Shown here: positions 1 through 64,000 of the stretch, in pieces
Numbering within the stretch: position 1 is the first letter of the stretch
How the letters are laid out: every line of letters begins with the position of its first letter
NCBI GenBank assembly: GCA_944326585.1
Contig: CALVEN010000002.1
Location: 186,001-250,000 of the forward strand
Direction: 5' to 3'
Length of the DNA: 64,000 nucleotides
Origin: Candidatus Gastranaerophilales bacterium
GTDB taxonomy: Bacteria > Cyanobacteriota > Vampirovibrionia > Gastranaerophilales > Gastranaerophilaceae
Position numbers and translations under genes: made by a program
The notes under the pieces: model-generated
The model's input: the letters and a program-made list of their open reading frames with translations, nothing else
What the model was told of the DNA's origin: nothing
The model's database searches: none

Positions 1-1404
1 ACATACCGCGACGAACATTCTTCAGCAAGCGATTTTTATGAATATTTAACCGTCGAAGTACCCGATGAAACACCCAAAGAATCGATTACAACCCAAATCC
101 AGCAGGCATTTAACACGACAACCCAGCAAACCCCTAAAATGGATACCCCGAGTCTTATTAAAAAAGATTTGAAATTGAACACAAAATACTACATAAGCCA
201 GATAACACCACGCCCGAACGGTGTTCTGTTGAGCGGTTTCGGCTCAGTTACAATTGAAAAGCCAATGGTTTTGCAAAACCCTTTGAGAATCGTCTATGAT
301 ATCCCGAACACCCTTGTTAACCATGAGATAAGAAATTCGGAATATCAAATAAACGAAACGGATTCCGTGAAAATCGGACAATTTGAGGTCAATAAAGCTC
401 GTATAGTAATCACGACTCCGAATGTGACAAAATATATTCCGGTTTATTCAACTGATAATCAGTCGCTTTTAATAGCTAATCTGGATAAACTTGACCACAA
501 ATCACTATTCGGAACAGCATGCGACATAATTTCCTACAACACTGAAAAAACAAATTCGCAGACAAGTTCAATGATTTTATCTTTCAATCACCCGTTGGTT
601 CACGGGATTGACAGAACAAACCAGCGGCTGATTTTATACCTATACAACGTTGCAAGGTACAATGAAGATACTTTCAATGAAACCTTCAAAAACACCTATT
701 TTGCAAACAGTAATATCCAACTTCTGCCGGGAGTAGGGATGAAACTTACAATACCTACAGAACCCGACACTTTCATAAACACCTATTTGGGCGCCGACAG
801 CAAAACCTTGAAAGTTCAGGTAACAACACCCAAAAAGACAAAACCTCCGTTTACTTCACAAAATTCCGGCATCAAAAAAATCGTAATAGATCCGGGCCAC
901 GGAGGCAATGATGTTGGTGCTATAAGAGGCGACATAACCGAAAAAGAAATAACTCTTGATGTGTCAAAACGAGTTCGTAACATTTTAGAGAAAAAGGGTT
1001 ATAAAGTAGAAATGACCCGAGACAATGATAAAACCGTGTCTCTTCAGGACCGAGTTGCTTTCAGTGAAAGCGAACATCCGGATATATTTGTAAGTGTCCA
1101 CGTAAACTCCAGCGAAAAACCCGAAATTACAGGTATAGAAACTCATTACTACCGTCAGGAAAGTATGTCGCTGGCACAAACAGTTCACGCAGCACTTGCA
1201 AGTAATATAAAAACCAACAATCGCGGATTGTTCAAATCAAAATTTTATGTTATAAATCATACGACAGCACCTGCAATATTAGTCGAAATAGGATTTATAT
1301 CCAATGACGGAGAAAGAGCAGAGCTTGTAAGCGACAAACGTAAACAGGCAACCGCAAAAGCCATTGCGGAAGGAGTAGAAAATTATTTCAAAGAAAATAA
1401 ATAA
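1..1404 (+). CDS. N-acetylmuramoyl-L-alanine amidase (AMIN + Amidase_3), 5' partial
   Basis: The frame is open from base 1, so the gene starts left of the window; the first internal ATG (139) is not a natural start. The N-terminal half looks like an AMIN-type beta domain, used in this family to bind peptidoglycan or outer membrane. The last about 180 residues are an Amidase_3 zinc hydrolase: IDPGHGGNDVGA (metal His) near 889, VSVHVNSS near 1092, and VEIGFISN with the catalytic Glu near 1284. It would cut the amide bond between MurNAc and the stem peptide in the periplasm, usually during cell separation. The stop overlaps the start of murI, so the two are probably cotranscribed. Confidence 0.9.
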   Translation, partial: TYRDEHSSASDFYEYLTVEVPDETPKESITTQIQQAFNTTTQQTPKMDTPSLIKKDLKLNTKYYISQITPRPNGVLLSGFGSVTIEKPMVLQNPLRIVYDIPNTLVNHEIRNSEYQINETDSVKIGQFEVNKARIVITTPNVTKYIPVYSTDNQSLLIANLDKLDHKSLFGTACDIISYNTEKTNSQTSSMILSFNHPLVHGIDRTNQRLILYLYNVARYNEDTFNETFKNTYFANSNIQLLPGVGMKLTIPTEPDTFINTYLGADSKTLKVQVTTPKKTKPPFTSQNSGIKKIVIDPGHGGNDVGAIRGDITEKEITLDVSKRVRNILEKKGYKVEMTRDNDKTVSLQDRVAFSESEHPDIFVSVHVNSSEKPEITGIETHYYRQESMSLAQTVHAALASNIKTNNRGLFKSKFYVINHTTAPAILVEIGFISNDGERAELVSDKRKQATAKAIAEGVENYFKENK

Positions 1405-2182
1405 GCACCCAATAGCATTTTTTGATTCCGGAGTCGGTGGATTAACGGTTTATGCAAAGTTAAAAAGACTTCTTCCGGACGAAAATTATATCTATTTCGG
1501 CGACACAAAACACATGCCCTACGGAGAAAAAACAAAAGAAGAATTGCTTGAATATGCCGACAAAATCTTTGATTTCTTCATAAAAAAAGATGCCAAAGCT
1601 GTTGTTATGGCATGTAATACAACATCTTCAGTCATTTATGACACAATAAAAAACAAATACCCTTTAAAAATTTATCCGATTATTCAATCCGCCGCAGGAA
1701 TAATTGCTAAATTACCGGTAAACAGAATAGGCGTTTTTGCAACACATGCAACCGTTAATTCAAACGTTTACAAAAACGAAATTCAAAAATATAACCCGAA
1801 TATGGAAGTTATCCAAATTGCCTGCCCCGAATGGGTTCGTATAGTTGAAGAAAACAAACTCAATGAGCCGCAAAGCATTATTCACGTAAAAGATAAACTC
1901 GACGAAATGCTTGAATTTAATCCTGAAAAAATAATTCTCGGCTGCACACATTATCCGTATTTGATTGATATATTAACAAAATTTGCTCCGGAAAGTTTGT
2001 TTATTGACCCGTCAGTACATTTTGCAAAATTTATAAAAGATGATCTGATAAAAAACAACTTAACCGAAAAATCCGACGGCACGGAAGAAATCTATGTCAG
2101 CTCGAATCCGGAAGCTTTCAGCATTTCTGCTGAAATGTTTTACGAAATAAAAAATACACCCGTCTTAAAGACTTTTGACTAA
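1382..2182 (+). CDS. murI: glutamate racemase with a non-AUG start
   Basis: MurI makes D-glutamate for peptidoglycan. Seen: the N-terminal AFFDSGVGG motif with the Asp-Ser pair, the first catalytic Cys in MACNTTSS and the second in LGCTHYP. No ATG, GTG or TTG lies between the in-frame stop at 1376 and ATG 1514, and ATG 1514 would remove the Asp-Ser motif. An AAGGAG Shine-Dalgarno at 1370-1375 sits 6 and 9 bases before ATT codons at 1382 and 1385; I take 1382. The length (about 266 aa) then fits the family. The start overlaps the amidase stop by 23 bases, a coupling that could favour a weak codon. The 3' end overlaps the convergent neighbour by 18 bases. Confidence 0.88.
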   Translation: MISKKINKHPIAFFDSGVGGLTVYAKLKRLLPDENYIYFGDTKHMPYGEKTKEELLEYADKIFDFFIKKDAKAVVMACNTTSSVIYDTIKNKYPLKIYPIIQSAAGIIAKLPVNRIGVFATHATVNSNVYKNEIQKYNPNMEVIQIACPEWVRIVEENKLNEPQSIIHVKDKLDEMLEFNPEKIILGCTHYPYLIDILTKFAPESLFIDPSVHFAKFIKDDLIKNNLTEKSDGTEEIYVSSNPEAFSISAEMFYEIKNTPVLKTFD

Positions 2183-3139
2183 ATCAAGACACTTTTCATA
2201 CGTTTCAACAACCGTAATTTTGTCTGATTTATGCAAATTTTCGTTTGTGACATTCAAAACCGTAGTATTTTCTTTAACCGCAAAAACAGGGATATTACGC
2301 TTAATTGCCTCATACACCGGAACAGATCCCAAAGCATCATAAGGCATTACAAGATAATCCAATTGAGATATATTAATATCACCGCCGATTAACGGAGCAT
2401 TTGAAAGTCCGAGCATAATACACGGCAAAAATGTCGGCGTAATATATTCAGAAGCCGCTTTCGGATTCACTATATCAGATGAAATTGAATAGTCTGCGAA
2501 AGCAGGCGAATGCGCGCAAGGGACTTTTAACTCTTTAGAAATATAATGCGACAAAATAGCTTCAACACCGCCCACGGGATCAGCACCTGAACCGTTTGCA
2601 TAATCAGGATTATCATCTTCCGGATCATCAAACATACAAACAAGCGCAATTGCATCCGCACCTTGTTCTAAAAGTTTTTTGGCGGATGATTTAAGCGTTT
2701 CAATATTTTTAACTTTTCCGACAGAGGTGCCGAAATCAGTCATGAAAAATTCCACCCCGACATCTTCCGTTGTAATCTCATACCCTGTTACATTAACACC
2801 GTAAACTGTTTTCACGGCATTTATAGTATTTATATGAACATTCAAAACATCTTTTGGGATACTTTTGTCAAAGACAATACCTATTTTATTATTTTTTGAA
2901 GGCTTCAAGTTGATTTCACCCTTAAAAAAACTGTTTAAGGAATAGCCTTCAACATAAAACATATTTTCCGTAATCCCTGAAAACCCGCCTGCATTAACAA
3001 CATTCGGATTAACAATAAGGCTTGAAACATCCGCGAATTTTCTTGCCCAAACACTTGCATCACCGGCATAACCGCCTATAGCCGCGCCGATTCCTGTAGG
3101 AACAATAAAAGCTCCGAATTTTTCACCTGTTTTTAACAT
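2165..3139 (-). CDS. DUF3326 family protein
   Basis: A 324-residue cytosolic-looking protein without signal peptide. The start FGAFIVPTGIGAAIGGYAG and the later GADAIALVCMFDDPEDD and GSGADPVGGVEA segments match my memory of DUF3326, a family conserved in cyanobacteria and plastid-bearing lineages with no settled function. Full length by eye. It supports a cyanobacteria-related origin for the window. The ATG has no Shine-Dalgarno; a TAAAAT box ends 6 bases upstream, so the mRNA may be leaderless. The tail overlaps murI tail-to-tail. Confidence 0.8.
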   Translation of the reverse strand: MLKTGEKFGAFIVPTGIGAAIGGYAGDASVWARKFADVSSLIVNPNVVNAGGFSGITENMFYVEGYSLNSFFKGEINLKPSKNNKIGIVFDKSIPKDVLNVHINTINAVKTVYGVNVTGYEITTEDVGVEFFMTDFGTSVGKVKNIETLKSSAKKLLEQGADAIALVCMFDDPEDDNPDYANGSGADPVGGVEAILSHYISKELKVPCAHSPAFADYSISSDIVNPKAASEYITPTFLPCIMLGLSNAPLIGGDINISQLDYLVMPYDALGSVPVYEAIKRNIPVFAVKENTTVLNVTNENLHKSDKITVVETYEKCLDLVKSL

Positions 3140-3145
3140 GGTTTT

Positions 3146-3151
3146 ATTTTA
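3146..3151 (-). promoter_or_regulatory. -10 box of a probable leaderless promoter (DUF3326 gene)
   Basis: TAAAAT on the minus strand ends exactly 6 bases before the ATG at 3139, and no Shine-Dalgarno lies between. Transcription would start at or next to the A of ATG. One of 13 such cases in the window. Confidence 0.5.
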
Positions 3152-3158
3152 CTACAAA

Positions 3159-4027
3159 CTAAAACCATGGATAATAATCCTTAATTTCCCAACCGTCAAG
3201 AAATATCAAATAACCGCAAAACTGTGAACCACTGTCACCTTTACAATAATTCAGATAAACTTGTTTATTATTATCACTACCCTTTAAAAATTCAAATATT
3301 CTTTTTCTTAAATCAAATGTCATAAAAAATACATCTTTTCCGTACGTATTTGGTTTTGAAAATCCATTTATATCCACTTCAAAAATAATATTTCTATATT
3401 CAGTAGACACACAACTTCCGTCAGGATTTGTACCGCCTACGCAGCCGGATGTACCAATACCTACACTTATTAAAATATTATTTGACAATAAAATTCTGTA
3501 TTTAAAACTTCCCCTCCCAGGAACATAATTATTCGTTACAGGACTGTATGGACCGTCATAATTTACAGTTTTTTCTTGCTTATAACCAAAATCATTAGAT
3601 ACCTTCAAATACGGAATAAAATATTTTGCAGCAAATTTTGTTAATGCATCTTTGTGATTAAAATTAGTATCATCTGTAGAGGTACCGTAAATTCCTGCGA
3701 CATCCCAGGTTGTGGTGTCACCATGCTCTGCCTGCGCCATTGTTAATGCCTGCGAGATTATTGAATAAGCTTGTTTTAATTTTGATGCCGTCTGCTTTTT
3801 CTGATAATTCGCTATAAGCGTCGGGATTGTCATAGCCGCCACAATGCCGATTATGACAAGGGTTATCAAAACTTCCGCCAAGGTAAAAGCGGCTTTCTTT
3901 TTAAAGTCGTTAAGACGATAAGACTTTAGGACGTTAAGTTCTTTACTGTGAGCTTCGCTTAAGTCTTTGTCCTGTCTACTTAGGAGAGTCGCCCCCCCCC
4001 GAAGTACTCTTTTTTCATATTTTTCAT
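3159..4027 (-). CDS. type IV pilin-like (prepilin) protein, frame broken at a G9 tract
   Basis: The body (from 3890 down) has the class III-like signal AA|FTLAEVLITLVIIGIVAAM, with Glu at +5 and a long hydrophobic helix, then a variable about 220-residue pseudopilin domain rich in Cys and Gly. In this frame the only start after the G tract is a TTG inside FTLAEV, which cannot be the real start. Good starts with AAGGAG lie at ATG 4027 and 4018, but they are out of frame: with nine Gs (3992-4000) they read MKNMKKEYFGGGRLS and stop. With ten Gs the frame runs GGGATL..RQDK..LSEAHSK into FTLAEV. So the copy sequenced is OFF or depends on slippage. A second pilin at 40046-41325 has the same design. 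Confidence 0.72.
3992..4000 (-). repeat. G9 homopolymer in pilin 5' coding region
   Basis: Nine consecutive Gs on the coding strand, 27 bases after ATG 4027, in an AT-rich neighbourhood. One extra G joins the start codon frame to the pilin body. Flanking bases downstream (CGACTCTCC...GACAGGACAA) recur after the G10 tract at 41293-41302. Confidence 0.9.
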
Positions 4028-4052
4028 TGGCTTTCTCCTTCTTTCTGGGTTT

Positions 4053-4081
4053 ATTATATCAGGAATTTTAATTTTGGGCAA
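4053..4081 (-). promoter_or_regulatory. sigma-70-type promoter of pilin gene
   Basis: TTGCCC (4076-4081), 17-base spacer, TATAAT (4053-4058), then AGAAGGAGAAAG and ATG 4027. The -10/Shine-Dalgarno region resembles that of the second pilin (TATAAT at 41353-41358). Confidence 0.6.
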
Positions 4082-4082
4082 T

Positions 4083-4108
4083 AAAAAAGCGGATATAAAA
4101 TCCGCCTT
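4083..4108 (-). terminator. rho-independent terminator of the 4124-4516 gene
   Basis: Minus-strand hairpin with stem GCGGAT/ATCCGC (4089-4094 and 4100-4105) followed by six Ts, 19 bases after the stop. Confidence 0.7.
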
Positions 4109-4123
4109 TCACATATACTCTAA

Positions 4124-4516
4124 TTATTGACCGGCACCGCCGTATGAAAAATCGCCCTTAATATTAGATTGTAACAACTTCGTCCAGCTGTTTTCAAATG
4201 ATGTAATTTCATTTAACTGAGTTTCAAGATTATTCTTTTCAAGCTCAAGTTCAGATTCCCAGGCTTCCAAACTTGCAAGCTCAAACTCATGATCATTTTC
4301 GAATTGTTCAATAATGACCATATATTCATCAGTACCGTAACCGTAATCCGGATCATAATATACGGCCTGCAATTTCTCGTTATATTGTTGCTGTAAATCA
4401 GCCGTTTTTCTGGATGCTGATACCATATTAAACATGACACCTGACAATTCCTCGTTAATCGCTGATTTTTGCTTTGTGTACATTAACAATGTTTCATGAA
4501 TGTTTGAAATAGCCAT
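4124..4516 (-). CDS. lineage-specific coiled-coil protein, 130 aa
   Basis: No family recognised. The protein is acidic and mostly helical, with predicted coiled-coil stretches (residues about 18-50 and 75-115) around a Tyr/Asp-rich centre (YYDPDYGYGTDEY) and a short glycine-rich tail. No signal peptide or membrane segment. The start is fixed by ATG 4516 with a purine-rich AAGAAGAGG upstream. A promoter-like motif at 4547-4575 is shared with the genes starting at 13932 and 15035, so the three may be one regulon. Structural or secreted-substrate roles are possible but not shown. Confidence 0.7.
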   Translation of the reverse strand: MAISNIHETLLMYTKQKSAINEELSGVMFNMVSASRKTADLQQQYNEKLQAVYYDPDYGYGTDEYMVIIEQFENDHEFELASLEAWESELELEKNNLETQLNEITSFENSWTKLLQSNIKGDFSYGGAGQ

Positions 4517-4546
4517 CGCTCTGTCCTCTTCTTTTTATCTCTTACA

Positions 4547-4575
4547 TATATAAAAACATTCCAAAACCTCTGATT
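4547..4575 (-). promoter_or_regulatory. shared motif A (AATCAGAGG-N9-GTTTTTATATA)
   Basis: Minus strand: AATCAGAGG, nine bases, GTTTTTATATA, ending 31 bases before the ATG at 4516. The same pair of blocks with the same 9-base gap is found at 13961-13989 and 15065-15093. A GTAAC lies further upstream in all three. Confidence 0.55.
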
Positions 4576-4681
4576 TCAACAAGGCTATATTTTGTTACAT
4601 TTGTTAATATTTTAAAATCCGCTATAAAAACGATGTAATTTAAAGATTTATGATATAATAAAAATATATTAGGAGAATAAT

Positions 4682-5296
4682 ATGGATCAAGAAACTTATT
4701 TTAAAATTATGGGCTATGTCCCGACGGTTATAGAAGCATCATCAAGAGGCGAACGTTCCTTTGATATTTTTTCAAGACTTTTAAGAGAAAGAATTATCTT
4801 TTTAGGTACGGAAATTGATGATGAAGTAGCGAATTCAGTAGTTGCGCAATTATTATTACTTGACAGTGAAAATCCTGAAAAGGATATCATGCTTTACATA
4901 AACAGCCCCGGCGGTGTCATAACTGCAGGGATGGCTATTTATGACACAATGCAATTAATAAAAGCGGATGTATCGACCATATGTCTGGGCGATGCAGCAT
5001 CAATGGGAGCATTTTTATTGTGTTCCGGTGCAAAAGGCAAAAGAATGGCTCTGCCGAATTCAAGAGTGATGATTCACCAGCCTTTAGGCGGCGCAAAAGG
5101 TCAGGCAACCGATATTGAAATTGAAGCCAAAGAAATTTTAAGAATGAAAGATATGTTAATAAGTATTATGGCGGAAAATTCCGGTCAGCCTTATGATAAA
5201 GTTAAAGAAGACTGCGAACGCGATCACTTCTTAACAGCACAAGAAGCGCTTGAATACGGACTTATTGATAAAGTCATAACTAAATCAGAAAAATAG
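4682..5296 (+). CDS. clpP: ATP-dependent Clp protease proteolytic subunit
   Basis: Serine peptidase of family S14, which forms the tetradecameric chamber that degrades proteins fed by ClpX or ClpA/C. Catalytic triad visible: Ser107 in GDAASMGAF, His132 in MIHQPLGGA, Asp181 in ERDHFLTA. 204 aa is the usual length. ATG 4682 follows AGGAG by 6 bases and a TATAAT box lies near 4653. It appears to be a single-gene unit ended by the hairpin at 5329. No clpX or tig is adjacent. Confidence 0.96.
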
Positions 5297-5328
5297 ATTT
5301 GTAACATAACTTAACAAAACACCGAAAA

Positions 5329-5358
5329 ACATGCAATAACTTGATATTGCATGTTTTT
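5329..5358 (+). terminator. rho-independent terminator after clpP
   Basis: Perfect 10-bp stem ACATGCAATA/TATTGCATGT (5329-5338, 5345-5354) with a 6-base loop and a T-rich tail. Confidence 0.8.
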
Positions 5359-5412
5359 ATATATTTGTAAAGGTTAAAAAAGGTTAGTTATTTAAAGGTA
5401 GGAGTTACGACG

Positions 5413-5931
5413 ATGGCTATTTTAATGTTTATCGCTCGAAAACATGATCTGATTAGTCAGCAGTACAAATATCAGGCAAGGCTGCAGGAGATCACAAGAA
5501 AAATAAGTGATATGCAGCAATATGCCGCAAATATTGCCGACGGCTCAGTATCTATGTATGATATGATGAATACTCCAAGCTCAATGTTCGGAAGAACAAT
5601 GATGTATATGAGTTATTCTCATAACATGGCAGTTCAAAATGCACAAATGAATTTTATGCAAATGCAGCCGATGATTGCGCAACAGATTATGCAAATGGAT
5701 CCGAATTCACAAATGATGTATCAGCAGTGGATTCAACAAAGTTTGTATAAGCAGGAACGCGAACGCATGGCTAAAATTGAAGCAAAATTATTGAATCAAC
5801 AAGAAAAAGAAATGATGCAGGAAAAAACTAAAATTGAAGCTCAGTTAAAAATGATTGAACAGGAACTTGAAAGCGTAAAACAAGCTGAAGAAGCAGGCAT
5901 TAAAGCTTTTGCTCCTAAATATACTGCATAA
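5413..5931 (+). CDS. Met/Gln-rich coiled-coil protein, 172 aa
   Basis: Not recognised. The middle (residues about 35-115) is unusually rich in Met and Gln (MNFMQMQPMIAQQIMQM), and residues 115-160 are a charged coiled coil (KQEREREMAKIEAKLL-type heptads). No signal peptide. The strong GGTAGGAGTTACGACG leader fixes ATG 5413. Flanked by terminators on both sides, so monocistronic. Like the 4124-4516 protein it begins MAI and is helical throughout, but I see no reliable sequence match between them. Confidence 0.7.
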   Translation: MAILMFIARKHDLISQQYKYQARLQEITRKISDMQQYAANIADGSVSMYDMMNTPSSMFGRTMMYMSYSHNMAVQNAQMNFMQMQPMIAQQIMQMDPNSQMMYQQWIQQSLYKQERERMAKIEAKLLNQQEKEMMQEKTKIEAQLKMIEQELESVKQAEEAGIKAFAPKYTA

Positions 5932-5971
5932 TTATAATTAGGTTTTTATCCTAATCCTTAAACTAACCTTT

Positions 5972-6000
5972 AAGGACTCGCTCCAACGCGGGTCCTTTTT
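5972..6000 (+). terminator. rho-independent terminator
   Basis: Stem AAGGACTCGC/GCGGGTCCTT (5972-5981, 5988-5997; one mismatch) followed by Ts. It overlaps the 3' end of the convergent gene that stops at 5999. Confidence 0.75.
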
Positions 6001-6505
6001 ACATGTATATTATTTTATCAACTTTTACATCAAAATCCTCATGCGGAAGTTCATCTATAAACAACTTTTCCGGCACAACAACCAGTTTAAACGCATTTTT
6101 ACACTCAGGTAAAAATCTGTCATAAAATCCGCCGCCATAACCAAGACGATAACCTTTTTTGTCCGCCATAAGCGCAGGCACAATAATCATATCCAATAAA
6201 TCAGGCTCTACAGGTTCTGAACACGGCTCCAAAATATTGAACTTTGATTTTTCAAATTTTTCTGTCAAAGGACAAACAAGAATTTTGTCGTCACTCACTT
6301 TCGGCAAATAAAAATTCTTGTTGTCACGAAACAAATCCCTTAAATCAATTTCATATTCCGCCGGATAAAAAAGCATGACATGTTTTGCCATTAAATAGTG
6401 TTCGTCCTCTCGAATTTTTTCGCAAAACTTTTTGCTTAAAGCCTTTATATCCAGTTTTTTTCTTAATTCTTTTGCATATAATCTGTAGTCGCTTTTGTTC
6501 TCCAT
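5999..6505 (-). CDS. 5-formyltetrahydrofolate cyclo-ligase
   Basis: Converts 5-formyl-THF to 5,10-methenyl-THF with ATP, recycling a storage folate. Seen: the N-terminal helical LYAKELRKKL segment, MLFYPAEYEIDL, and the family signature near the C-terminus, VPALMADKKGYRLGYGGGFYDRF. 168 aa is slightly short for the family but the core is complete. ATG 6505 has no Shine-Dalgarno; TATATT ends 6 bases upstream, so a leaderless mRNA is likely. Divergent from cobO. Confidence 0.9.
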   Translation of the reverse strand: MENKSDYRLYAKELRKKLDIKALSKKFCEKIREDEHYLMAKHVMLFYPAEYEIDLRDLFRDNKNFYLPKVSDDKILVCPLTEKFEKSKFNILEPCSEPVEPDLLDMIIVPALMADKKGYRLGYGGGFYDRFLPECKNAFKLVVVPEKLFIDELPHEDFDVKVDKIIYM

Positions 6506-6511
6506 GTTTTT

Positions 6512-6517
6512 AATATA
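6512..6517 (-). promoter_or_regulatory. -10 box of a probable leaderless promoter (cyclo-ligase gene)
   Basis: TATATT on the minus strand ends 6 bases before ATG 6505, with no ribosome-binding site between. Confidence 0.45.
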
Positions 6518-6552
6518 TAATAAAAAAAGATTAATGTCTCAAAGGTAACAAA

Positions 6553-7128
6553 ATGGAAAATTGCGAAAATAAATTGATAAATCCAAACTGGGCGCAGCAC
6601 GGCTACATACAGGTTTACACAGGTGACGGCAAAGGAAAAACCACGGCATCTTTAGGACTTGCGATGAGAGCGCTAGGCCGATGCTGGAAAGTTTTAATAA
6701 TTATGTTCACAAAAGGCGGAGATGACTACGGCGAGCTTAATTCCTTTATGAATTTGTCACCTGCAATTAAAGATAATTTAAAAATCATTCAGGCAGGATT
6801 GGACAGAATTGTCTATAAAAATAACGAAACCGAAGATGACGTTAAAGAAATTCAAAAAGGCTGGGAACTCGCTAAAAAAGCCATCAAAAACGATGAATAC
6901 CAGCTTATAATTCTTGATGAGGCCAATATAGCAATAGATATGGGAATTCTCGACGTGAATGAAGTGGTTGAAGTTTTGAAAAACAAACCCGAAGAAATGG
7001 AAATCGTTTTAACAGGACGAAACGCAAATCCCAAAATTATTGAAATTGCTCATCTGGTTTCTGAAATTAAACCCGTAAAACACTACTGGGATACAGGAAT
7101 TGCAGCACGAAAAGGTATTGAATACTAA
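6553..7128 (+). CDS. cobO: corrinoid adenosyltransferase, CobO/BtuR type (copy 1)
   Basis: Transfers adenosyl from ATP to Co(I) corrinoid in cobalamin synthesis or salvage. The P-loop YTGDGKGKTTASLGLAMRAL (residues about 20-39) is the family hallmark; LIILDEANIAI, VLTGRNANP and the C-terminal KPVKHYWDTGIAARKGIEY also match. 191 aa, full length. A second copy lies at 15592-16125, and no other B12 biosynthesis gene is in the window. The tail overlaps a small convergent gene by 4 bases. Confidence 0.92.
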   Translation: MENCENKLINPNWAQHGYIQVYTGDGKGKTTASLGLAMRALGRCWKVLIIMFTKGGDDYGELNSFMNLSPAIKDNLKIIQAGLDRIVYKNNETEDDVKEIQKGWELAKKAIKNDEYQLIILDEANIAIDMGILDVNEVVEVLKNKPEEMEIVLTGRNANPKIIEIAHLVSEIKPVKHYWDTGIAARKGIEY

Positions 7129-7298
7129 GCGCTTCTGCGCATCAAATCAGAAATCTTTATATCTTTTGATGCCTTCAAAACTAATTTACGGGGCTTTTCC
7201 ACGGGAGTTTCCGTTTTAAACTGACACAAGCCGACTTTTCTGTCGTTGCACTCTTTTATCATAAAAATATCTTTAAAAAAATTGATTAAATCGTTCAT
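7125..7298 (-). CDS. small conserved-looking protein, 57 aa
   Basis: Reads MNDLINFFKDIFMIKECNDR onward, with a basic C-terminal half ending DLMRRSA. ATG 7298 is preceded by GTAGGAGATTTACCC, a good ribosome-binding site at normal spacing. Family unknown; the one CND..GLCQ segment has two Cys. It lies tail-to-tail with cobO, overlapping 4 bases, and fills what would otherwise be an empty 215-base gap. Confidence 0.55.
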   Translation of the reverse strand: MNDLINFFKDIFMIKECNDRKVGLCQFKTETPVEKPRKLVLKASKDIKISDLMRRSA

Positions 7299-7368
7299 GG
7301 GTAAATCTCCTACATTCTATATAATACATTAAAACGCCCGAATATGCAAATTTCATTAAACTTTATGC

Positions 7369-7376
7369 TATATTAT
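7369..7376 (+). promoter_or_regulatory. extended -10 of a probable leaderless promoter
   Basis: TGCTATATTAT: the TATTAT at 7371-7376 ends 6 bases before ATG 7383, and no Shine-Dalgarno is present. It argues for ATG 7383 rather than the in-frame ATG at 7344, which would put the promoter inside the gene. Confidence 0.5.
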
Positions 7377-7382
7377 TTATGT

Positions 7383-8111
7383 ATGACACAGGATATGCAA
7401 AATCTGAATACTTCTTATTATCCAACTTTAGATGAAAATTTTAAACAGGCGTTAAGTCTTTTTGAAAAGAAATTAACGACAGGTGAACTTTTTACACTTC
7501 TCAAGACTGGTAATATTGTCCAGAAACAAATAGCTGCGCTTAAACTTGATTATATTGAAAATACGGAACAGGCAAAAATTTTAGTCCATAACCTGACAGG
7601 TCAGGACGGCAAAATCAGAGAAGCCGTTGCACTTAAAATTTATGAGCTGATATCTAAAGGTAACGATAAATATTTTTTTGATAATGCTATCTATGACAAA
7701 TTTTTACAAGCGATTATAGATGTCAATGGTAATGTCTGCCGTAATATAATTGCATCAGTAAAATTATTACAGAATAACGAAACTTTTTGTCAGTATTTTA
7801 CACGAAAATTACTGAATCTTACGCAAAAACTGATAGATGAAGTCCAAAAATTCAATTTTCAAGACGGAAAATACAAAGTTAACAAAGAAGTTTTTAAACT
7901 ATACTGGTGTCTTGAAACAATATTTGAATTCACTGACCACATACCGATAGATGTCCTGAAAAATATTATCAAACAGACAAAAGATATCGATGAATATACA
8001 ATCCGCGAAAAAACCGCTAAAATTCTTGCTAAGATCCGAAACGATAAAGAATTATCCGAAATACGCAACCAGCTTAAACACGACAAAAACTACTACGTAC
8101 GACGATTTTAA
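7383..8111 (+). CDS. HEAT-like helical repeat protein
   Basis: About 242 residues, wholly helical by composition, with paired-helix units such as VQKQIAALKLDYIEN, GKIREAVALKIYELI and TIREKTAKILAKI that resemble HEAT/ARM repeats. These usually form protein-binding scaffolds. No enzyme motif, no signal peptide. Start chosen at 7383 because of the promoter just before it. It could be a PBS-lyase-HEAT relative, but I cannot assign a partner. Confidence 0.6.
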   Translation: MTQDMQNLNTSYYPTLDENFKQALSLFEKKLTTGELFTLLKTGNIVQKQIAALKLDYIENTEQAKILVHNLTGQDGKIREAVALKIYELISKGNDKYFFDNAIYDKFLQAIIDVNGNVCRNIIASVKLLQNNETFCQYFTRKLLNLTQKLIDEVQKFNFQDGKYKVNKEVFKLYWCLETIFEFTDHIPIDVLKNIIKQTKDIDEYTIREKTAKILAKIRNDKELSEIRNQLKHDKNYYVRRF

Positions 8112-8227
8112 TATTTCATGAAGTTTTGTTAAGCAAAATTTTAAAAAATTTGCGTCAGAAAGCAATTTTTTCTGCATGAAATTTTTTATATATATGCAAG
8201 GGGAACAGATATATAGGAGTTACAACT

Positions 8228-8416
8228 ATGGCAAGAGTACTTATTTCAATGCCTGAAAAATTCTTGGACGAAATCGATTCAATCGCAACAAACGAAAACC
8301 GCACACGTTCAGAATTAATCAGAGAAGCATTAAGATCATACATGCACAGATCACAAATCAGAAACAGCGGAAAAGCCGCAACAAACGCAGAACTTTTGGA
8401 AGCACTTCTTGGATAG
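8228..8416 (+). CDS. ribbon-helix-helix (CopG/Arc-type) DNA-binding protein
   Basis: 62 aa. The N-terminal strand MARVLISMPEKFLDEID followed by two helices (NENRTRSELIREALRSYM) is a ribbon-helix-helix dimer fold that binds DNA through the strand. The C-terminal TNAELLEALLG recurs in the next gene. Start fixed by ATATAGGAGTTACAACT. No toxin gene follows, so an antitoxin role has no direct support; a small regulator acting on its own promoter is more likely. Confidence 0.8.
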   Translation: MARVLISMPEKFLDEIDSIATNENRTRSELIREALRSYMHRSQIRNSGKAATNAELLEALLG

Positions 8417-8443
8417 GTCGAACAAAAAAGGAATAGGGGAAAA

Positions 8444-8665
8444 ATGAAGGATTACGCAACAACAACTTTAGAAGAATATTTAGCACTGCCTGACGAAAAA
8501 TCAAATTTAGTTTTGGCACTTCCTGCCAGAGCCCTTGATGAATTAGGTGCTGTTAAATATTCCAAAAACCGCTCGGAACTTGTTACAAAAACATTGAAAA
8601 AATACTTAATCAATGCGACACAAGCCCGAACAAATGCTAAAATTGTTGAAGCACTTTTAAGTTAG
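8444..8665 (+). CDS. second ribbon-helix-helix protein, paralogue of the upstream gene
   Basis: 73 aa. After a short N-terminal extension the RHH core reads NLVLALPARALDELGAV..KNRSELVTKTLKKYL, and it ends TNAKIVEALLS like its neighbour. AGGGGAAAA precedes ATG 8444; the gap to the first gene is 27 bases, so they form an operon, ended by the hairpin at 8671. The pair may form heterodimers. Function otherwise unknown. Confidence 0.75.
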   Translation: MKDYATTTLEEYLALPDEKSNLVLALPARALDELGAVKYSKNRSELVTKTLKKYLINATQARTNAKIVEALLS

Positions 8666-8670
8666 TTAAA

Positions 8671-8706
8671 AAAAGAACCTGAACTAAAGTTCAGGTTCTT
8701 TTTTTA
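8671..8706. terminator. bidirectional terminator between the RHH pair and tuf
   Basis: Perfect 11-bp stem AGAACCTGAAC/GTTCAGGTTCT with a TAAA loop, flanked by A-run and T-run, so it can end both the plus-strand RHH operon and minus-strand tuf (stop at 8722). Confidence 0.85.
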
Positions 8707-8721
8707 TGTGATGAAAAATTA

Positions 8722-9930
8722 TTAAGCAATAATTTTGTCAACAACACCTGCACCAACTGTACGTCCGCCTTCACGAATAGCGAATCTCATACCTTCTTCA
8801 ATAGCAACAGGTGCAATCAATTCAACTGTCATAACGACGTTGTCGCCAGGCATAACCATTTGACCGTCAAATTGAATAGAACCGGTAACGTCAGTTGTTC
8901 TGATATAGAACTGAGGACGATAGCCAGGGAAGAACGGTGTATGACGTCCGCCTTCTTCTTTAGTCAAAACGTAAACGTTAGCTGTGAATTTAGTGTGCGG
9001 GTGAATTGTACCGGGTTTTGCAAGTACTTGACCGCGTTGAATTTCAGTTTTATCAATACCACGGAGCAAAGCACCGATATTGTCACCAGCTTGACCTTGA
9101 TCAAGTTGTTTTCTGAACATTTCAACACCGGTAACTGTAGTTTTCTTAGTTTCGCCAAGACCAACCAATTCAACTTCGTCACCAACTTTAACAATACCAC
9201 GTTCTACACGGCCTGTAGCAACAGTACCGCGACCTGTGATAGAGAATACGTCTTCAACAGGCATCAAGAACGGTTTGTCCAAATCACGTTCCGGTGTCGG
9301 GAAGTATGTATCAACTGCATCCATCAATTCCCAAATTTTGTCAACCCATTTATCTTCACCGCGTTGGATGTTCGGGTTCTTTTGAACAGCTTCAAGAGCT
9401 TTCAAAGCTGAACCGTGGATAAACGGAATGTTGTCACCGTCGAATTCGTATGAAGAAAGAAGTTCTCTAACTTCCATTTCAACCAATTCCAACAATTCAG
9501 GATCGTCAACCATATCGCATTTGTTCAAGAATACAACCAAGTTAGGAACGCCAACCTGACGAGCTAACAAGATGTGTTCACGAGTCTGAGGCATAGCACC
9601 GTCAGTTGCTGCAACAACGAGGATAGCGCCGTCCATTTGAGCAGCACCTGTAATCATGTTTTTAACATAGTCTGCGTGGCCCGGGCAGTCAACGTGTGCA
9701 TAGTGTCTTGAATCTGTTTCGTATTCTACGTGAGCTGTAGAGATGGTAATACCTCTAGCTTTTTCTTCAGGAGCAGCGTCAATTTCATCGAATTTTTTTG
9801 CTTGAGCTTTACCTGCTGCAGCCATAACACCTGTAATAGCTGCTGTCAATGTTGTTTTACCGTGGTCAACGTGGCCAATTGTACCGATGTTAACGTGCGG
9901 TTTGGTACGTTCGTACTTTTCTCTTGCCAT
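8722..9930 (-). CDS. tuf: translation elongation factor Tu
   Basis: GTPase that delivers aminoacyl-tRNA to the ribosome. 402 aa. G1 [11 protein letters not shown]3 [13 protein letters not shown]4 NKCDMVDD and G5 GSALKAL are intact, followed by domains II and III ending [15 protein letters not shown]. Here tuf follows nusA rather than sitting in an str operon (no fusA or rpsG nearby) and has its own promoter at 9989-10019. The Shine-Dalgarno is part of a 12-base palindrome, GAGATTAATCTC (9931-9942), directly before ATG. Confidence 0.98.
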
Positions 9931-9988
9931 GAGATTAATCTCCTTTTTTTCTACTATATACTACTATTTTTGGTTTTTATGCCATAAT

Positions 9989-10019
9989 ATTATAATATTT
10001 GCTCAAATTATTTTGTCAA
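9989..10019 (-). promoter_or_regulatory. sigma-70-type promoter of tuf
   Basis: Perfect TTGACA (10014-10019, minus strand) with TATTAT at 16 bases (9992-9997) or TATAAT at 19 bases (9989-9994). It lies between the nusA stop and tuf. Confidence 0.7.
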
Positions 10020-10032
10020 CAGACAACAATAA

Positions 10033-11268
10033 TTATTCTTCTTCAGAAGTTTCTTCTTCGACAGGTTCATCCTGCTGAAGGTCTTCTTCATCAAGAGCCT
10101 GCTGATTCATTTCTTCTTCAATTTCCTGTTGAAGTTCGTCTTCATCGACAGAAGGAATTTCATCGACTTCTTCTTCGGAATAATTATCTTCAAAGCTTTG
10201 AGCTTCAGCTTTTTCCATCTGGGAAACGCTCTTGATATCTATTTTCCAGCCGGTTAATTTATGAGCGAGTCGAACATTTTGACCTTCTCTGCCGATTGCA
10301 AGCGACAATTGATCGTCAGGAACAACAACCATTGCTTCATGCGCATATTCATCATCTGCCAGAATATCAACAGACACAACTCTTGCCGGAGACAAAGCGT
10401 TTACGATGTATTCAACAGGGTCTTCGGAATATCTTACGATATCAATTTTTTCATTCTTAAGCTCGCCGACAATTGTCTGGATACGGCTTCCGCGAGGACC
10501 TATGCAGGCTCCGACACTGTCGACTTCAGGGTCATTTGACCATACTGCAATTTTGGTTCTGTAGCCGGCTTCACGGGAAATTGATTTAATTTCGACGATA
10601 CCGTCTTCAATTTCAGGAACTTCAAGTTCAAAAAGTTCTCTGACGATTTCGGCATGCGCGTGAGAAACAATTACCTGCGGTAATCTTGTAGTTTCTTTTA
10701 CGTTAAGAACAAAAACTCTTATTCTGTTGCCGGGTTTGTAATATTCGCCCGGGATTTGTTCTTTTTGAGGCATAATAGCGTCAATTTTGCCGATATTAAC
10801 AATTACATTACGGTTTTCAACGCGCTGGATAATACCGGTTGTAAGAGTACCTTTTTTATCCATAAATTCTTGTAAAACAAGATTTCTTTCAGCTTCACGA
10901 ATTCTTTGAGTTATAACCTGTTTAGCTGATTGAGCTGCAATTCTGCCGAACTGTTCAGGTGTAACTTCAATTTTAACTTCGTCATCAAGTTCAACATCTT
11001 CGTCAATTTCTTTTGCGTCTGCAAGTGAAATCTGTGTTTCGGGGTCTTCAACTTTATCTACAACGAGTTTTGTGCTAAATACGCCGATTTCACCTGACTG
11101 CTCATCCAAAATTGCTTCAATATTTGTTGCTTCCTTTGTTCTCATGTGTTTTTTGTAAGCTGCTACCATTGCGTCGCAAAGTGAGGCAATTATCACGTCT
11201 TTGGAAATTCCTCTTTCTCTTTCCAACTGTTCGCAAGCTTCAAATAATGCTGTTCCGATTTTGATCAT
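10033..11268 (-). CDS. nusA: transcription termination/antitermination factor NusA
   Basis: Binds RNA polymerase and modulates pausing, termination and antitermination. 411 aa: N-terminal polymerase-binding domain (residues 1-130), S1 domain (about 132-200), and two KH domains with GPRGSRIQTIVGEL and GREGQNVRLA. The C-terminus replaces the E. coli acidic repeats with a Glu/Gln-rich tail from about 345, as in Gram-positives and cyanobacteria. GAGGAG-type site (AAAGGAGAATAACA) before ATG 11268. The rimP-nusA order is standard, but a GIY-YIG unit separates the two here. Confidence 0.96.
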   Translation of the reverse strand: MIKIGTALFEACEQLERERGISKDVIIASLCDAMVAAYKKHMRTKEATNIEAILDEQSGEIGVFSTKLVVDKVEDPETQISLADAKEIDEDVELDDEVKIEVTPEQFGRIAAQSAKQVITQRIREAERNLVLQEFMDKKGTLTTGIIQRVENRNVIVNIGKIDAIMPQKEQIPGEYYKPGNRIRVFVLNVKETTRLPQVIVSHAHAEIVRELFELEVPEIEDGIVEIKSISREAGYRTKIAVWSNDPEVDSVGACIGPRGSRIQTIVGELKNEKIDIVRYSEDPVEYIVNALSPARVVSVDILADDEYAHEAMVVVPDDQLSLAIGREGQNVRLAHKLTGWKIDIKSVSQMEKAEAQSFEDNYSEEEVDEIPSVDEDELQQEIEEEMNQQALDEEDLQQDEPVEEETSEEE

Positions 11269-11348
11269 TGTTATTCTCCTTTATATTTCAAATTTAGTTG
11301 ATTTCTGCGGTCATTTTTAACAATAAGAATCTGAAATTTTTGTCGTGT

Positions 11349-11376
11349 GTCTTCGGACTATGTCCTCAGGATGACA
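11349..11376. repeat. dispersed palindromic repeat, type CTTCGG...CCTCAGGATGACA
   Basis: The variant CTTCGGACTATGTCCTCAGG followed by ATGACAC. Related copies: 14136-14168, 41026-41053 and 41089-41108. It abuts the GIY-YIG unit, whose ends are a sister sequence of the same general form. Confidence 0.65.
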
Positions 11377-11393
11377 CGGTATCACCAATATAC

Positions 11394-11745
11394 ACGTCAT
11401 TCTGAGCGAAGCGAAGAATCTCTATAAAATATCTTCGTATAAATCTCGCCATCCAGAATTCATTTTTTCAATCAAATTAACTTTGTATTGTCTTTTCTTT
11501 CCTTTCAAAAATTTTTCTCTATTCAATGCTGTCTCAATATCTTCAAGAATTTCAAAATATACTAGCTTATCTAAGTTATATTTTTTGCTGAATCCTTCTA
11601 CAACTTTATTTTTATGTTCCCAAATTCGCTTTTTTAAATTTGAAGTTACTCCTATGTATAAAGTTGTATTATTTTTATTTGTAATTATATATGTATAACC
11701 TTTCTTTTCCATTTTTTAGATTCTTCGCTTCGCTCAGAATGACGT
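11394..11745 (-). mobile_element. 352-bp GIY-YIG unit bounded by perfect 28-bp inverted repeats
   Basis: Left end 11394-11421 and right end 11718-11745 are exact reverse complements over 28 bases (core TTCTTCGCTTCGCTCAGAAT). The only content is one GIY-YIG nuclease gene, whose stop codon abuts the left repeat and whose ATG lies 5 bases from the right repeat. The unit lies between rimP and nusA, genes normally adjacent, so it looks inserted. I see no clear target-site duplication. Mobility by the encoded nuclease is inferred. Confidence 0.6.
11422..11712 (-). CDS. GIY-YIG nuclease family protein
   Basis: 96 aa, a single GIY-YIG domain: GYTYIIT and LYIGVT (residues 5-11 and 18-23) form the name motif, Arg29 in LKKRIWEHK and the later LNREKFLKG supply the usual catalytic Arg and Glu region, and it ends MNSGWRDLYEDIL. 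Related small proteins are common in uncultured bacteria and are often annotated only as endonuclease domain proteins. There is no DNA-binding module, so target choice is unclear. Its tight fit between two inverted repeats suggests it acts on or moves the unit. Confidence 0.85.
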   Translation of the reverse strand: MEKKGYTYIITNKNNTTLYIGVTSNLKKRIWEHKNKVVEGFSKKYNLDKLVYFEILEDIETALNREKFLKGKKRQYKVNLIEKMNSGWRDLYEDIL

Positions 11746-11753
11746 GATAAGTC

Positions 11754-12239
11754 TTAATCAATATACAACTTGGCGGACTGGATGTTGTCTTTTGGAATCA
11801 AAAGTTCTTCGCCGTCGTCAAACCTAAAAAACTTAAGTCCCAAATTCGTATCATAATCCAGAATTTCACCTTTAAATACTTTTTCTGTTTCGCCATCAAG
11901 CGGATTTTTAAGCTTTATACTGACTCTTTTGCCTTTGAAAATCACAAATTCCTTTTCGGATTTGAATTTCCGCTCAAGCCCCGGTGATGAAACCTCCAGA
12001 TAGTATTTTACAGGTATAATTTCATCCAAAAAGTCGCTCAGACTTCTTGTAACATTTTCGCAGTCGTCAAGAGTGATGTCCTTTTCCTTTGAATACAAAA
12101 AAATCCTCAGGAACCACCTGTGATTTTCCTTGGAAAAATCAATCTCAATGGGTATAGTGTTAAACCTCATGGCTGTGTTTTCAATTAACGGTGTAATCTT
12201 TTCAATAATTTCATGCCTGTTAATATCCTGTTTTGCCAT
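11754..12239 (-). CDS. rimP: ribosome maturation factor RimP
   Basis: Needed for assembly of the 30S subunit. 161 aa, two domains: N-terminal alpha/beta (residues 1-85) ending with the typical YYLEVSSPGLERKFKSEKEF signature, and a C-terminal SH3-like barrel (IKLKNPL..GEILDYD..LLIPKDNIQSAKL). It heads the rimP-(GIY-YIG)-nusA transcription unit. AGGAAAGG precedes ATG 12239. A promoter and an intrinsic-terminator-like hairpin lie just upstream. Confidence 0.92.
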   Translation of the reverse strand: MAKQDINRHEIIEKITPLIENTAMRFNTIPIEIDFSKENHRWFLRIFLYSKEKDITLDDCENVTRSLSDFLDEIIPVKYYLEVSSPGLERKFKSEKEFVIFKGKRVSIKLKNPLDGETEKVFKGEILDYDTNLGLKFFRFDDGEELLIPKDNIQSAKLYID

Positions 12240-12261
12240 AATTCACACTACCTTTCCTGAA

Positions 12262-12290
12262 AGAAAAAGAACGGGGGTTCCCGTTCTTTT
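12262..12290 (-). terminator. terminator hairpin in the rimP-nusA leader (candidate attenuator)
   Basis: Stem AAAGAACGGG/CCCGTTCTTT (12266-12275, 12280-12289) with a U-rich run on the minus strand. It lies about 20 bases after the predicted transcription start and ends just before the rimP ribosome-binding site, so it cannot simply end the upstream gene. Confidence 0.6.
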
Positions 12291-12316
12291 GTCTTTTGCA
12301 ATACTGCTATGAAATT

Positions 12317-12345
12317 ATTATAAAATAATAAACCTAAAATGTAAA
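12317..12345 (-). promoter_or_regulatory. promoter of rimP-nusA
   Basis: TTTACA (12340-12345), exactly 17 bases, TATAAT (12317-12322), all on the minus strand. Near-consensus sigma-70 promoter, start site expected near 12310. Confidence 0.75.
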
Positions 12346-12372
12346 GTGCCTTGTAATTAAAATTAACTTACG

Positions 12373-13932
12373 CTACAAATTAGCTGCTATTTCATCTTCT
12401 GTAAATGTTTTTCCATTATACGTAAATGTGCCGTTTTCATAAGTTAATCTGACACCTTGATAAGTCGTTTCACCATTAGTTTTCGCATCTTTTATGGCAG
12501 CATTCTTTGAATCATTGAATAAATCTAAAGCAGATGTAAGCTGCGACCTGAGTCCGCTCATTGTTTTTTCATCTTTTTCATTTTGCCGTTCTAATTTTCT
12601 TTCTTTAGAATTTAGACCATCTGAATAAGTTATTTGACTTGTTCGGTCATTTATTTGGTCTTCATATCCGTCAATTTGCCCTTTAAGCGAATCGACCTTG
12701 GCTTCTTCAGCTTTTTCAAGCTCTGCAAGACGTGTTTTCTGAGCCGGTATCTCAGCTTTAATTGCAGACAGTTCAGCTTTTTTATCTTTTAATTCTTTTT
12801 GTATATTTTCATAAGCGTCAACTGATTTTTGTTCTTCAGCTCTTTGAGCTTCAAGTTCTTTAAGTTCATTCTGCATTGTTTTCAATTTTTCCTGCTCTGT
12901 TGCAAGTTTTTCTTCAGCATTTACAAGCTGATCTGCAGCTTTATCATATGCTGTTTGCGCTTCATCTACAGCGGTTTTTAAATCTGTAAGCTGACCATAT
13001 TTTTCTTCTTTTGCTATTTTTGCTTTATCTTCGTCATTCTGAGCATTAGCAAGTTCAGTTAATGCATTCTTATATGCTTGTTCTGCTGTCTCGTAAGCAG
13101 GATTTGGAATTGTAGTTCCATCCGGATTGGTAATTTCTTTAGGTGTCGATGACAATATATTCTGAGCTGACTCTGCAGCAGCTTGAGCTTGTGCTGTTGC
13201 AATTCTCGCATTTGTATAATTTGTACAAGCGGAACTATAATCCGCATCAGCCTTAGTTAAAGCATTCTGTTTTGATGCAAGACTATCTTGACAACTTTTT
13301 ACCGAATTTTTTGCAGTATTAACATTACCTTCCTGCTCTTTTATACTTGTATACTGGTCAGTAATTTGATTATTTAAATCATTAATTTTAGTCTGAGCCT
13401 CCTCTGCAGCTTGCTTTAAACCCGGGAGGAGCTCAGCTTCAATATTCTGTATATCAGATGTAAGTGTTGAAGCCAGCGTTTCAGCATTATTTATTGCAGC
13501 TCGTAAATCAGAAGCGGTTGTTGCACTTTGCATGCTGGTTATAGCTGCAGAATTTGCACCTTGCAATGTTGCAGCACTTTTTAACACGGCAGGACCGCCT
13601 CCGGCAGGTTTTGAATTAACCAGACCAATAATACTTTGAGTAATTCCCATAACACTCTGAAGTCCCATAGAGGCTACTTGTCCCCACATCATGCCTTCAT
13701 ACATACCATTATTAGCGGAAACAAATGGATTTGATGTCGGTCTTTCATTAAATATCCCGGCATATCTATTCACTTCTTTATTTTTAATGCTGTTTTTTAT
13801 CTGTGCCTCTAACCGAGAATTAAAAATTTCCTTTGATCTAGCAGCAGGCACATCGCCGCCTCTTGATTGAAACGTCTTTGATGAGCCGCCTAACGGCCTA
13901 TTAAGTTTAGTTATGTTAACTTCGCCAGCCAT
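12373..13932 (-). CDS. large coiled-coil protein, 519 aa
   Basis: Not recognised. The N-terminus (1-75) is polar and disordered-looking; residues about 78-110 contain a moderately hydrophobic MGLQSVMGITQSIIGLVN stretch; about 130-470 are Ala/Glu/Lys/Gln-rich coiled coil with several heptad blocks; the end is a short beta-like YENGTFTYNGKTFTEDEI. No signal peptide. It could be a structural or exported protein. Motif A lies 29 bases upstream of ATG 13932, shared with the genes starting at 4516 and 15035. Confidence 0.75.
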   Translation of the reverse strand: MAGEVNITKLNRPLGGSSKTFQSRGGDVPAARSKEIFNSRLEAQIKNSIKNKEVNRYAGIFNERPTSNPFVSANNGMYEGMMWGQVASMGLQSVMGITQSIIGLVNSKPAGGGPAVLKSAATLQGANSAAITSMQSATTASDLRAAINNAETLASTLTSDIQNIEAELLPGLKQAAEEAQTKINDLNNQITDQYTSIKEQEGNVNTAKNSVKSCQDSLASKQNALTKADADYSSACTNYTNARIATAQAQAAAESAQNILSSTPKEITNPDGTTIPNPAYETAEQAYKNALTELANAQNDEDKAKIAKEEKYGQLTDLKTAVDEAQTAYDKAADQLVNAEEKLATEQEKLKTMQNELKELEAQRAEEQKSVDAYENIQKELKDKKAELSAIKAEIPAQKTRLAELEKAEEAKVDSLKGQIDGYEDQINDRTSQITYSDGLNSKERKLERQNEKDEKTMSGLRSQLTSALDLFNDSKNAAIKDAKTNGETTYQGVRLTYENGTFTYNGKTFTEDEIAANL

Positions 13933-13960
13933 ATTTGCTCTCTCGTTTTAATACCTTAAA

Positions 13961-13989
13961 TATATAAAAACTTGAGAACTCCTCCGATT
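13961..13989 (-). promoter_or_regulatory. shared motif A (AATCGGAGG-N9-GTTTTTATATA)
   Basis: Same two blocks and 9-base gap as at 4547 and 15065; GTAACGAATTA lies upstream. Distance to the ATG is 29 bases. Confidence 0.6.
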
Positions 13990-14135
13990 GCATAATTTGT
14001 GTAATTCGTTACAAAAGTTTACATCTCAAAAACCATGCGCCACATGGCTTTCCGCTATTTCGACCTAATTTATTTATTCCCGTTTTGGGGGATATTTATT
14101 CAAATAACTTTTGCGGGAAATCTGAGATTTTTTAT

Positions 14136-14168
14136 TGAGATTCTTCGGGCTTTGCCCTCGGGATGATA
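14136..14168. repeat. dispersed palindromic repeat
   Basis: TTCTTCGGGCTTTGCCCTCG followed by GGATGA, same family as 11349 and 41026. It sits in a 290-base gap that otherwise holds only the terminator at 14170 and the upstream region of the 13932 gene. Confidence 0.55.
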
Positions 14169-14169
14169 A

Positions 14170-14196
14170 AAAATAAAGCCCTGAACTCAGGGCTTA
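14170..14196 (-). terminator. rho-independent terminator of the 14220-15035 gene
   Basis: Stem AAGCCCTGA/TCAGGGCTT (14176-14184, 14187-14195) followed on the minus strand by TTATTTTTT. Between it and the stop, a 17-base stretch including the stop region (TTATTATTTTGTACTCA) is present twice in tandem. Confidence 0.7.
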
Positions 14197-14219
14197 TTTT
14201 ATTATTTTGTACTCATTTA

Positions 14220-15035
14220 TTATTTTGTACTCAATATTGATATCAAATCATCTACTGAAACTATATTACCGCTGTTAGCTTTATAAGAACCGTCACCTTG
14301 ACGCGTATATGTCGTGGCATCCTCAAATTCAATACGTTTACAATCCGATGCAAGTATTTTACCGTAAATACCCTGCATATATGCAGCAAATTGTTCCGTA
14401 TTATATATATCTTTGCCTATCATATAAACAGTAATACCGTCTGCATTTGTCGTCTTTCTGACCTCGACCTTATCAATCTTCATATAAGGTCTTGTTGTAT
14501 TCAATTTATTACGATCTTCTTTTTCGTCTTTCTTAGCTTCCGGCGAAACAGGTATTGCATTAATTGATTCAAATACATTGTTTTCAGGTTTTTCTTCCTG
14601 TTTCGGAAGATCCGTAATTTCTACAGGTTCAATAAATGCTGCTTTCGGTTTCGGAGCTTCCTGTATCATGTCACTGTTAGCCATAAGAATTTCCATATCG
14701 GAAGGTTTGGACTTCTTAACAGGTTCCGGTGTAACCTTTTCAAACTTGACTTTTGCTTTTTGCGCTTCTTTCTTAGGTTTCGGCTGTGTCTGAGCTTTTT
14801 CTTCAACAACCGGAGCCGCAACAATTTCTTCCGTTGTTAACGGCAGCCAGCTGAGTTTCAAAGATTCAGCATACATTTCAACAAATGTAGTTTCTTTTTC
14901 CGTTACGGGTAATGCAACGGATGCCGCCTGTTTTGTCGGGTTTGACAATGCCGCAGTCTTAGACTTTTTGTAATCCGCTTCACTTCGCACTAATCCCGGA
15001 TTAATTCTGGGTTTTTTCTTGTTTGTTTCTGTCAT
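14220..15035 (-). CDS. low-complexity lineage-specific protein, 271 aa
   Basis: Not recognised. Residues 1-175 are Lys/Pro/Glu-rich and disordered-looking, with repeated KPK/PEP-like segments; residues about 180-271 look like a small folded alpha/beta domain (TRPYMKIDKVEVRKTT, NTEQFAAYMQGIYGKILAS). No signal peptide. ATG 15035 has only a weak GAGAG site. The upstream motif A is nearly identical to that of the 13932 gene, so joint regulation is likely. Confidence 0.65.
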   Translation of the reverse strand: MTETNKKKPRINPGLVRSEADYKKSKTAALSNPTKQAASVALPVTEKETTFVEMYAESLKLSWLPLTTEEIVAAPVVEEKAQTQPKPKKEAQKAKVKFEKVTPEPVKKSKPSDMEILMANSDMIQEAPKPKAAFIEPVEITDLPKQEEKPENNVFESINAIPVSPEAKKDEKEDRNKLNTTRPYMKIDKVEVRKTTNADGITVYMIGKDIYNTEQFAAYMQGIYGKILASDCKRIEFEDATTYTRQGDGSYKANSGNIVSVDDLISILSTK

Positions 15036-15064
15036 ATTTTAACTCTCTAACATTTTGTATTATC

Positions 15065-15093
15065 TATATAAAAACTTTTTTTCTCCTCCGATT
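15065..15093 (-). promoter_or_regulatory. shared motif A (AATCGGAGG-N9-GTTTTTATATA)
   Basis: The two blocks are identical to those at 13961-13989, again with a 9-base gap, 30 bases before ATG 15035. GTAACGAATTA upstream also matches. Confidence 0.6.
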
Positions 15094-15574
15094 TCATAAT
15101 TTGCATAATTCGTTACAAAAATTAATATGAAAAATCCAAAAGTGTCGACCTTAATACTATTATTCCCATAATTTGTTTAATATGTGCATATGTTTAAAAA
15201 AATTCACATTGAAATTTTGGACATAATGCGCCCTGCAAGACTTCTTTCACGATTTGCAAGAGATTTTTAAGAATAATTAAGATTTTAATTGTAAATTTTT
15301 CCGTGAAAAAATTATTTTCACAAACAGGCTCAAAATCACAGTTTTTGGATTTGTTAACAAATATTATGTAACGACTTTGGCATGGACAGGACTAAACCCC
15401 TTTATTTTTTTTAAATTTATCCTATGATGAATATACAAATCTTGGGAATGGAGATTTGGGAAGTTTAACAGAATGGGGTCTTATTTCTATTTACTCCGCA
15501 AATCCATCCAAAGAACGATTAAAATCCATTAAAAATTCGTTTAAAATATGGATAGAGTTTAGAGTCTTTATAAT
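15094..15574. other. intergenic region without an assignable gene
   Basis: About 480 AT-rich bases between two divergent units. I see a possible 26-codon ORF at 15190-15270 without a ribosome-binding site, and a GTGAAAA/TTTTCAC dyad near 15302-15322. No cobalamin-riboswitch-like element is recognised although cobO follows. Confidence 0.4.
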
Positions 15575-15591
15575 CTTGGAGGTTATTGGTA

Positions 15592-16125
15592 GTGTTACAG
15601 CATGGTTACATACAAATTTATACGGGAGACGGCAAAGGAAAAACTACCGCATCATTGGGTCTGGCACTCAGAGCTTTAGGTCATGGATGGAAAGTCCTTA
15701 TTATACAATTTACAAAAGGCGACAGCGCAACTTCTTACGGCGAAATAGTTTCCTGCTCAAAATTTTTGCCGAACCTGGATGTTGTTCAATTCGGTATGGA
15801 CAGAGTTTGTTATTCTCATAACGTTTGTATGGATGATTATAAAGAAGCTAAACGCGGCTGGGAATTCGCTAAAAAAGCAATCAATTCCGGCGAATATCAA
15901 TTGATTATTCTGGATGAAATAAATATTTGTACAGCAATGAATATGATTAAGGTATCAGAAGTAAAAGATGCACTTTTGCATAAACCTGACAACCTTGAAA
16001 TCGTATTAACCGGACGCTATGCACACCCTGAATTAAAAGCTATGGCACACCTTGTAACAGAAATGAAACCTATCAAACACTACTTTGATATGGGCGTTAT
16101 GGCACGACAGGGTATTGAATATTAA
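15592..16125 (+). CDS. cobO: corrinoid adenosyltransferase, CobO type (copy 2)
   Basis: Same family and length as the gene at 6553: P-loop YTGDGKGKTTASLGLALRAL, LIILDEINICT, VLTGRYAHPELKAMAHL, and the end KPIKHYFDMGVMARQGIEY. I start it at GTG 15592 (M-L-Q-H-G-Y), 9 bases after CTTGGAGG; TTG 15586 is too close to that site. It ends with a terminator and is followed by rpsB. The copies differ in many positions of the substrate half, so they are not a recent duplication. Confidence 0.9.
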   Translation: MLQHGYIQIYTGDGKGKTTASLGLALRALGHGWKVLIIQFTKGDSATSYGEIVSCSKFLPNLDVVQFGMDRVCYSHNVCMDDYKEAKRGWEFAKKAINSGEYQLIILDEINICTAMNMIKVSEVKDALLHKPDNLEIVLTGRYAHPELKAMAHLVTEMKPIKHYFDMGVMARQGIEY

Positions 16126-16152
16126 AAACTTAAAGTTAAATAAATCCTTAAT

Positions 16153-16190
16153 ACGGACTTGTATAAAAACAGTCCGTTTTTATTTTACAA
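16153..16190 (+). terminator. rho-independent terminator after cobO copy 2
   Basis: Stem ACGGACT/AGTCCGT (16153-16159, 16171-16177) followed by TTTTATTTT. Confidence 0.7.
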
Positions 16191-16204
16191 AAGTATAAAA
16201 ATAT

Positions 16205-16384
16205 TTGCATACAGGCATGTTTGTAATATTATAATATTGGTTATACTAGTCCGATAGGTTCGCCCTAGTCCGGTGGGTTGCCGCAAAAGCTAAAGCCTTA
16301 GCCGATGGGCATTTTCCCCAAGAATAATGACGGATGGGACAGTTTAACCCGTAGTACAATACATTAAACATAAGGAGAAAACCG
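16205..16384 (+). promoter_or_regulatory. rpsB promoter and structured 5' leader
   Basis: TTGCAT (16206-16211) and TATAAT near 16231 give a plausible promoter. Bases about 16250-16345 are clearly richer in G and C than the flanks and contain short stems (TAGG/CCTA around TTCGC; GCTAA/TTAGC around AGCC). An S2-binding autoregulatory leader is plausible because rpsB is controlled that way in other bacteria, but I match no known motif. Confidence 0.4.
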
Positions 16385-17149
16385 ATGCCAACAGCATCTA
16401 TGATTGAACTTTTGGAAGCCGGTGTACATTTCGGACACCAAACACAAAGATGGAACCCTAAAATGAAACCGTATATTTACGGTGCAAGAAACGGTATTTA
16501 CGTTATTGATTTGCGTAAAACAACTGACCTTTTGGATCAGGCTTATGCAGTTGTCAGAGAATTTGCAGCACGCAACAAAAACGTATTATTTGTAGGTACT
16601 AAAAAACAAGCTGCCGAAGTAGTTGCAGAAGAAGCTAAAAGAGCCGGCGCTTACTATATTAACAGAAGATGGCTCGGCGGTATGTTGACTAACTTTGACA
16701 CTATCCGCTCAAGAGTTAATAAATTGAGAGAAATTGAAGACTTCATTTCCTCAGGTCACGCTGAAAAACTTCCTAAAAAAGAAATCGCTCAATTGAACCG
16801 TCAATTGAATAAATTGAGCAAAACTTTAGGCGGTATTAAAGATATGAGAGGTTTACCCGATTTAATCTTTATCGTTGACCAGAAAAAAGAAGATATCGCA
16901 ATTAAAGAAGCTAACAAATTAGGTATCCCCGTAATTTGTCTTGCTGATACAAATGCTGATCCGGATGGTATTGACTATATTATTCCGGGTAACGATGACG
17001 CTATCAGATCTATCAAATTAATTACGGCAAAATTGGCTGACGCTGTTTTGGAAGGTAAACAATTGAAAGAAAACAACGCAAACCAAAAAGCTAAAATTGA
17101 AGAAATCAAAGCGGAAGATGCAGGCGTTTCAGCAGAAGAAAAAGAATAA
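16385..17149 (+). CDS. rpsB: 30S ribosomal protein S2
   Basis: 254 aa. Signatures: [19 protein letters not shown] at the N-terminus, then [24 protein letters not shown] and [12 protein letters not shown]. The C-terminus is an acidic Lys/Glu tail. ATAAGGAGAAAACCG precedes ATG 16385. The rpsB-tsf pair is the standard bacterial arrangement; a terminator-like hairpin separates them. Confidence 0.97.
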
Positions 17150-17158
17150 TTAAGTAAA

Positions 17159-17187
17159 ACCATAGGCTTAAAAGCCTATGGTTTTTA
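17159..17187 (+). terminator. hairpin between rpsB and tsf (partial terminator)
   Basis: Perfect 11-bp stem ACCATAGGCTT/AAGCCTATGGT followed by TTTTAT. As tsf follows after 20 bases with no obvious promoter, it probably terminates only part of the transcripts, as in E. coli rpsB-tsf. Confidence 0.7.
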
Positions 17188-17206
17188 TAAAAAAGGAGAG
17201 AATTAA

Positions 17207-18070
17207 ATGAATATTACAGCACAAATGGTAAAAGAACTCCGCGACAAAACAGGTGCAGGTATGATGGATGCAAAAAAAGCGCTTGTTGAAGTTGACGGTG
17301 ATATGGAAAAAGCAATGGAAGTTCTCCGCCAAAAAGGCATGGCATCTGCCGATAAAAAAATGGGCAGAATTGCAGCCGAAGGTTTGGTAGCTTCTTACGT
17401 TGACGACAAAGTCGGCGCTATGGTTGAAGTTAACTGCGAAACCGATTTCGTTGCTAAAAATGCCGAATTCAAAGAACTTTCAAATTGTTTAGCTCAAGCG
17501 GTTGCCGAATCTAATCCGGCTGACGTTGACGCTTTTGTAAATTCAACTTGTCCCAAATGCGGCAAAACTATTGCTGACGTAATTAAAGAAAAAATCGCTT
17601 CTATCGGCGAAAAAATTACTTTCAGAAGATTTGTACGCTATGAAGGCAATGTTGCAACATACATCCACAACGGCAAAATAGGTGTTCTTTTAAACACTGA
17701 CAAAAACGATGCTGAATTAATGAACGATATTTGCTTACACATTGCATCAAACGCTCCTGAATTTATTTCAAGAGAAGAAATTCCTCAATCAGTTATTGAT
17801 GAAGAAACAAGAATTGAAATGGGCAAAGAAGATATTCAGAAAAAACCCGAAGCAATCAGAGGAAAAATCGTTGAAGGTCGTGTAAACAAACTTATGGCAT
17901 CACGTGTTCTTCTTGAACAGCCGTTTGTTAAGAACCCTGACATTACAATTCAACAGTTAATTGAAGGCAAATTGACAATCAAGGCATTCACAAGATACAC
18001 GCTTGGCGAAGGCTTGGAAAAACGTCAGGACAACTTCGCGGAAGAAGTTATGAACCAGATGAAAGGTTAA
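17207..18070 (+). CDS. tsf: elongation factor Ts
   Basis: Guanine-nucleotide exchange factor for EF-Tu. 287 aa. N-terminal UBA-like domain MVKELRDKTGAGMMDAKKAL and the exchange motif MVEVNCETDFVAKN are intact. Between the two core subdomains it has a STCPKCGKTIADVI segment with a CxxC pair that I do not associate with typical EF-Ts. AAAAAGGAGAGAATTA precedes ATG 17207. The transcript ends at the hairpin at 18088. Confidence 0.96.
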   Translation: MNITAQMVKELRDKTGAGMMDAKKALVEVDGDMEKAMEVLRQKGMASADKKMGRIAAEGLVASYVDDKVGAMVEVNCETDFVAKNAEFKELSNCLAQAVAESNPADVDAFVNSTCPKCGKTIADVIKEKIASIGEKITFRRFVRYEGNVATYIHNGKIGVLLNTDKNDAELMNDICLHIASNAPEFISREEIPQSVIDEETRIEMGKEDIQKKPEAIRGKIVEGRVNKLMASRVLLEQPFVKNPDITIQQLIEGKLTIKAFTRYTLGEGLEKRQDNFAEEVMNQMKG

Positions 18071-18087
18071 TAAATTCTAAAATAAAA

Positions 18088-18116
18088 AAGAGGCGGTCAA
18101 ATGACCGCCTCTTTTG
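18088..18116 (+). terminator. rho-independent terminator after tsf
   Basis: Perfect GC-rich stem AAGAGGCGGTCA/TGACCGCCTCTT with Ts following. Confidence 0.85.
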
Positions 18117-18127
18117 GTATAAATCTA

Positions 18128-18583
18128 TTACATCGGCGGATACACATCAGTGTGTTCCGTACCTGCAGTATGTGCCTCCGGTTGATAAAGATGCTTAAAT
18201 TCATCAATATTTGCTTTCTGATCCTCACCGGCATTTCTTCTAAATTTATCCGTAATCTGCGTAATATAATCGGAAATATTCATTCCTTCCGGAAGCTGCT
18301 TGCCGTTTGACATGTAGGTTGTCAAAATATAATCAATAAATTCTTGTTCGGTAACATATAAATCCTTGTTTTTATCATATACTTTGAATGCCTCGGTTAT
18401 AAGTTCTTTTTCCGAAACTTCATGCACTTCACCGGGCTGCGACAAATCTGAATATGGATTTTTTGCAACATTTGCACCAAAAATTGAAAGCGCCTTACTA
18501 GCTCTTAGCACTGCCTCATCTATTTTAGACAAATTTAAAAATGGATTCCATTTAGGTTGATTAGTTCCATCAATGAACGGCAT
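18128..18583 (-). CDS. EF-hand calcium-binding-like protein, 151 aa
   Basis: Residues 70-81 (DKNKDLYVTEQE) form a 12-residue EF-hand loop: acidic or polar ligands at positions 1, 3, 5, 9 and Glu at 12, with helices on both sides; only position 6 (Leu instead of Gly) is unusual. A weaker partner loop may lie near GEDQKANIDEF (about 125-135). No signal peptide. I start at ATG 18583 because GAAAGGAGATTTTATT precedes it; the longer frame to 18619 has no ribosome site. Calcium binding is inferred. Confidence 0.7.
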   Translation of the reverse strand: MPFIDGTNQPKWNPFLNLSKIDEAVLRASKALSIFGANVAKNPYSDLSQPGEVHEVSEKELITEAFKVYDKNKDLYVTEQEFIDYILTTYMSNGKQLPEGMNISDYITQITDKFRRNAGEDQKANIDEFKHLYQPEAHTAGTEHTDVYPPM

Positions 18584-18809
18584 AATAAAATCTCCTTTCG
18601 TGTTTATACTCTCAAGCACACATTTGCTTATGCATTAATAAACATATTCAGACTCAAATAATTGCTCCATCCAACTTTGATTATATCATATCATACAGAC
18701 ACCCTGACTGAATTTTTGACATTTTAAATCCATTTTAACATTTCGTTACATAAAACGTATAAGTCAAATTCAACATAAAAAAACCGTGTTCGACAATATA
18801 TTATGGCAG

Positions 18810-19649
18810 TTAAAGCTTATAACGAATTACGGCATTGGAGCCTTGGGAAGATATAAAAAGTGTGCCGTTTGAAATATACAATCCGTAAGGCTTTAAAACG
18901 TCTTCAATCAAAACGCTTACCTGCCCAGTTGAAGTTACCTTTAAAACATTATCCGCATTATAATTCGCTATATAAAGATTCCCTGCTTCGTCATTTATTA
19001 TACCGATAGGTCCGTTTAACCTTTTGTCTTTTAAAAAGATAACTCTATTGCCTTCGGGAGTAATTTTGAAAATTATATTATCCGAGAAACCTGCCACGAA
19101 AAGATTTCCCGATTTGTCGGTCGTAATGCCCGTCGGACTTGGAATATTTTCGTAAACTCCGTTTGTCTGAGGCTGTTTGGGCTGTTCTTTTATGTTATTT
19201 TCGTATTGAAGCGTTTGTAAATCAGTATTAAGCTCACGTGCAAGTTGATATGCCTTAGGATTTACATAAGTCCCGGCAGGGATAATTGATAGAAATGATT
19301 TTGCCTTTTCAATTTGTCCGAGTTTTTTGCTTAGTTCCGCTGCTTTATAAACAGAATCATAATCCGTGGGTTTTCTCACAATTATTTGTTTAAAAACCGT
19401 AAGCGCTGCCTCATCCTGTCCCAAATAATCAAGTATAGAGCCTAAATTATAGTAGGCATCAATATAATCAGGATCAAGCTCTATTGCTTTTCTGAAACAT
19501 TCCATTGATCGGTCATATTGACCGATTTTATAAAAATCAATGCCTTTGTTGTATTGAAGTTTGGCTTCCGTCATGTTGTCTGCGTTTGCATTTGCTGTTG
19601 AAAGCAATAAAACGATTGCCAGAGCTGTTAATATAGTTTTAAATTTCAC
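18810..19649 (-). CDS. exported TPR plus NHL/beta-propeller protein
   Basis: 279 aa. Residues 1-23 are a signal peptide (TILTALAIVLLLSTANANA). TPR units cover about 27-130 (YNKGIDFYKIGQYDRSMECF, IDAYYNLGSILDYLGQDEAA). From about 165 there are NHL-like strands (PTGITTDKSGNLFVAGFSDN, GPIGIINDEAGNLYIANYN). Two modules joined, probably a periplasmic scaffold. The start overlaps the malQ stop by 11 bases, so it is cotranscribed with malQ. Confidence 0.75.
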   Translation of the reverse strand: MKFKTILTALAIVLLLSTANANADNMTEAKLQYNKGIDFYKIGQYDRSMECFRKAIELDPDYIDAYYNLGSILDYLGQDEAALTVFKQIIVRKPTDYDSVYKAAELSKKLGQIEKAKSFLSIIPAGTYVNPKAYQLARELNTDLQTLQYENNIKEQPKQPQTNGVYENIPSPTGITTDKSGNLFVAGFSDNIIFKITPEGNRVIFLKDKRLNGPIGIINDEAGNLYIANYNADNVLKVTSTGQVSVLIEDVLKPYGLYISNGTLFISSQGSNAVIRYKL

Positions 19650-21492
19650 CTAATTCCTCAATAAGTTGTGCGTTTTTATTTGCAAAATCGCTTCCTCTTG
19701 ATATTATAGCCTGTTTTAAAATTTCAGGCAAATCTATGGGTGCCAGTTCTTTGAAATTATCCGGCAATCTTAAACTCCAGTTTGCATCACCTGAGGTGCC
19801 CGGTCTGTTATAAACATCTTCAATTTGGAAGAAATCAGTGAAAAATATTTGAATATTTTCAGCCTTTGATGCAAATATTTCAACAAGTTTTGTTTGTTTT
19901 AAAAATTCCGCATCATTTGTAAGACGTGTAATTATATCGTCTTTATTTTGTGCTTCCGCATACAAGTCTTCCACCAGATTTTTGGCATGCAGATAACCTT
20001 CGTGGGTATGTATCATTGATTTTGCCCACATTGAAATAGGCTGGTTGTCGTGAGTGCCCACCATCGCCCAGCAATTTTCGTCTATGTTACGGCATCTGTA
20101 AGGATGTTTAGGATCTTCCGGCACTACAAATTGAGTTAACCTCATACCCAAAAGTCCGTATTTCTTCAAAACGGCTGCAACCGGATTTGTTAAAGTGCCT
20201 AAATCTTCGCATACAATGGCATCTTTTGTAAGCCCTTCTTCTTCAGCTGCCGCAATTACGATTTTTTCAATCATTGCGCCGTATTCGGATATTTGTTCAT
20301 CTGATAAAGTTTTTACGCGTTTTTCTTTATCGGCTTCAAGTGTTGTATCTAAATCTTCCATTTTGGCAATGGCAAATTTCGATAAAAATTCATGTTCCGG
20401 TGAGGAATACAATCTGCCTGCGCCTTCTTCTATTTTCGGTTTACAGCCTGATTTGTATACCCATGGGTCGATTAATCCTACAATGTGGTCAATTCTTACC
20501 CCGCCAGGATTTTCACGAAACATTTTTTTGTATAAATTTTTCAATAGAACACCGGCTTTGCCAAGGGAACCGTCTTCTTTGTACATTTTTTCAGGATCCA
20601 GAACAGGAAATCCCCATGCTTGTCCGTCTTTTGAGAAATAATCCGGCGGGCAGCCAAGCATCCAGCCGGGTAAAAAATATGCCTGATAAGCCCAGCTGTC
20701 ACGGTCGGAAAATGCAACCTGACGGTCTGCTATCATTTTTATCCCTTTTGATTTTGCATAATCTCTTGTTTCGGTGTTTTGCTTGCGTAATACAAATTGA
20801 ATAAATTTATATTTATCAATATCATAAGCGTATTTTTTTGAAATTTCGACCAGACGTCTGCCATGCTCTAATCTTTCCTCAATAGTATCGGGAGCAAATA
20901 ATTTTTTGTCGATTTCGGATTGCCATAAAGGCCAGTAATCATTCTGGTGTTCAATGCTTAATGCTTCATAAATACTGTCACGATCAAGCCAGCGGTTATT
21001 TATGCGTTTGTAGTCCTCAAATTCTTTATGCAATTTTGAATCAGTCAAATCAAGAAAATTTCTGTATGCTTCATTTAATGCGTCTGAATATCTTTTGAAA
21101 GCATATGAATAAGCTGTTTTATTGTCATTTTTTTGAGGGTTGTGATTTACTATATTATTAAATGTTTCACGGGACAAGATGTTATGCCACGCCGCTGTTG
21201 TTAATTCTTTTAAATCAACAAAAAGAGGGTTTGTAGAAAAAATAGTTCCCGTATAGGGTGAAGAATCGCAGCTTTTTGTTTTGCCTGCAGGTCCCAGCTG
21301 GATTGCGTTGAATATACCTGATGCATAATCAATAAGCTCTTTGCCGCCTTTTGTGTTCATAGAACCAAAACCGGTATTTTCTCCATCTGCAGACGGAAAA
21401 CTGCCGCCGTGAATGATAAGTGCAAAATTTTTTTTGCCGAGTACTTCCAATGCCTGCCGGATAACTTTTACTGCTTTTTCGTCAAAACTCAT
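19639..21492 (-). CDS. malQ: 4-alpha-glucanotransferase (GH77)
   Basis: Amylomaltase: moves alpha-1,4-glucan segments between chains, used in glycogen or maltodextrin metabolism. About 617 aa. Recognised segments: AIQLGPAGKTKSCDSSPY, PQDYFSKDGQAWGFP-like (CPPDYFSKDGQAWGFPVL), the catalytic region GGVRIDHIVGLIDPW, and VCEDLGTLTNPV followed by MVGTHDNQPI. I prefer ATG 21492 (preceded by GAGGG) to 21504. It lies just downstream of tRNA-Lys. Confidence 0.92.
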   Translation of the reverse strand: MSFDEKAVKVIRQALEVLGKKNFALIIHGGSFPSADGENTGFGSMNTKGGKELIDYASGIFNAIQLGPAGKTKSCDSSPYTGTIFSTNPLFVDLKELTTAAWHNILSRETFNNIVNHNPQKNDNKTAYSYAFKRYSDALNEAYRNFLDLTDSKLHKEFEDYKRINNRWLDRDSIYEALSIEHQNDYWPLWQSEIDKKLFAPDTIEERLEHGRRLVEISKKYAYDIDKYKFIQFVLRKQNTETRDYAKSKGIKMIADRQVAFSDRDSWAYQAYFLPGWMLGCPPDYFSKDGQAWGFPVLDPEKMYKEDGSLGKAGVLLKNLYKKMFRENPGGVRIDHIVGLIDPWVYKSGCKPKIEEGAGRLYSSPEHEFLSKFAIAKMEDLDTTLEADKEKRVKTLSDEQISEYGAMIEKIVIAAAEEEGLTKDAIVCEDLGTLTNPVAAVLKKYGLLGMRLTQFVVPEDPKHPYRCRNIDENCWAMVGTHDNQPISMWAKSMIHTHEGYLHAKNLVEDLYAEAQNKDDIITRLTNDAEFLKQTKLVEIFASKAENIQIFFTDFFQIEDVYNRPGTSGDANWSLRLPDNFKELAPIDLPEILKQAIISRGSDFANKNAQLIEELGEI

Positions 21493-21520
21493 ATAAGCCC
21501 TCATTTATTGTGTTGAAATC

Positions 21521-21593
<73 letters not shown>

Positions 21594-21642
21594 AAATTTT
21601 CAATGCTATATTACGTTTTTATTATATCAGAATGATTTTTTT

Positions 21643-21671
21643 TTGACAATAATAAAAATTTATAACATAAT
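21643..21671 (+). promoter_or_regulatory. promoter of the GNAT gene (leaderless)
   Basis: Perfect TTGACA (21643-21648), 17 bases, CATAAT (21666-21671), then 7 bases to ATG 21679 with no Shine-Dalgarno. The TTG of this -35 also begins a longer in-frame reading that is therefore not the gene start. Confidence 0.65.
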
Positions 21672-21678
21672 ATTTTTC

Positions 21679-22233
21679 ATGAAAGATCTAAAACTGGAAA
21701 AGGTTAATATTTATGATTTTAGCAATATCTATGATGATATGCTGCAGCAATTTCCGCCAGGCGAGCTGAAATCTTATGAGGCTTTCAAAAAACTTTTATC
21801 TGACGGCATTTTAAAATGTTACAAGGCTGTTGATAATACGGATGAAGTCGGTTACGTTATTTATACCGAACTCAAAAACGGTGATAAATGGCTTGAATAT
21901 ATTGCTATAAAAAAAGAATTTCAATCAAAAGGTTACGGCAGAAAAATTTTGGCATTGTTAAATAATTGTTATATGGAAGTTGAAAAACCGGATGAAAAAT
22001 TACCCGATACATTAAGAAGAATTAAATTTTATACCTCTTTGGGCGCGAAAAGATTGGATGTTAATTATATTTATCCTAATAATACGGGCGGTTTGCCTAT
22101 GGATTTGTATTATTTGGGTGATTCTACGCCGAGTAAGGCTGGTGTTATGGATACTATATCTGAAATTTTTACAGGATTGCATAGCGATGTAAAAAATATT
22201 GATAAAATATTTAACAAAATAAGTATGGTCTAA
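21679..22233 (+). CDS. GNAT family N-acetyltransferase
   Basis: About 184 aa. Motif A of the acetyl-CoA site is visible as LEYIAIKKEFQSKGYGRKIL, preceded by the beta strands VGYVIYTEL. The C-terminal half has RRIKFYTSLGAKRLDVNYI, where the Tyr/Leu pattern is typical of the last GNAT strands. Substrate unknown. Start set at ATG 21679 by the promoter. The next gene starts 34 bases after the stop with its own promoter. Confidence 0.8.
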   Translation: MKDLKLEKVNIYDFSNIYDDMLQQFPPGELKSYEAFKKLLSDGILKCYKAVDNTDEVGYVIYTELKNGDKWLEYIAIKKEFQSKGYGRKILALLNNCYMEVEKPDEKLPDTLRRIKFYTSLGAKRLDVNYIYPNNTGGLPMDLYYLGDSTPSKAGVMDTISEIFTGLHSDVKNIDKIFNKISMV

Positions 22234-22261
22234 TTGCGCAAAGTATTTTTTCATGTAGAAT
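22234..22261 (+). promoter_or_regulatory. promoter of the nucleotidyltransferase gene (leaderless)
   Basis: TTGCGC (22234-22239), 16 bases, TAGAAT (22256-22261) preceded by TG, then exactly 6 bases to ATG 22268. No Shine-Dalgarno. Confidence 0.5.
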
Positions 22262-22267
22262 TTAAGA

Positions 22268-23269
22268 ATGGAAAACATGAATTTAAAAGCCATGGTTATG
22301 TCTGCGGGAATGGGCTCAAGATTGGAACCTTTAACATTACAGGTGCCAAAACCTCTTGTGACGGTTGCTAACAGAGCTATCATGGATATTTTATTTGAGA
22401 ATCTTGTGAGTATCGGAATAAAGGATGTTATTTGCAATACTTATTATCTTGCCGATCAAATAATTAACAGGTATAAGTCAAACAATATAGGGCTGAATTT
22501 TAATTATATAAAAGAAGATACGTTATCCGGAACGGCCGGCGGATTGAAAAAATGCCAGTTTTTCTTTAAAGAAGGTGAAGATTTTGTGGTATTATCCGCT
22601 GATGGCTTAAGTAACGCAGACATTTTGCAAGGAATTGAAATCCATAAAAAATCCGGTGCTATTGCCACAATCGGTGTTAAAAGAGTTAAACCTGAAGAGG
22701 TTTCACATTTTGGTGTGGTGGTAACTGATGAGGACGGCTTCATTGTGGAATTTCAGGAGAAACCTCCGATAACTGAGGCAAAAAGCGATTGTATTAATAC
22801 GGGAATTTATATTTTTAATTATAAAATTTTTGATTATATACCTGAGAATACTTTCTATGATTTTGCCAAGAATGTTTTTCCGAAACTTTTGTTGGAAAGA
22901 CAAATCAATACATTTGTAATTAATGATTATTGGAGTGACGTAGGAACCCTTGCACAATACAAATTATCGGCATGGGATGTTTTTGACGGCAATTGTCATT
23001 TTACTCATGATGAAATAATAAAAACCGCGAAAGGCGAATATATTTCCGGCTCTGTAATCCCTGATGATACTGAATTATCCGGCAGGTCTGTTATCGGTAA
23101 AAATTGTGACATAGGCAAAAATGTAATAATAGAAAACAGTATTTTGTGGGACAATATTAAAATTGCCGATAATGTTAAAATAAAAAATTGTATAATCGCA
23201 AGCGATGAAATAGTTACTGATAATATTGAAAATACGGTTATAGGACATAGTAAAGCCATTTCGGTATAA
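22268..23269 (+). CDS. sugar-phosphate nucleotidyltransferase
   Basis: 333 aa, makes an NDP-sugar from NTP and a sugar 1-phosphate. Nucleotide-binding start VMSAGMGSRLEPLT..VPKPL (residues about 10-33), then SGTAGGLKKC, VVLSADGLSNADI and the VEFQEKP motif. The C-terminal part (from about 245) has hexapeptide-like turns (GSVIPDDTELSGRSVIGKNC) forming a left-handed beta helix. Mannose-1-P guanylyl- or glucose-1-P-type; the sugar cannot be read from the sequence. It may serve envelope glycan synthesis. Confidence 0.85.
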   Translation: MENMNLKAMVMSAGMGSRLEPLTLQVPKPLVTVANRAIMDILFENLVSIGIKDVICNTYYLADQIINRYKSNNIGLNFNYIKEDTLSGTAGGLKKCQFFFKEGEDFVVLSADGLSNADILQGIEIHKKSGAIATIGVKRVKPEEVSHFGVVVTDEDGFIVEFQEKPPITEAKSDCINTGIYIFNYKIFDYIPENTFYDFAKNVFPKLLLERQINTFVINDYWSDVGTLAQYKLSAWDVFDGNCHFTHDEIIKTAKGEYISGSVIPDDTELSGRSVIGKNCDIGKNVIIENSILWDNIKIADNVKIKNCIIASDEIVTDNIENTVIGHSKAISV

Positions 23270-23543
23270 GTTTTTGCTCTTGACTTTACATAATATTAAT
23301 GTTAATTTAGTTATCGCGAGGTTGGCTTGACATATTGTCAAAGAAAACTACAGCAAACAATCATGACAATAAAATATTAACAAAGCTTTAATGTTAAAGT
23401 TTTTTGCTAAGCTTTTTTACAAAAAAGCGTTGTGGCACTCTGCCGACGAAGAAGATTAAGTATCTTCTGAGGAGAGGGAAGGTAGCGCAGCTACCGCAAG
23501 CCAAAAAAAATTAAATAACGGTTGACCAGCAACCTTAAAATCT
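23270..23543. other. intergenic region upstream of tRNA-Met
   Basis: Contains a GCTTTTTT/AAAAAAGC dyad near 23411-23428 and a GGTAGC/GCTACC dyad near 23480-23495. No gene or known RNA recognised. Confidence 0.35.
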
Positions 23544-23615
23544 GGGCCTGTGGCGCAGCGGTAGCGCAGAGGACTCATAATCCTTTGGTCGTGGGTTCGA
23601 ATCCCTCCGGGCCCA
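23544..23615 (+). tRNA. tRNA with CAT anticodon (elongator Met or Ile2)
   Basis: 72 nt. Acceptor GGGCCTG/CGGGCCC, D arm GCGCAGCGGTAGCGC, anticodon loop CTCATAA with anticodon CAT, T arm GTGGGTTCGAATCCCTC. The first pair is G-C, which excludes the initiator tRNA. Whether C34 is lysidine (Ile) cannot be decided here. CCA is not encoded. Confidence 0.9.
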
Positions 23616-23643
23616 GTTTTTTCGTGAAATTTTATCAGTATAC

Positions 23644-23660
23644 CTGCGCCTCGCATTAAA
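23644..23660. repeat. 17-bp repeat shared with 34705-34721
   Basis: CTGCGCCTCGCATTAAA occurs identically at both places, each time within 30 bases of a tRNA 3' end or tRNA 3' fragment. Confidence 0.6.
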
Positions 23661-23737
23661 TGGCAACGCGCTCAACATCATCGAAAACTCAACGTAATAA
23701 AAAGTATCTAAAATTTAATTTTAAAATTTTTAAGAAT

Positions 23738-23768
23738 TAGCAAATTTTAAATTTTTAGGTTTTATACT
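23738..23768 (+). promoter_or_regulatory. shared motif B upstream of the HTH/repeat protein
   Basis: TAGCAA-ATTT-TAAATTT-TTAGG-TTTTATACT. Same order and spacing as upstream of 33182(-), 33332(+), 51207(+) and 52992(-). The TATACT at its end could be a -10 box, but it is only 3 bases from ATG 23772. Confidence 0.5.
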
Positions 23769-23771
23769 GAT

Positions 23772-25505
23772 ATGCGGGTACAAAGTACGACATCGGATTT
23801 TATAACCTTTAGAGCAATCAGTTTGAACGAACGTGAAAAAGCTAAATCGGATAAATTAATATCCGAGCTTAATACTGCAAGAAATAAAGAACAGGTAAAA
23901 TCGAACTTGCTTAAAGTATTTGATAAACATATTCAAAATGAAGCAACACAAAAAGCAGGAGGACTGTATTACAGAGAAGATGTATTACAAAAAATGTATC
24001 TGGAATTTTTAGAGATAATTGAAAGCGGGAAACAATTTACAACCGAAACGCTGATTAATGTATTAAATACAATGAAACCGGATAAAAATGAGATAAAAGA
24101 AGTCCATCAGTTTGGTCGATCATCACTTAATGAAAGAATTCGAAATGACAGCAAACAAACTATAGAGGACAAAATAACCTATGATAAACTTCCTGTTTAT
24201 CTAAGACCGGCGACAGATAAAGAAAGAGAAAAATATCTTAAAAAAATAGAAGAGCTTGTAGATAAAGCAGAATTAACAGAACGAGAGAAAAAATTTTTGA
24301 AAGAAAAAATCAGCGGAAAAACATTCAAGCAAATAGCAAAAGAATATGACCGGGGTGAAACCTTAACCCAGCGCATAGTCCACAACGCTATAGCCAAAAT
24401 CCAAGATAAAAGCGGGGTATTACCCGAAATGTATAATGATTTTGCAGAAGCATTAATTTCAAAATATGAATTGAATATTCCAAAAGATGATATAAAAAAA
24501 GTTCTTCTTAATAATACCCACCTCTTGGCATATCCGCAAGATACCCTGTTGCAAAATACAGATGAGATTGCCAAATTACTTGTAATAGACACAAAATCTT
24601 GTGCTAAGATTGCAATAAAACGTCCTCAATTATTCTATACAAAACCGGAAACTTTAAAAAATACTATTACCAAAACAGCAATGCTGCTCGGAATTGACAT
24701 AAAGGCCTATACAAAGGCAGGATTAAGACGCCCTACAATATTTACTCAAAAGCCGGAAACTATAGTTAAAAATATAAAAGAAGCCTCGATGTTATTTAAA
24801 ATTGAACCCGAAATTTATACCTATGCCGCCTTAAGACAACCAATATTATTTGCCCAAAAGCCTCAGACAGCATTGAAAAATATAACCAGAACATCTATGT
24901 TGCTCAAAATAGAACCGATGAATTTTATAAATGCAGCATTAAAAACCCCTCAATTATTTAGTCAAAAACCTGAGACCATAGCCAAAAATATTATTGAAGG
25001 AGCAAAACTACTTAATATAGAGCCTGAGATATATACAAAGGCTGCCTTAAGACAACCTCCAATATTTGTTTTAAAACCGACAACTATAGCGGAAAGCATA
25101 AAAAGAACTGCAAATCTGCTTGAAATAGAACCAAAAAATTTTATAAAAACAGCACTAAAATATCCTCAATTATTTTGTCTAAAACCGGAAAGCATAGTTA
25201 AAAAAGTACGAATTATTCAATATTATAACAAAATTCAAAATAAAAATTTTAATAAAATTACGACATCTCTTCAGGCAGACAGCTACTTATATGAAAAAAT
25301 TTTAACTTATTTAGTCAAAAAAGCAGACGGATTAAGAAGTATAATAAACAGAAAGGAATTTAGAGAATATTTACGAAAAAACAACAAAACATATCATCTT
25401 GAAATTCCGGATAATGAATTGGCTAAAGAATTTATCCGATTTGCGGAAGAATTTGCGAAAAAAAACTTAGGGAAACAGATTTTTTATTTTAAAATAAAAA
25501 AATAA
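23772..25505 (+). CDS. sigma-region-4-like HTH fused to seven 36-residue helical repeats
   Basis: 577 aa; no named family recognised. Residues 10-15 carry the F-I-T-F-R-A N-terminal motif seen in other proteins here. Residues about 166-211 (ELTEREKKFLKEKISGKTF ... LTQRIVHNAIAKI) read as a sigma-70 region 4 type helix-turn-helix. Residues 249-500 are seven head-to-tail units of exactly 36 residues with consensus P-x-I/L-F-x-x-KP-E-T-I ... LL-x-I-x-P ... A-A-L-R/K; unit starts are 249, 285, 321, 357, 393, 429, 465. The layout recalls mTERF and TAL-type nucleic-acid-binding arrays without obvious identity to either. No signal peptide. Confidence 0.75.
   Translation: MRVQSTTSDFITFRAISLNEREKAKSDKLISELNTARNKEQVKSNLLKVFDKHIQNEATQKAGGLYYREDVLQKMYLEFLEIIESGKQFTTETLINVLNTMKPDKNEIKEVHQFGRSSLNERIRNDSKQTIEDKITYDKLPVYLRPATDKEREKYLKKIEELVDKAELTEREKKFLKEKISGKTFKQIAKEYDRGETLTQRIVHNAIAKIQDKSGVLPEMYNDFAEALISKYELNIPKDDIKKVLLNNTHLLAYPQDTLLQNTDEIAKLLVIDTKSCAKIAIKRPQLFYTKPETLKNTITKTAMLLGIDIKAYTKAGLRRPTIFTQKPETIVKNIKEASMLFKIEPEIYTYAALRQPILFAQKPQTALKNITRTSMLLKIEPMNFINAALKTPQLFSQKPETIAKNIIEGAKLLNIEPEIYTKAALRQPPIFVLKPTTIAESIKRTANLLEIEPKNFIKTALKYPQLFCLKPESIVKKVRIIQYYNKIQNKNFNKITTSLQADSYLYEKILTYLVKKADGLRSIINRKEFREYLRKNNKTYHLEIPDNELAKEFIRFAEEFAKKNLGKQIFYFKIKK
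24516..25271 (+). repeat. seven tandem 108-bp coding repeats (36 aa each)
   Basis: Encodes residues 249-500 of the preceding protein. The five central units (24624-25163) are the most alike; the first and last are degenerate. The unit length never varies, as expected for a solenoid. Confidence 0.8.
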
Positions 25506-25549
25506 AATTCTATTTGCAAAAAAATCAGGTGTACATTGCTAAATTTATT

Positions 25550-25855
25550 TTATAAATTTTTTTGTTTATTTAATCTGTTTATTTTTATTTCACGAATCAT
25601 TTGTTTTAGTTCATCTATGCGCGCTTCAAGCATATAAATTTTGTTATAATAATAATTACTTTCAGATACAGATAGGTGTTTACCGCCAAACATTCTATTC
25701 AGACTGTAAATTTCTATTTCCGTATTGTTAATATTTTCTTGCAGCACGGCAATTTTGGCAGTCTCTTCGTTTGTCAGCTTTAATATAGGACCTTTGTACT
25801 TTTTTAGAGGAATCATACCATTGAATGCAATTTGATTTGAAAACATTATATTCAT
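25550..25855 (-). CDS. small coiled-coil protein with N-terminal F-N-G motif
   Basis: 101 aa. N-terminus MNIMFSNQIAFNGMIPLKK holds the F-x-G motif at residues 11-13; residues about 30-95 are a charged coiled coil (ENINNTEIEIYSL, LEARIDELKQMIREIKINR). No signal peptide. It follows the metalloprotease-like gene by 10 bases and is likely cotranscribed with it. Function unknown. Confidence 0.6.
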   Translation of the reverse strand: MNIMFSNQIAFNGMIPLKKYKGPILKLTNEETAKIAVLQENINNTEIEIYSLNRMFGGKHLSVSESNYYYNKIYMLEARIDELKQMIREIKINRLNKQKNL

Positions 25856-25865
25856 AAAATTTACC

Positions 25866-26846
25866 TTATGTATTTTTATTAAGTCTTACGTCTACAATTT
25901 TGTCACGGACTTTATTACCGGTGAATGCAGCAAGTCCTGCAAAAATTGCCGTGCCAATATAGGTTGCGGCACCAAAGGCATTAGATTTGGCAACCTGTTT
26001 AACGATATTTTTCGGTAAGAATTCTTTGGCGAGCTTGTTACCTTTAACGGTTGCGATGATTTCTTCCGTAATAATCGGAATAAAACTTAATGTAACGAGT
26101 TTGCCTGCATTTTCTTTTATAAATGAGGTTGTTTTTTGCCAGATATTTACAGGCGGATTATCATCAGTACGTTTATTCGTCAATAATGCTACCATTATAG
26201 GAATTGCGCTGCCTACAAGTTGTACAGGAGTGCGCATTTTTTGTAAAATGTTACCTGCTTTTGAAAATTTGTTCAATGAATGACCAATTTCATGAAAACC
26301 GCTATATCCTATTTTTTTAGTATCCAATACGATTGTATTTATCGAAAGCATATTTCCTGCATTTTGTCCGTTAGCAAATGGGGCTGCTGCTTTTGAGAAA
26401 ATATTATGCAGTATTTTTCGAATCAGAGGACTTTTAGTTTCTGATATTTTTTTGTTAATCGGGCAGGCTTCAAATGATTTTTTAAGAAGATTTTCTACTT
26501 GACCTCTTACCGTATAAATTTTTTTCGAACCGTCTGCCACCGTAATAGTTGTGTCCGCTAATTTTGAGACATCAATAATTTTTACACCTTTATTGCTCAA
26601 ATTTGTTTTATCTAATGCTTTTTCTAATATTTCATCAATTTTGATTGCAGGATCGGGTTTTTGCGGAACCATCTTCATTAGTTTTTCATTTAAAGTACGA
26701 GAGTAAATTTGATTAACCAGCAGATTTGTAACGTCACCCCCCATATACGCCAACAGTCCTGTTCCAAGACCTATACGCTGGTTTCTGCTCTCATTATTTC
26801 GAGGTGTAACGGTATTTGTAGTATTTATCGGTAAGATTTGTACCAT
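25866..26846 (-). CDS. HExxH zinc-metalloprotease-like membrane protein
   Basis: 326 aa. His185-Glu-Ile-Gly-His189 in GYSGFHEIGHSLNKF is a zinc-protease motif; an Asp/Glu-containing ITEEIIATVKGNKLAKEFL further on may give the third ligand. Hydrophobic segments at about 205-222 and 290-310 suggest membrane insertion; residues 1-45 contain a weak one (LGTGLLAYMG). The start MVQILPINTTN resembles MHITPINN of the 52992 protein. I start at ATG 26846 (AAAAGGAGATATT) rather than 26888. Proteolysis is inferred from one motif. Confidence 0.62.
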   Translation of the reverse strand: MVQILPINTTNTVTPRNNESRNQRIGLGTGLLAYMGGDVTNLLVNQIYSRTLNEKLMKMVPQKPDPAIKIDEILEKALDKTNLSNKGVKIIDVSKLADTTITVADGSKKIYTVRGQVENLLKKSFEACPINKKISETKSPLIRKILHNIFSKAAAPFANGQNAGNMLSINTIVLDTKKIGYSGFHEIGHSLNKFSKAGNILQKMRTPVQLVGSAIPIMVALLTNKRTDDNPPVNIWQKTTSFIKENAGKLVTLSFIPIITEEIIATVKGNKLAKEFLPKNIVKQVAKSNAFGAATYIGTAIFAGLAAFTGNKVRDKIVDVRLNKNT

Positions 26847-26858
26847 AATATCTCCTTT

Positions 26859-26895
26859 TGACAATAATAATTCACGTGAATATTTCAAATTGTCA
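26859..26895. promoter_or_regulatory. palindromic operator-like site upstream of the metalloprotease-like gene
   Basis: A perfect 12-base palindrome, ATTCACGTGAAT (26870-26881), is framed by TGACAAT (26859-26865) and its complement ATTGTCA (26889-26895). It lies directly upstream of the AAAAGGAG site. It may be a repressor site or an mRNA hairpin. Confidence 0.45.
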
Positions 26896-26919
26896 TTATG
26901 TTAAAAAAAAGTTACAAAT

Positions 26920-27399
26920 TTATTTTTTAATGCTGCAGCGTTCAAGTTTTCTTACCAGACGTACAATTTTAGATTCTTTATCTGCAGTAATAGAATCCAC
27001 AAGGATAGTTGTGCAGCCTAAAAGTTTCCCGCATAATATATCCGTTAGCGGTCTGTCGCCGACAAGGGCACATTCATTAGCTTTTAAGTCATATTTTTGT
27101 AAAAATTCTTTTGCCGGTCCTGTTTGAGGTTTGCAGGCATTAAAAAGAAGCGGAAAATCCGAAATATTTTTTACTTTTTCAATATACTCAGGGTTTTTGT
27201 TGTTGGAAATTACCGCAATAAAAAAGTTTTCTTTTACCTTTTTCAGCCAGCCAAGCATTTCTTCTGTGTATGTGCCTGATTTTGATGCCATTATTGTACT
27301 GTCAAGATCAAAAAGCATAGCGCGAATCCCTGAATTTTTCAATTCTTCAAGATTAATGTCATAGATACTTTTCAAGTTATAATCAGGCTTTAGAAACAT
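26920..27399 (-). CDS. HAD-superfamily phosphatase, YqeG type
   Basis: 159 aa. HAD motif I is IRAMLFDLDSTIMASK, motif II VISNNKNPEY, motif III region CKPQTGPAKEF and motif IV ALVGDRPLTDILCGKLLG. This pattern with DLDST and GDRPLTDI is typical of the YqeG/HAD-IIIA group, which includes mitochondrial-type phosphatidylglycerophosphatases. The start overlaps the U32 stop by 17 bases, so both are translated from one mRNA. Confidence 0.85.
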   Translation of the reverse strand: MFLKPDYNLKSIYDINLEELKNSGIRAMLFDLDSTIMASKSGTYTEEMLGWLKKVKENFFIAVISNNKNPEYIEKVKNISDFPLLFNACKPQTGPAKEFLQKYDLKANECALVGDRPLTDILCGKLLGCTTILVDSITADKESKIVRLVRKLERCSIKK

Positions 27400-28627
27400 A
27401 TTCTTTTACTCCTATTGTACGTGCTAATGCGTATTTGTAATCCTCCGGTGCTTTTTCAAACCACAAATAAACATCGTCATTTGTATTGCCGAGGGGTTGT
27501 TCTTCTCCGTCTTTATTTTTAATTTCAAGAATTTTTGTAATGAATTGTTCGGTTGGTGTTATAATTTCGACTTCATCGTTTAAATGAATTTTATTTTTAA
27601 TTTTTACTAAATAGCTGTCATCTTGTTTCCCGTGAAATTCAAACAGAAAATCAGCGCCGGCAAGTCCTTTTGAAATATTATAGCTGTAGCTGTCTGGTGT
27701 ATTTTCCCCGAGTGCAAAGCCTGTTGTATAGCCGCGGTTGCCGACTTTTTGTAATTCTATAAAATACTTATGCATATCGGCATCAGGGTTTTGCCTTAAT
27801 TCATCAAGTGCATTCCTGTAAGTTTTTGCAACAGCGGAAACATAATAAAGGCTTTTTGTTCTGCCTTCAACTTTTAATGAATCGACACCAGCGTCAATAA
27901 GTTCTTTTAAGTGTTCAACAAGACATAAATCTTTAGGGCTTAAAATGTGTGAGCCTCTTTCGTCCTGATTAATTTCGTAATACTGATCCGGGCGGGTGCT
28001 TTCAACGAGTTTATAACTCCAGCGGCAGGGTTGAGAACAGTTGCCGTGGTTAGCTTTCCTTTCACCGTTTGTAAAATAATCACTCAAAAGGCATCTGCCG
28101 GAAAAAGACACACATTGTGATCCGTGGATAAAGCTTTCAAGTTCAATATCAGGAACCCGGCGGCGGATTTCCGCAATATCTTTAATTGCAAGTTCACGTG
28201 CAAGAATTACACGGCTTGCGCCAAAATCACGCCAGAATTTTACACTTTCGTAATTCAAAGTATTAGTTTGCGTGCTTATGTGAAGCGGAGTTTCCGGCAT
28301 GTATTTTTTAACAAGATTTATAACTCCGAAATCACTTACGATAACAGCATCAGGATTAGACTCTTTAAGCTTGTCGATTGATTTTTCCAGAAGCTCAATA
28401 TCGTTATTAAATGCAAAAATATTTAAAGTTAAATATGCTTTTGCGCCAAGACTGTGTGCCAAATCGACTGCGTTTTTGAGATTGTCAAGGGTTATAATTT
28501 CGCCCTTGCGCATTGCTCTGAGGCTAAAATCCACAATGCCTAAATATACGGCATTAGCACCGTAACGTATTGCATATTCCAGCTTTTCAAGATTGCCCGC
28601 CGGCATCAACAGTTCTACATCTCTCAT
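27383..28627 (-). CDS. peptidase U32 family protein (TrhP-type)
   Basis: 414 aa. Signature ELESFIHGSQCVSFSGRCLLS followed by HGNCSQPCRWSYKL gives the four conserved Cys. The N-terminal barrel has ELLMPAGNLEKLEYAIRYGA. Relatives are named peptidases but several act in tRNA or rRNA hydroxylation (TrhP, RlhA). No Shine-Dalgarno; TATCAT ends 6 bases before ATG 28627, so the unit with the YqeG-type gene is probably leaderless. Confidence 0.88.
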   Translation of the reverse strand: MRDVELLMPAGNLEKLEYAIRYGANAVYLGIVDFSLRAMRKGEIITLDNLKNAVDLAHSLGAKAYLTLNIFAFNNDIELLEKSIDKLKESNPDAVIVSDFGVINLVKKYMPETPLHISTQTNTLNYESVKFWRDFGASRVILARELAIKDIAEIRRRVPDIELESFIHGSQCVSFSGRCLLSDYFTNGERKANHGNCSQPCRWSYKLVESTRPDQYYEINQDERGSHILSPKDLCLVEHLKELIDAGVDSLKVEGRTKSLYYVSAVAKTYRNALDELRQNPDADMHKYFIELQKVGNRGYTTGFALGENTPDSYSYNISKGLAGADFLFEFHGKQDDSYLVKIKNKIHLNDEVEIITPTEQFITKILEIKNKDGEEQPLGNTNDDVYLWFEKAPEDYKYALARTIGVKEYVSKA

Positions 28628-28633
28628 ACCAGA

Positions 28634-28639
28634 ATGATA
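28634..28639 (-). promoter_or_regulatory. -10 box of a probable leaderless promoter (U32 gene)
   Basis: TATCAT on the minus strand ends 6 bases before ATG 28627; no ribosome site between. Confidence 0.4.
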
Positions 28640-28728
28640 CTCAAAAGGTGATAAATAATCAACCGATTAGGTGATGTTGTTTTTTGATTTATGTAGAAAA
28701 TAGAATATATAGAGATTGGAGAAAATAT

Positions 28729-28863
28729 ATGCAAACTATAGAAAACGCTGCAACTACAATAAAAGAAATCTGGCAATATCAACACCCCGTAATGCATACC
28801 TGGTTTTTGCTGAGCGCTGTGTCACTTTGTTCTATGTTTGCTGTTTTGTATTTTGTGATTTAA
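28729..28863 (+). CDS. small single-span membrane protein, 44 aa
   Basis: MQTIENAATTIKEIWQYQHP followed by one hydrophobic segment (TWFLLSAVSLCSMFAVLYFV). GATTGGAGAAAATAT precedes ATG 28729 at normal spacing, and a TAGAATA -10-like box lies upstream. Orphan gene between two minus-strand units. Unknown function. Confidence 0.6.
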   Translation: MQTIENAATTIKEIWQYQHPVMHTWFLLSAVSLCSMFAVLYFVI

Positions 28864-28897
28864 AAAATTTGATGTTGCAAAATAAATATTTATAATA

Positions 28898-29527
28898 CTA
28901 TTCTTCCATAGTATATTCATAATTCGGTTTATTTTTTACAGATTCATCATCTTTTGTTTTAAAACTCATTATAAAAATCTGGTCTTTTTTAATCTCCATT
29001 TCTTTGCCCTTATTTGCATAAGACAAAGGTGTGCTTTCATATAAAGAAACTGCAGCTGATTTTGCACGATTTCCCTGTTCGTTTTTAACCGCACCTTCGA
29101 CCAGTGCTACACCCGGGCCAAAGAATCCGTCGACAAGCTTGTTGCCTACAATTACTGCTCCTTGTTTTGCAACGGAACCTGCGCTTATACCGCTCATTGA
29201 ACTATATTTACCAACCATATTTTGGCTAATTCCGTAAGTTTGACCTTTTGATATATCGTGAAATTTAACCGGTACAAATGTAAATGTTGCATTGCGTTTA
29301 AGCCTTTTAGGTTCTGTAACATCAACAATTTTACCTTCTATTGTGCTGCCTGCTTTTATATAATAGTCATTATCAGTTACAAAATCTTCTACAATTTTGA
29401 CAGACCAAGTTTCCGGCGGATTTGCTGTCGTAAAATCCGACATCGCCTGAACTTTTACATTTTTAGCCATAACAGGCTGAAATCCAAATAAAATTACCGC
29501 TAAAAGAATTAATGTCTTCTTCATCAT
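28898..29527 (-). CDS. exported protein of unknown function, about 209 aa
   Basis: Signal peptide at the start (KKTLILLAVILFGFQPVMA). The mature part has beta-like stretches (IKAGSTIEGKIVDVTEPKRL) and a Gly/Ala-rich middle (GVALVEGAV). Resembles small periplasmic or outer-membrane-associated proteins but no family is named. Start at 29527 (or 29524), after AGTGAGG; the start lies just past the uvrA stop, so it is probably translated with uvrA. Confidence 0.7.
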   Translation of the reverse strand: MMKKTLILLAVILFGFQPVMAKNVKVQAMSDFTTANPPETWSVKIVEDFVTDNDYYIKAGSTIEGKIVDVTEPKRLKRNATFTFVPVKFHDISKGQTYGISQNMVGKYSSMSGISAGSVAKQGAVIVGNKLVDGFFGPGVALVEGAVKNEQGNRAKSAAVSLYESTPLSYANKGKEMEIKKDQIFIMSFKTKDDESVKNKPNYEYTMEE

Positions 29528-29531
29528 AACC

Positions 29532-32360
29532 TCACTTATCAAAAATTGCCTTCAAATATTGTCCTGTATAAGATTTTTTATTCTTTGCAACTTCACGCGG
29601 AGAACCGGTTGCAATAATTTCACCGCCGTTATTTCCTCCTTCAGGTCCCAAATCAATTATATAATCCGCAACCTTAATCAAATCCAGATTATGCTCAATT
29701 ATCAAAATAGTATTGCCTTGATCTGCAAGTCTTTGTAATATTTTTATTAATTTATCCAAATCTGCCCAGTGTAACCCTACTGACGGTTCATCCAGAAGAT
29801 ACAAAGTTTTGCCTGTAGCACGTTTATTAAGCTCGGACGCAAGTTTTATACGCTGGGCTTCACCGCCTGACAAAGTTGTTGCGCTCTGACCGAGTTTGAT
29901 ATAATCCAACCCCACGTCATTCAAGGTTTTAAGCTTATTTTTAATCGCAGGGATACTGTCAAAAAATTCCAGAGCTTCTTTAACACTCATTTCCAAAACA
30001 TCAGAAATGGTCTTTCCTTTATATTTAACTTCCAGAGTTTCCCTGTTGTAACGCTTGCCTTTACATACATCACATTTGACATAAACATCGGACAAAAAGT
30101 TCATCTCAATTTTCAAAAGTCCGTCGCCCTTGCAAGCTTCGCAGCGTCCGCCTTTTACGTTAAAACTAAATCTGCCGGGCTTGTAGCCTCTGACTTTTGC
30201 CTCGTTGGTTTTGGAATAAAGTTCTCTGATATGCGTGAAAACATCCGTGTACGTCGCCGGGTTTGACCTCGGAGTTCTGCCGATTGGAGATTGATCAATA
30301 TCAATTATTTTGTCAATATGTTCAAACCCCGTAATTTCATCTACGCCCTGCGGTTTTGGTTTGTTTCCTCTTAATTTATGAATTGCATATTCATAAATCA
30401 AATCCTGCATAAGAGTTGATTTGCCGGAGCCTGAAACACCCGTTAAAACAACAATTTTCCCGAGCGGAATATCAACGTCAATATTTTTAAGGTTATTCAA
30501 ATGTGCATTTTTAACATGCAAAAAGTGTCCGTTTCCTTCTCGAACTTTTTCAGGAATGGGAATAAATTTTTCACCGCTCAGGTACTTCCCTGTTATTGAG
30601 CGTTTAGCGGCAATAATATCTTCAACGGAACCCTGTGCGATGATTTCGCCGCCGTTAATTCCGGCTTTCGGACCTATATCTACAATATAATCGGCATTAC
30701 GTATTGTTTCCTCGTCATGCTCGACGACGACAAGAGTATTGCCGAGATTTCGGAGTTTTATAAGCGTTTTAATAAGTCTGTCATTATCTCTTTGATGAAG
30801 TCCTATTGAAGGTTCGTCAAGAACATATAAAACGCCCGAAAGCCCGCTGCCGATTTGGGTTGCAAGTCTTATTCTCTGAGCCTCGCCGCCGGACAATGTA
30901 CCTGCCATACGCGCAAGGTTTAGATATCCTAAGCCTACATCTTTCAAAAATCTCAAACGTGCTCTGATTTCATCCAAAATTTGTTTTGCAATTTGTATAT
31001 GATAATCCGATAAATCAAGATAAAGACTTTCTATAAAGTCGTACTCATCTTCAACAGACATAAGAGTAAATTCATAAATATTTTTATCTTTTATTGTTAC
31101 TGCGAGAGAAAACGGCTTTAATCTTGCACCTTTACATGCAGGACAAGGCGTTGTAATCATATATTTTTCAATTTCTTCTCTCCAGTATTCGGCAGTTGAT
31201 TCATTGTAACGCTTTTCAAGATACGGTATTACACCGATATGCCGGTGGTACTGAGTACAATAGCGTTTAGTTCCAAAACGTTTAACATGAAATGCAACAA
31301 GATCATCTCCGCCGTAGAGGATTATTTTCTGCTGTTCTTCGGACAATTCGCCAAAAGGCTTATTCATATCAATCCCGTAATGTGATGCAACGGATTTTAA
31401 AACATCATCATAATAGGTATTGGAAGTTTTTGACCACGGATATATTGCCCCGTCTGCAAGTGATTTGGTTTTATCCGGAACAATCAAATTCGGATCAATT
31501 ACAAAATCCGCACCCAAGCCAGCACATCTTTCGCATGCACCATAGGGATTGTTAAAAGAAAAGATTCTCGGGGCAAGTTCTTCAAAACTTAAATTACATT
31601 TCGGGCATGCCAGCTTTTCGCTGTAAATAACTTCTTTATCCCCGATAATATCGACAATTGCTATACCGTCGGCTTTCTTTAATGCTATTTGAACACTGTC
31701 CGCAATACGCGACTGAGCACTTTCTTTAACAACAATTCTGTCTACAACCACATGGATTGTATGTTTCTGGGTTTTATTTAATTTAATTTCATCCTCATCA
31801 AGATTATATATTTCACCGTCAACCTTAACTCTTACAAAACCTTCCTGCCTGAGTTCTTCAAATGTTGACTGGAATTCGCCTTTTTTGCCGCGGGCAATCG
31901 GCGCCAGAATTTGGATTTTAGTGCCTTCCGGAAGTTTCATAATACTATTTACGATTTCATCAAGCGACTGGGGTTTGATTTCCGCACCGCACTCGGGGCA
32001 ATGCGGAATTCCGACACGTGCGTATAAAAGTCTTAAATAATCATAAATTTCAGTGACCGTTCCGACGGTTGATCTGGGGTTGTTGCTTGTTGATTTTTGA
32101 TCAATTGAAATAGCAGGAGAAAGTCCGTCGATATATTCGACATTGGGTTTATCCATCTGCCCCAGAAACTGACGTGCATATGTTGAAAGACTTTCTATAT
32201 ATCTTCTTTGACCTTCCGCAAAAATTGTGTCAAAGGCAAGTGAACTTTTTCCGCTTCCTGAAACACCGGTAAACACAACAAGTTCGTTCTTCGGAATTTC
32301 CAGAGAAACATCTTTTAGATTATGTTCTTTTGCACCCTTAATTTTTATTGTGTCCCGCAT
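29532..32360 (-). CDS. uvrA: excinuclease ABC subunit A
   Basis: Damage-recognition ATPase of nucleotide excision repair. 942 aa. Two ABC modules with Walker [13 protein letters not shown] (residues about 32-43) and [12 protein letters not shown] (about 650), two signature motifs ([10 protein letters not shown]) and zinc-binding Cys clusters ([22 protein letters not shown] .. CDVCKGKRY). Full length. ATG 32360 has CATAAT 6 bases upstream and no Shine-Dalgarno. uvrB and uvrC are not in the window. Confidence 0.98.
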
Positions 32361-32366
32361 ACCTGT

Positions 32367-32372
32367 ATTATG
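32367..32372 (-). promoter_or_regulatory. -10 box of a probable leaderless promoter (uvrA)
   Basis: CATAAT on the minus strand ends 6 bases before ATG 32360. Confidence 0.45.
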
Positions 32373-32402
32373 ACATGTAAAACAGGAATTTCAAACTATT
32401 TT

Positions 32403-33182
32403 TTAATATCCGTCATAGGTGGACGTTTCACCGTCAGATAAAATCTTACGATTATTAACAACGTCATTGCGGCCGGCCGTAACTGAAACATTTTCGGTAT
32501 ATTGACGCGTATTATTCGGGGTAATTCTGTAACGCTGGACAAGCACTCTGTCGGATTTATCATCACCGCTTATGTCTACCAGTGTATTTCTGCAGCCGTT
32601 TAAAGTATATTTGTCTTTTTTTACGGAACCCTGAATATAGGCATTTGATAGCCCTTCAAACATATATCCGTTATTATTTCTGTATATGGCGGCGTAATTT
32701 CTTGCCGCTTGCTCCGGAAATGTAACACTTGTTCCGTTTTTTAATACAACATTATAATAATCAACCCCTTCATCCTCGTATAATCCGACAAACTGTATAT
32801 CACGTTCATTAAATGCGACATTACCGACAGACACCGGAGAAACAGGCGTTGTATAAATGTTATTCATCGCAGTAACCGTTTGCAGATAATTCATCATAAT
32901 AGCTGTAGGCAGTATATAGTTATAATAAGGGTTATAATAGTAAACCGGCGGCACATAAGGGAACCATTGCGTTTCGGTTGTTTCGTTCATTAATTCGGAA
33001 GCTTCGGCTTTTGGCAGCACCGGAGGCGCTGCCGCCATTGCAAGAATTAATGCTGCAGTCGGAACAGATTTTCTGACACTTGTTAAAACTGCGTTGTTAT
33101 CATTTTTTTCGGTTTTCTTTGCAGAAAAATTGATATTATTTTTGTAACTAAATCCGGATACAGGTAAAACTTTCATACTCAT
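32403..33182 (-). CDS. lineage-specific protein with N-terminal F-S-A-K motif
   Basis: 259 aa. Residues 17-22 are INFSAK, the shared N-terminal motif. A hydrophobic stretch at about 42-56 (AALILAMAAAPPVLP) could be a late signal or membrane segment, followed by a Tyr/Pro/Asn-rich region (YVPPVYYYNPYYNYILP). The C-terminal half is beta-like. No family recognised. It is divergent from the 33332 gene, and both carry motif B. ATG 33182 follows AGGAGTATGAGT. Confidence 0.65.
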   Translation of the reverse strand: MSMKVLPVSGFSYKNNINFSAKKTEKNDNNAVLTSVRKSVPTAALILAMAAAPPVLPKAEASELMNETTETQWFPYVPPVYYYNPYYNYILPTAIMMNYLQTVTAMNNIYTTPVSPVSVGNVAFNERDIQFVGLYEDEGVDYYNVVLKNGTSVTFPEQAARNYAAIYRNNNGYMFEGLSNAYIQGSVKKDKYTLNGCRNTLVDISGDDKSDRVLVQRYRITPNNTRQYTENVSVTAGRNDVVNNRKILSDGETSTYDGY

Positions 33183-33210
33183 ACTCCTATTTATAAGTAT
33201 TAAAACATCA

Positions 33211-33298
33211 AAAAATATTTTTTGCTATATAATCTAAACAGAAATTTACAGGATTTTTGTTTGAAAAATAATTTTAATCACTAGCAAAAAATATTTTT
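33211..33298. promoter_or_regulatory. divergent promoter region with a perfect 17-bp inverted repeat (motif B twice)
   Basis: AAAAATATTTTTTGCTA (33211-33227) is the exact complement of TAGCAAAAAATATTTTT (33282-33298). In both directions five bases then TTTTAATA follow. Each copy lies 45-50 bases before a start codon (33182 minus, 33332 plus). Confidence 0.6.
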
Positions 33299-33331
33299 AC
33301 CGATTTTAATATAACAACAAGGAGAAAAAAC

Positions 33332-33928
33332 ATGCAAACAGTAAATAATCATCTGCAAAATTTTAACGCGTACAATCAATCTTTTACAGGTATCAAAAAA
33401 GTTAAATGTCTGGGTTTATATGAAAAATATCCGGACTTGGGAAAAGAATTGGTTGATACTTTTAAAAACAATTCTAAAGCCATGGATTTTTGCAAAAAAT
33501 ATGACGTCAATATTATTTTTCATGCCGCAAAAGATTATATTGACAGTGTAAAATCCTCGGTGAATATTTTTTATGATAACGTTACAAAAAGTAAATTTAA
33601 AAAATTCTTTAACAATCATGAGGACCGGATTGAAATAAGCGGCTGGGGCAATGAATACAATATAGCCGACAGTCTTAAAGAAGCAACTGAAAGTCTTAAA
33701 TCTGCTATCTCTTCTGCCGGTTCAAATACACGGCGACCAACAGGACTTTTGGATGCTCATATTGATTTAGCGGATAAAAAAATGCAGGAAGTTTTAGACC
33801 AAAAAGCATTGGCAGAACAGAATAAATTAGCTAAAGCTGAACTAAAAAAACGCATTCAATCAGCTCAACTTGATGAAAAAGCCAGACTTAACAATTCTAT
33901 TAAGGATTTGATAAATAAAAGTTCATAA
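33332..33928 (+). CDS. lineage-specific protein with N-terminal F-T-G motif
   Basis: 198 aa. Residues 17-21 are SFTGI, close to NSFTGK of the 52992 protein. Middle helical, with a C-terminal charged coiled coil from about 150 (ADKKMQEVLDQKALAEQNKL). No signal peptide or membrane span. ACAAGGAGAAAAAAC fixes ATG 33332. Terminator at 33955. Function unknown. Confidence 0.65.
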   Translation: MQTVNNHLQNFNAYNQSFTGIKKVKCLGLYEKYPDLGKELVDTFKNNSKAMDFCKKYDVNIIFHAAKDYIDSVKSSVNIFYDNVTKSKFKKFFNNHEDRIEISGWGNEYNIADSLKEATESLKSAISSAGSNTRRPTGLLDAHIDLADKKMQEVLDQKALAEQNKLAKAELKKRIQSAQLDEKARLNNSIKDLINKSS

Positions 33929-33954
33929 CATTGAAAAATAATGACTAAACTTAT

Positions 33955-33983
33955 AAGAGAGTAACAACTGTTACTCTCTTTTT
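33955..33983 (+). terminator. rho-independent terminator
   Basis: Perfect 11-bp stem AAGAGAGTAAC/GTTACTCTCTT followed by TTT. Confidence 0.8.
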
Positions 33984-34187
33984 AATTGTCATTAAGGTTA
34001 CTATTCTGGAACCCCTGTGAGAATTTAAATATCTATAAACAACTTGTTTGTATTATGAAACAGACAACTCAAATATAATATTAAAATTATTACATGGCTG
34101 GGCTACGTTTAACATCAACGACTTTTTGTGTTATAATTATATTTATTAAAAATTATATAATTATTCAAATATAATAAGGAGGCTTTT

Positions 34188-34610
34188 ATGAAAAAGTTAG
34201 TTGTTTTATTTATTGCTATAATACTGTTTACTATGAATGGAGCATTCGCTCGCGATGTTGACAGAAAAATTATTAAAAATGCAACAGTAGAGCAAATACA
34301 ATCAATAATTCTAGATACAATTAGCCTTTATGAAGGTGTAATTACAAAAAAAGAAATAAATAAAAATGAACACAAATACGTGGTTGATTATAATGGAACA
34401 ACTTTTTTGGGTATGGTAGGCTGGTCTAAAGATAAAAAATATCCTAAAGCTATGTTTTCTTGTCAATTAAAGCAAAAAGGCGATGATGTAGAAATAGTTA
34501 CAAGAAAAGTCATTTATTCTGGTTGGTTTGGACCACAAGCTGTTTTTAGTCATTACAAAAAAATATATCAAGAAATAGAATATCAAGGATTTGTAATAGA
34601 AAAAGGATAA
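34188..34610 (+). CDS. small exported protein, 140 aa
   Basis: Signal peptide KKLVVLFIAIILFTMNGAFA, then a mature domain of about 118 residues with alternating helices and strands (NATVEQIQSIILDTISLYEG, HKYVVDYNGTTFLGMVGW). TAAGGAGGCTTTT precedes ATG 34188. No family recognised; size and layout resemble small periplasmic alpha/beta proteins. Followed by the hairpin at 34645. Confidence 0.7.
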   Translation: MKKLVVLFIAIILFTMNGAFARDVDRKIIKNATVEQIQSIILDTISLYEGVITKKEINKNEHKYVVDYNGTTFLGMVGWSKDKKYPKAMFSCQLKQKGDDVEIVTRKVIYSGWFGPQAVFSHYKKIYQEIEYQGFVIEKG

Positions 34611-34639
34611 AAATATACAATGTATAATTTTTATACCTA

Positions 34640-34699
34640 ATAAAAAAAAGACGATAACAAATGTCATCGTCTTTTTTATGGTGTCGTAGGCGGGACTTG
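34640..34699 (-). pseudogene. terminator plus 3' fragment of a tRNA-Leu (duplicate of 34838-34895)
   Basis: The 3' end of tRNA-Leu with its CCA (TGGTGTCGTAGGCGGGACTT on the plus strand, 34678-34698) is repeated here, together with the adjoining hairpin. Then homology stops abruptly. The two hairpin stems differ by compensating changes (GACGAT/ATCGTC against GATGAT/ATCATC), so both were kept functional as terminators. Confidence 0.65.
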
Positions 34700-34704
34700 T
34701 CTTG

Positions 34705-34772
34705 CTGCGCCTCGCATTAAACGGGTCTACGCTTTTTGCTTTTTACGGCATTTATGCCGAAAGCAAAAAGGC
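34705..34772. repeat. 17-bp repeat and large palindrome between tRNA-Leu fragments
   Basis: CTGCGCCTCGCATTAAA (34705-34721) equals 23644-23660. Then a long dyad (34730-34772): GCTTTTTGCTTT ... CGGCA tTTA TGCCG ... AAGCAAAAAGG. It looks like an insertion scar; no ORF. Confidence 0.5.
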
Positions 34773-34841
34773 TCCGCCCTCTGCTCGGCTTGCGCTGAAC
34801 CCGCTATAGACGGATTAAAGTCCTCACCATTCTACAAATAA

Positions 34842-34873
34842 AAAAGATGATAACAAAAGTTATCATCTTTTTT
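34842..34873 (-). terminator. rho-independent terminator of tRNA-Leu
   Basis: Minus strand stem AAAGATGATAAC/GTTATCATCTTT followed by Ts, directly after the encoded CCA. Confidence 0.75.
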
Positions 34874-34874
34874 A

Positions 34875-34959
34875 TGGTGTCGTAGGCGGGACTTGAACCC
34901 GCACGGGTTGCCCCACACGCCCCTCAAACGTGCACGTATACCGATTCCGTCACTACGAC
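34875..34959 (-). tRNA. tRNA-Leu(GAG)
   Basis: Minus strand, 85 nt including encoded CCA. Acceptor GTCGTAG/CTACGAC, anticodon stem CACGT/GCGTG around loop TTGAGGG (anticodon GAG), long class II variable arm (TGGGGCAACCC...), T arm GCGGGTTCAAGTCCCGC. Confidence 0.92.
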
Positions 34960-35068
34960 ATATACTCTTATTCAATTTTCAAACTTTGGCTTGTCTCCGT
35001 GACGGATGTATTCACTTACATTCATACCCTCTCAAAAAACAATTATCAATTGTTTTTTTCGGCACGGT

Positions 35069-35082
35069 GTCACTACGACATA
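35069..35082. repeat. 14-bp copy of the tRNA-Leu 5' end
   Basis: GTCACTACGACATA is identical to 34949-34962, which covers the tRNA 5' end and leading bases. With the 3' fragment at 34640 it brackets the intact tRNA. Confidence 0.5.
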
Positions 35083-35154
35083 AATTAACTTTTCAAAAAA
35101 TGACTATGTTTAGCCACATAGTCATTTTAATATAATAAATTTTAATTGTAAAGC

Positions 35155-35598
35155 CTATCTTCCGATTTCAATAGCTTTTAATGCCATGGATTTTGTAATA
35201 TTCACAAGCGCAAGGTTCGCTTCATATGCCCTTTGCGCCAATACGGCATCTGCAATATCAACCATCGCGTTTACGTTTGATGATCTTATGTAACCGTTTT
35301 CGTCTGCATCGGGGTGTCCGGGTCTGTATATTTTATCGCCGAGCGTCGGATCTTCAACTACGCCGCTAAAGGTTACTCCGCCCTGCAAATATGACAAAGT
35401 TCCGACTCCGAATACATCATTTTTCATGGTATTCATCAAACCGTGAAACGAAATATCCTCTGTTGCATTCAATACAGGAATTTTTCTTACGTAATTCGGC
35501 GTATCAATATTCGCCACGTTTTTGGCATGGATATCCAGACGCAGTCCGTGTGCTCTCAGGGCATTTGATCCTATATTAAATGATTCCAATATACTCAT
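35155..35598 (-). CDS. flgC: flagellar basal-body rod protein FlgC
   Basis: 147 aa. N-terminal GSNALRAHGLRLDIHAKNVANIDTP is the rod-protein helix with the conserved N-(V)-A-N; the C-terminal NVNAMVDIADAVLAQRAYEAN and KSMALKAIEIGR are typical of FlgC. Part of the proximal rod in the periplasm. Last gene of a four-gene unit (37406 to 35155). fliE, normally next, is not here. Confidence 0.93.
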   Translation of the reverse strand: MSILESFNIGSNALRAHGLRLDIHAKNVANIDTPNYVRKIPVLNATEDISFHGLMNTMKNDVFGVGTLSYLQGGVTFSGVVEDPTLGDKIYRPGHPDADENGYIRSSNVNAMVDIADAVLAQRAYEANLALVNITKSMALKAIEIGR

Positions 35599-35613
35599 AA
35601 TTTATCTCTCCCG

Positions 35614-35961
35614 TTATTTACCGACATTTATCACCGTTTTCATCTCGGTAATTATGTTGGACATTCTTCTTGTTGCCATTGAATAAAGCATGGAGTTTTC
35701 CTGCAATGCAATAAGCTCCTGTGCAGGATTAATTTCTTCATACTGTCTTTCTTCTATAACTCCTGAAGGTCCCAGTTTTTGCGAAAGTTTAGTTTCCAAA
35801 GGGCTGTTCATCGTTCCGAGATAAGTCGCAAAATCAATATCACGTCTTACGTAACCCGGTGTATCAACGTTTGCTATGTTGGAACCGATTGCGCGCTGTC
35901 TTTGTGATATTAAATCCATCATCAGGGAGACTTTTCCCATACTGTCTAAAGATGTGTACAT
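35614..35961 (-). CDS. flgB: flagellar basal-body rod protein FlgB
   Basis: 115 aa. MDLISQRQRAIGSNIANVDTPGYVRRDIDF is the hallmark N-terminus; the C-terminal helix ATRRMSNIITEMKTVINVGK matches. Proximal rod. 15 bases separate it from flgC and 16 from the upstream rod gene. AGGGAGGTTAG precedes ATG 35961. Confidence 0.92.
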   Translation of the reverse strand: MYTSLDSMGKVSLMMDLISQRQRAIGSNIANVDTPGYVRRDIDFATYLGTMNSPLETKLSQKLGPSGVIEERQYEEINPAQELIALQENSMLYSMATRRMSNIITEMKTVINVGK

Positions 35962-35977
35962 TATCTAACCTCCCTCA

Positions 35978-36694
35978 TTAACCCTCACGGATATTTATTG
36001 CTTTATTATACATATCATCAATAACCTTAAGCATCTGGGTGCTTGCAAGCATTGATGCGTTAAGTCGTAACATTTCGCTTGTTGAAGTATAAACATTTGT
36101 ATTTGAAATTTCAATATTATGCTGTTTAAAGCAGGCATGGTCTTTTATCAAAACGGGTTCACCGGCATCTGCGGTTACTGCGAATCTGTTCATGTCAGCC
36201 TGCTCAAGACCTTCGGGATTCGCAAATCTTACAAGCGGAATATTCCCTAAATATTTTTCATTTGCCTGTGATGAATCAAATGCCACAACATCGCCATTGG
36301 GCTTGATTTCAAATTTATAACAGTTTGTCGGAATTTTTATACCTTCGCCGACAATCCAATCATCATTTGTAACCAGATATCCGTCTTTACCCTGTTTAAA
36401 ACCACCGTCACGGGTATATTGAACTTCGCCTGACGGGGAGACAACAGGAATGAATCCTTGACCGTCAATTGCAACGTCATACGGGTTTGACGTAATTTTT
36501 ATTGACCCCTGACTGTGATCCGTTCTTATTGCACCTCTTAAATATCCGTCCTCATCAAGCATTTGCTCAAAACGTACGGGTTTATAGGCGTTTGTATTTA
36601 TGTTTGCCAGATTGTTCGCAACATAACCCAGCCTTTCCCACTGGGTAAAGGTGTTATTAATACTTTTTCTTATCATTCCCTGAATTGTGTACAT
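35978..36694 (-). CDS. flagellar basal-body rod protein, FlgF/FlgG family
   Basis: 238 aa. N-terminal LGYVANNLANINTNAYKPVRFEQML, central beta domain with VAIDGQGFIPV and YTRDGGFKQGKDGYLVTNDD, C-terminal helix TSTSEMLRLNASMLASTQML. The central domain is shorter than FlgG of model species (about 260 aa). Distal or proximal rod; which of FlgF and FlgG cannot be fixed from this sequence alone. Confidence 0.9.
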   Translation of the reverse strand: MYTIQGMIRKSINNTFTQWERLGYVANNLANINTNAYKPVRFEQMLDEDGYLRGAIRTDHSQGSIKITSNPYDVAIDGQGFIPVVSPSGEVQYTRDGGFKQGKDGYLVTNDDWIVGEGIKIPTNCYKFEIKPNGDVVAFDSSQANEKYLGNIPLVRFANPEGLEQADMNRFAVTADAGEPVLIKDHACFKQHNIEISNTNVYTSTSEMLRLNASMLASTQMLKVIDDMYNKAINIREG

Positions 36695-36707
36695 AATTTA
36701 TTCCTCT

Positions 36708-37406
36708 CTATGTTGCTGAACCGAGTTGACTGATTACTTTTTGCAAATTCTGGTTCTGTATCATAAATAATTGTCTGTTTGCATCAAAATTCTTTATTAT
36801 AGGCATCATATTGATGAATTCTTCCTGCAATGCCACGTTTGAAAATTCATTATAACCCTGTTTGACTTTTGGCTCCATCACCAAAGCACCGTTGGCATCA
36901 ACAACGCCAAGATATGCAACTCCCTCAAGCTTATTTGTCTGCGGGTTGAATACGCTCAACAAACCTCTCTCGTTTATTTTTATTTGATTTAAATCATGCG
37001 GTACTATGTGTAATTTAATGGGCAAGCCCGTGTTTGAAAGCACCCGGCTGTCGTCAAGCGTCAAAAGATTTCCCTCTCTGTCTAATTTAAAACGCCCGTC
37101 ACGGGTTAATTTAATTCCTTCATCACTTTCCGTCTGGAAATAACCTTTTGCGGCAAGCGCAATGTCCAGCGGATTTTCGGATAAGGCAATACGTCCGATT
37201 TTATCGTCACGTGTGGTCGATAAACCGTGAACGCCTAAGAATTCGGTCAATGAAGATACTATTGCATCTTTTCTTTGATATCCTACTTTATCAAATCCTG
37301 CAACATTTTCGTTTGAAATGGATATTAATTCGCTATCAACGTGCATTGCCCTGATTGATTGCGTAATACCGTTTTCTACAAATCTTACACCGCCGTTAAT
37401 TTTCAT
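36708..37406 (-). CDS. flagellar basal-body rod/hook-type protein (FlgF/FlgG family)
   Basis: 232 aa. Compared with its neighbour the N-terminus is divergent (VDSELISISNENVAGFDKVG instead of NNLANINT), with the middle LDIALAAKGYFQT..LTRDGRFKLDREGNLLT and C-terminus NRQLFMIQNQNLQKVISQLG. First gene of the rod unit; GTAGAGGTATAAATGT precedes ATG. It may be a FlgF counterpart. Confidence 0.85.
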   Translation of the reverse strand: MKINGGVRFVENGITQSIRAMHVDSELISISNENVAGFDKVGYQRKDAIVSSLTEFLGVHGLSTTRDDKIGRIALSENPLDIALAAKGYFQTESDEGIKLTRDGRFKLDREGNLLTLDDSRVLSNTGLPIKLHIVPHDLNQIKINERGLLSVFNPQTNKLEGVAYLGVVDANGALVMEPKVKQGYNEFSNVALQEEFINMMPIIKNFDANRQLFMIQNQNLQKVISQLGSAT

Positions 37407-37515
37407 ACATTTATACCTCTACTTACATTTTCGGATATTTTTCAGTATTTACTTAACAAATCCATGAAAAATCATCCGTTTGTATGGGTTTTTAAATGTA
37501 TTTAATAAAAATTTT

Positions 37516-37764
37516 TTAAAAGTCAATATATTCATATAACGATGAAGCTTCCTGAACGCTTATGTTTGTTTCGGGAACTTTCAAAACTCTTGCCGAAACT
37601 TTACGATTAGCATATTCAATCGTAATAATATCACCTGCTTTTACCTGTTTGGCAGGCTTTGCAGGATTGCCGTTTACAAAAACTCTGCCCGTATCGGACA
37701 CTTCATTGGCGACGGTTCTTCTTTTTATTAATCTTGATACTTTTAAAAATTTATCCAATCTCAT
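37516..37764 (-). CDS. S4-domain RNA-binding protein (RqcP-like)
   Basis: 82 aa. MRLDKFLKVSRLIKRRTVAN and GRVFVNGNPAKPAKQVKAGD form an S4 domain. A stand-alone S4 protein of this size matches RqcP/YabO, which helps tRNA-dependent tailing of stalled 50S nascent chains. No rqcH nearby. No Shine-Dalgarno: TATAAT ends 6 bases before ATG. Back-to-back with the phosphoesterase gene. Confidence 0.85.
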   Translation of the reverse strand: MRLDKFLKVSRLIKRRTVANEVSDTGRVFVNGNPAKPAKQVKAGDIITIEYANRKVSARVLKVPETNISVQEASSLYEYIDF

Positions 37765-37770
37765 GGCTTT

Positions 37771-37794
37771 ATTATATCATATTCATGCTATAAT
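37771..37794. promoter_or_regulatory. overlapping divergent leaderless promoters
   Basis: Between CAT (37762-37764, minus) and ATG (37802, plus) there are only 37 bases. They hold a minus-strand TATAAT (37771-37776) 6 bases from its start codon and a plus-strand TGCTATAAT (37786-37794) 7 bases from its own. Each -35 region must lie on the far side of the other -10. Confidence 0.65.
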
Positions 37795-37801
37795 TTGAAT
37801 T

Positions 37802-38629
37802 ATGAAAAAGGCTGTCTTAACTTTATTTTTTACTTTATTGCTTCAAACTGCCGCATTAGCGCTTGACAGTGCAATAAAATTTGTTCAGGTAACGGACACT
37901 CATTTTAATGCCGAAAATGAATATTCAGTAAAACTTCTTGCAGAAACAGTAAAAGATATTAACAGATTAAATGATGTTTCTTTTGTTATTTTTACCGGTG
38001 ACAATCTTAATAAACCGGAACCTGAAGATTTGGATGATTTCATAAAAATCATAAACAGATTAAAAGCACCTTATTATCTTGTAATCGGCAATCACGATGT
38101 TTTTAAAAGCCAGAACCTTTCAAAAGAAAGATATAACGAAATTGTACGCGAAAACAACCTTTTCTGGTTTAAACGCGAATGGAATTATGTATTCAAGAAA
38201 AAAGGATACACATTTATAGTAGTGGACGGTGCCAAAGAAATTATACCGGGGCCTGTCGGATATTACAGAGCAGATACCCTTGAATGGCTTGATAAGCAGC
38301 TTACCAAAAACAAAAAGCGTCCGGTAATTATTTTTCAGCATTATCCGATAATTGATGCTCCTGAATTCGGAGTGTCCCGTCTGAAAACCCACAGAACTTA
38401 TCAACCGGAAAAATACTTTGAAATGCTTGATAAGCATAACAATGTTATTGCAATTATATCAGGTCATTTCCATGTCAACAGCGAAATGATGCGTAATGGA
38501 GTTTATCATATCAGCACCCCTACCTTGCTTAACAATCCTCCTGTTTACAAAATTATTGATATAGTTTCAAAAGACGGACTGTCGCCCCTTATTTATACGC
38601 AGTTAAAAGAAGTTGAAATAGAAGAGTAG
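37802..38629 (+). CDS. exported metallophosphoesterase (calcineurin-like)
   Basis: 275 aa. Signal peptide KKAVLTLFFTLLLQTAALA. Metal-site motifs in order: QVTDTHFN, FTGDNLN, VIGNHDVF, IFQHYPII and SGHFHVNS, which is the full calcineurin-type set. Periplasmic phosphatase or nucleotidase; substrate unknown. Promoter is the leaderless one before it. Confidence 0.88.
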   Translation: MKKAVLTLFFTLLLQTAALALDSAIKFVQVTDTHFNAENEYSVKLLAETVKDINRLNDVSFVIFTGDNLNKPEPEDLDDFIKIINRLKAPYYLVIGNHDVFKSQNLSKERYNEIVRENNLFWFKREWNYVFKKKGYTFIVVDGAKEIIPGPVGYYRADTLEWLDKQLTKNKKRPVIIFQHYPIIDAPEFGVSRLKTHRTYQPEKYFEMLDKHNNVIAIISGHFHVNSEMMRNGVYHISTPTLLNNPPVYKIIDIVSKDGLSPLIYTQLKEVEIEE

Positions 38630-38691
38630 TTGCAATTTTTTTAAAATAATATTATAATTGTAACAACATATTTTGAGGTAAAAAAGATATA

Positions 38692-40044
38692 ATGGATGAA
38701 TCGGGAAATTTGGTTTTTAATTTATTTTTAATAGCATTCCTGTTATTTTCAAACGGTTTTTTTGTGGCTGCTGAATTTGCCATGGTAAAGGTTAGAAAAA
38801 CCAGAATAGAGCAGCTTGTAAAAGAAGGCAACTACAGTGCGCAAATCGCGCTTGAAGCAATAAAAGATCTGGATAAATTTATTGCAGCGGTACAATTGGG
38901 TGTAACAATATCCAGTATCGGCTTAGGTTGGGTTGGGGAAGGAACTCTTGCACGCATAATTGAGCCTGTATTTGTATTTTTACCGGGAGTAAGCCAGACT
39001 ATTGCAACCCATACGGTTTCCGTGTCACTTGCATTTGCACTAATCACATTCTTGCATGTTGTTTTAGGTGAACTTATTCCAAAATCCATTGCTCTGGAAT
39101 ACACTGAAAAAACCGCACTTATAATTGCACGTCCCATGCAGGCAATTACATTTGTGTTTAATCCTTTTATATGGCTCTTAAACGGCTTTGGCAACTGGGT
39201 TTTAAAACTAATGCATATTCCTCATTCGCATAAATCCTCACTTGTGCATTCATCTGAAGAATTGGATATGCTTGTTGACGCAAGTTATAACGGCGGTGTA
39301 TTGAATGAAACCGAAAAAGACATGCTTCATAACGTTTTCAAATTTTCCGACTTGACGGCAAAACAGGTTATGGTTCCGCGAACTGATATGGTTTGCGTGC
39401 CGATTGACATGTCTTTGGAAGAATTAAACAATGTTGCCACTGAAAATCAATATACGAGATATCCGGTTTATGAAGGCGATATTGACCATATTACAGGACT
39501 AATTCACGTAAAAGATTTGTACAAATTATCGCTTGATGACACCACATGCCCTATAGAACGCATTCAGCGTGAAATTTTACTGGTGCCGGAAACCATGACT
39601 ATGGATAATCTTGTGTTGGAATTTAAAAAACGCAAAGGTCAAATGGCAATTGTAGTTGATGAATTCGGCGGAACATCAGGTCTTATAACACTTGAAGATG
39701 TAATTGAAGAAATTTTCGGTGATGTTCAGGATGAATTTGACGAAGAAGAAGAACAAGAATGCGACATCAAAGAAATAGCGCCAAATACATATATAGCAAA
39801 CGCAATGATGCGAACCGATGAAATCGCGGAATACTTCAATATTGATGAAGAAGCAATTGATGACGAGGATATCGACACAATCGGCGGACTAGTTGTAAAA
39901 CTTCTCGGAAGAATTGCTGAAGTCGGCGACACAGTAACCCATCTTGGCTTAACCTTTATTGTTAAAGAAATTGAAGGCGCACGAATTACTAAACTTGAAA
40001 TTATAAAAGAAGAAACTCCCGTTGCAGAACAGGTGCAAGAGTAA
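38692..40044 (+). CDS. CNNM/CorC-HlyC family membrane protein
   Basis: 450 aa. N-terminal CNNM (DUF21) membrane domain with about four spans (LFLIAFLLFSNGFFVAAEFA, AIEQL..GVTISSIGLGWVGEG), two CBS domains from about 215 (VMVPRTDMVCVPIDM; TRYPVYEGD), then the acidic CorC_HlyC domain (ITLEDVIEEIFGDVQDEFD). The family is linked to magnesium or cobalt homeostasis, and the names hemolysin or CorC are historical. TTGAGGTAAAAAAG precedes ATG. Monocistronic. Confidence 0.92.
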   Translation: MDESGNLVFNLFLIAFLLFSNGFFVAAEFAMVKVRKTRIEQLVKEGNYSAQIALEAIKDLDKFIAAVQLGVTISSIGLGWVGEGTLARIIEPVFVFLPGVSQTIATHTVSVSLAFALITFLHVVLGELIPKSIALEYTEKTALIIARPMQAITFVFNPFIWLLNGFGNWVLKLMHIPHSHKSSLVHSSEELDMLVDASYNGGVLNETEKDMLHNVFKFSDLTAKQVMVPRTDMVCVPIDMSLEELNNVATENQYTRYPVYEGDIDHITGLIHVKDLYKLSLDDTTCPIERIQREILLVPETMTMDNLVLEFKKRKGQMAIVVDEFGGTSGLITLEDVIEEIFGDVQDEFDEEEEQECDIKEIAPNTYIANAMMRTDEIAEYFNIDEEAIDDEDIDTIGGLVVKLLGRIAEVGDTVTHLGLTFIVKEIEGARITKLEIIKEETPVAEQVQE

Positions 40045-40045
40045 T

Positions 40046-41325
40046 TTACTTTTCAGTCAAATATTTATAACTGCAGCATGCTCCGGAAAGTTGTGTTCCT
40101 GTCAACAAATCGCCTGAGCCTAAAAATCCTTGCGCCTTTTCTATACCATATTCTTTACCGCATCCACAAGTTTCACCGTTAACATTTTTATTAAATGTTC
40201 CGTCTGCCCCGATTGGTCTTATCCAATTTTCATTCAGCATAATGGCAAACATATCCCGCCCTACTACATTCGGTCCTTTTTGAAAACCGTTTACATCTAC
40301 CGAAATCATAGGTGCACCATGCCCGCCAAAATATATTACGGAACCGTCTTGCAATAAGATTGCTTTTTTAGATAAATCCCAGCCCGAATATAAACCGTTA
40401 AGCTGCGCATTATTACAATATGTTGAAGCCGTCGGTAAATTTTTAAACGTACCGGAAATTAAAGATCCGTAAAAGCTGTATGCAGCAGCTCCACCGCAAA
40501 GCCCATTCCACTTGTCTAAATAATTATTACAATATGCACTCTCACCATATTGAGGAAATCCGCAGGTATCTATCACTTTGAAATGTTTTATCATAGCATT
40601 GACAAATTCCGGTGACATAGTAGTTTTCTCTGCATAAAGCCCGTCATCAGGATATCTGCACTTTGCAGGCGCATTATAATCACCTGAATTGTTTACGCAC
40701 AAACTATAATTATCAAGCTTTACGGCAGTGTATACCTGACTAATTTCCGAAAATTTCTTTTTCCATATTGCCTTATTCTGCATATCACTAATTTTTTGAG
40801 ATAAAGTAGGAATTGTCATGGCTGCTACAATGCCGATTATGCCGATGGTTATCAAAACCTCTGCTAAGGTAAACGCGGCACGTTTTGCGTGAGTAGAGTG
40901 ATTAAAGTGAGGTGTGTGTTTTCTGTGAGCTTCACTCAAGGGGCTTACCCCCACCACGGCGGGGTTGAATTTCAACACGAGCTTGCGAGTGTTTGAAATT
41001 CGGGGGCGGGGTTGCATCTTTTGAGATCCTTCGGCTATCGCCTCAGGATGACATAGAAAATTCCACAAGTGCCCGGTGTGTTGTCGTGCCTCAGGCACCT
41101 CAGGATGACAAGACACCCTTTGAACACTGCTATGTAGGTCGGGTTTGCTAACCCGACTGTTAATTCTTCTGTCGGCATAGTAATGCCGACCTACCTTTCT
41201 GTTACCTCTTAGTGCCTTAGGGCCATAGTATCTTAGTAACTTTACACAACCAGTACCGCCAAAACCCTTGTCCTGTCTATCTGGGAGAGTCGCCCCCCCC
41301 CCAGTAATACTACTTGTTTACCCAT
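40046..41325 (-). CDS. type IV pilin-like protein with very long leader, frame broken at a G10 tract
   Basis: The body has KRAA|FTLAEVLITIGIIGIVAAM and a variable C-terminal domain with paired Cys. ATG 41325 follows AGAAGGAGAAACGCTT, the same type of site as the first pilin. After ten Gs (41293-41302) the ATG frame stops shortly; with eleven Gs it continues GGGATL..RQDK ... LSEAHRK ... into FTLAEV, matching the leader peptide of the first pilin. The leader would be about 147 aa and contains translated dispersed repeats (SCHPEVPEARQ, LCHPEAIAEG). A GTG at 41116 lacks a ribosome site. So the gene is OFF, decayed, or read by slippage. Confidence 0.68.
41026..41195. repeat. cluster of dispersed palindromic repeats inside the pilin leader
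   Basis: Two copies of the CTCAGGATGACA type (41026-41053, 41089-41108), and a compound palindrome (41131-41195) with arms GTCGGGTTTGCTAACCCGAC and GTCGGCATAGTAATGCCGAC. All stay open in the pilin frame. Confidence 0.65.
41293..41302 (-). repeat. G10 homopolymer in pilin 5' coding region
   Basis: Ten Gs on the coding strand, 23 bases after ATG 41325. One extra G restores the frame. The same downstream context follows as at 3992-4000. Confidence 0.9.
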
Positions 41326-41352
41326 AAGCGTTTCTCCTTCTTTTATGATTTT

Positions 41353-41358
41353 ATTATA
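41353..41358 (-). promoter_or_regulatory. -10 box of the second pilin gene
   Basis: TATAAT on the minus strand, in the same GATATAATAAA context as the first pilin; start codon 28 bases downstream. Confidence 0.5.
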
Positions 41359-41471
41359 TCACAAATCTACATCACTTTAATGATATTTTAATGAATTCCT
41401 CTTTTTAGTTGATGTAGCTAAGGCTATATTGTATAGAATAGAAATATATTGAACAATATTTGGGCGGATTA

Positions 41472-42299
41472 ATGAGTCAAGATTTCGATTTTACATCGTA
41501 TAATAATATTAAGCGTTTATCGGAAGAAGAGCTTACGGCACTTTGGGGGAAATACCTTGCCGATAAAAGCGACAAAGCTTCACGTGATGCTTTAATTGTA
41601 CAATATATTTATTTAATCCGTTATGTCGTAGGCAGAGTCAGAGTAACGCTGCCCGCAACGATTTCCATAGAAGATATAGCAGGCTACGGGGTGGAAGGAC
41701 TTATAAACGCAATCGAAAGATACTCCCCGCAAAAAAATACCAGATTTGAAACTTATGCACTTATCAGAATCAGAGGTGCAATCCTTGATAAAATTCGTTC
41801 GCAGGATTTTCTTCCCCGAAGCGTAAGACAAAAAATTAAAATCGTTAAAGAAGCTCAGGAATCTTTAAAGCAGGAACTCGGCCGCATGCCGACCACAACC
41901 GAAATTGCAAACAAAATTGACATGGATCCCGAAAAAGTAAATCAACTTTTGTCGGAAGACGTTACAATTACATCATTGTATGATAAAAAAGGTAGTGCTG
42001 AAGACAGTGTGGAAATTATAGACACAATTCAGGATACAAACAAGCTTAACCCGCAGGAAAATGCAGAAGAAAATAATATAAAACAAGAATTGGAGAGGGC
42101 ATTAATGAGATTACCGGAAAGAGAACGCATCATAATGGTTCTTTACTATCAGGAAAATATGACACTTAAAGAAATCGGTGAAACGATTAGCATGTCGGAA
42201 TCCCGCGTATGCCAATTACATGCTCAAGCCATTATGAAATTAAAAAATATTCTCAGCGAAAACCGTTCAAGCCGTCTGCGTCAATCTATTGTTGCTTAG
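41472..42299 (+). CDS. FliA/WhiG-family sigma factor
   Basis: 275 aa. Region 2 (VQYIYLIRYVVGRVRVTLP ... EDIAGYGVEGLINAIERYSP ... FETYALIRIRGAILD), region 3 (RSVRQKIKIVKEAQESL), and region 4 (LPERERIIMVLYYQENMTLK ... SMSESRVCQLHAQAIMKL). This is the sigma-28 layout used for flagellar or sporulation-like genes. The closest flagellar genes end 4 kb away. ATG 41472 is preferred to TTG 41460. Its tail overlaps the OmpA-like gene by 4 bases. Confidence 0.9.
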   Translation: MSQDFDFTSYNNIKRLSEEELTALWGKYLADKSDKASRDALIVQYIYLIRYVVGRVRVTLPATISIEDIAGYGVEGLINAIERYSPQKNTRFETYALIRIRGAILDKIRSQDFLPRSVRQKIKIVKEAQESLKQELGRMPTTTEIANKIDMDPEKVNQLLSEDVTITSLYDKKGSAEDSVEIIDTIQDTNKLNPQENAEENNIKQELERALMRLPERERIIMVLYYQENMTLKEIGETISMSESRVCQLHAQAIMKLKNILSENRSSRLRQSIVA

Positions 42300-42838
42300 C
42301 GCTCAGCTCTGTAGTCGATTATTACAAAATCTATTCTGTTATTCATTTCTGCATCTTTTGATACGCTGTCAACATACGGCATAAATTCACCATAGCCGAT
42401 ACAATAAAGCCTTTCGGGCGAAATTTTCAGATACCGCATTAAATACATAGTAATGCTGTGCGCACGTGCCAGAGAAAGCTCCCAGTTAGCTTTAAAACTC
42501 GAAATTTCCGGATCCGCATTTTCGGTATGACCTTCAATAACACATGATTTATCTGTTTGCGCAAGAACTGCCCCTATTGAATCCAGAACACACAATCCGT
42601 CGCGTTTAAGCTTTTCCTGCGCTTTATTAAAAAATACATTTTCATCAATGCTGACAATCAATCCGCGAGGGACATAAGTAAAGTACATTGCACCATTAGG
42701 TTTTACTGTATTTCTAAACAATTCTTCAATCGCTTTCATTTCTGAAATATCATACACGGCAAAACACTTTGGCGAATTTAAGCAAAACACACCCGCCACC
42801 ATACATATAAAAACAATAATTTTGAAGGCATTCATCAA
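42296..42838 (-). CDS. exported OmpA/MotB C-terminal domain protein
   Basis: 180 aa. Signal peptide or anchor at the start (FKIIVFICMVAGVFCLNSPKCFA), then an OmpA-like peptidoglycan-binding domain: VIEGHTENAD, NWELSLARAHSITMYLM, CIGYGEFMPYV and NNRIDFVI. It could be a lipoprotein or periplasmic anchor; a MotB role is possible next to fliA but there is no MotA and no clear stator transmembrane helix with Asp. Confidence 0.8.
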   Translation of the reverse strand: MMNAFKIIVFICMVAGVFCLNSPKCFAVYDISEMKAIEELFRNTVKPNGAMYFTYVPRGLIVSIDENVFFNKAQEKLKRDGLCVLDSIGAVLAQTDKSCVIEGHTENADPEISSFKANWELSLARAHSITMYLMRYLKISPERLYCIGYGEFMPYVDSVSKDAEMNNRIDFVIIDYRAER

Positions 42839-42883
42839 AATTATTATTTAGCACCGGCTTGCTAAAATAATCCCCTGACAAGG

Positions 42884-44101
42884 TTAAGGCTTAATTATAG
42901 AAACAACATATTTGTCATTAAAATATTTATTGGCACATTCTTGAATTTGTTCAGGCGTAACTGCTTTGATTTTTTCTTTTGCTCTTTCATTAAAATCAAA
43001 ACCAAGTCCGGTAATCGCATAATGCGCGTAAGTTGCCGCCTGCTGGTTATTATCTTCCTGAGAGAATGCCCATTTGCCTATAAGATTATTTTTAGCATTT
43101 TCAAGCTCTTCTTCTGATACCAAAATGTTTTTAATTTTATCAATTTCTTCCTGAAAACCTTTCAAAGAAACTTCAATATTTTTAGGTTCAGTTGCTATAT
43201 AAATTGAAAAATTAGCACATAATCTTGCAACATCATATGAACTTCTGACAACATAAGCAAGCCCCTTTTTATCTCTAAGTTCTAAAAATAACCTTGAAGA
43301 TAAACCGGAAGCACCAAGAATTATATTCATTAAAGCCAAAACGGGATAGTCATTTTGGCTTGCAGTATCAACAAGCCAGCCTTGAATTATATGAGCTTGA
43401 TTTACATCAGGCTTAATTATTTCAACGGTTTTAGCTTCATTTAAAACAGGAATTTTAATATCAGGTAAATCATTTATTGACGACGGAATATCGCCGAATC
43501 TGGAGTTTAATTTTTCCTGAACTTCTTCAAAATCCAAATCCCCGACAAAAGCTATAACTTTTTTACTGTTATGCATAAAAGTATTGTACCCTTTGAGAAC
43601 ATCCTTTCTTGTCACATTCGGCAAATTCTCCGAAATCACGGTATTCGTATAACCGTAATGATGATTTGTATATAAATTTCTGTAGAAATTATCCACTACT
43701 CTGGCTCGGGGAGAATCCAACTGGGCTTGAATTTCTCCTGACAGTTTTATTTTTTCCTTTTCAAAATCTTCAAACGTGGAATTTTTTATAATATCTTCAA
43801 AAATTTCAAGAGCTTTGTCAAAATCTTCATTCAGGCAGACAAATTTAAGCTTTAAATAATCAAGTTTAAGTTCGCTTGTGAATTCGATAGCATATCTGTC
43901 AAGTTCTTCAGCCAACTGTTCAGCAGTTCTGTTTTTTGTGCCCTGCATAAACAATCTTGTCATCAAAGAATAATCTCCCGGATTCGGTACAGGATCATTC
44001 AAAGATAAATTAAAACATAAAGCAACACGCGGTGTATTTTTATTACGTTTATAAAGGACTTCAATATTATTTTTCAGGCTAAAAATTTGCTTATCCATCA
44101 C
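42884..44101 (-). CDS. M16-family peptidase homologue lacking the zinc motif
   Basis: 405 aa, about the length of one M16 monomer. Fold and C-terminal half are well conserved (GGLSSRLFLELRDKKGLAYVV-like: SSRLFLELRDKKGLAYVV). At the HxxEH position the sequence reads S45-L-M-T48-R49 before LFMQGTKNR, so all three metal ligands are missing. In other bacteria such partners pair with an active subunit; none is adjacent here. TTTCAGGAGAGAGTG precedes ATG 44101 (or 44098). Confidence 0.85.
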   Translation of the reverse strand: MMDKQIFSLKNNIEVLYKRNKNTPRVALCFNLSLNDPVPNPGDYSLMTRLFMQGTKNRTAEQLAEELDRYAIEFTSELKLDYLKLKFVCLNEDFDKALEIFEDIIKNSTFEDFEKEKIKLSGEIQAQLDSPRARVVDNFYRNLYTNHHYGYTNTVISENLPNVTRKDVLKGYNTFMHNSKKVIAFVGDLDFEEVQEKLNSRFGDIPSSINDLPDIKIPVLNEAKTVEIIKPDVNQAHIIQGWLVDTASQNDYPVLALMNIILGASGLSSRLFLELRDKKGLAYVVRSSYDVARLCANFSIYIATEPKNIEVSLKGFQEEIDKIKNILVSEEELENAKNNLIGKWAFSQEDNNQQAATYAHYAITGLGFDFNERAKEKIKAVTPEQIQECANKYFNDKYVVSIIKP

Positions 44102-44165
44102 TCTCTCCTGAAATTTATAATATCATAAATCATAAACCATTGCAATTTATACATAAAATTTATGA

Positions 44166-44171
44166 TATAAT
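44166..44171 (+). promoter_or_regulatory. -10 box of a probable leaderless promoter (permease)
   Basis: TATAAT ends 6 bases before ATG 44178; no Shine-Dalgarno. Confidence 0.5.
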
Positions 44172-44177
44172 TTTTCT

Positions 44178-45002
44178 ATGAGAAGTTTTCGGATAGTCTT
44201 GGGGTATATTATATTAATACTTATTGCAATAAGTATGCTGTATCCGTTTTTTGCAATGATTAATCTGTCATTTGTACAAAATAGCGAGATTTTTTCACAG
44301 GCTGATAAAATTTTTCATACACCTTTGACTTTTGAAAATTATATAAATGTTTTCGGTCAAATTCCGTTAAGCAAATATTTTATGAATAGTTTAATCGTGG
44401 CTGTAATTACGACTTTTGGTCAGGTTGTAATTGCATCTATGGCAGGATATGCTTTTGCAAGGCTTAATTTTAAAGGCCGTGATTTTTTGTTTTTGATAAT
44501 TCTTATTACAATGCTAATCCCGCCGCAGGTAAATATTATTCCGCTTTTCTTTTTAATGCGTGAGCTGCATTTGATAGATACTTATCAGGCTTTAATTTTA
44601 CCGGGTTTGTTCGGAGGGCTTGGCGTATTTATGTTAAGACAGTACTTTTTAAGTATGCCTAAAGATCTTGAAGAATCTGCGAGGATTGACGGATGTAATT
44701 TTTTTGAAACCTTTTTTAAAATAGCTTTACCGCTTGCAATGCCCGCTGTTGCGACGCTGGGCATATTTACGTTTGTGTCAACCTGGAACAGTTTTATGTG
44801 GCCGTTAATAGTAACAAATTCAGAGGGAATGAGAACACTGCCCGTCGGGCTTGCGATTTTTAAAGGAAGTTTCAGAGAAATTACCTTGTGGGGTGAACTT
44901 TTGGCATGTTCCGTAATTTGTACTCTGCCTGTAATAGGTGTGTTTTTATCGGGTAAAAAATATTTTATAAATGATATTTTACAAGGCGGTGTTAAAGAAT
45001 AA
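44178..45002 (+). CDS. sugar ABC transporter permease (MalG type)
   Basis: 274 aa, six membrane spans, with the cytoplasmic EAA loop ESARIDGCNFFETFFKIALPLA that docks the ATPase. N-terminal IVLGYIILILIAISMLYPFF and C-terminal TLPVIGVFLSGKKYFINDI match MalG/UgpE-type permeases for sugars. No second permease, binding protein or ATPase gene is near, so it is an orphan unless the partners are elsewhere. Confidence 0.9.
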   Translation: MRSFRIVLGYIILILIAISMLYPFFAMINLSFVQNSEIFSQADKIFHTPLTFENYINVFGQIPLSKYFMNSLIVAVITTFGQVVIASMAGYAFARLNFKGRDFLFLIILITMLIPPQVNIIPLFFLMRELHLIDTYQALILPGLFGGLGVFMLRQYFLSMPKDLEESARIDGCNFFETFFKIALPLAMPAVATLGIFTFVSTWNSFMWPLIVTNSEGMRTLPVGLAIFKGSFREITLWGELLACSVICTLPVIGVFLSGKKYFINDILQGGVKE

Positions 45003-45028
45003 AACAGGGCATATGCCCTGTTTTATTT
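45001..45028. terminator. bidirectional terminator
   Basis: AAAACAGGGCA/TGCCCTGTTTT perfect palindrome, directly at the permease stop and facing the minus-strand gene ending at 45027. Confidence 0.8.
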
Positions 45029-45548
45029 ACTGCTTTTTACCTAATAACCAATTTCCTGCTAACAATACACCAGCTGCGATTGCGCCCCATTTACCCGCCT
45101 GTTTCCATTTGAAATTTTTAAGAGCTTTGTTGCAAAAATCAGGCGCTTCATTGGCAAATTGTCGGGCTTCTTGATTGAATAATTTTGTCAATGAGCCATA
45201 TTTATTTTTTGTTGGTACTAATGCCGAGCTGTTTTTACCTACATCCTTTAACAAAATATTATCAATAGATTTTACAAAACTGTCTTTAAAATTTTTAGAG
45301 TCTTTCAACGGATTAGCAAAATAGTATCCTGCTCCGGCACCTGCAGCACCGCCCAACAATAATGCTCCGAGACCTCCTTTTCTCCCGACAGCGTACGGAT
45401 TAGTATTACCTTGAAAATTTACCTGTTGTCCTTGAGGCAGTTGTGCTTGACCTGCATTTTGATTTAAATATGCATTGTACATAAAATCATCATTCAATGC
45501 ACCCATCCCTGAATACCCGTAATTCATCATCGGTACATTTGCTACCAT
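45027..45548 (-). CDS. lineage-specific membrane protein, F-Q-G motif
   Basis: 173 aa. The polar Asn/Gln/Gly-rich start contains VNFQGN (residues 43-48), then a glycine-zipper-like LGALLLGGAAGAGAGYYFA (about 58-76) and a C-terminal hydrophobic WGAIAAGVLLAGNWLLG. Probably membrane-bound with two spans. GGAAAGGTTAGGTTAAT precedes ATG 45548. Unknown function. Confidence 0.65.
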   Translation of the reverse strand: MVANVPMMNYGYSGMGALNDDFMYNAYLNQNAGQAQLPQGQQVNFQGNTNPYAVGRKGGLGALLLGGAAGAGAGYYFANPLKDSKNFKDSFVKSIDNILLKDVGKNSSALVPTKNKYGSLTKLFNQEARQFANEAPDFCNKALKNFKWKQAGKWGAIAAGVLLAGNWLLGKKQ

Positions 45549-45631
45549 ATTAACCTAACCTTTCCAAAAATTTATAAACTAACCTGTATTTATAAACAAT
45601 TTTTTTAAGAAAAAATTGCCTTTTAGTAAAG

Positions 45632-46903
45632 TTATGTTAATAAATGACTAAAAAGTTCGTCAAATTCAGGCATAGAAATATTTACCCAGTCAAAATCTTT
45701 TATTAAAATTTCCTTTTTACACACTAACCCTGCTACGTATAAACTCATTGCGAGTCTGTGGTCATGGTATGTTTCGGCTTCGACTCCGCCTTGCAGATTT
45801 ATTTTGCCGTTTATAATCATGCCGTCGGGCGTTTCTTCAATATTCGCTCCGAGTTTTTTGAGTTCGGTAACAATTGTTTTTATCCTGTCGGATTCTTTAT
45901 TTCTTAAATCTTGCGCGTCTTTTATTACGGTTTGACCTTGAGCTTGAGTTGCAATCACGGCAAGTACGGGAATTTCGTCAATAAGACGCGGAATTATATC
46001 ACCTTCAATTATACAGCCTGTTAAATCGGAATATTTGATCCTCAAATCGCCCGTTAATTCATTAGAAATTGTTTGCTTATCCAAAATTTCAATATCCGCG
46101 CCCATTTTTTTCAAAACATCAAGAAGTCCGGTACGCGTCGGGTTCAGCCCGACATTTTTTAAAATTATTTCAGAATCCGGAACAATTAGAGCCGCCGCTA
46201 TAAAATATGCGGCACTTGAGATGTCGCCGGGGATTTCAATAACTTTTGGGGTTAACTCTGATTTGGCAACAGTTACGGAAAGTCCGTTTATACTAATATC
46301 CGCATCCATATAAGAAAGCATTAATTCCGTATGATTTCTGGATAAATACGGCTCAGTAACTGTGGTTTTGTTATCTGCAAAAAGCCCTGCAAGAAGTATT
46401 GAAGATTTTACCTGTGCTGAAGCTATAGGAGATGAATAATTTATTCCGTGAAGACTTTGACCGACGATTTTCAGCGGGGCTTTTTCATTATTCGAATTAA
46501 TTTTTGCACCCATTAAATAAAGCGGGGTTATAATTCTTTTCATAGGACGTTTTGAAAGACTTTCATCGCCCGTCAGAATTGAATTAAAATTTTGTCCGGC
46601 AAGTATTCCAGCCATAAGCCTCATTGTTGTTCCTGAATTTCCACAGTAGAGGTCAGTTTTCGAAGTGTTTAATTTACCGGAAGAGGTTATATAAAGATTG
46701 TCTTTGAATTCGGCGAGAATACCGAGTTTTTTACAAATTTCAAGGGAGGATAGAGGGTCTTGACCTTTTGAAAAATTTTTAATAACAGAGGTTCCTTTTG
46801 CAAGGCTTGAAAAAATAACCGCCCTGTGCGAAACGGATTTGTCAGAGGGAACGGTTAATTCACCTTTTAAACATATTTTCGGTTTTGAAACTTTTTTATT
46901 CAT
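45632..46903 (-). CDS. aroA: 3-phosphoshikimate 1-carboxyvinyltransferase (EPSP synthase)
   Basis: Sixth step of the shikimate pathway. 423 aa. KSVSHRAVIFSSLAKG, GNSGTTMRLMAGIL, LSKRPMKRIITPL, SRNHTELML and DHRLAMSLYVAGL are the substrate-binding motifs. Several of its neighbours are unrelated, so it is isolated from other aro genes. TAAAAT ends 6 bases before ATG and there is no Shine-Dalgarno. Confidence 0.96.
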   Translation of the reverse strand: MNKKVSKPKICLKGELTVPSDKSVSHRAVIFSSLAKGTSVIKNFSKGQDPLSSLEICKKLGILAEFKDNLYITSSGKLNTSKTDLYCGNSGTTMRLMAGILAGQNFNSILTGDESLSKRPMKRIITPLYLMGAKINSNNEKAPLKIVGQSLHGINYSSPIASAQVKSSILLAGLFADNKTTVTEPYLSRNHTELMLSYMDADISINGLSVTVAKSELTPKVIEIPGDISSAAYFIAAALIVPDSEIILKNVGLNPTRTGLLDVLKKMGADIEILDKQTISNELTGDLRIKYSDLTGCIIEGDIIPRLIDEIPVLAVIATQAQGQTVIKDAQDLRNKESDRIKTIVTELKKLGANIEETPDGMIINGKINLQGGVEAETYHDHRLAMSLYVAGLVCKKEILIKDFDWVNISMPEFDELFSHLLT

Positions 46904-46909
46904 ATCTGA

Positions 46910-46915
46910 ATTTTA
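46910..46915 (-). promoter_or_regulatory. -10 box of a probable leaderless promoter (aroA)
   Basis: TAAAAT on the minus strand ends 6 bases before ATG 46903. Confidence 0.4.
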
Positions 46916-46921
46916 TCATAA

Positions 46922-48124
46922 TTACCAGTAAAAATACGGATTGTAAAAATATCGGTATGGGAAATAATAGTAGTAACGGTTATAATACATTTGCTGTTGA
47001 AGAAGCATGAGTCTTTGCAGCATAACTTCCTGTTCTTTTTGCTTTTGAATTTCTTGAAGTTCTTTCAGGTGTTCTTTTATTTCCTGCGTTTTTTTGTCCT
47101 CGTCAAGATTCAGTGCTTCAAAACATTTTACAAGATTATTACCTGAATATTTTGAAATGCAGTTATTTGCAGTTTTAAAAAATTCATCCTGACGCTTTGA
47201 CCAATTTTGGATATAAAAATTTATGTCAGGAGAATTGTTAATATAAATTTTTTCCCAGTCAGGTTTAACTACAAAATCAGTTATTTTTTTATAGGCGTTA
47301 TCAATTTTGGGTTGTTCAAGCCTTGCTATCATATTATCAACAGTATATAAAATAATATCAGGATTTTTAAGCAGAAGTTTTTTTGCCTTGTATAAGTAAT
47401 TCAATTTTAAATTTTTATCGGAACAGGTTTGTGCCGCACGCATATAATTTAATGCGGTATCCGGTTTTAAGCTTATAAGTTTTTGAGAATAACCGTAAGC
47501 TTTTTGAGTATTTTTCAGATTAAAATTTGCAACATACAGTAATTCAACCGCATTATAAAAATTAAAATCGCTTTCGGGAATTTTAGATGCATATTTTATC
47601 ACGTTGTTAAAATCATTCAGTTTGAGGTAAGTTTCGGAAAGAATCAGATAATTTCGTTTTGTAATTTCGGGGTCGGTAATGGTTTCAAATTCTTTGGCTG
47701 CTTCAGTGTATTTGCCAAGATGGAAACAACTTCTTGCAATAATATCGGTTAACATGTCTTTTGGAAGAATATTATTTTGATTTAGCAAACGCAGTTTTTG
47801 TGCACAATTATAAACCTGATGGGATTGCGAATTCGCAGCATGCAGAAACATTAAATCATACAATGCGGGCATATAATCAGGGTATTTTTTGAGAATTTTT
47901 TCGTAATATTTAATTTTTTTTTCGGCTTTGACGGAATTTTGGGCTTTTTGCATGTATTTTTGTGCAAATTTATACTTAGATTTATCGGATTTTGTTAATA
48001 TTGCCTGCTCATTAACGGTAAATTTCATTGCTGCGGGGTCAAAATTATAAGGAGCGGTTTCTTCAACAGCAAAAGTTGTACCGATAAACAATATAAATGT
48101 AAACGCTGTTAAAAATCTTTTCAT
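46922..48124 (-). CDS. exported TPR-type protein, about 400 aa
   Basis: Signal peptide KRFLTAFTFILFIGTTFA. TPR-like helix pairs follow from about 50 to 270 (LPALYDLMFLHAAN-like ALYDLMFLHAANSQSHQ; NYLILSETYLKLNDFNNVIK). The C-terminal end is a charged coiled coil and then a Tyr/Phe-rich tail (YYNRYYYYFPYRYFYNPYF). I start at ATG 48124 (AAGGAGTATAT) not 48151. Likely a periplasmic scaffold; the aromatic tail is unusual. Confidence 0.7.
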   Translation of the reverse strand: MKRFLTAFTFILFIGTTFAVEETAPYNFDPAAMKFTVNEQAILTKSDKSKYKFAQKYMQKAQNSVKAEKKIKYYEKILKKYPDYMPALYDLMFLHAANSQSHQVYNCAQKLRLLNQNNILPKDMLTDIIARSCFHLGKYTEAAKEFETITDPEITKRNYLILSETYLKLNDFNNVIKYASKIPESDFNFYNAVELLYVANFNLKNTQKAYGYSQKLISLKPDTALNYMRAAQTCSDKNLKLNYLYKAKKLLLKNPDIILYTVDNMIARLEQPKIDNAYKKITDFVVKPDWEKIYINNSPDINFYIQNWSKRQDEFFKTANNCISKYSGNNLVKCFEALNLDEDKKTQEIKEHLKELQEIQKQKEQEVMLQRLMLLQQQMYYNRYYYYFPYRYFYNPYFYW

Positions 48125-48247
48125 ATATACTCCTTGAGCAGAGAATAACAAAATTTTATATAAAAGTCAACAAATCATAATTTTTATGTTAAAATTAAAA
48201 AGTGAGCACAAATTGAACATGAAAACCTAAAACCTTGATAAATCCAT

Positions 48248-48334
48248 AGAGGGGTGTCCGAGAGGTTTAAGGTGCAATCTTGGAAAGGTTGTGTGGGACT
48301 TGTTCCACCGTGGGTTCGAATCCCATCCCCTCTG
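48248..48334 (+). tRNA. tRNA-Ser(GGA)
   Basis: 87 nt. Acceptor AGAGGGG/CCCCTCT with discriminator G, D arm GTCCGAGAGGTTTAAGG, anticodon loop TTGGAAA with GGA, long variable arm GTGTGGGACTTGTTCCACC, T arm GTGGGTTCGAATCCCAT. CCA is not encoded. Confidence 0.92.
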
Positions 48335-48341
48335 AATTAAG

Positions 48342-48374
48342 CCGGTTGAATTATTCAGCCGGTTTTATTTTTTG
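48342..48374 (+). terminator. terminator after tRNA-Ser
   Basis: Stem CCGGTTGAA/TTCAGCCGG (one G.T pair) followed by a T-rich run. Confidence 0.65.
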
Positions 48375-48563
48375 GGGAATGAGAAACAAAAAAGGCAAAC
48401 CATAAGTGGTTCGAGCGCGGACAAACAAGACAATCCCATCCTTTCAAAATCAAGCCGAATTAGACTTTTATCCTAAACCAACAGTCCGGTAAATTGTTAT
48501 ATTTTTAAACATTTACTATAAAAAATATATATTTGTATTAAAATTTCAGTAAAGAGGTGGTTA

Positions 48564-49427
48564 ATGTCCAAAATTTCTATTATTATACCTGTGTATAACA
48601 CTGAAAAGCTTTTAAGAAGATGTTTAAACAGTGTGCTTAATCAAACATTAAAAGATATTGAAATTATCTGTGTAAATGACGGTTCTACGGATAATTCGGC
48701 TCGTATTCTTGATGATTACGGCAAGTATGAAAATATTAAAATAATTGAACAAAAAAACAGCGGTTTGTCATCTGCGCGTAATACCGGTTTAGATATTGCA
48801 ACCGGCAAATATATTGCATTTTTAGATTCGGATGATTTTGTAGATCCTGATTTTTATGAAAAATTATTTAATAATATAGAAAAATATAAAGCTGATGTTG
48901 CATGTGCTTCAATTGTCAGGGAAAATGATAAAAAGAAAACGTATTTAGTTGTTTACAAGCAAATTGAAGTCGCAAAAAATATACAAGACAGGTTTTTATT
49001 AGTTCAATCTCCTAAATATAACTTTGTTTGGAATAAGTTGTATCGCAAAGAATTTATTGATAAAAACAATTTGCGCTTTGTGCCGGGAATGATATATGAA
49101 GATTTATTTTTTACTGCCGATGTATTAGAAACGGCAGGTAGTTTAATAACTGTGCCTGATACTTATTATCATTATTGGAAGCATAAGGATACTTTGATAA
49201 AAGGTAATTGTGATAAATATAGAGCTGATAAGTTACAAGGGCATCAATATTTATTAGAAAAATGCAGAAAATACAATATTGCTTATTCTAAAAGAAATGA
49301 ATTGCAATATAAAAAAGAATATAAATTTTTCGGTTTATTACTTTTGAAACAATATTCTTTCAGGGCGACTGAAAAATTTTATTTATTTGGTTTAATACCA
49401 TTTTTTGTGATTGAAAAAAAGATTTAA
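48564..49427 (+). CDS. glycosyltransferase, family 2
   Basis: 287 aa. GT-A fold: SIIIPVYNTEKLLRRCLNSV, CVNDGSTDNSARIL (nucleotide binding), and the metal motif AFLDSDDFVDP. Inverting transferase that adds a sugar for capsule, LPS-like or exopolysaccharide glycans. AAAGAGGTGGTTA precedes ATG. galE follows after 15 bases, so the two may form one operon supplying and using UDP-galactose. Confidence 0.9.
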   Translation: MSKISIIIPVYNTEKLLRRCLNSVLNQTLKDIEIICVNDGSTDNSARILDDYGKYENIKIIEQKNSGLSSARNTGLDIATGKYIAFLDSDDFVDPDFYEKLFNNIEKYKADVACASIVRENDKKKTYLVVYKQIEVAKNIQDRFLLVQSPKYNFVWNKLYRKEFIDKNNLRFVPGMIYEDLFFTADVLETAGSLITVPDTYYHYWKHKDTLIKGNCDKYRADKLQGHQYLLEKCRKYNIAYSKRNELQYKKEYKFFGLLLLKQYSFRATEKFYLFGLIPFFVIEKKI

Positions 49428-49442
49428 ATTAAAGGTGGAATT

Positions 49443-50429
49443 ATGATTTTAGTTACAGGTGGTGCAGGATATATCGGAAGTCATTGTGTAATGGCCTTGT
49501 TAGAAAAGGGTAATGAGGTACTTGTATATGATAATCTTTCCACCGGACATCAGGAAACAATAAATACATTACAAAAATACGGTAAATTAACTTTTGTACA
49601 GGGAGATTTGCTTAATGAACAATATTTAAATTCTATATTCAAAAAATATAATATTGAGTCGGTTGTTCATTTTGCAGCTTTTTCTCAAGTCGCGGAAAGT
49701 GTAAAAAATCCTAAAAAATATTACGTAAATAATGTAGTCGGGACTTTAAATCTTTTAAATGCAATGATCCAACACAACGTTCAAAAGATTGTTTTTTCTT
49801 CAACTGCTGCTACATACGGCGAGCCTCAATATACCCCTATCGATGAAAATCATCCGCAAAATCCTATAAATCCGTACGGGCAAACAAAATTGATTATAGA
49901 AAAAATTATGGATGATTATGACAAAGCTTACGGATTAAAATCCGTGAGATTAAGATATTTTAATGTGGCTGGCGCCGATAGTCAAAATCGAATCGGTGAA
50001 TTGCACCAACCCGAAACACATCTGATTCCGAATATTTTAAAATCAACTTTTAGCGGAGGCAAAACTTTTGAAATGTACGGAAATGATTATAACACCAAAG
50101 ACGGAACATGTATCAGGGATTATATAAATGTAGAAGACCTTGTGGACGCCCATTTGCTTGCGCTTGAATATCTTAATAACGGCGGGAAAACCGATTATTT
50201 TAATCTCGGAACTAATGACGGAAATACCGTTAAAGAAGTATTTAATGTTTGCGAAAAGGTAACAGGAAAAAATATTGCAGTAAAACAAATGCCAAGACGC
50301 GAAGGAGATCCCGCAAGTCTTATTGCAGATAATAACAAAGCAAAACTGGAACTTAACTGGTCGCCGAAAAAAACTTTAGAATACAGTATCAAAACAGCTT
50401 ACGCCTGGGAAAGAAAGTTATCGGAATGA
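49443..50429 (+). CDS. galE: UDP-glucose 4-epimerase
   Basis: 328 aa. Interconverts UDP-glucose and UDP-galactose. NAD-binding TGGAGYIGSH (residues 5-14), catalytic Tyr145 and Lys149 in YGQTKLI, FSSTAATYGEP, RYFNVAGADSQNRIGE and the GTCIRDYINVEDL end of the substrate site. AAAGGTGGAATT precedes ATG. Confidence 0.95.
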   Translation: MILVTGGAGYIGSHCVMALLEKGNEVLVYDNLSTGHQETINTLQKYGKLTFVQGDLLNEQYLNSIFKKYNIESVVHFAAFSQVAESVKNPKKYYVNNVVGTLNLLNAMIQHNVQKIVFSSTAATYGEPQYTPIDENHPQNPINPYGQTKLIIEKIMDDYDKAYGLKSVRLRYFNVAGADSQNRIGELHQPETHLIPNILKSTFSGGKTFEMYGNDYNTKDGTCIRDYINVEDLVDAHLLALEYLNNGGKTDYFNLGTNDGNTVKEVFNVCEKVTGKNIAVKQMPRREGDPASLIADNNKAKLELNWSPKKTLEYSIKTAYAWERKLSE

Positions 50430-50478
50430 AGGTCATTTGCCGGAAGTTCCTGAACACGTCGTAGAAATAAAAAATAAT

Positions 50479-50507
50479 AAAAAACCTGCCTGGTGGCAGG
50501 TTTTTTA
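50479..50507. terminator. bidirectional terminator after galE
   Basis: Perfect stem AAAACCTGCC/GGCAGGTTTT with a 4-base loop, flanked by A and T runs; serves galE and the minus-strand gene at 50530. Confidence 0.85.
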
Positions 50508-50529
50508 GATTTTTTATTTCTTTTGAAAA

Positions 50530-50907
50530 TTAAACTTTCAAAGAGCTGTAATTATTATAAATATTTGCGGCTTTAAAAAATTTTCTTGCTTCGTCGACAT
50601 GTAAATTATTTAATTTTTTCCCGTTATTTAAGGTCACAGAAATACCATCTAAAACGTAATGTGGTTTGTTTTTATGAGATGCCATGTTATTTACTGTTTG
50701 AGAATAAAACGTACGTGTTTCTTTTACCCCTAAATCCGCCATATGACTGCCTTTTGCATATGTTTTTGTAATGGCTTTTAAGTTTCCGTCTCTATGCAAG
50801 CTTTTTCTGATAACAGTGCCGTGTTCTGTTAAAGTTGTGCTTAACTCGTTCCAATATTTGGACTTGTTCAATGCTTGTTTCAAAAATGTAATTAAACCTT
50901 TTCCCAT
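50530..50907 (-). CDS. small lineage-specific protein, 125 aa
   Basis: Not recognised. Mixed alpha/beta with basic segments (IRKSLHRDGNLKAITKTYAK, KKLNNLHVDEARKFFKAANI). No signal peptide and no F-x-G motif. AAAGTAGAAAGGTAAATTT precedes ATG 50907. Upstream, GTAAC and AAGCAA stand in an order that recalls motifs A and B but do not match cleanly. Confidence 0.6.
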   Translation of the reverse strand: MGKGLITFLKQALNKSKYWNELSTTLTEHGTVIRKSLHRDGNLKAITKTYAKGSHMADLGVKETRTFYSQTVNNMASHKNKPHYVLDGISVTLNNGKKLNNLHVDEARKFFKAANIYNNYSSLKV

Positions 50908-51135
50908 AATAAATTTACCTTTCTACTTTATTTAAAAAACTACCTATGTTTTATTTAAAAAAAGAGTGTGTTTAAAATTGCTTAATTGTTACAAAAATTT
51001 ATATTTTTATAATAAAAACCACTTTGCGAATTATGGCGGCTGCCATGATAATAATTTAAAAAAATTTACAATGACCCGAAACCTTATTATAGTATCTGAT
51101 GCAGTATCAAATGCTTTGGTTAGGATTTGCAAAAA
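50908..51135. other. intergenic region between divergent lineage-specific genes
   Basis: About 230 AT-rich bases. I see no gene; a GTTACAAAA (50986-50994) resembles the upstream part of motif A in complement. Confidence 0.35.
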
Positions 51136-51165
51136 TAGCAAGTTTTATTTTTTAGAAATTTTATG
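51136..51165 (+). promoter_or_regulatory. shared motif B upstream of 51207
   Basis: TAGCAA-GTTT-TATTTTT-TAGAA-ATTTTAT; 71 bases before ATG 51207. Confidence 0.5.
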
Positions 51166-51206
51166 GATAATAAATATTGTGTAAAAGTATTGTAAAGTGA
51201 TTACAT

Positions 51207-52229
51207 ATGAAAATATTTAAAGTTAATTCTGTCAGTATTGCCGGGGCTCCGGGAATAAATCGTATTCAGGAAGTTATGCATGGCGTTATAGAACGATTTA
51301 AAGCCAAAGGATACAATTCAAATCTTTTTGAGCGATCACCGGCTGCAGATAGTTATGTATCCGAATATATTAATAAAACAGAAAATAATGTTGCTGATTT
51401 AACTGAACATATATATAAACAGAATGGTGAAGTGTTGCAAAATTTATTGAGCTTTAGACAAAGCCGGTATACGAAGAATTACAGCATGTTACAAGAAGAT
51501 TTTTCTAACGGGAAACTTGTTCGTAAAATTTTCGCGAGAGATGATAAGCATAATTTTGATAAATTAAGTGAATATAAATATGATGAAAACGGTAAAATGA
51601 TAGGTGAAACACGTTTTATTGGCGATGATAATATTATTTATAAAGAAATAAATATTAATCCTAAAACCGGCAGTTATACGGAAGAATTGGTTTTTGACGG
51701 ACAAAATTGTGTGGAATTTTATAATGGCGAACAAATTATCAAAGTTCCGAAAAAGCGAAAGATAGAATATTATAATGAAAAGCACGAAAAAATTAAAATA
51801 ACTGATATTTTTACAGACATTGTTCAAAATACCGAAAACAGAATTCTGGATCCTGAAACAGGGAAAGTTATTCGTATCGAAAATAAACGTGCAACTTTCG
51901 GCGACAAAAACTATGACTCTGCAAAAAACGCATATGTAAAGACGGCTTATATTAATCCTGAAACAAATAAAATATATAAATTTGTTATTGAAGAACCAAA
52001 AGGCAATATAACATTATTATTTGAAAAAAACGGAGAAGACGCATTAACGCATTTTATTTATGGCGGGCGTGAATTTATATTTGATCCGGCAAGCTGTAAC
52101 GGTACTCTTAATAATAACGGAGTCGTTCAAATTCTCAATAAAACTTATGCATATGCATTATCCGAACATTTCATTCATAATATGAAAAAAAATAAATATA
52201 TTGACGCTAATATGCTTGAATTTATGTAA
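51207..52229 (+). CDS. lineage-specific beta-rich protein, 340 aa
   Basis: Not recognised. The start MKIFKVNSVSIAGAPG carries S-I-A-G where relatives have x-F-x-G. From about 115 the sequence is dominated by short strand-turn units (YKYDENGKMIGETRFIGDD, LDPETGKVIRIENKR) reminiscent of YD/MORN-like beta repeats. No signal peptide. Only weak AAAGTGA before ATG. It is divergent to 50907 and convergent with 52243; probably the same functional group as 52243-52992. Confidence 0.6.
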   Translation: MKIFKVNSVSIAGAPGINRIQEVMHGVIERFKAKGYNSNLFERSPAADSYVSEYINKTENNVADLTEHIYKQNGEVLQNLLSFRQSRYTKNYSMLQEDFSNGKLVRKIFARDDKHNFDKLSEYKYDENGKMIGETRFIGDDNIIYKEININPKTGSYTEELVFDGQNCVEFYNGEQIIKVPKKRKIEYYNEKHEKIKITDIFTDIVQNTENRILDPETGKVIRIENKRATFGDKNYDSAKNAYVKTAYINPETNKIYKFVIEEPKGNITLLFEKNGEDALTHFIYGGREFIFDPASCNGTLNNNGVVQILNKTYAYALSEHFIHNMKKNKYIDANMLEFM

Positions 52230-52242
52230 TGCTTAAAGATGA

Positions 52243-52992
52243 CTAAAACAATTCACCTATTGTTCCGTCGTCATAGACTTTGCGCCAGGAACCAAGCAGA
52301 CCGTTTTCTATTACTTTTACGCGCTCTGCTGCGGTATAGTCTTCATTGCATATATATTCTCGTATTACTTTGCCTTTTTCAAAATCTTTTACTCTGGTAA
52401 GTGAGCCGGTATACGGTCCGTACTCCTGCAATAATTCACCATTGTCCGAATAAACTTTGTAATTGTGATTTTTGCTTTCTGTAACTTTATAGTTATCATT
52501 TTTTAATAAAATCTGTTTGCGGACCTTGCCGAGTTTGAAGTCTGCCGGTTCTATGTTTGACAAAATGGATTCCTTAAGTTTATCAATTTTATTTTTCAAG
52601 TTGTTGTATGCAAAATTTTCTTCAAATTTTCTGTCAGGATTGTATTTATCAAATAAAAAATCAAAAACTTTTTTCTCGGCACCCGGATAATCTTTTATTA
52701 TTGTTTCATTGGCGGTTTTTGAGTGCCATTCGGATTTTACTCCGGTATAAATTTCTCTTCCGTTTTCTTTTAAAACAGCTCTTTTTTGACCATAAGTACC
52801 TTGATCTATTGATTTTAGCTCATAAGTATAAATTTTATTGTTATTAACTTTTTCCATCAATTGTTTGTTTTTGGAAAACAAACGCAAGTCTGTTTCATTC
52901 AAACTATCGATATATTTTATTAAGGCTTGAGTTTTTTGAAATTTACCGGTGAAAGAATTTTGTTGAACATTATTTATAGGTGTTATATGCAT
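52243..52992 (-). CDS. lineage-specific protein with N-terminal F-T-G-K motif
   Basis: 249 aa. MHITPINNVQQNSFTGKFQK shows the motif at residues 14-17. The C-terminal half has strand-turn units (YKVYSDNGELLQEYGPYTG, WRKVYDDGTIGELF) resembling those of its convergent neighbour. No signal peptide. Motif B lies at 53035-53065. Function unknown. Confidence 0.62.
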   Translation of the reverse strand: MHITPINNVQQNSFTGKFQKTQALIKYIDSLNETDLRLFSKNKQLMEKVNNNKIYTYELKSIDQGTYGQKRAVLKENGREIYTGVKSEWHSKTANETIIKDYPGAEKKVFDFLFDKYNPDRKFEENFAYNNLKNKIDKLKESILSNIEPADFKLGKVRKQILLKNDNYKVTESKNHNYKVYSDNGELLQEYGPYTGSLTRVKDFEKGKVIREYICNEDYTAAERVKVIENGLLGSWRKVYDDGTIGELF

Positions 52993-53034
52993 TGAATTAT
53001 CCTTATCAAAGTATCAGTAAAATCTCGACTGATT

Positions 53035-53065
53035 TATACAAAACACGTAAAAATATAATTTGCTA
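53035..53065 (-). promoter_or_regulatory. shared motif B upstream of 52992
   Basis: Minus strand TAGCAA-ATTA-TATTTTT-ACGTG-TTTTGTATAAA. The TAGCAA (53060-53065) is 73 bases before ATG 52992. Confidence 0.5.
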
Positions 53066-53213
53066 TACTTATTTGTAAATTTTAACAGATATATATTCAG
53101 GTCATTTTAAGTTTGTTGTCTGCGTTTCGAATTTTTTGATTTTGTAAAAGTTTCGGTTTACAGTGAATCTTATTAATCGGATAAAAATGTCAGCATTGAC
53201 TTGAGAAAAGTGC

Positions 53214-53243
53214 TTGACTTAGAAGCTTTGTCAGTAACATAAT
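53214..53243 (+). promoter_or_regulatory. promoter of EamA transporter (leaderless)
   Basis: TTGACT (53214-53219), 18 bases, CATAAT (53238-53243), 6 bases to ATG 53250. Confidence 0.55.
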
Positions 53244-53249
53244 AATTAT

Positions 53250-54155
53250 ATGCAAAAACTTGAGGCAAAAAAGTTATATATATATTGTAATATTTCACTT
53301 TTAATGGCGGCATTTATATCCGGTTTGTCATTTGTTGCGCAAAAAAACGGGATGGATTACGTCGGACCGTTTACATTTAACACTTTGCGCTGTTTTATCG
53401 GAAGTTTTTGTCTTATGCCGTTGTTTTTTATTTTTGACAAAATTGATAAAAGCATCAAATGTTCTTATTCTGATAAAGAGCTTTTGAAAGGCGGATTTTG
53501 GGCAGGAATTGTTTTATTTATTGCGTTTTCGGTTAATCAATACTGCATGATATACGCACAGGCAGGAAAAGCAGGTTTTATTACATCATTATACATAATT
53601 TTTGTACCGGTTATCGCGGTTTTGCTCAAGCATAAATTGAAAAATAATGTTAAATTAAGCATTGTGCTGGCACTTTTGGGGTTATATCTTTTATGCGCAA
53701 AAGGCGCGTTCAGCTTTAATTTTTGGGATATATGGCTTATTGTAAGCGCATTTTTCTTTGCGCTCCACATAATCGTTGTGAGTCATTTTTCCAAAAAAGC
53801 CAATGCATTAAAATTGTCAAGTCTGCAGTTTTTGGTTGCGGGAATATTATCCTTGCCTTTTATGTTTTTGCTGGAAAATCCGACATTGCCGGCAATTATA
53901 GCAGGTTATAAGCCGATTTTATTTATAGGCGTAATTGTAACGGGAGTCGCTTATACTTTGCAAATTTTTGGACATAAGGCAACACAGCCTATCTTAGCAA
54001 CTTTGATTTTAAGCTCTGAAGCTGTATTCGCCGTTTTGGGCGGCATGGTGCTTTTAGGTGAAACATTGACCGGTAAAGAAATTATCGGCTGTATTATTAT
54101 GATAATTGCAATTGTACTTTCACAGTTACCGTTTAAAAAAGCCGATTTTATTTAA
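53250..54155 (+). CDS. DMT-superfamily (EamA) transporter
   Basis: 301 aa, ten membrane spans in two five-span repeats. EamA features: SGLSFVAQKNGMDYVGPFTF near the N-terminus, MIYAQAGKAGFITSLYIIFV at the end of repeat 1, and LSSEAVFAVLGGMVLLGETL at the end of repeat 2. Inner-membrane exporter or importer of metabolites; substrate unknown. Overlaps the convergent AsmA-like gene by 8 bases. Confidence 0.9.
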   Translation: MQKLEAKKLYIYCNISLLMAAFISGLSFVAQKNGMDYVGPFTFNTLRCFIGSFCLMPLFFIFDKIDKSIKCSYSDKELLKGGFWAGIVLFIAFSVNQYCMIYAQAGKAGFITSLYIIFVPVIAVLLKHKLKNNVKLSIVLALLGLYLLCAKGAFSFNFWDIWLIVSAFFFALHIIVVSHFSKKANALKLSSLQFLVAGILSLPFMFLLENPTLPAIIAGYKPILFIGVIVTGVAYTLQIFGHKATQPILATLILSSEAVFAVLGGMVLLGETLTGKEIIGCIIMIIAIVLSQLPFKKADFI

Positions 54156-56931
54156 TCTTTTTTAAAGATGACAGAAAGTTGTTATTCACTACATCGCCGT
54201 CAACTTTTGTCAGGAATATCTGGCAGTCTTTTTCGTCAGCTTCAATCTCCGGAATTTCTTTTAATTCCGACGAGTAATAATTAGCGTCATTGCGGCTGCT
54301 CAGAGGGATTCTGTTTGCAAGGCTGTTGAGTGAAAAGTTTCGTAAAAATCCGCCGAAGCCTTTATGTGAGCTGCTGAATTTTGTGTAAATTCTCAAGATT
54401 GCGTCGCCGTTTTCTATGTTATATCTGCCGACAATATAACTTCCCAATTGAGGAGAAGATGATTTGATTTTTAGAAGTTCAACAACGTTATTTTTCAGGT
54501 AAAGTTCGCCTGTGATGTTTTTGAAATTGCCTTCGGGTATGCTTACAATATCCGATAAAGTCGCAGGGCTTATCATTGCAATCGGGTTTCTGAATACGGC
54601 AGCAAATTTCAGAATGTATTCAATCAGACCGATTTTTTGGATTGTACCGTCTTTTACAATAAATTTTATAGAGCCGTTCATTTTAAGTGAATCATCGGTA
54701 TTAAGCGCAATCAGACCGCTAGCTTTGCCGGAAATTTCGCGCGGCAGATTTAATAGTGATGTTGACATCAAGTCTGAATTTACGTCTTTTATACCGAGAG
54801 TCAGATTATATTGATGTTTTTTTAAGTCACAGAATACTTTGACGGACGAAATTCCCTCTGCTATGTCAAATTTGTTTGAATGCAGTTGGAGAATGTTATT
54901 TTTATCCAGCGTAAGATTTGCTTTTAGATTACCGAATTTAATGTCTTTATATTTGCCGTCATCAAGTCTTAAAATACATCTTTCAATAATCAAATTGTTA
55001 ACGTCAAATACTGCAGCTGTTGTGTCTTTATCCTCGTCGTAATTTTCATAATCATATTCCGCATTTTCAACAATTTCGGGCTGATTTTGGACAGCGGCTG
55101 TATTTTGCTGATTAAATGATTTCATTATCCGCTCAATATCGATTTTATCTATTCCGAAATCTATGTTCTTGATAACAACGGGAAATGCTATTTTGTTGGC
55201 GATTGTTCCTGAAAAATCGTATTTTGAACGTTTATACCAGCCTTCGGATTTTATATTGATAAAGTCTTTATTTGTATAAAATTCGCCGCTTTTGATAAAT
55301 ACTCTCTGGGACGGAATAATTATTTTTTCAGCGTTTAATTTGCCCTTTACAACCGGGTATGTGCCGTTATGGAGCATTGAAAGGTCGCCGTAGAATTTTC
55401 CGCCTTTGAATAATTTTTGTCCGATTAATACGTTCAAAAATTCACTCGGCAAGGGATTCGGTATTATAAATCCCATATTTTTAACAAACGGAACAGGTTT
55501 TGAAAAATCAATGTTGCCGTTCAATGATAAAACGGGTTTAACTTTTACGCCGCGGACAAGTTCGGATGCAATATAATAATTTATGTCTTTTATGTTTAAA
55601 ATATTATCTTCAAAATGCAAATCCGCTTTGACGGCTCTGTCGTAACCGGTCGGTGTGAGAGATGCTCCGTCGACAAGTATATCGTCGCCTTTTGCAAGTT
55701 TTGATGCCCAGATTACGTCAATTTTGTTGTATATTGATTTTATAATCACGCTTGTACCGGCATTACCGATAATTTTAAACGGAAAACCGACGAGTTTTGA
55801 CAAATACTTTTCAGCAAATTCGTTTGTCGCAACTGTTTTGATAATAACTTCAGTGTCGCATGATTTTGTATAATCTTTTATAATGCCTTTTAATTCAATA
55901 TGATTTTTCCTTGTTGAGCCGTAATAGCCCTTAAAGTCTTTTAAGGTTATATCATTTGAGGTTAAAACGATTTGCCCTTTATCAACAGTAAGCGGCAGAT
56001 CTGCAACCGGCACGATTTTTAGAGATGCTTTATTCATATCAATTGTACCGTTCAGGTCATTTTTTGTGAGGTTGATGTCAAAATTAAAACTTCCTTTTAT
56101 GTCTTTAAAATAAGAAATAATTTCGCTGCCGTTATTTATCAAAAGATTTGAGCCGGCAATTGCAATAATATCATCTATGTTGAAATTTTTGGAGGACAGA
56201 TTTATATTCATTCCTGTTTCGCGTGAAGCCTCAGCATTTATATGAACATCTGAATTGTTGACATTAAAAATACAGTCTTTTACATAAAGATGTTTTTCTT
56301 TGATAAAAACTTTGTTTTTGTCGCCGATTGAAAAAGTCAGGGTTTTGTCGGCTTTTTTGATAGTTGTATCAAAGTTGAAATGTAAAAATCGTTCGTATTT
56401 TTTCGTGTTATTAACGAAAAGTTTATCTGCATAAAGTTTTATATCAACATCAGGTTCAATATGGTAAAGTACGGTTGCTTTTTTAAGCCCGAGTATTGAA
56501 TCATAAAAATCAATTGACCAATTTGATTTTGTTGTTTGTTTAGGTGTTTCAGTCTGCGGGAAAAGCGCAATAATCTTATTTACGTCCGCAAAAAAGTATT
56601 CCACAAATAATTTGTCAAGGATTATGCGATGTTTAAAAATATCGTTAAGGGAAATTTGTGTATCAAGATTTTTGACTCCGAGAAGGGTTTCATTGTTTTT
56701 TGTAAGTTTGATTTCGTCAGCTTTAAATTTTATTGCCAAACCGGTTTTTAGTTTAATATTTCCAATCATCAGGTCAGCGCTGGTAAGATTTTTAACCTGT
56801 TTTTCAATAAAATTTAATGTGTGCGGATTTGATATAACAGCCGGAATTACTGCCGTATAAAGGACGGACAATATAGCTGCCGCGCCAAATATTGTACTTA
56901 AAATTATTATTGTTAATCTTTTTTTCATCAC
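54148..56931 (-). CDS. AsmA/DUF3971-like envelope protein, 927 aa
   Basis: N-terminal membrane anchor (TIIILSTIFGAAAILSVLYT) then a long beta-rich periplasmic domain of repeated strand pairs. The C-terminal part (about 730-880: SIKFIVKDGTIQKIGL, GELYLKNNVVELLKIKSSS) is of the AsmA_2/DUF3971 type. Related to TamB/YhdP, which shuttle lipids from inner to outer membrane. A diderm envelope is implied. GAGGGAGCTGTG precedes ATG. Confidence 0.8.
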   Translation of the reverse strand: MMKKRLTIIILSTIFGAAAILSVLYTAVIPAVISNPHTLNFIEKQVKNLTSADLMIGNIKLKTGLAIKFKADEIKLTKNNETLLGVKNLDTQISLNDIFKHRIILDKLFVEYFFADVNKIIALFPQTETPKQTTKSNWSIDFYDSILGLKKATVLYHIEPDVDIKLYADKLFVNNTKKYERFLHFNFDTTIKKADKTLTFSIGDKNKVFIKEKHLYVKDCIFNVNNSDVHINAEASRETGMNINLSSKNFNIDDIIAIAGSNLLINNGSEIISYFKDIKGSFNFDINLTKNDLNGTIDMNKASLKIVPVADLPLTVDKGQIVLTSNDITLKDFKGYYGSTRKNHIELKGIIKDYTKSCDTEVIIKTVATNEFAEKYLSKLVGFPFKIIGNAGTSVIIKSIYNKIDVIWASKLAKGDDILVDGASLTPTGYDRAVKADLHFEDNILNIKDINYYIASELVRGVKVKPVLSLNGNIDFSKPVPFVKNMGFIIPNPLPSEFLNVLIGQKLFKGGKFYGDLSMLHNGTYPVVKGKLNAEKIIIPSQRVFIKSGEFYTNKDFINIKSEGWYKRSKYDFSGTIANKIAFPVVIKNIDFGIDKIDIERIMKSFNQQNTAAVQNQPEIVENAEYDYENYDEDKDTTAAVFDVNNLIIERCILRLDDGKYKDIKFGNLKANLTLDKNNILQLHSNKFDIAEGISSVKVFCDLKKHQYNLTLGIKDVNSDLMSTSLLNLPREISGKASGLIALNTDDSLKMNGSIKFIVKDGTIQKIGLIEYILKFAAVFRNPIAMISPATLSDIVSIPEGNFKNITGELYLKNNVVELLKIKSSSPQLGSYIVGRYNIENGDAILRIYTKFSSSHKGFGGFLRNFSLNSLANRIPLSSRNDANYYSSELKEIPEIEADEKDCQIFLTKVDGDVVNNNFLSSLKKIK

Positions 56932-56972
56932 AGCTCCCTCTTAATGAAATTATAACATAATAAATTTTATGC

Positions 56973-56978
56973 TATTAT
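56973..56978 (+). promoter_or_regulatory. -10 box of a probable leaderless promoter (WG-repeat gene)
   Basis: TGCTATTAT; the hexamer ends 6 bases before ATG 56985. The earlier ATG 56979 would follow it with no gap. Confidence 0.5.
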
Positions 56979-56984
56979 ATGATT

Positions 56985-57890
56985 ATGAAAAAGTTTTTGT
57001 TATTTTTAGGTTTGGTTATAATTTTTCAAGGATCGGCATTTGCAGTCACCGGCAGTGTTGAAAAAAATGTCACGGCAAATGCGGTCGTAAAAGTATTCAA
57101 GAACGATAAATATTTCGGGTTGAAAGATGCAAATGACAATATTATCGTAGAACCTGAATATAAAAAAATGATTTTGCTCGGGGATACGTCCTATATTGTT
57201 CAAAAGGGCAGTAAATTCGGTTTGATTGACAAATCCGGCAATATTTTAGTGCCGATTAAATACAGCCATGTGGAAAGGGTTCTCGGAAAATATTTAAAAA
57301 TAGGACGCGGAAATAAATACGCGCTTTATGATGAATACGGGAAAGAAATCCTGCCGAGAGAATATTCCTCAATTGATCTGCTGTTTGGCGGTATGATTTT
57401 GACACGTAAGAATTTTAAATACGGGATTGTTGATATGAACGGCAGAACAATCCTTGAGAATAAATTCGATGATATTTATATGCCGAAACCAAATGTTATG
57501 AGAATAAGCTATGAGGGACAGTGGTATGAAATTGAGCAGGTAAGAGGTGAAACATTTACACTGCCGCAAGATGTTCAGGCAATAAAAGGAAATGAGAATT
57601 TTAAAATAGCCGAACTTATTACAAACCCCGGTACCGCAACCGGTTATTCAGTTGTTACTTTTACGGATTATTTTTTGAAGCTGTTTTCATCAATATCGCC
57701 GGCGCATGAACAAACAATTGATGAATTGATGCTTTCTCAGGGCGCCGAAACTGTTTCAATTCTTCTGAAATTAACCTGGCTGCCTAAATATCCTTTTACA
57801 TACGCAAGAAATTATTTTAATACCGTGAGAACACCGAATAACGGTCCTTTGTCTGATGTAAAATACGAGCTTAAACGTCAATTACAATAA
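56985..57890 (+). CDS. exported WG-repeat protein
   Basis: About 301 aa. Signal peptide KKFLLFLGLVIIFQGSAFA. Five WG-type units of about 35 residues (KYFGLKDANDNIIVEPEYKK; KFGLIDKSGNILVPIKYSHV; KYALYDEYGKEILPREYSS; KYGIVDMNGRTILENKFDD) form a beta-propeller-like or solenoid domain. The C-terminal about 90 residues differ. Periplasmic or secreted. glutaredoxin follows after 12 bases, likely the same mRNA. Confidence 0.85.
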   Translation: MKKFLLFLGLVIIFQGSAFAVTGSVEKNVTANAVVKVFKNDKYFGLKDANDNIIVEPEYKKMILLGDTSYIVQKGSKFGLIDKSGNILVPIKYSHVERVLGKYLKIGRGNKYALYDEYGKEILPREYSSIDLLFGGMILTRKNFKYGIVDMNGRTILENKFDDIYMPKPNVMRISYEGQWYEIEQVRGETFTLPQDVQAIKGNENFKIAELITNPGTATGYSVVTFTDYFLKLFSSISPAHEQTIDELMLSQGAETVSILLKLTWLPKYPFTYARNYFNTVRTPNNGPLSDVKYELKRQLQ

Positions 57891-57902
57891 AAGGAGTTTA
57901 TT

Positions 57903-58166
57903 ATGAACAACATTGAAATTTACACATCACAAACCTGCCCATATTGCATTAAAGCAAAAAAATTGCTTAAAACTTTAGGACTTGAATATAAAGAAACTGA
58001 TGTAACAGAGTCTTTTGACGAAATGGCAGCAAATTTTGAGACGCGCTTTAATAAAAAAGTCATGACCATTCCCCAAATCGTCATAAATGATAAATACGTA
58101 GGCGGTTTTGACGATTTGAACGCTTTGTATAAATCAGGCAGACTTGACGAATACCTTAACGTATAA
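57903..58166 (+). CDS. glutaredoxin
   Basis: 87 aa, GrxC type. Redox site Cys12-Pro-Tyr-Cys15 (SQTCPYCIKAKKLL), the cis-Pro loop MTIPQIVIND and GGFDDLNAL for glutathione binding. AAAGGAGTTTATT precedes ATG. Convergent overlap of 11 bases with the flavodoxin-like gene. Confidence 0.95.
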   Translation: MNNIEIYTSQTCPYCIKAKKLLKTLGLEYKETDVTESFDEMAANFETRFNKKVMTIPQIVINDKYVGGFDDLNALYKSGRLDEYLNV

Positions 58167-58779
58167 AGTTTGTCATAATTTTATCAACCGGCTGAGGAAC
58201 AATACCTTTTTCTTTGCCGGCTTCAATACATTTTAAAAGCCATGCCATATTTTTGCCGACAACCTGCATTATCTGGAGACCTTCTTTGTCCTGCATAACT
58301 TCTTCCGGCGTGTTGCCGTGAACCATGTTCCAGTAGTTTGATGAAACAACCGGCATGTTGTTTATTGTAAAATGTTTTGTTATTGCATCAAGTGAAGAGG
58401 TTGTTCCTGCACGTCTTGCAGATACTATAGCAGCACCGGGTTTGAATGCAAAGGCACTTCCTCCGGCATAAAACAATCTGTCTAAAAGGGCTAAAAGTCT
58501 TCCGCTCGGATGTGCATAATATACCGGAGATCCGAAAATAAAACCGTCTGATTTTTTTGCTTTTTCTATAATTTCATTTATCATATCATCATTAAAAACA
58601 CATTTGCCGCCGTTTTGCCTGCATTTGCCGCAGCCTATACAGTCACGGATAGGATTAGAACCCAATTGTATGATTTCTGTTTCAATACCTTCCGCATTGA
58701 GGACTTTAGTTATTTCGTTTAAGGCCGTATAAGTGCAGCCGTTTGTTTTGTTACTGCCGTTAATTAATAAGACTTTCAT
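58156..58779 (-). CDS. flavodoxin-fold NAD(P)H-dependent FMN reductase family protein
   Basis: 207 aa. Begins MKVLLINGSNKTNGCTYTAL (FMN phosphate loop); DCIGCGKCRQNGGKCVFNDD has Cys residues that could bind an iron-sulfur cluster or support redox function, as in iron-sulfur flavoproteins; GSPVYYAHPSGRLLALLDR is the second FMN contact. ATG 58779 follows AAGGAGGATTTAT; the longer frame to 58935 runs in the acetyltransferase gene. Third gene of the AsmA-acetyltransferase unit. Confidence 0.85.
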   Translation of the reverse strand: MKVLLINGSNKTNGCTYTALNEITKVLNAEGIETEIIQLGSNPIRDCIGCGKCRQNGGKCVFNDDMINEIIEKAKKSDGFIFGSPVYYAHPSGRLLALLDRLFYAGGSAFAFKPGAAIVSARRAGTTSSLDAITKHFTINNMPVVSSNYWNMVHGNTPEEVMQDKEGLQIMQVVGKNMAWLLKCIEAGKEKGIVPQPVDKIMTNFIR

Positions 58780-58790
58780 ATAAATCCTCC

Positions 58791-59342
58791 TTAAATTTGT
58801 TTTATGACTTTGCAAGGATTGCCCGCCGCAATGGAATTCGCCGGAATATCTTTTGTTACAACACTTCCGGCACCAATTACGCAATTGTCGCCTATTGTGA
58901 CGCCTGGCATAACACACACATTTCCGCCAAACCAAACGTTATTTCCGACTTTTATCGGTTTGGCAAATTCAAGACCTTTATTGCGTGTTGCGGCATCTAA
59001 AGGGTGTGCTGCCGTATAAAATCCGCAGTTCGGGCCGATAAATACATTGTCGCCGAAGGTTACTTTAGCGCAGTCCAGAATTACAAGATTGTGGTTGGAA
59101 TAAAAATTTTCGCCGATTTCCGTATTATATCCGTAATCACAAAAGAAAACAGGGTTTATGTTAAATTTTTCTTTTGTTTTGCCCAAAATTTTGCGGATTA
59201 TCGCTGACATTTTTTCAGGCTCCGTGAACGGTGTATTGTTGAATTCATAACACAATTGTTTGCATTTTAATCTGTCATTCACCAGCACGGAATCTTCGGC
59301 GTTATACAATTCGCCTTCAAGCATTTTGCCGCGTTCGTGCAT
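58791..59342 (-). CDS. sugar O-acetyltransferase (maltose acetyltransferase/NodL type)
   Basis: 183 aa. N-terminal helical Maac domain (MLEGELYNAEDSVLVNDRLK), then hexapeptide-repeat left-handed helix (VTFGDNVFIGPNCGFYTAAH, NNVWFGGNVCVMPGVTIGDN). The conserved His in TAAHPLD is catalytic in this family. Its ATG overlaps the stop of the AsmA-like gene in an ATAATG junction, so translation is coupled. Confidence 0.92.
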   Translation of the reverse strand: MHERGKMLEGELYNAEDSVLVNDRLKCKQLCYEFNNTPFTEPEKMSAIIRKILGKTKEKFNINPVFFCDYGYNTEIGENFYSNHNLVILDCAKVTFGDNVFIGPNCGFYTAAHPLDAATRNKGLEFAKPIKVGNNVWFGGNVCVMPGVTIGDNCVIGAGSVVTKDIPANSIAAGNPCKVIKQI

Positions 59343-62300
59343 TATTTTTCATCCTTTTGTGAAAAGAAATTTTTAATCTTGCGGACTGCCTTCTGGAAGA
59401 TATTTTCATTTGCAATCCTTTCAGCTTCAGCTTGAGCAGCTAAAAGTTCTTCCAGAGTCGCATTCGGATTTTCAGGATCCATCGGCGGCAATGTTTCTAC
59501 AAAATGTTCGGCACTTTCAATTTCTGCCGTTGTAGCAAGCCACTTGAATGATTTTATCAAAGAAAGCGGTTTTGCTGTATCGCCTCTCAAAACTACCTGG
59601 AAGTTTGTTGTGCTCAGTTTGCCGAAATCATTTACAAAATTCGGGATTTGAGCCATTTCTTCTGCAGTTATGGCTTCCGTGAATATTGAAAACATCTTGG
59701 CTGCCGCAACATTCAAGCCCGGTGTAGCTTTTACAAGGTTAATCGGGTTAACTGCAGCGATAGGTCCTAACATATCCGCAATTTTTGAACCTAATCTTGC
59801 TCTGAGTTTCATATCAGCTTCATTGGTTAGCAAATTCATATCGCCTGTTATATTCATACACATAACAGGACCAACAGATGTTATCGGATCAAGTTTTGCG
59901 ACCCCGTCTTTCATTATTATATGTCCGTCCAGAATATCAAAATGTGATGTCTGAATTGATGTTAATGAGTCAATGACACCGCCCAGAGCTGTCTGGAAAA
60001 ATTCGGAATTACGGATGTTTTCAGCTAAAATCAGGTTTTCCAGTTTGCCGAAAGGTCCTAATTGTCCGTTTAATATTTCAAAGTTAACCGTGCCGTTAAT
60101 GCCTTTCATTTGTTCTTGTTGAGTTTTTGCGGCACCGTCTATCGTCAAATCGGTATTAAATGCCATTGTACCTGACAGAGTGTCTTTCATATTCATTAAT
60201 TCATAGAAAGTTCTTTCGACATTAAAGTTTGTACCTCTGACCTGTGCTTTTAAAAGCATAGAAAGCAGATTCGCCGAAATATCGCCTGTCACTCTGCCGC
60301 CAAGAGTTGAGGTGTTCAAATTATTCAGATAGAATATATTGTTTGAAAGTGAAATTTTACCGGCGGTATTATTCAGAACAATCGGCGGTGATGATATTCT
60401 TTTCATATCAATAGAGCCGTTTAAAAGTTCCACCGGAATATCAGCGGGTTCCGCATTAGGATCCGCCTTCGGCGCGTATTTCATTGCCGCGTCGGATACT
60501 TTCATTAATTTAGGAACGTCAATATTTTCGGATGAAACATCAAGGTTATTGACAACAAAAACCTGTGCCGGTTCAAGGCTTGCATTACCTGCAATCCTGA
60601 TATCGGAACCGTTTAACAATAAATCCTCAAGCGTTATATACAATGTTTTTGCAACAAATTTAAGACTCAGGGTTTTCATTGTTGTGTATAATTCAGGGAT
60701 TGATAAATCCCAGATTCCGAAATTACCTCTGTATTTTGGAGATAAAGCCTGTCCGAAAATCAACAGGTCGCCGCCTGCCGTAAGTGAAGAATTTTCAAAC
60801 GCGCAAAGCTGCATTTTTAAATCTTCCGGAATAGTTACGGTTATTTGGTTGATAAAAGGTGCAGGCGTATCAAGTTTTGTGACAGTACCTGAAACGGTCG
60901 CAACACCTTTTGCGCCTTGCATATTCATTTCAAGATCTTCACCAAATACTGTCGGAACTGCCTTTGTATACAATCCTGTATCACGAATATTAAGTCTGTT
61001 GCCTTTGTATGTAATTTTTGCCTGCAAAATACTCTGCAAACCTTTTACACTTTCTATATCAACAGGCGTAATATAATTCAAACTGTCTGCTTTGGTTTGG
61101 GAAATTATGTCCTGTCTTTTGTCGTCGCCTGTCAGCGAAAACTGTATCGGCAAGACGCCTTTTGCACTGATGAACGGTGCAGCAGCCTCTCCAAGTATTT
61201 GTTTTAAGTCCTCAGCATAAAGTTTGCCGTTAGATTTTATATTGAAATAAGGTTTTCTCATATAATCAACAATTGTTCCGGCAAGATTTATTAAAGAAGA
61301 TTTGTTAATCTTTACAAAAAGCGGATTAACAGTAATAATTTCTTCGCCTATATTTATATTTGTACCGGGGATAGAAATTCTGGAATTTGTAGGCGGGAGA
61401 TAGATATTCAAACCTTCATTCTGGATATCGCCTGTAACAATTTTAAAGTCACTGTTTAATTTGACGGTTGCTTTAGTATCTGTAACTCTTAAAGAATTGT
61501 CTTTTGTTGACATATCAAGGTCTGAAAGGATAATATTTATGTCGGAAACAGCTTCTTTGAGTTTGCCGGTAAGTTTTGTATCAAGGAATAAATTACCTGA
61601 TTTTATATCGTAAGCATTTTTTAAATCAACCGGAGCAAATGCCGCAAAGAGTCCGGGTAAAGGTAATTTTTCCGCAAAAATTGAGATATCGGCAACGGAT
61701 TCTTCGTTAATTTTACCTTCGGCTTGAAGTATGGAATCATTTACATACAAGTGTGTGTCCTGAACTTCAAGCATTGAATCTTTAAACAGAATGTTTGCAT
61801 TGATATTTTTGAACAGCAAACCTATTTTGCTGTTGGAAATATTACCGTTACGGACTAAAATACCGCCGCTGGATTTAAGTTTTTTAAAATTGGTTTTTAT
61901 TTTTGCGTTTGCAGAAATAAAACCGGCCCCTTTCATCATTGCAAGGTCATTTTTTATATGCAAAGTGTCCATTAATGCTTTTGTAAGAATTATTAAATCA
62001 TTAAAGTATATAGGTTTAGAATTAATTAAAATGTCAAGTTTCGGATGTTTTGAATAATTAACATTGCCGGAAATTCTTATGTTCTGGTCTTTTGCAACAT
62101 AAAGATTTGTATCAATATCTGCTGAGTGTCCGTTTAATTTTGCACGAACAAAGCTTTTCGGCAATTGGTACCCTGAAAGATTCATCGTTAAATCTTCAAC
62201 ATCTACAAAACCATGGACGATTACATTGCCTTTTCTGTTCAATCTTGCTTTTAATTTTGTATCAATATTTGTTTTTAAATTATAATCTCTGTACATCAGA

Positions 62301-63067
62301 ACAGGATTTACAAAATCCATATCGGCTCTGTAATCAGGGTCATCTTCTTCATCAATTTCCGCTGCAGGCGGGATGAACGAATCTATATCCACGCTGGCTT
62401 TAATATTGACATCTTCATCGCTTGAAAATTTTGTCGAGGTTTTTACCTTAAACGTTTTCATATTATTAAAAGCCGCATCAAGTTCATCACCTTTTAACGC
62501 GAGATAATGACCGGATGCAAGGTCATTGATTTTTAAAGAATAATTGTAAACGTTAATATTCGGCACTTTTATTTTAATCCAGGCAGGATTAAAGGCAAAT
62601 TTTGAAGTTTGAGCGGGTGCCTGAAGTTCTTGTTGTCTTTTTTGTTCATTGATAATATTTTGGACAACGCTCATTATTTTATATTGAGAACCGTCTTCTG
62701 CTATATCAATGTTGATTTGAGGGTTTTCAACGGTCACTTCGGAAATTCGTACGGTTAATAACAACAAATTCGGCAGAGAAATTTTTGCTTTTGCATTTCC
62801 GATATTTAACAATTCTGATTTGTCGGGCAGAGTAATGTTTAAGCCTTCAATTTTTATACCGGCTTCCAAAATCGGTGTTGTATAAAGTCTTATATCTTTA
62901 AAGTCAATATTCATATGCGACTGTTCAAGCGTAAGCTTTTGAATATCGTCTTTATAAGCATTTAAGTCCAATTTTCTCGGCAACACGAACAAGAATGCCA
63001 AATAAGCTAATAATATAATTGCTAATACAATAATTCCTACAATTTTTAAAAATTTTTTCACGCTCAT
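59342..63067 (-). CDS. giant AsmA/TamB-like envelope protein, 1241 aa
   Basis: N-terminal anchor (VGIIVLAIILLAYLAFLFVL), then over 1,000 residues of beta-rich repeated segments (MDIDTNLYVAKDQNIRISG-type strands). The AsmA-like C domain lies at about 985-1130 (VNFEILNGQLGPFGKLENLI, MNITGDMNLLTNEADMKLRA). A bridge-like lipid transporter by family analogy. GGAGTATGAGCG before ATG 63067. Followed by the acetyltransferase and flavodoxin-like genes. Confidence 0.82.
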   Translation of the reverse strand: MSVKKFLKIVGIIVLAIILLAYLAFLFVLPRKLDLNAYKDDIQKLTLEQSHMNIDFKDIRLYTTPILEAGIKIEGLNITLPDKSELLNIGNAKAKISLPNLLLLTVRISEVTVENPQINIDIAEDGSQYKIMSVVQNIINEQKRQQELQAPAQTSKFAFNPAWIKIKVPNINVYNYSLKINDLASGHYLALKGDELDAAFNNMKTFKVKTSTKFSSDEDVNIKASVDIDSFIPPAAEIDEEDDPDYRADMDFVNPVLMYRDYNLKTNIDTKLKARLNRKGNVIVHGFVDVEDLTMNLSGYQLPKSFVRAKLNGHSADIDTNLYVAKDQNIRISGNVNYSKHPKLDILINSKPIYFNDLIILTKALMDTLHIKNDLAMMKGAGFISANAKIKTNFKKLKSSGGILVRNGNISNSKIGLLFKNINANILFKDSMLEVQDTHLYVNDSILQAEGKINEESVADISIFAEKLPLPGLFAAFAPVDLKNAYDIKSGNLFLDTKLTGKLKEAVSDINIILSDLDMSTKDNSLRVTDTKATVKLNSDFKIVTGDIQNEGLNIYLPPTNSRISIPGTNINIGEEIITVNPLFVKINKSSLINLAGTIVDYMRKPYFNIKSNGKLYAEDLKQILGEAAAPFISAKGVLPIQFSLTGDDKRQDIISQTKADSLNYITPVDIESVKGLQSILQAKITYKGNRLNIRDTGLYTKAVPTVFGEDLEMNMQGAKGVATVSGTVTKLDTPAPFINQITVTIPEDLKMQLCAFENSSLTAGGDLLIFGQALSPKYRGNFGIWDLSIPELYTTMKTLSLKFVAKTLYITLEDLLLNGSDIRIAGNASLEPAQVFVVNNLDVSSENIDVPKLMKVSDAAMKYAPKADPNAEPADIPVELLNGSIDMKRISSPPIVLNNTAGKISLSNNIFYLNNLNTSTLGGRVTGDISANLLSMLLKAQVRGTNFNVERTFYELMNMKDTLSGTMAFNTDLTIDGAAKTQQEQMKGINGTVNFEILNGQLGPFGKLENLILAENIRNSEFFQTALGGVIDSLTSIQTSHFDILDGHIIMKDGVAKLDPITSVGPVMCMNITGDMNLLTNEADMKLRARLGSKIADMLGPIAAVNPINLVKATPGLNVAAAKMFSIFTEAITAEEMAQIPNFVNDFGKLSTTNFQVVLRGDTAKPLSLIKSFKWLATTAEIESAEHFVETLPPMDPENPNATLEELLAAQAEAERIANENIFQKAVRKIKNFFSQKDEK

Positions 63068-63197
63068 ACTCCTTTAGCAATATTATTAAATAATATATTT
63101 ACAAAATAAAGGTTATTTAAATTTTTGTTTACAAAATTTTTATAATTTGTGTTATAATAATACACGATATTAGAATTAAGAATTATAGAGGGTTATA

Positions 63198-64000
63198 ATG
63201 TTAAAAACAGCTAAATGCAGCGGCTGCGGAGCTTGCTATAATATTTGTCCGCAACATGCTATTAAAATGAAAGAAGATATTTATGGATTTAAATATCCGT
63301 CTATTGATAAAACTTCGTGTACGGATTGCGGTCTTTGTGAAAAAATATGTAATACAAATGATTTTAATAACATAAAAAATCCTGCCTGTTATGCTTTTAT
63401 GGCAGATGACAAGACAAGGTCAAAAAGCGCTTCCGGCGGCGTATTCCCCAGTCTAGCCAATTATTTCATTAACAATGGCGGCTATGTCTGCGGTGCCGTA
63501 TGGGATAAAGAGTTGAATGATAAGCAGGAGGGGGGGGCACCATCAAAGCTTTCTAAAGACTGGAGCGTTAAACATATAGTATCAAACCGTCCGGATGATA
63601 TTGAAAAAATGAGAAGTTCAAAATATCTTCAAAGTAATACGGGTAATTGTTATAAGGAGATTAAATCTTTACTGGATAAAAATATAAAGGTTCTTTTTAC
63701 AGGTACTCCGTGTCAGGTAAACGGTTTAAAATCATTTTTACGAAAAGATTATGCTAATTTGTATTGTGTTGATTTAATATGTCATGGTGTACCTTCAGCC
63801 GGGATGTTTAAAAAATATCTGGCTGAAAATTTTAAGAATGTTGAATATATAAATTTCAGAGAAAAAAGTCGTACAGGCTGGGGATTGGATTTCAAAATAA
63901 AAGAAAATAATAAAGTCAGGTATTTGGAAAATTCTGAATATTATAAAATGTTTCTGAACGATGTTATGTTTAGAGAATCATGCTACAGCTGTGAATATAA
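63198..64000 (+). CDS. CoF420 hydrogenase/dehydrogenase beta-subunit family protein, 3' partial
   Basis: Runs off the right edge. Two 4Fe-4S motifs near the start (CSGCGACYNICP, CTDCGLCEKIC), then the beta-subunit domain: SGGVFPSLANYF, MRSSKYLQSNTG, VLFTGTPCQVNGLKSFLRK and CVDLICHGVPSAG. Relatives often sit in polysaccharide loci beside pyruvyl transferases. A G8 tract at 63530-63537 lies in frame, inside about 15 residues (LNDKQEGGAPSKLSK) that the family usually lacks. GAGGGTTATA precedes ATG 63198. Confidence 0.88.
   Translation, partial: MLKTAKCSGCGACYNICPQHAIKMKEDIYGFKYPSIDKTSCTDCGLCEKICNTNDFNNIKNPACYAFMADDKTRSKSASGGVFPSLANYFINNGGYVCGAVWDKELNDKQEGGAPSKLSKDWSVKHIVSNRPDDIEKMRSSKYLQSNTGNCYKEIKSLLDKNIKVLFTGTPCQVNGLKSFLRKDYANLYCVDLICHGVPSAGMFKKYLAENFKNVEYINFREKSRTGWGLDFKIKENNKVRYLENSEYYKMFLNDVMFRESCYSCEY
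63530..63537 (+). repeat. G8 homopolymer inside the CoF420-hydrogenase-like gene
   Basis: Eight Gs encoding E-G-G-A, in frame. A gain or loss of one G would truncate the protein early. Confidence 0.85.

Follow-up and report, generated by a model that had tools for sequence, protein, structure and literature searches.

Out-of-frame G/C tracts between start codon and pilin body in a Candidatus Gastranaerophilales genome: candidate contingency switches in type IV prepilin genes

A G9 tract upstream of a prepilin frame

The window analysed here, a 64-kb stretch of DNA from a Candidatus Gastranaerophilales bacterium, carries a pilin gene on the minus strand between genes for a DUF3326 protein (2165..3139, minus strand) and a 130-aa protein (4124..4516, minus strand; no match in a Pfam search), beyond which lies a gene for a ClpP protease (4682..5296, plus strand). 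The pilin body (3159..3887, minus strand) carries the N-terminal methylation motif FTLAEVLIT and matches PF07963 above the cut-off (E 1.7e-6; 27.8 bits, cut-off 21.2), in agreement with the pilin call of the initial annotation. Judged by this methylation/cleavage motif, the product is a type IV prepilin-like protein, and its assembly into a pilus or pseudopilus is predicted.

Upstream of this body, a run of nine Gs on the coding strand (C9 on the plus strand, 3992..4000) begins 27 nt past an ATG at 4027, which is itself preceded at a distance of 7 nt by a Shine-Dalgarno-like AAGGAG (4035..4040, minus strand); a further ATG lies at 4018. The order on the coding strand is AAGGAG-N7-ATG(4027)...ATG(4018)...TTC-G9-CGACTCTCCTAAGTAG... 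With nine Gs, the short frame at 3980..4027 (minus strand) reads MKNMKKEYFGGGRLS and then meets a stop. With one more base the frames join: ten Gs, or seven, bring both ATGs into the pilin frame, which passes through a 35-codon leader and then FTLAEVLITLVIIGIVAAMTIPTLI before ending at 3159. The leader (3888..3991, minus strand), beginning with CGACTCTCCTAAGTAG, is open in the pilin frame only, the two other frames being closed by TAA and TAG directly 3' of the tract. From the tract to FTLAEV, the pilin frame holds no ATG, GTG or TTG save the TTG inside the motif itself. The length of the tract thus sets whether an otherwise intact pilin gene is in frame. The arrangement proposed in the initial annotation (a G9 tract between start codon and pilin body, a short product at nine Gs, joining to FTLAEVLIT at ten, and no other usable start in the pilin frame) proved correct. 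The G run and the pyrimidines that follow it in G9-CGA-CUCYYC (3992..4000 and homologues) could also fold into a predicted hairpin with a GNRA-like loop.

A second tract-bearing pilin is located on the minus strand at 40046..41325. Its start ATG region (41303..41325), with AAGGAG upstream, is followed by a G10 tract (41293..41302) and by the leader and pilin body (40046..41292); the ON length would be 11, so that the tract is again one base short. The closest orthologue of this pilin, L137 of G012, has a G8 tract. G/C runs of at least seven bases in the window comprise one G8, one C9 and one C10, with none of length 7, and eight-base G/C matches number 6 against 0.14 expected from dinucleotide shuffles. 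The G8 run (63530..63537, plus strand) lies inside an open 4Fe-4S/F420-hydrogenase-like frame (63198..63998, continuing past the window end) and is in frame as assembled; it is possibly a contingency tract of a non-pilin gene.

Tract-bearing pilins across the genome and the lineage

In the whole genome (1.70 Mb, 35% GC), 43 separate G/C tracts of at least nine bases were counted, against 0.5-1.0 expected from composition, and all the long homopolymer tracts counted here are G/C. That nine Gs are unlikely by chance, as had been claimed for the single tract, is borne out both by the window shuffles and by the genomic excess. The tract neighbourhoods were read one by one, and 35 of the 43 tracts were found to sit between a start codon preceded by a Shine-Dalgarno sequence and a pilin frame open back to the tract. 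Most tract loci of the genome share a homologous leader start, CGACTCYYCYARR, while C tracts occur at four loci (L010, L013, L017, L031) with a related DNA word on the other strand. The genome encodes 64 pilin N-termini; many of those lacking a tract have ordinary short leaders (e.g. MKKAFTLAEV), and the tract-bearing pre-sequences are very long, reaching about 190 codons. With approximately 35 tract pilins, usually one base out of frame, the genome has many candidates for surface proteins that are switched on and off.

Leaders in G000 (e.g. L001, L016, L034, L039) are partly made of dispersed genome repeats, such as GTCATCCTGAGGCGAAGCCGAAGGATC and CCCTAACCCTCCC, which remain open in the pilin frame and were apparently taken up as coding spacer. 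Also in G000, a G9 tract at L049:1631 (C8:8630) has no pilin downstream. MutS1 and MutL are intact, which rules out hypermutability through loss of mismatch repair and suggests that the mutation rate may be modest.

The same tract architecture is present in 11 further genome assemblies of the genus, with identical or different tract families, and in the wider family within Gastranaerophilales, where the tract families differ and lengths range from 9 to 20. Nearly every genome of the family is rich in long G tracts, which the order's other families almost entirely lack. Records sharing the leader come from metagenome-assembled Candidatus Gastranaerophilales or from uncultured bacteria, and a search of viral contigs found none that carries it. 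In literature searches excluding subscription journals, and in broader ones, no paper joining Gastranaerophilales or Melainabacteria with phase variation was found.

Frame phase, tract length and coding constraint

Across the genus, we considered 178 loci combining an open pilin frame with a tract of at least eight bases. One additional base is needed for joining at 139 of them and one fewer at 21, and only 18 are in frame, a share that differs from one third with p = 7e-13, to be read descriptively since the loci are related. In the CGACTC family, where ON would be 10, 77 of 91 tracts are G9 and 11 are G10; the C family has C9, out of frame, in 17 of 19 cases; and in other families the usual length, 10 or 12, likewise leaves the pilin out of frame. 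Nearly every family is therefore OFF by one at its consensus length, be that 9, 10 or 12. Of eight loci with a short or interrupted tract, on the other hand, five are in frame (p = 0.0008 against the 18/178 of long tracts). At L306 (GGGGGGGGAG), for instance, an A breaks a ten-base tract and the leader reads in frame as GGGATLLSRQDKG, and the short C7 tract of L316 is in frame as well; out-of-frame relatives with short tracts are L335 and L337 (7 bases) and L163 (G6). For some families (the CAG type, L007, L224) two ATGs that differ in frame leave the choice of start codon ambiguous.

Lengths differ among paralogues of G021 that show only 0-4 differences in 70 flanking bases: these have 10, 12 or 13 Gs, so that one near-identical family includes both OFF phases, minus-one (G10, G13) and plus-one (G12). 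Between close orthologues, compared with one genome per species, the length is kept in 9 of 10 pairs, two of which are in-frame G10 pairs.

The gene order DUF3326, pilin, 130-aa protein, clpP is found again in G012 (L136), G011 (L110/L058), G021 (L273) and G008 (L154/L158), either complete or, where a contig or locus ends, in part; in G007 (L299) the slot was recognised from its DUF3326 side. The flanking proteins of this slot are approximately 75-98% identical across species, whereas the pilins are only 34-76% identical, the 76% value covering just 29 residues. Flanks and tract are conserved while the pilins diverge: the architecture stays as the pilin turns over. The initial annotation would have regarded phase variation as refuted by one invariant length in reads and related genomes, an outcome that the genomes show in part. 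Lengths vary between paralogues and in other tract families, but at the orthologous slot the tract has nine bases (G9, or C9 in G007) in the same minus-one phase in all six species.

Stop codons are absent from the pilin frame of 160 leaders of at least 20 codons (12,781 codons in total), whereas the two other frames contain 1008 and 1398; loci not selected for openness divide into 178 open and 7 broken ones. Pilins that are OFF in both species of an orthologue pair have a dN/dS of 0.22 (eight pairs, 1946 codons), and the leaders are weakly constrained (about 0.69), as expected of a removable spacer. Open leaders, together with the low dN/dS of OFF pilins, indicate that the joined protein is real, and pseudogene decay is ruled out by the same observations.

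Slipped-strand switching and its alternatives

The tract in this type IV prepilin's pre-sequence is probably a slipped-strand contingency switch, of which the genome would contain about 35. As in a simple contingency locus, a pure repeat (G9) lies in a reading frame past its ATG. DNA polymerase slippage during replication would alter the tract by one base. At the usual length (nine here) the pilin would be OFF, with translation ending just past the tract; addition of one base would give MKNMKKEYFGGGATLLSRQDK...KKAAFTLAEVLIT, a long-leader prepilin, and removal of the leader by prepilin peptidase would keep the mature pilin unaltered by tract and leader. Most loci being OFF and a few ON, any one cell would carry only a small part of the pilin set on its surface, and this selection could change. 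Replication slippage fits the restriction of the runs to G/C although the genome is AT-rich, the length and variability of the tracts in related genera, and the G021 paralogues in which the same flanks enclose 10, 12 or 13 Gs in both OFF phases. G/C runs are known to slip in replication in Campylobacter and Neisseria, and the meningococcus phase-varies poly-G tracts with mismatch repair intact; C. jejuni tracts of 8-9 tend to gain a base and those of 10-11 to lose one, so that toggling between 9 and 10 comes naturally (PMC4085013). Speaking against a simple random switch are the 139:21 excess of minus-one over plus-one phase, which it does not predict, the conserved length at the slot and between close orthologues, and the intact MutS1 and MutL. 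The phase-variation reading of the initial annotation is the best supported one and its frame logic was right, although the phenomenon extends far beyond one gene and the switching itself is an inference.

The same three features (the conserved slot length, the minus-one excess and the intact repair genes) keep alive, as an unlikely but serious competitor, programmed frameshifting, in which the G9 or C9 would be a fixed recoding site where RNA polymerase adds a base or the ribosome shifts by -1 in a fraction of events, the DNA remaining unchanged and every cell making every tract pilin at a low level. Genome-wide, some 30 pilin genes per genome would each be kept out of frame by exactly one base at a G/C run, with weak expression of all of them through slippage in transcription or translation on the homopolymer, a scheme to which we give an equally low weight. 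It would account for the minus-one phase at 139 of 178 loci and at runs as varied as G9, C9, G10 (G006; genus g22) and C8 (L320, from sequence), for the retention of length 9 at the slot in six species, and for purifying selection on OFF pilins. However, A/T runs would have been readily at hand in an AT-rich genome, slippery codons rich in G or C make poor sites for -1 ribosomal frameshifting, and a single near-identical paralogue family has both minus-one and plus-one members. A ribosomal site would also permit short minus-one tracts, yet these are rare (L163, L320). In bacteria, moreover, transcriptional insertions have been found in A/T runs only and not in G/C runs (E. coli, Buchnera; PMC5574713), and the run here is G/C; RNA polymerase slippage on G9, which the initial annotation gave as the alternative, survives as part of this explanation but is for that reason less likely than was implied.

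The remaining alternatives carry less weight. The OFF pilins might form a silent archive of gene-conversion donors for a few expressed pilins, the tract merely silencing the donors. The many paralogues with homologous leaders, and the syntenic slot that carries a different pilin body in each species between well-conserved flanks, would suit such an archive, but the Shine-Dalgarno sequence, ATG and open leader found at each locus would be superfluous in a silent donor, dN/dS is low, and we regard the archive as improbable. Most of the genomes considered are metagenome consensus assemblies, so that a homopolymer-calling artefact, with a true length of 10 and ordinary pilin genes, deserves mention; yet different assemblies and assemblers agree on 9, the same genomes have calls of 10, 11, 12 and 13 at other places, and out-of-frame calls extend to families in which 9 or 11 is the in-frame length, which makes this very unlikely. 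Hardly credible, finally, is a start of translation elsewhere that would render the tract irrelevant. A mechanical ORF caller does list the first TTG in the motif, but initiation at a TTG inside FTLAEV would remove the cleavage site, the leaders would not remain stop-free in one frame across 12,781 codons, and the in-frame relatives (L306, the G10 loci) read through from the same Shine-Dalgarno sequence and ATG.

Comparable contingency systems are known from other bacteria. Campylobacter jejuni, which is without MutS and MutL, is likewise an AT-rich host with dozens of G/C tracts of about 9-10 bases within reading frames, a frame set by tract length, and surface functions at its loci. Unlike in C. 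jejuni, the tracts here concern a single gene class (prepilins), have homologous leaders and always lie in a removable pre-sequence, the consensus is mostly OFF, MutS and MutL are present, and switching is deduced from sequence. For strain NCTC11168, 29 poly-G/poly-C contingency loci are given (PMC4965091). Neisseria (pilC, hmbR/hpuAB) also uses a G tract for switching a pilus-related or surface protein in the presence of mismatch repair, with a mean tract near 9 for its phase-variable poly-G (PMC4085013). The pilins of the present genome resemble type IV prepilins and pseudopilins (PF07963) in their N-terminal methylation motif and mature part of about 240 aa, and depart from the usual prepilins in their long tract-containing pre-sequences, which coexist with short-leader pilins (MKKAFTLAEV). 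The major pilin of Neisseria owes its variation to recombination, and it is PilC that carries the tract there, whereas here the pilins themselves bear the tracts, by the dozen. Genes with programmed transcriptional slippage would be similar in that homopolymer slippage rescues an out-of-frame gene, if that happens here; to our knowledge, the known cases use A/T runs, in contrast to the exclusive G/C runs of this genome.

G/C-tract phase variation is known mainly from proteobacterial pathogens. If it (or a frameshifting look-alike) operates on dozens of pilins, a commensal lineage of non-photosynthetic gut relatives of cyanobacteria would diversify its pilus surface combinatorially, and gating by the tract would explain why automated annotation truncates or misses these pilin genes.

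Two genomes of other genera were read as well. In G037 (L164-L182), the longer open frame downstream of about a dozen copies of ...ACAAAC/ACAAGY-G10-TAAACCGCTCA contains no pilin motif, and nearly all copies are G10, one base short of that frame. G032 (1.8 Mb), from another genus of the family, has 115 G tracts of at least nine bases, and the three that were read (L184, L194, L204) precede pilins.
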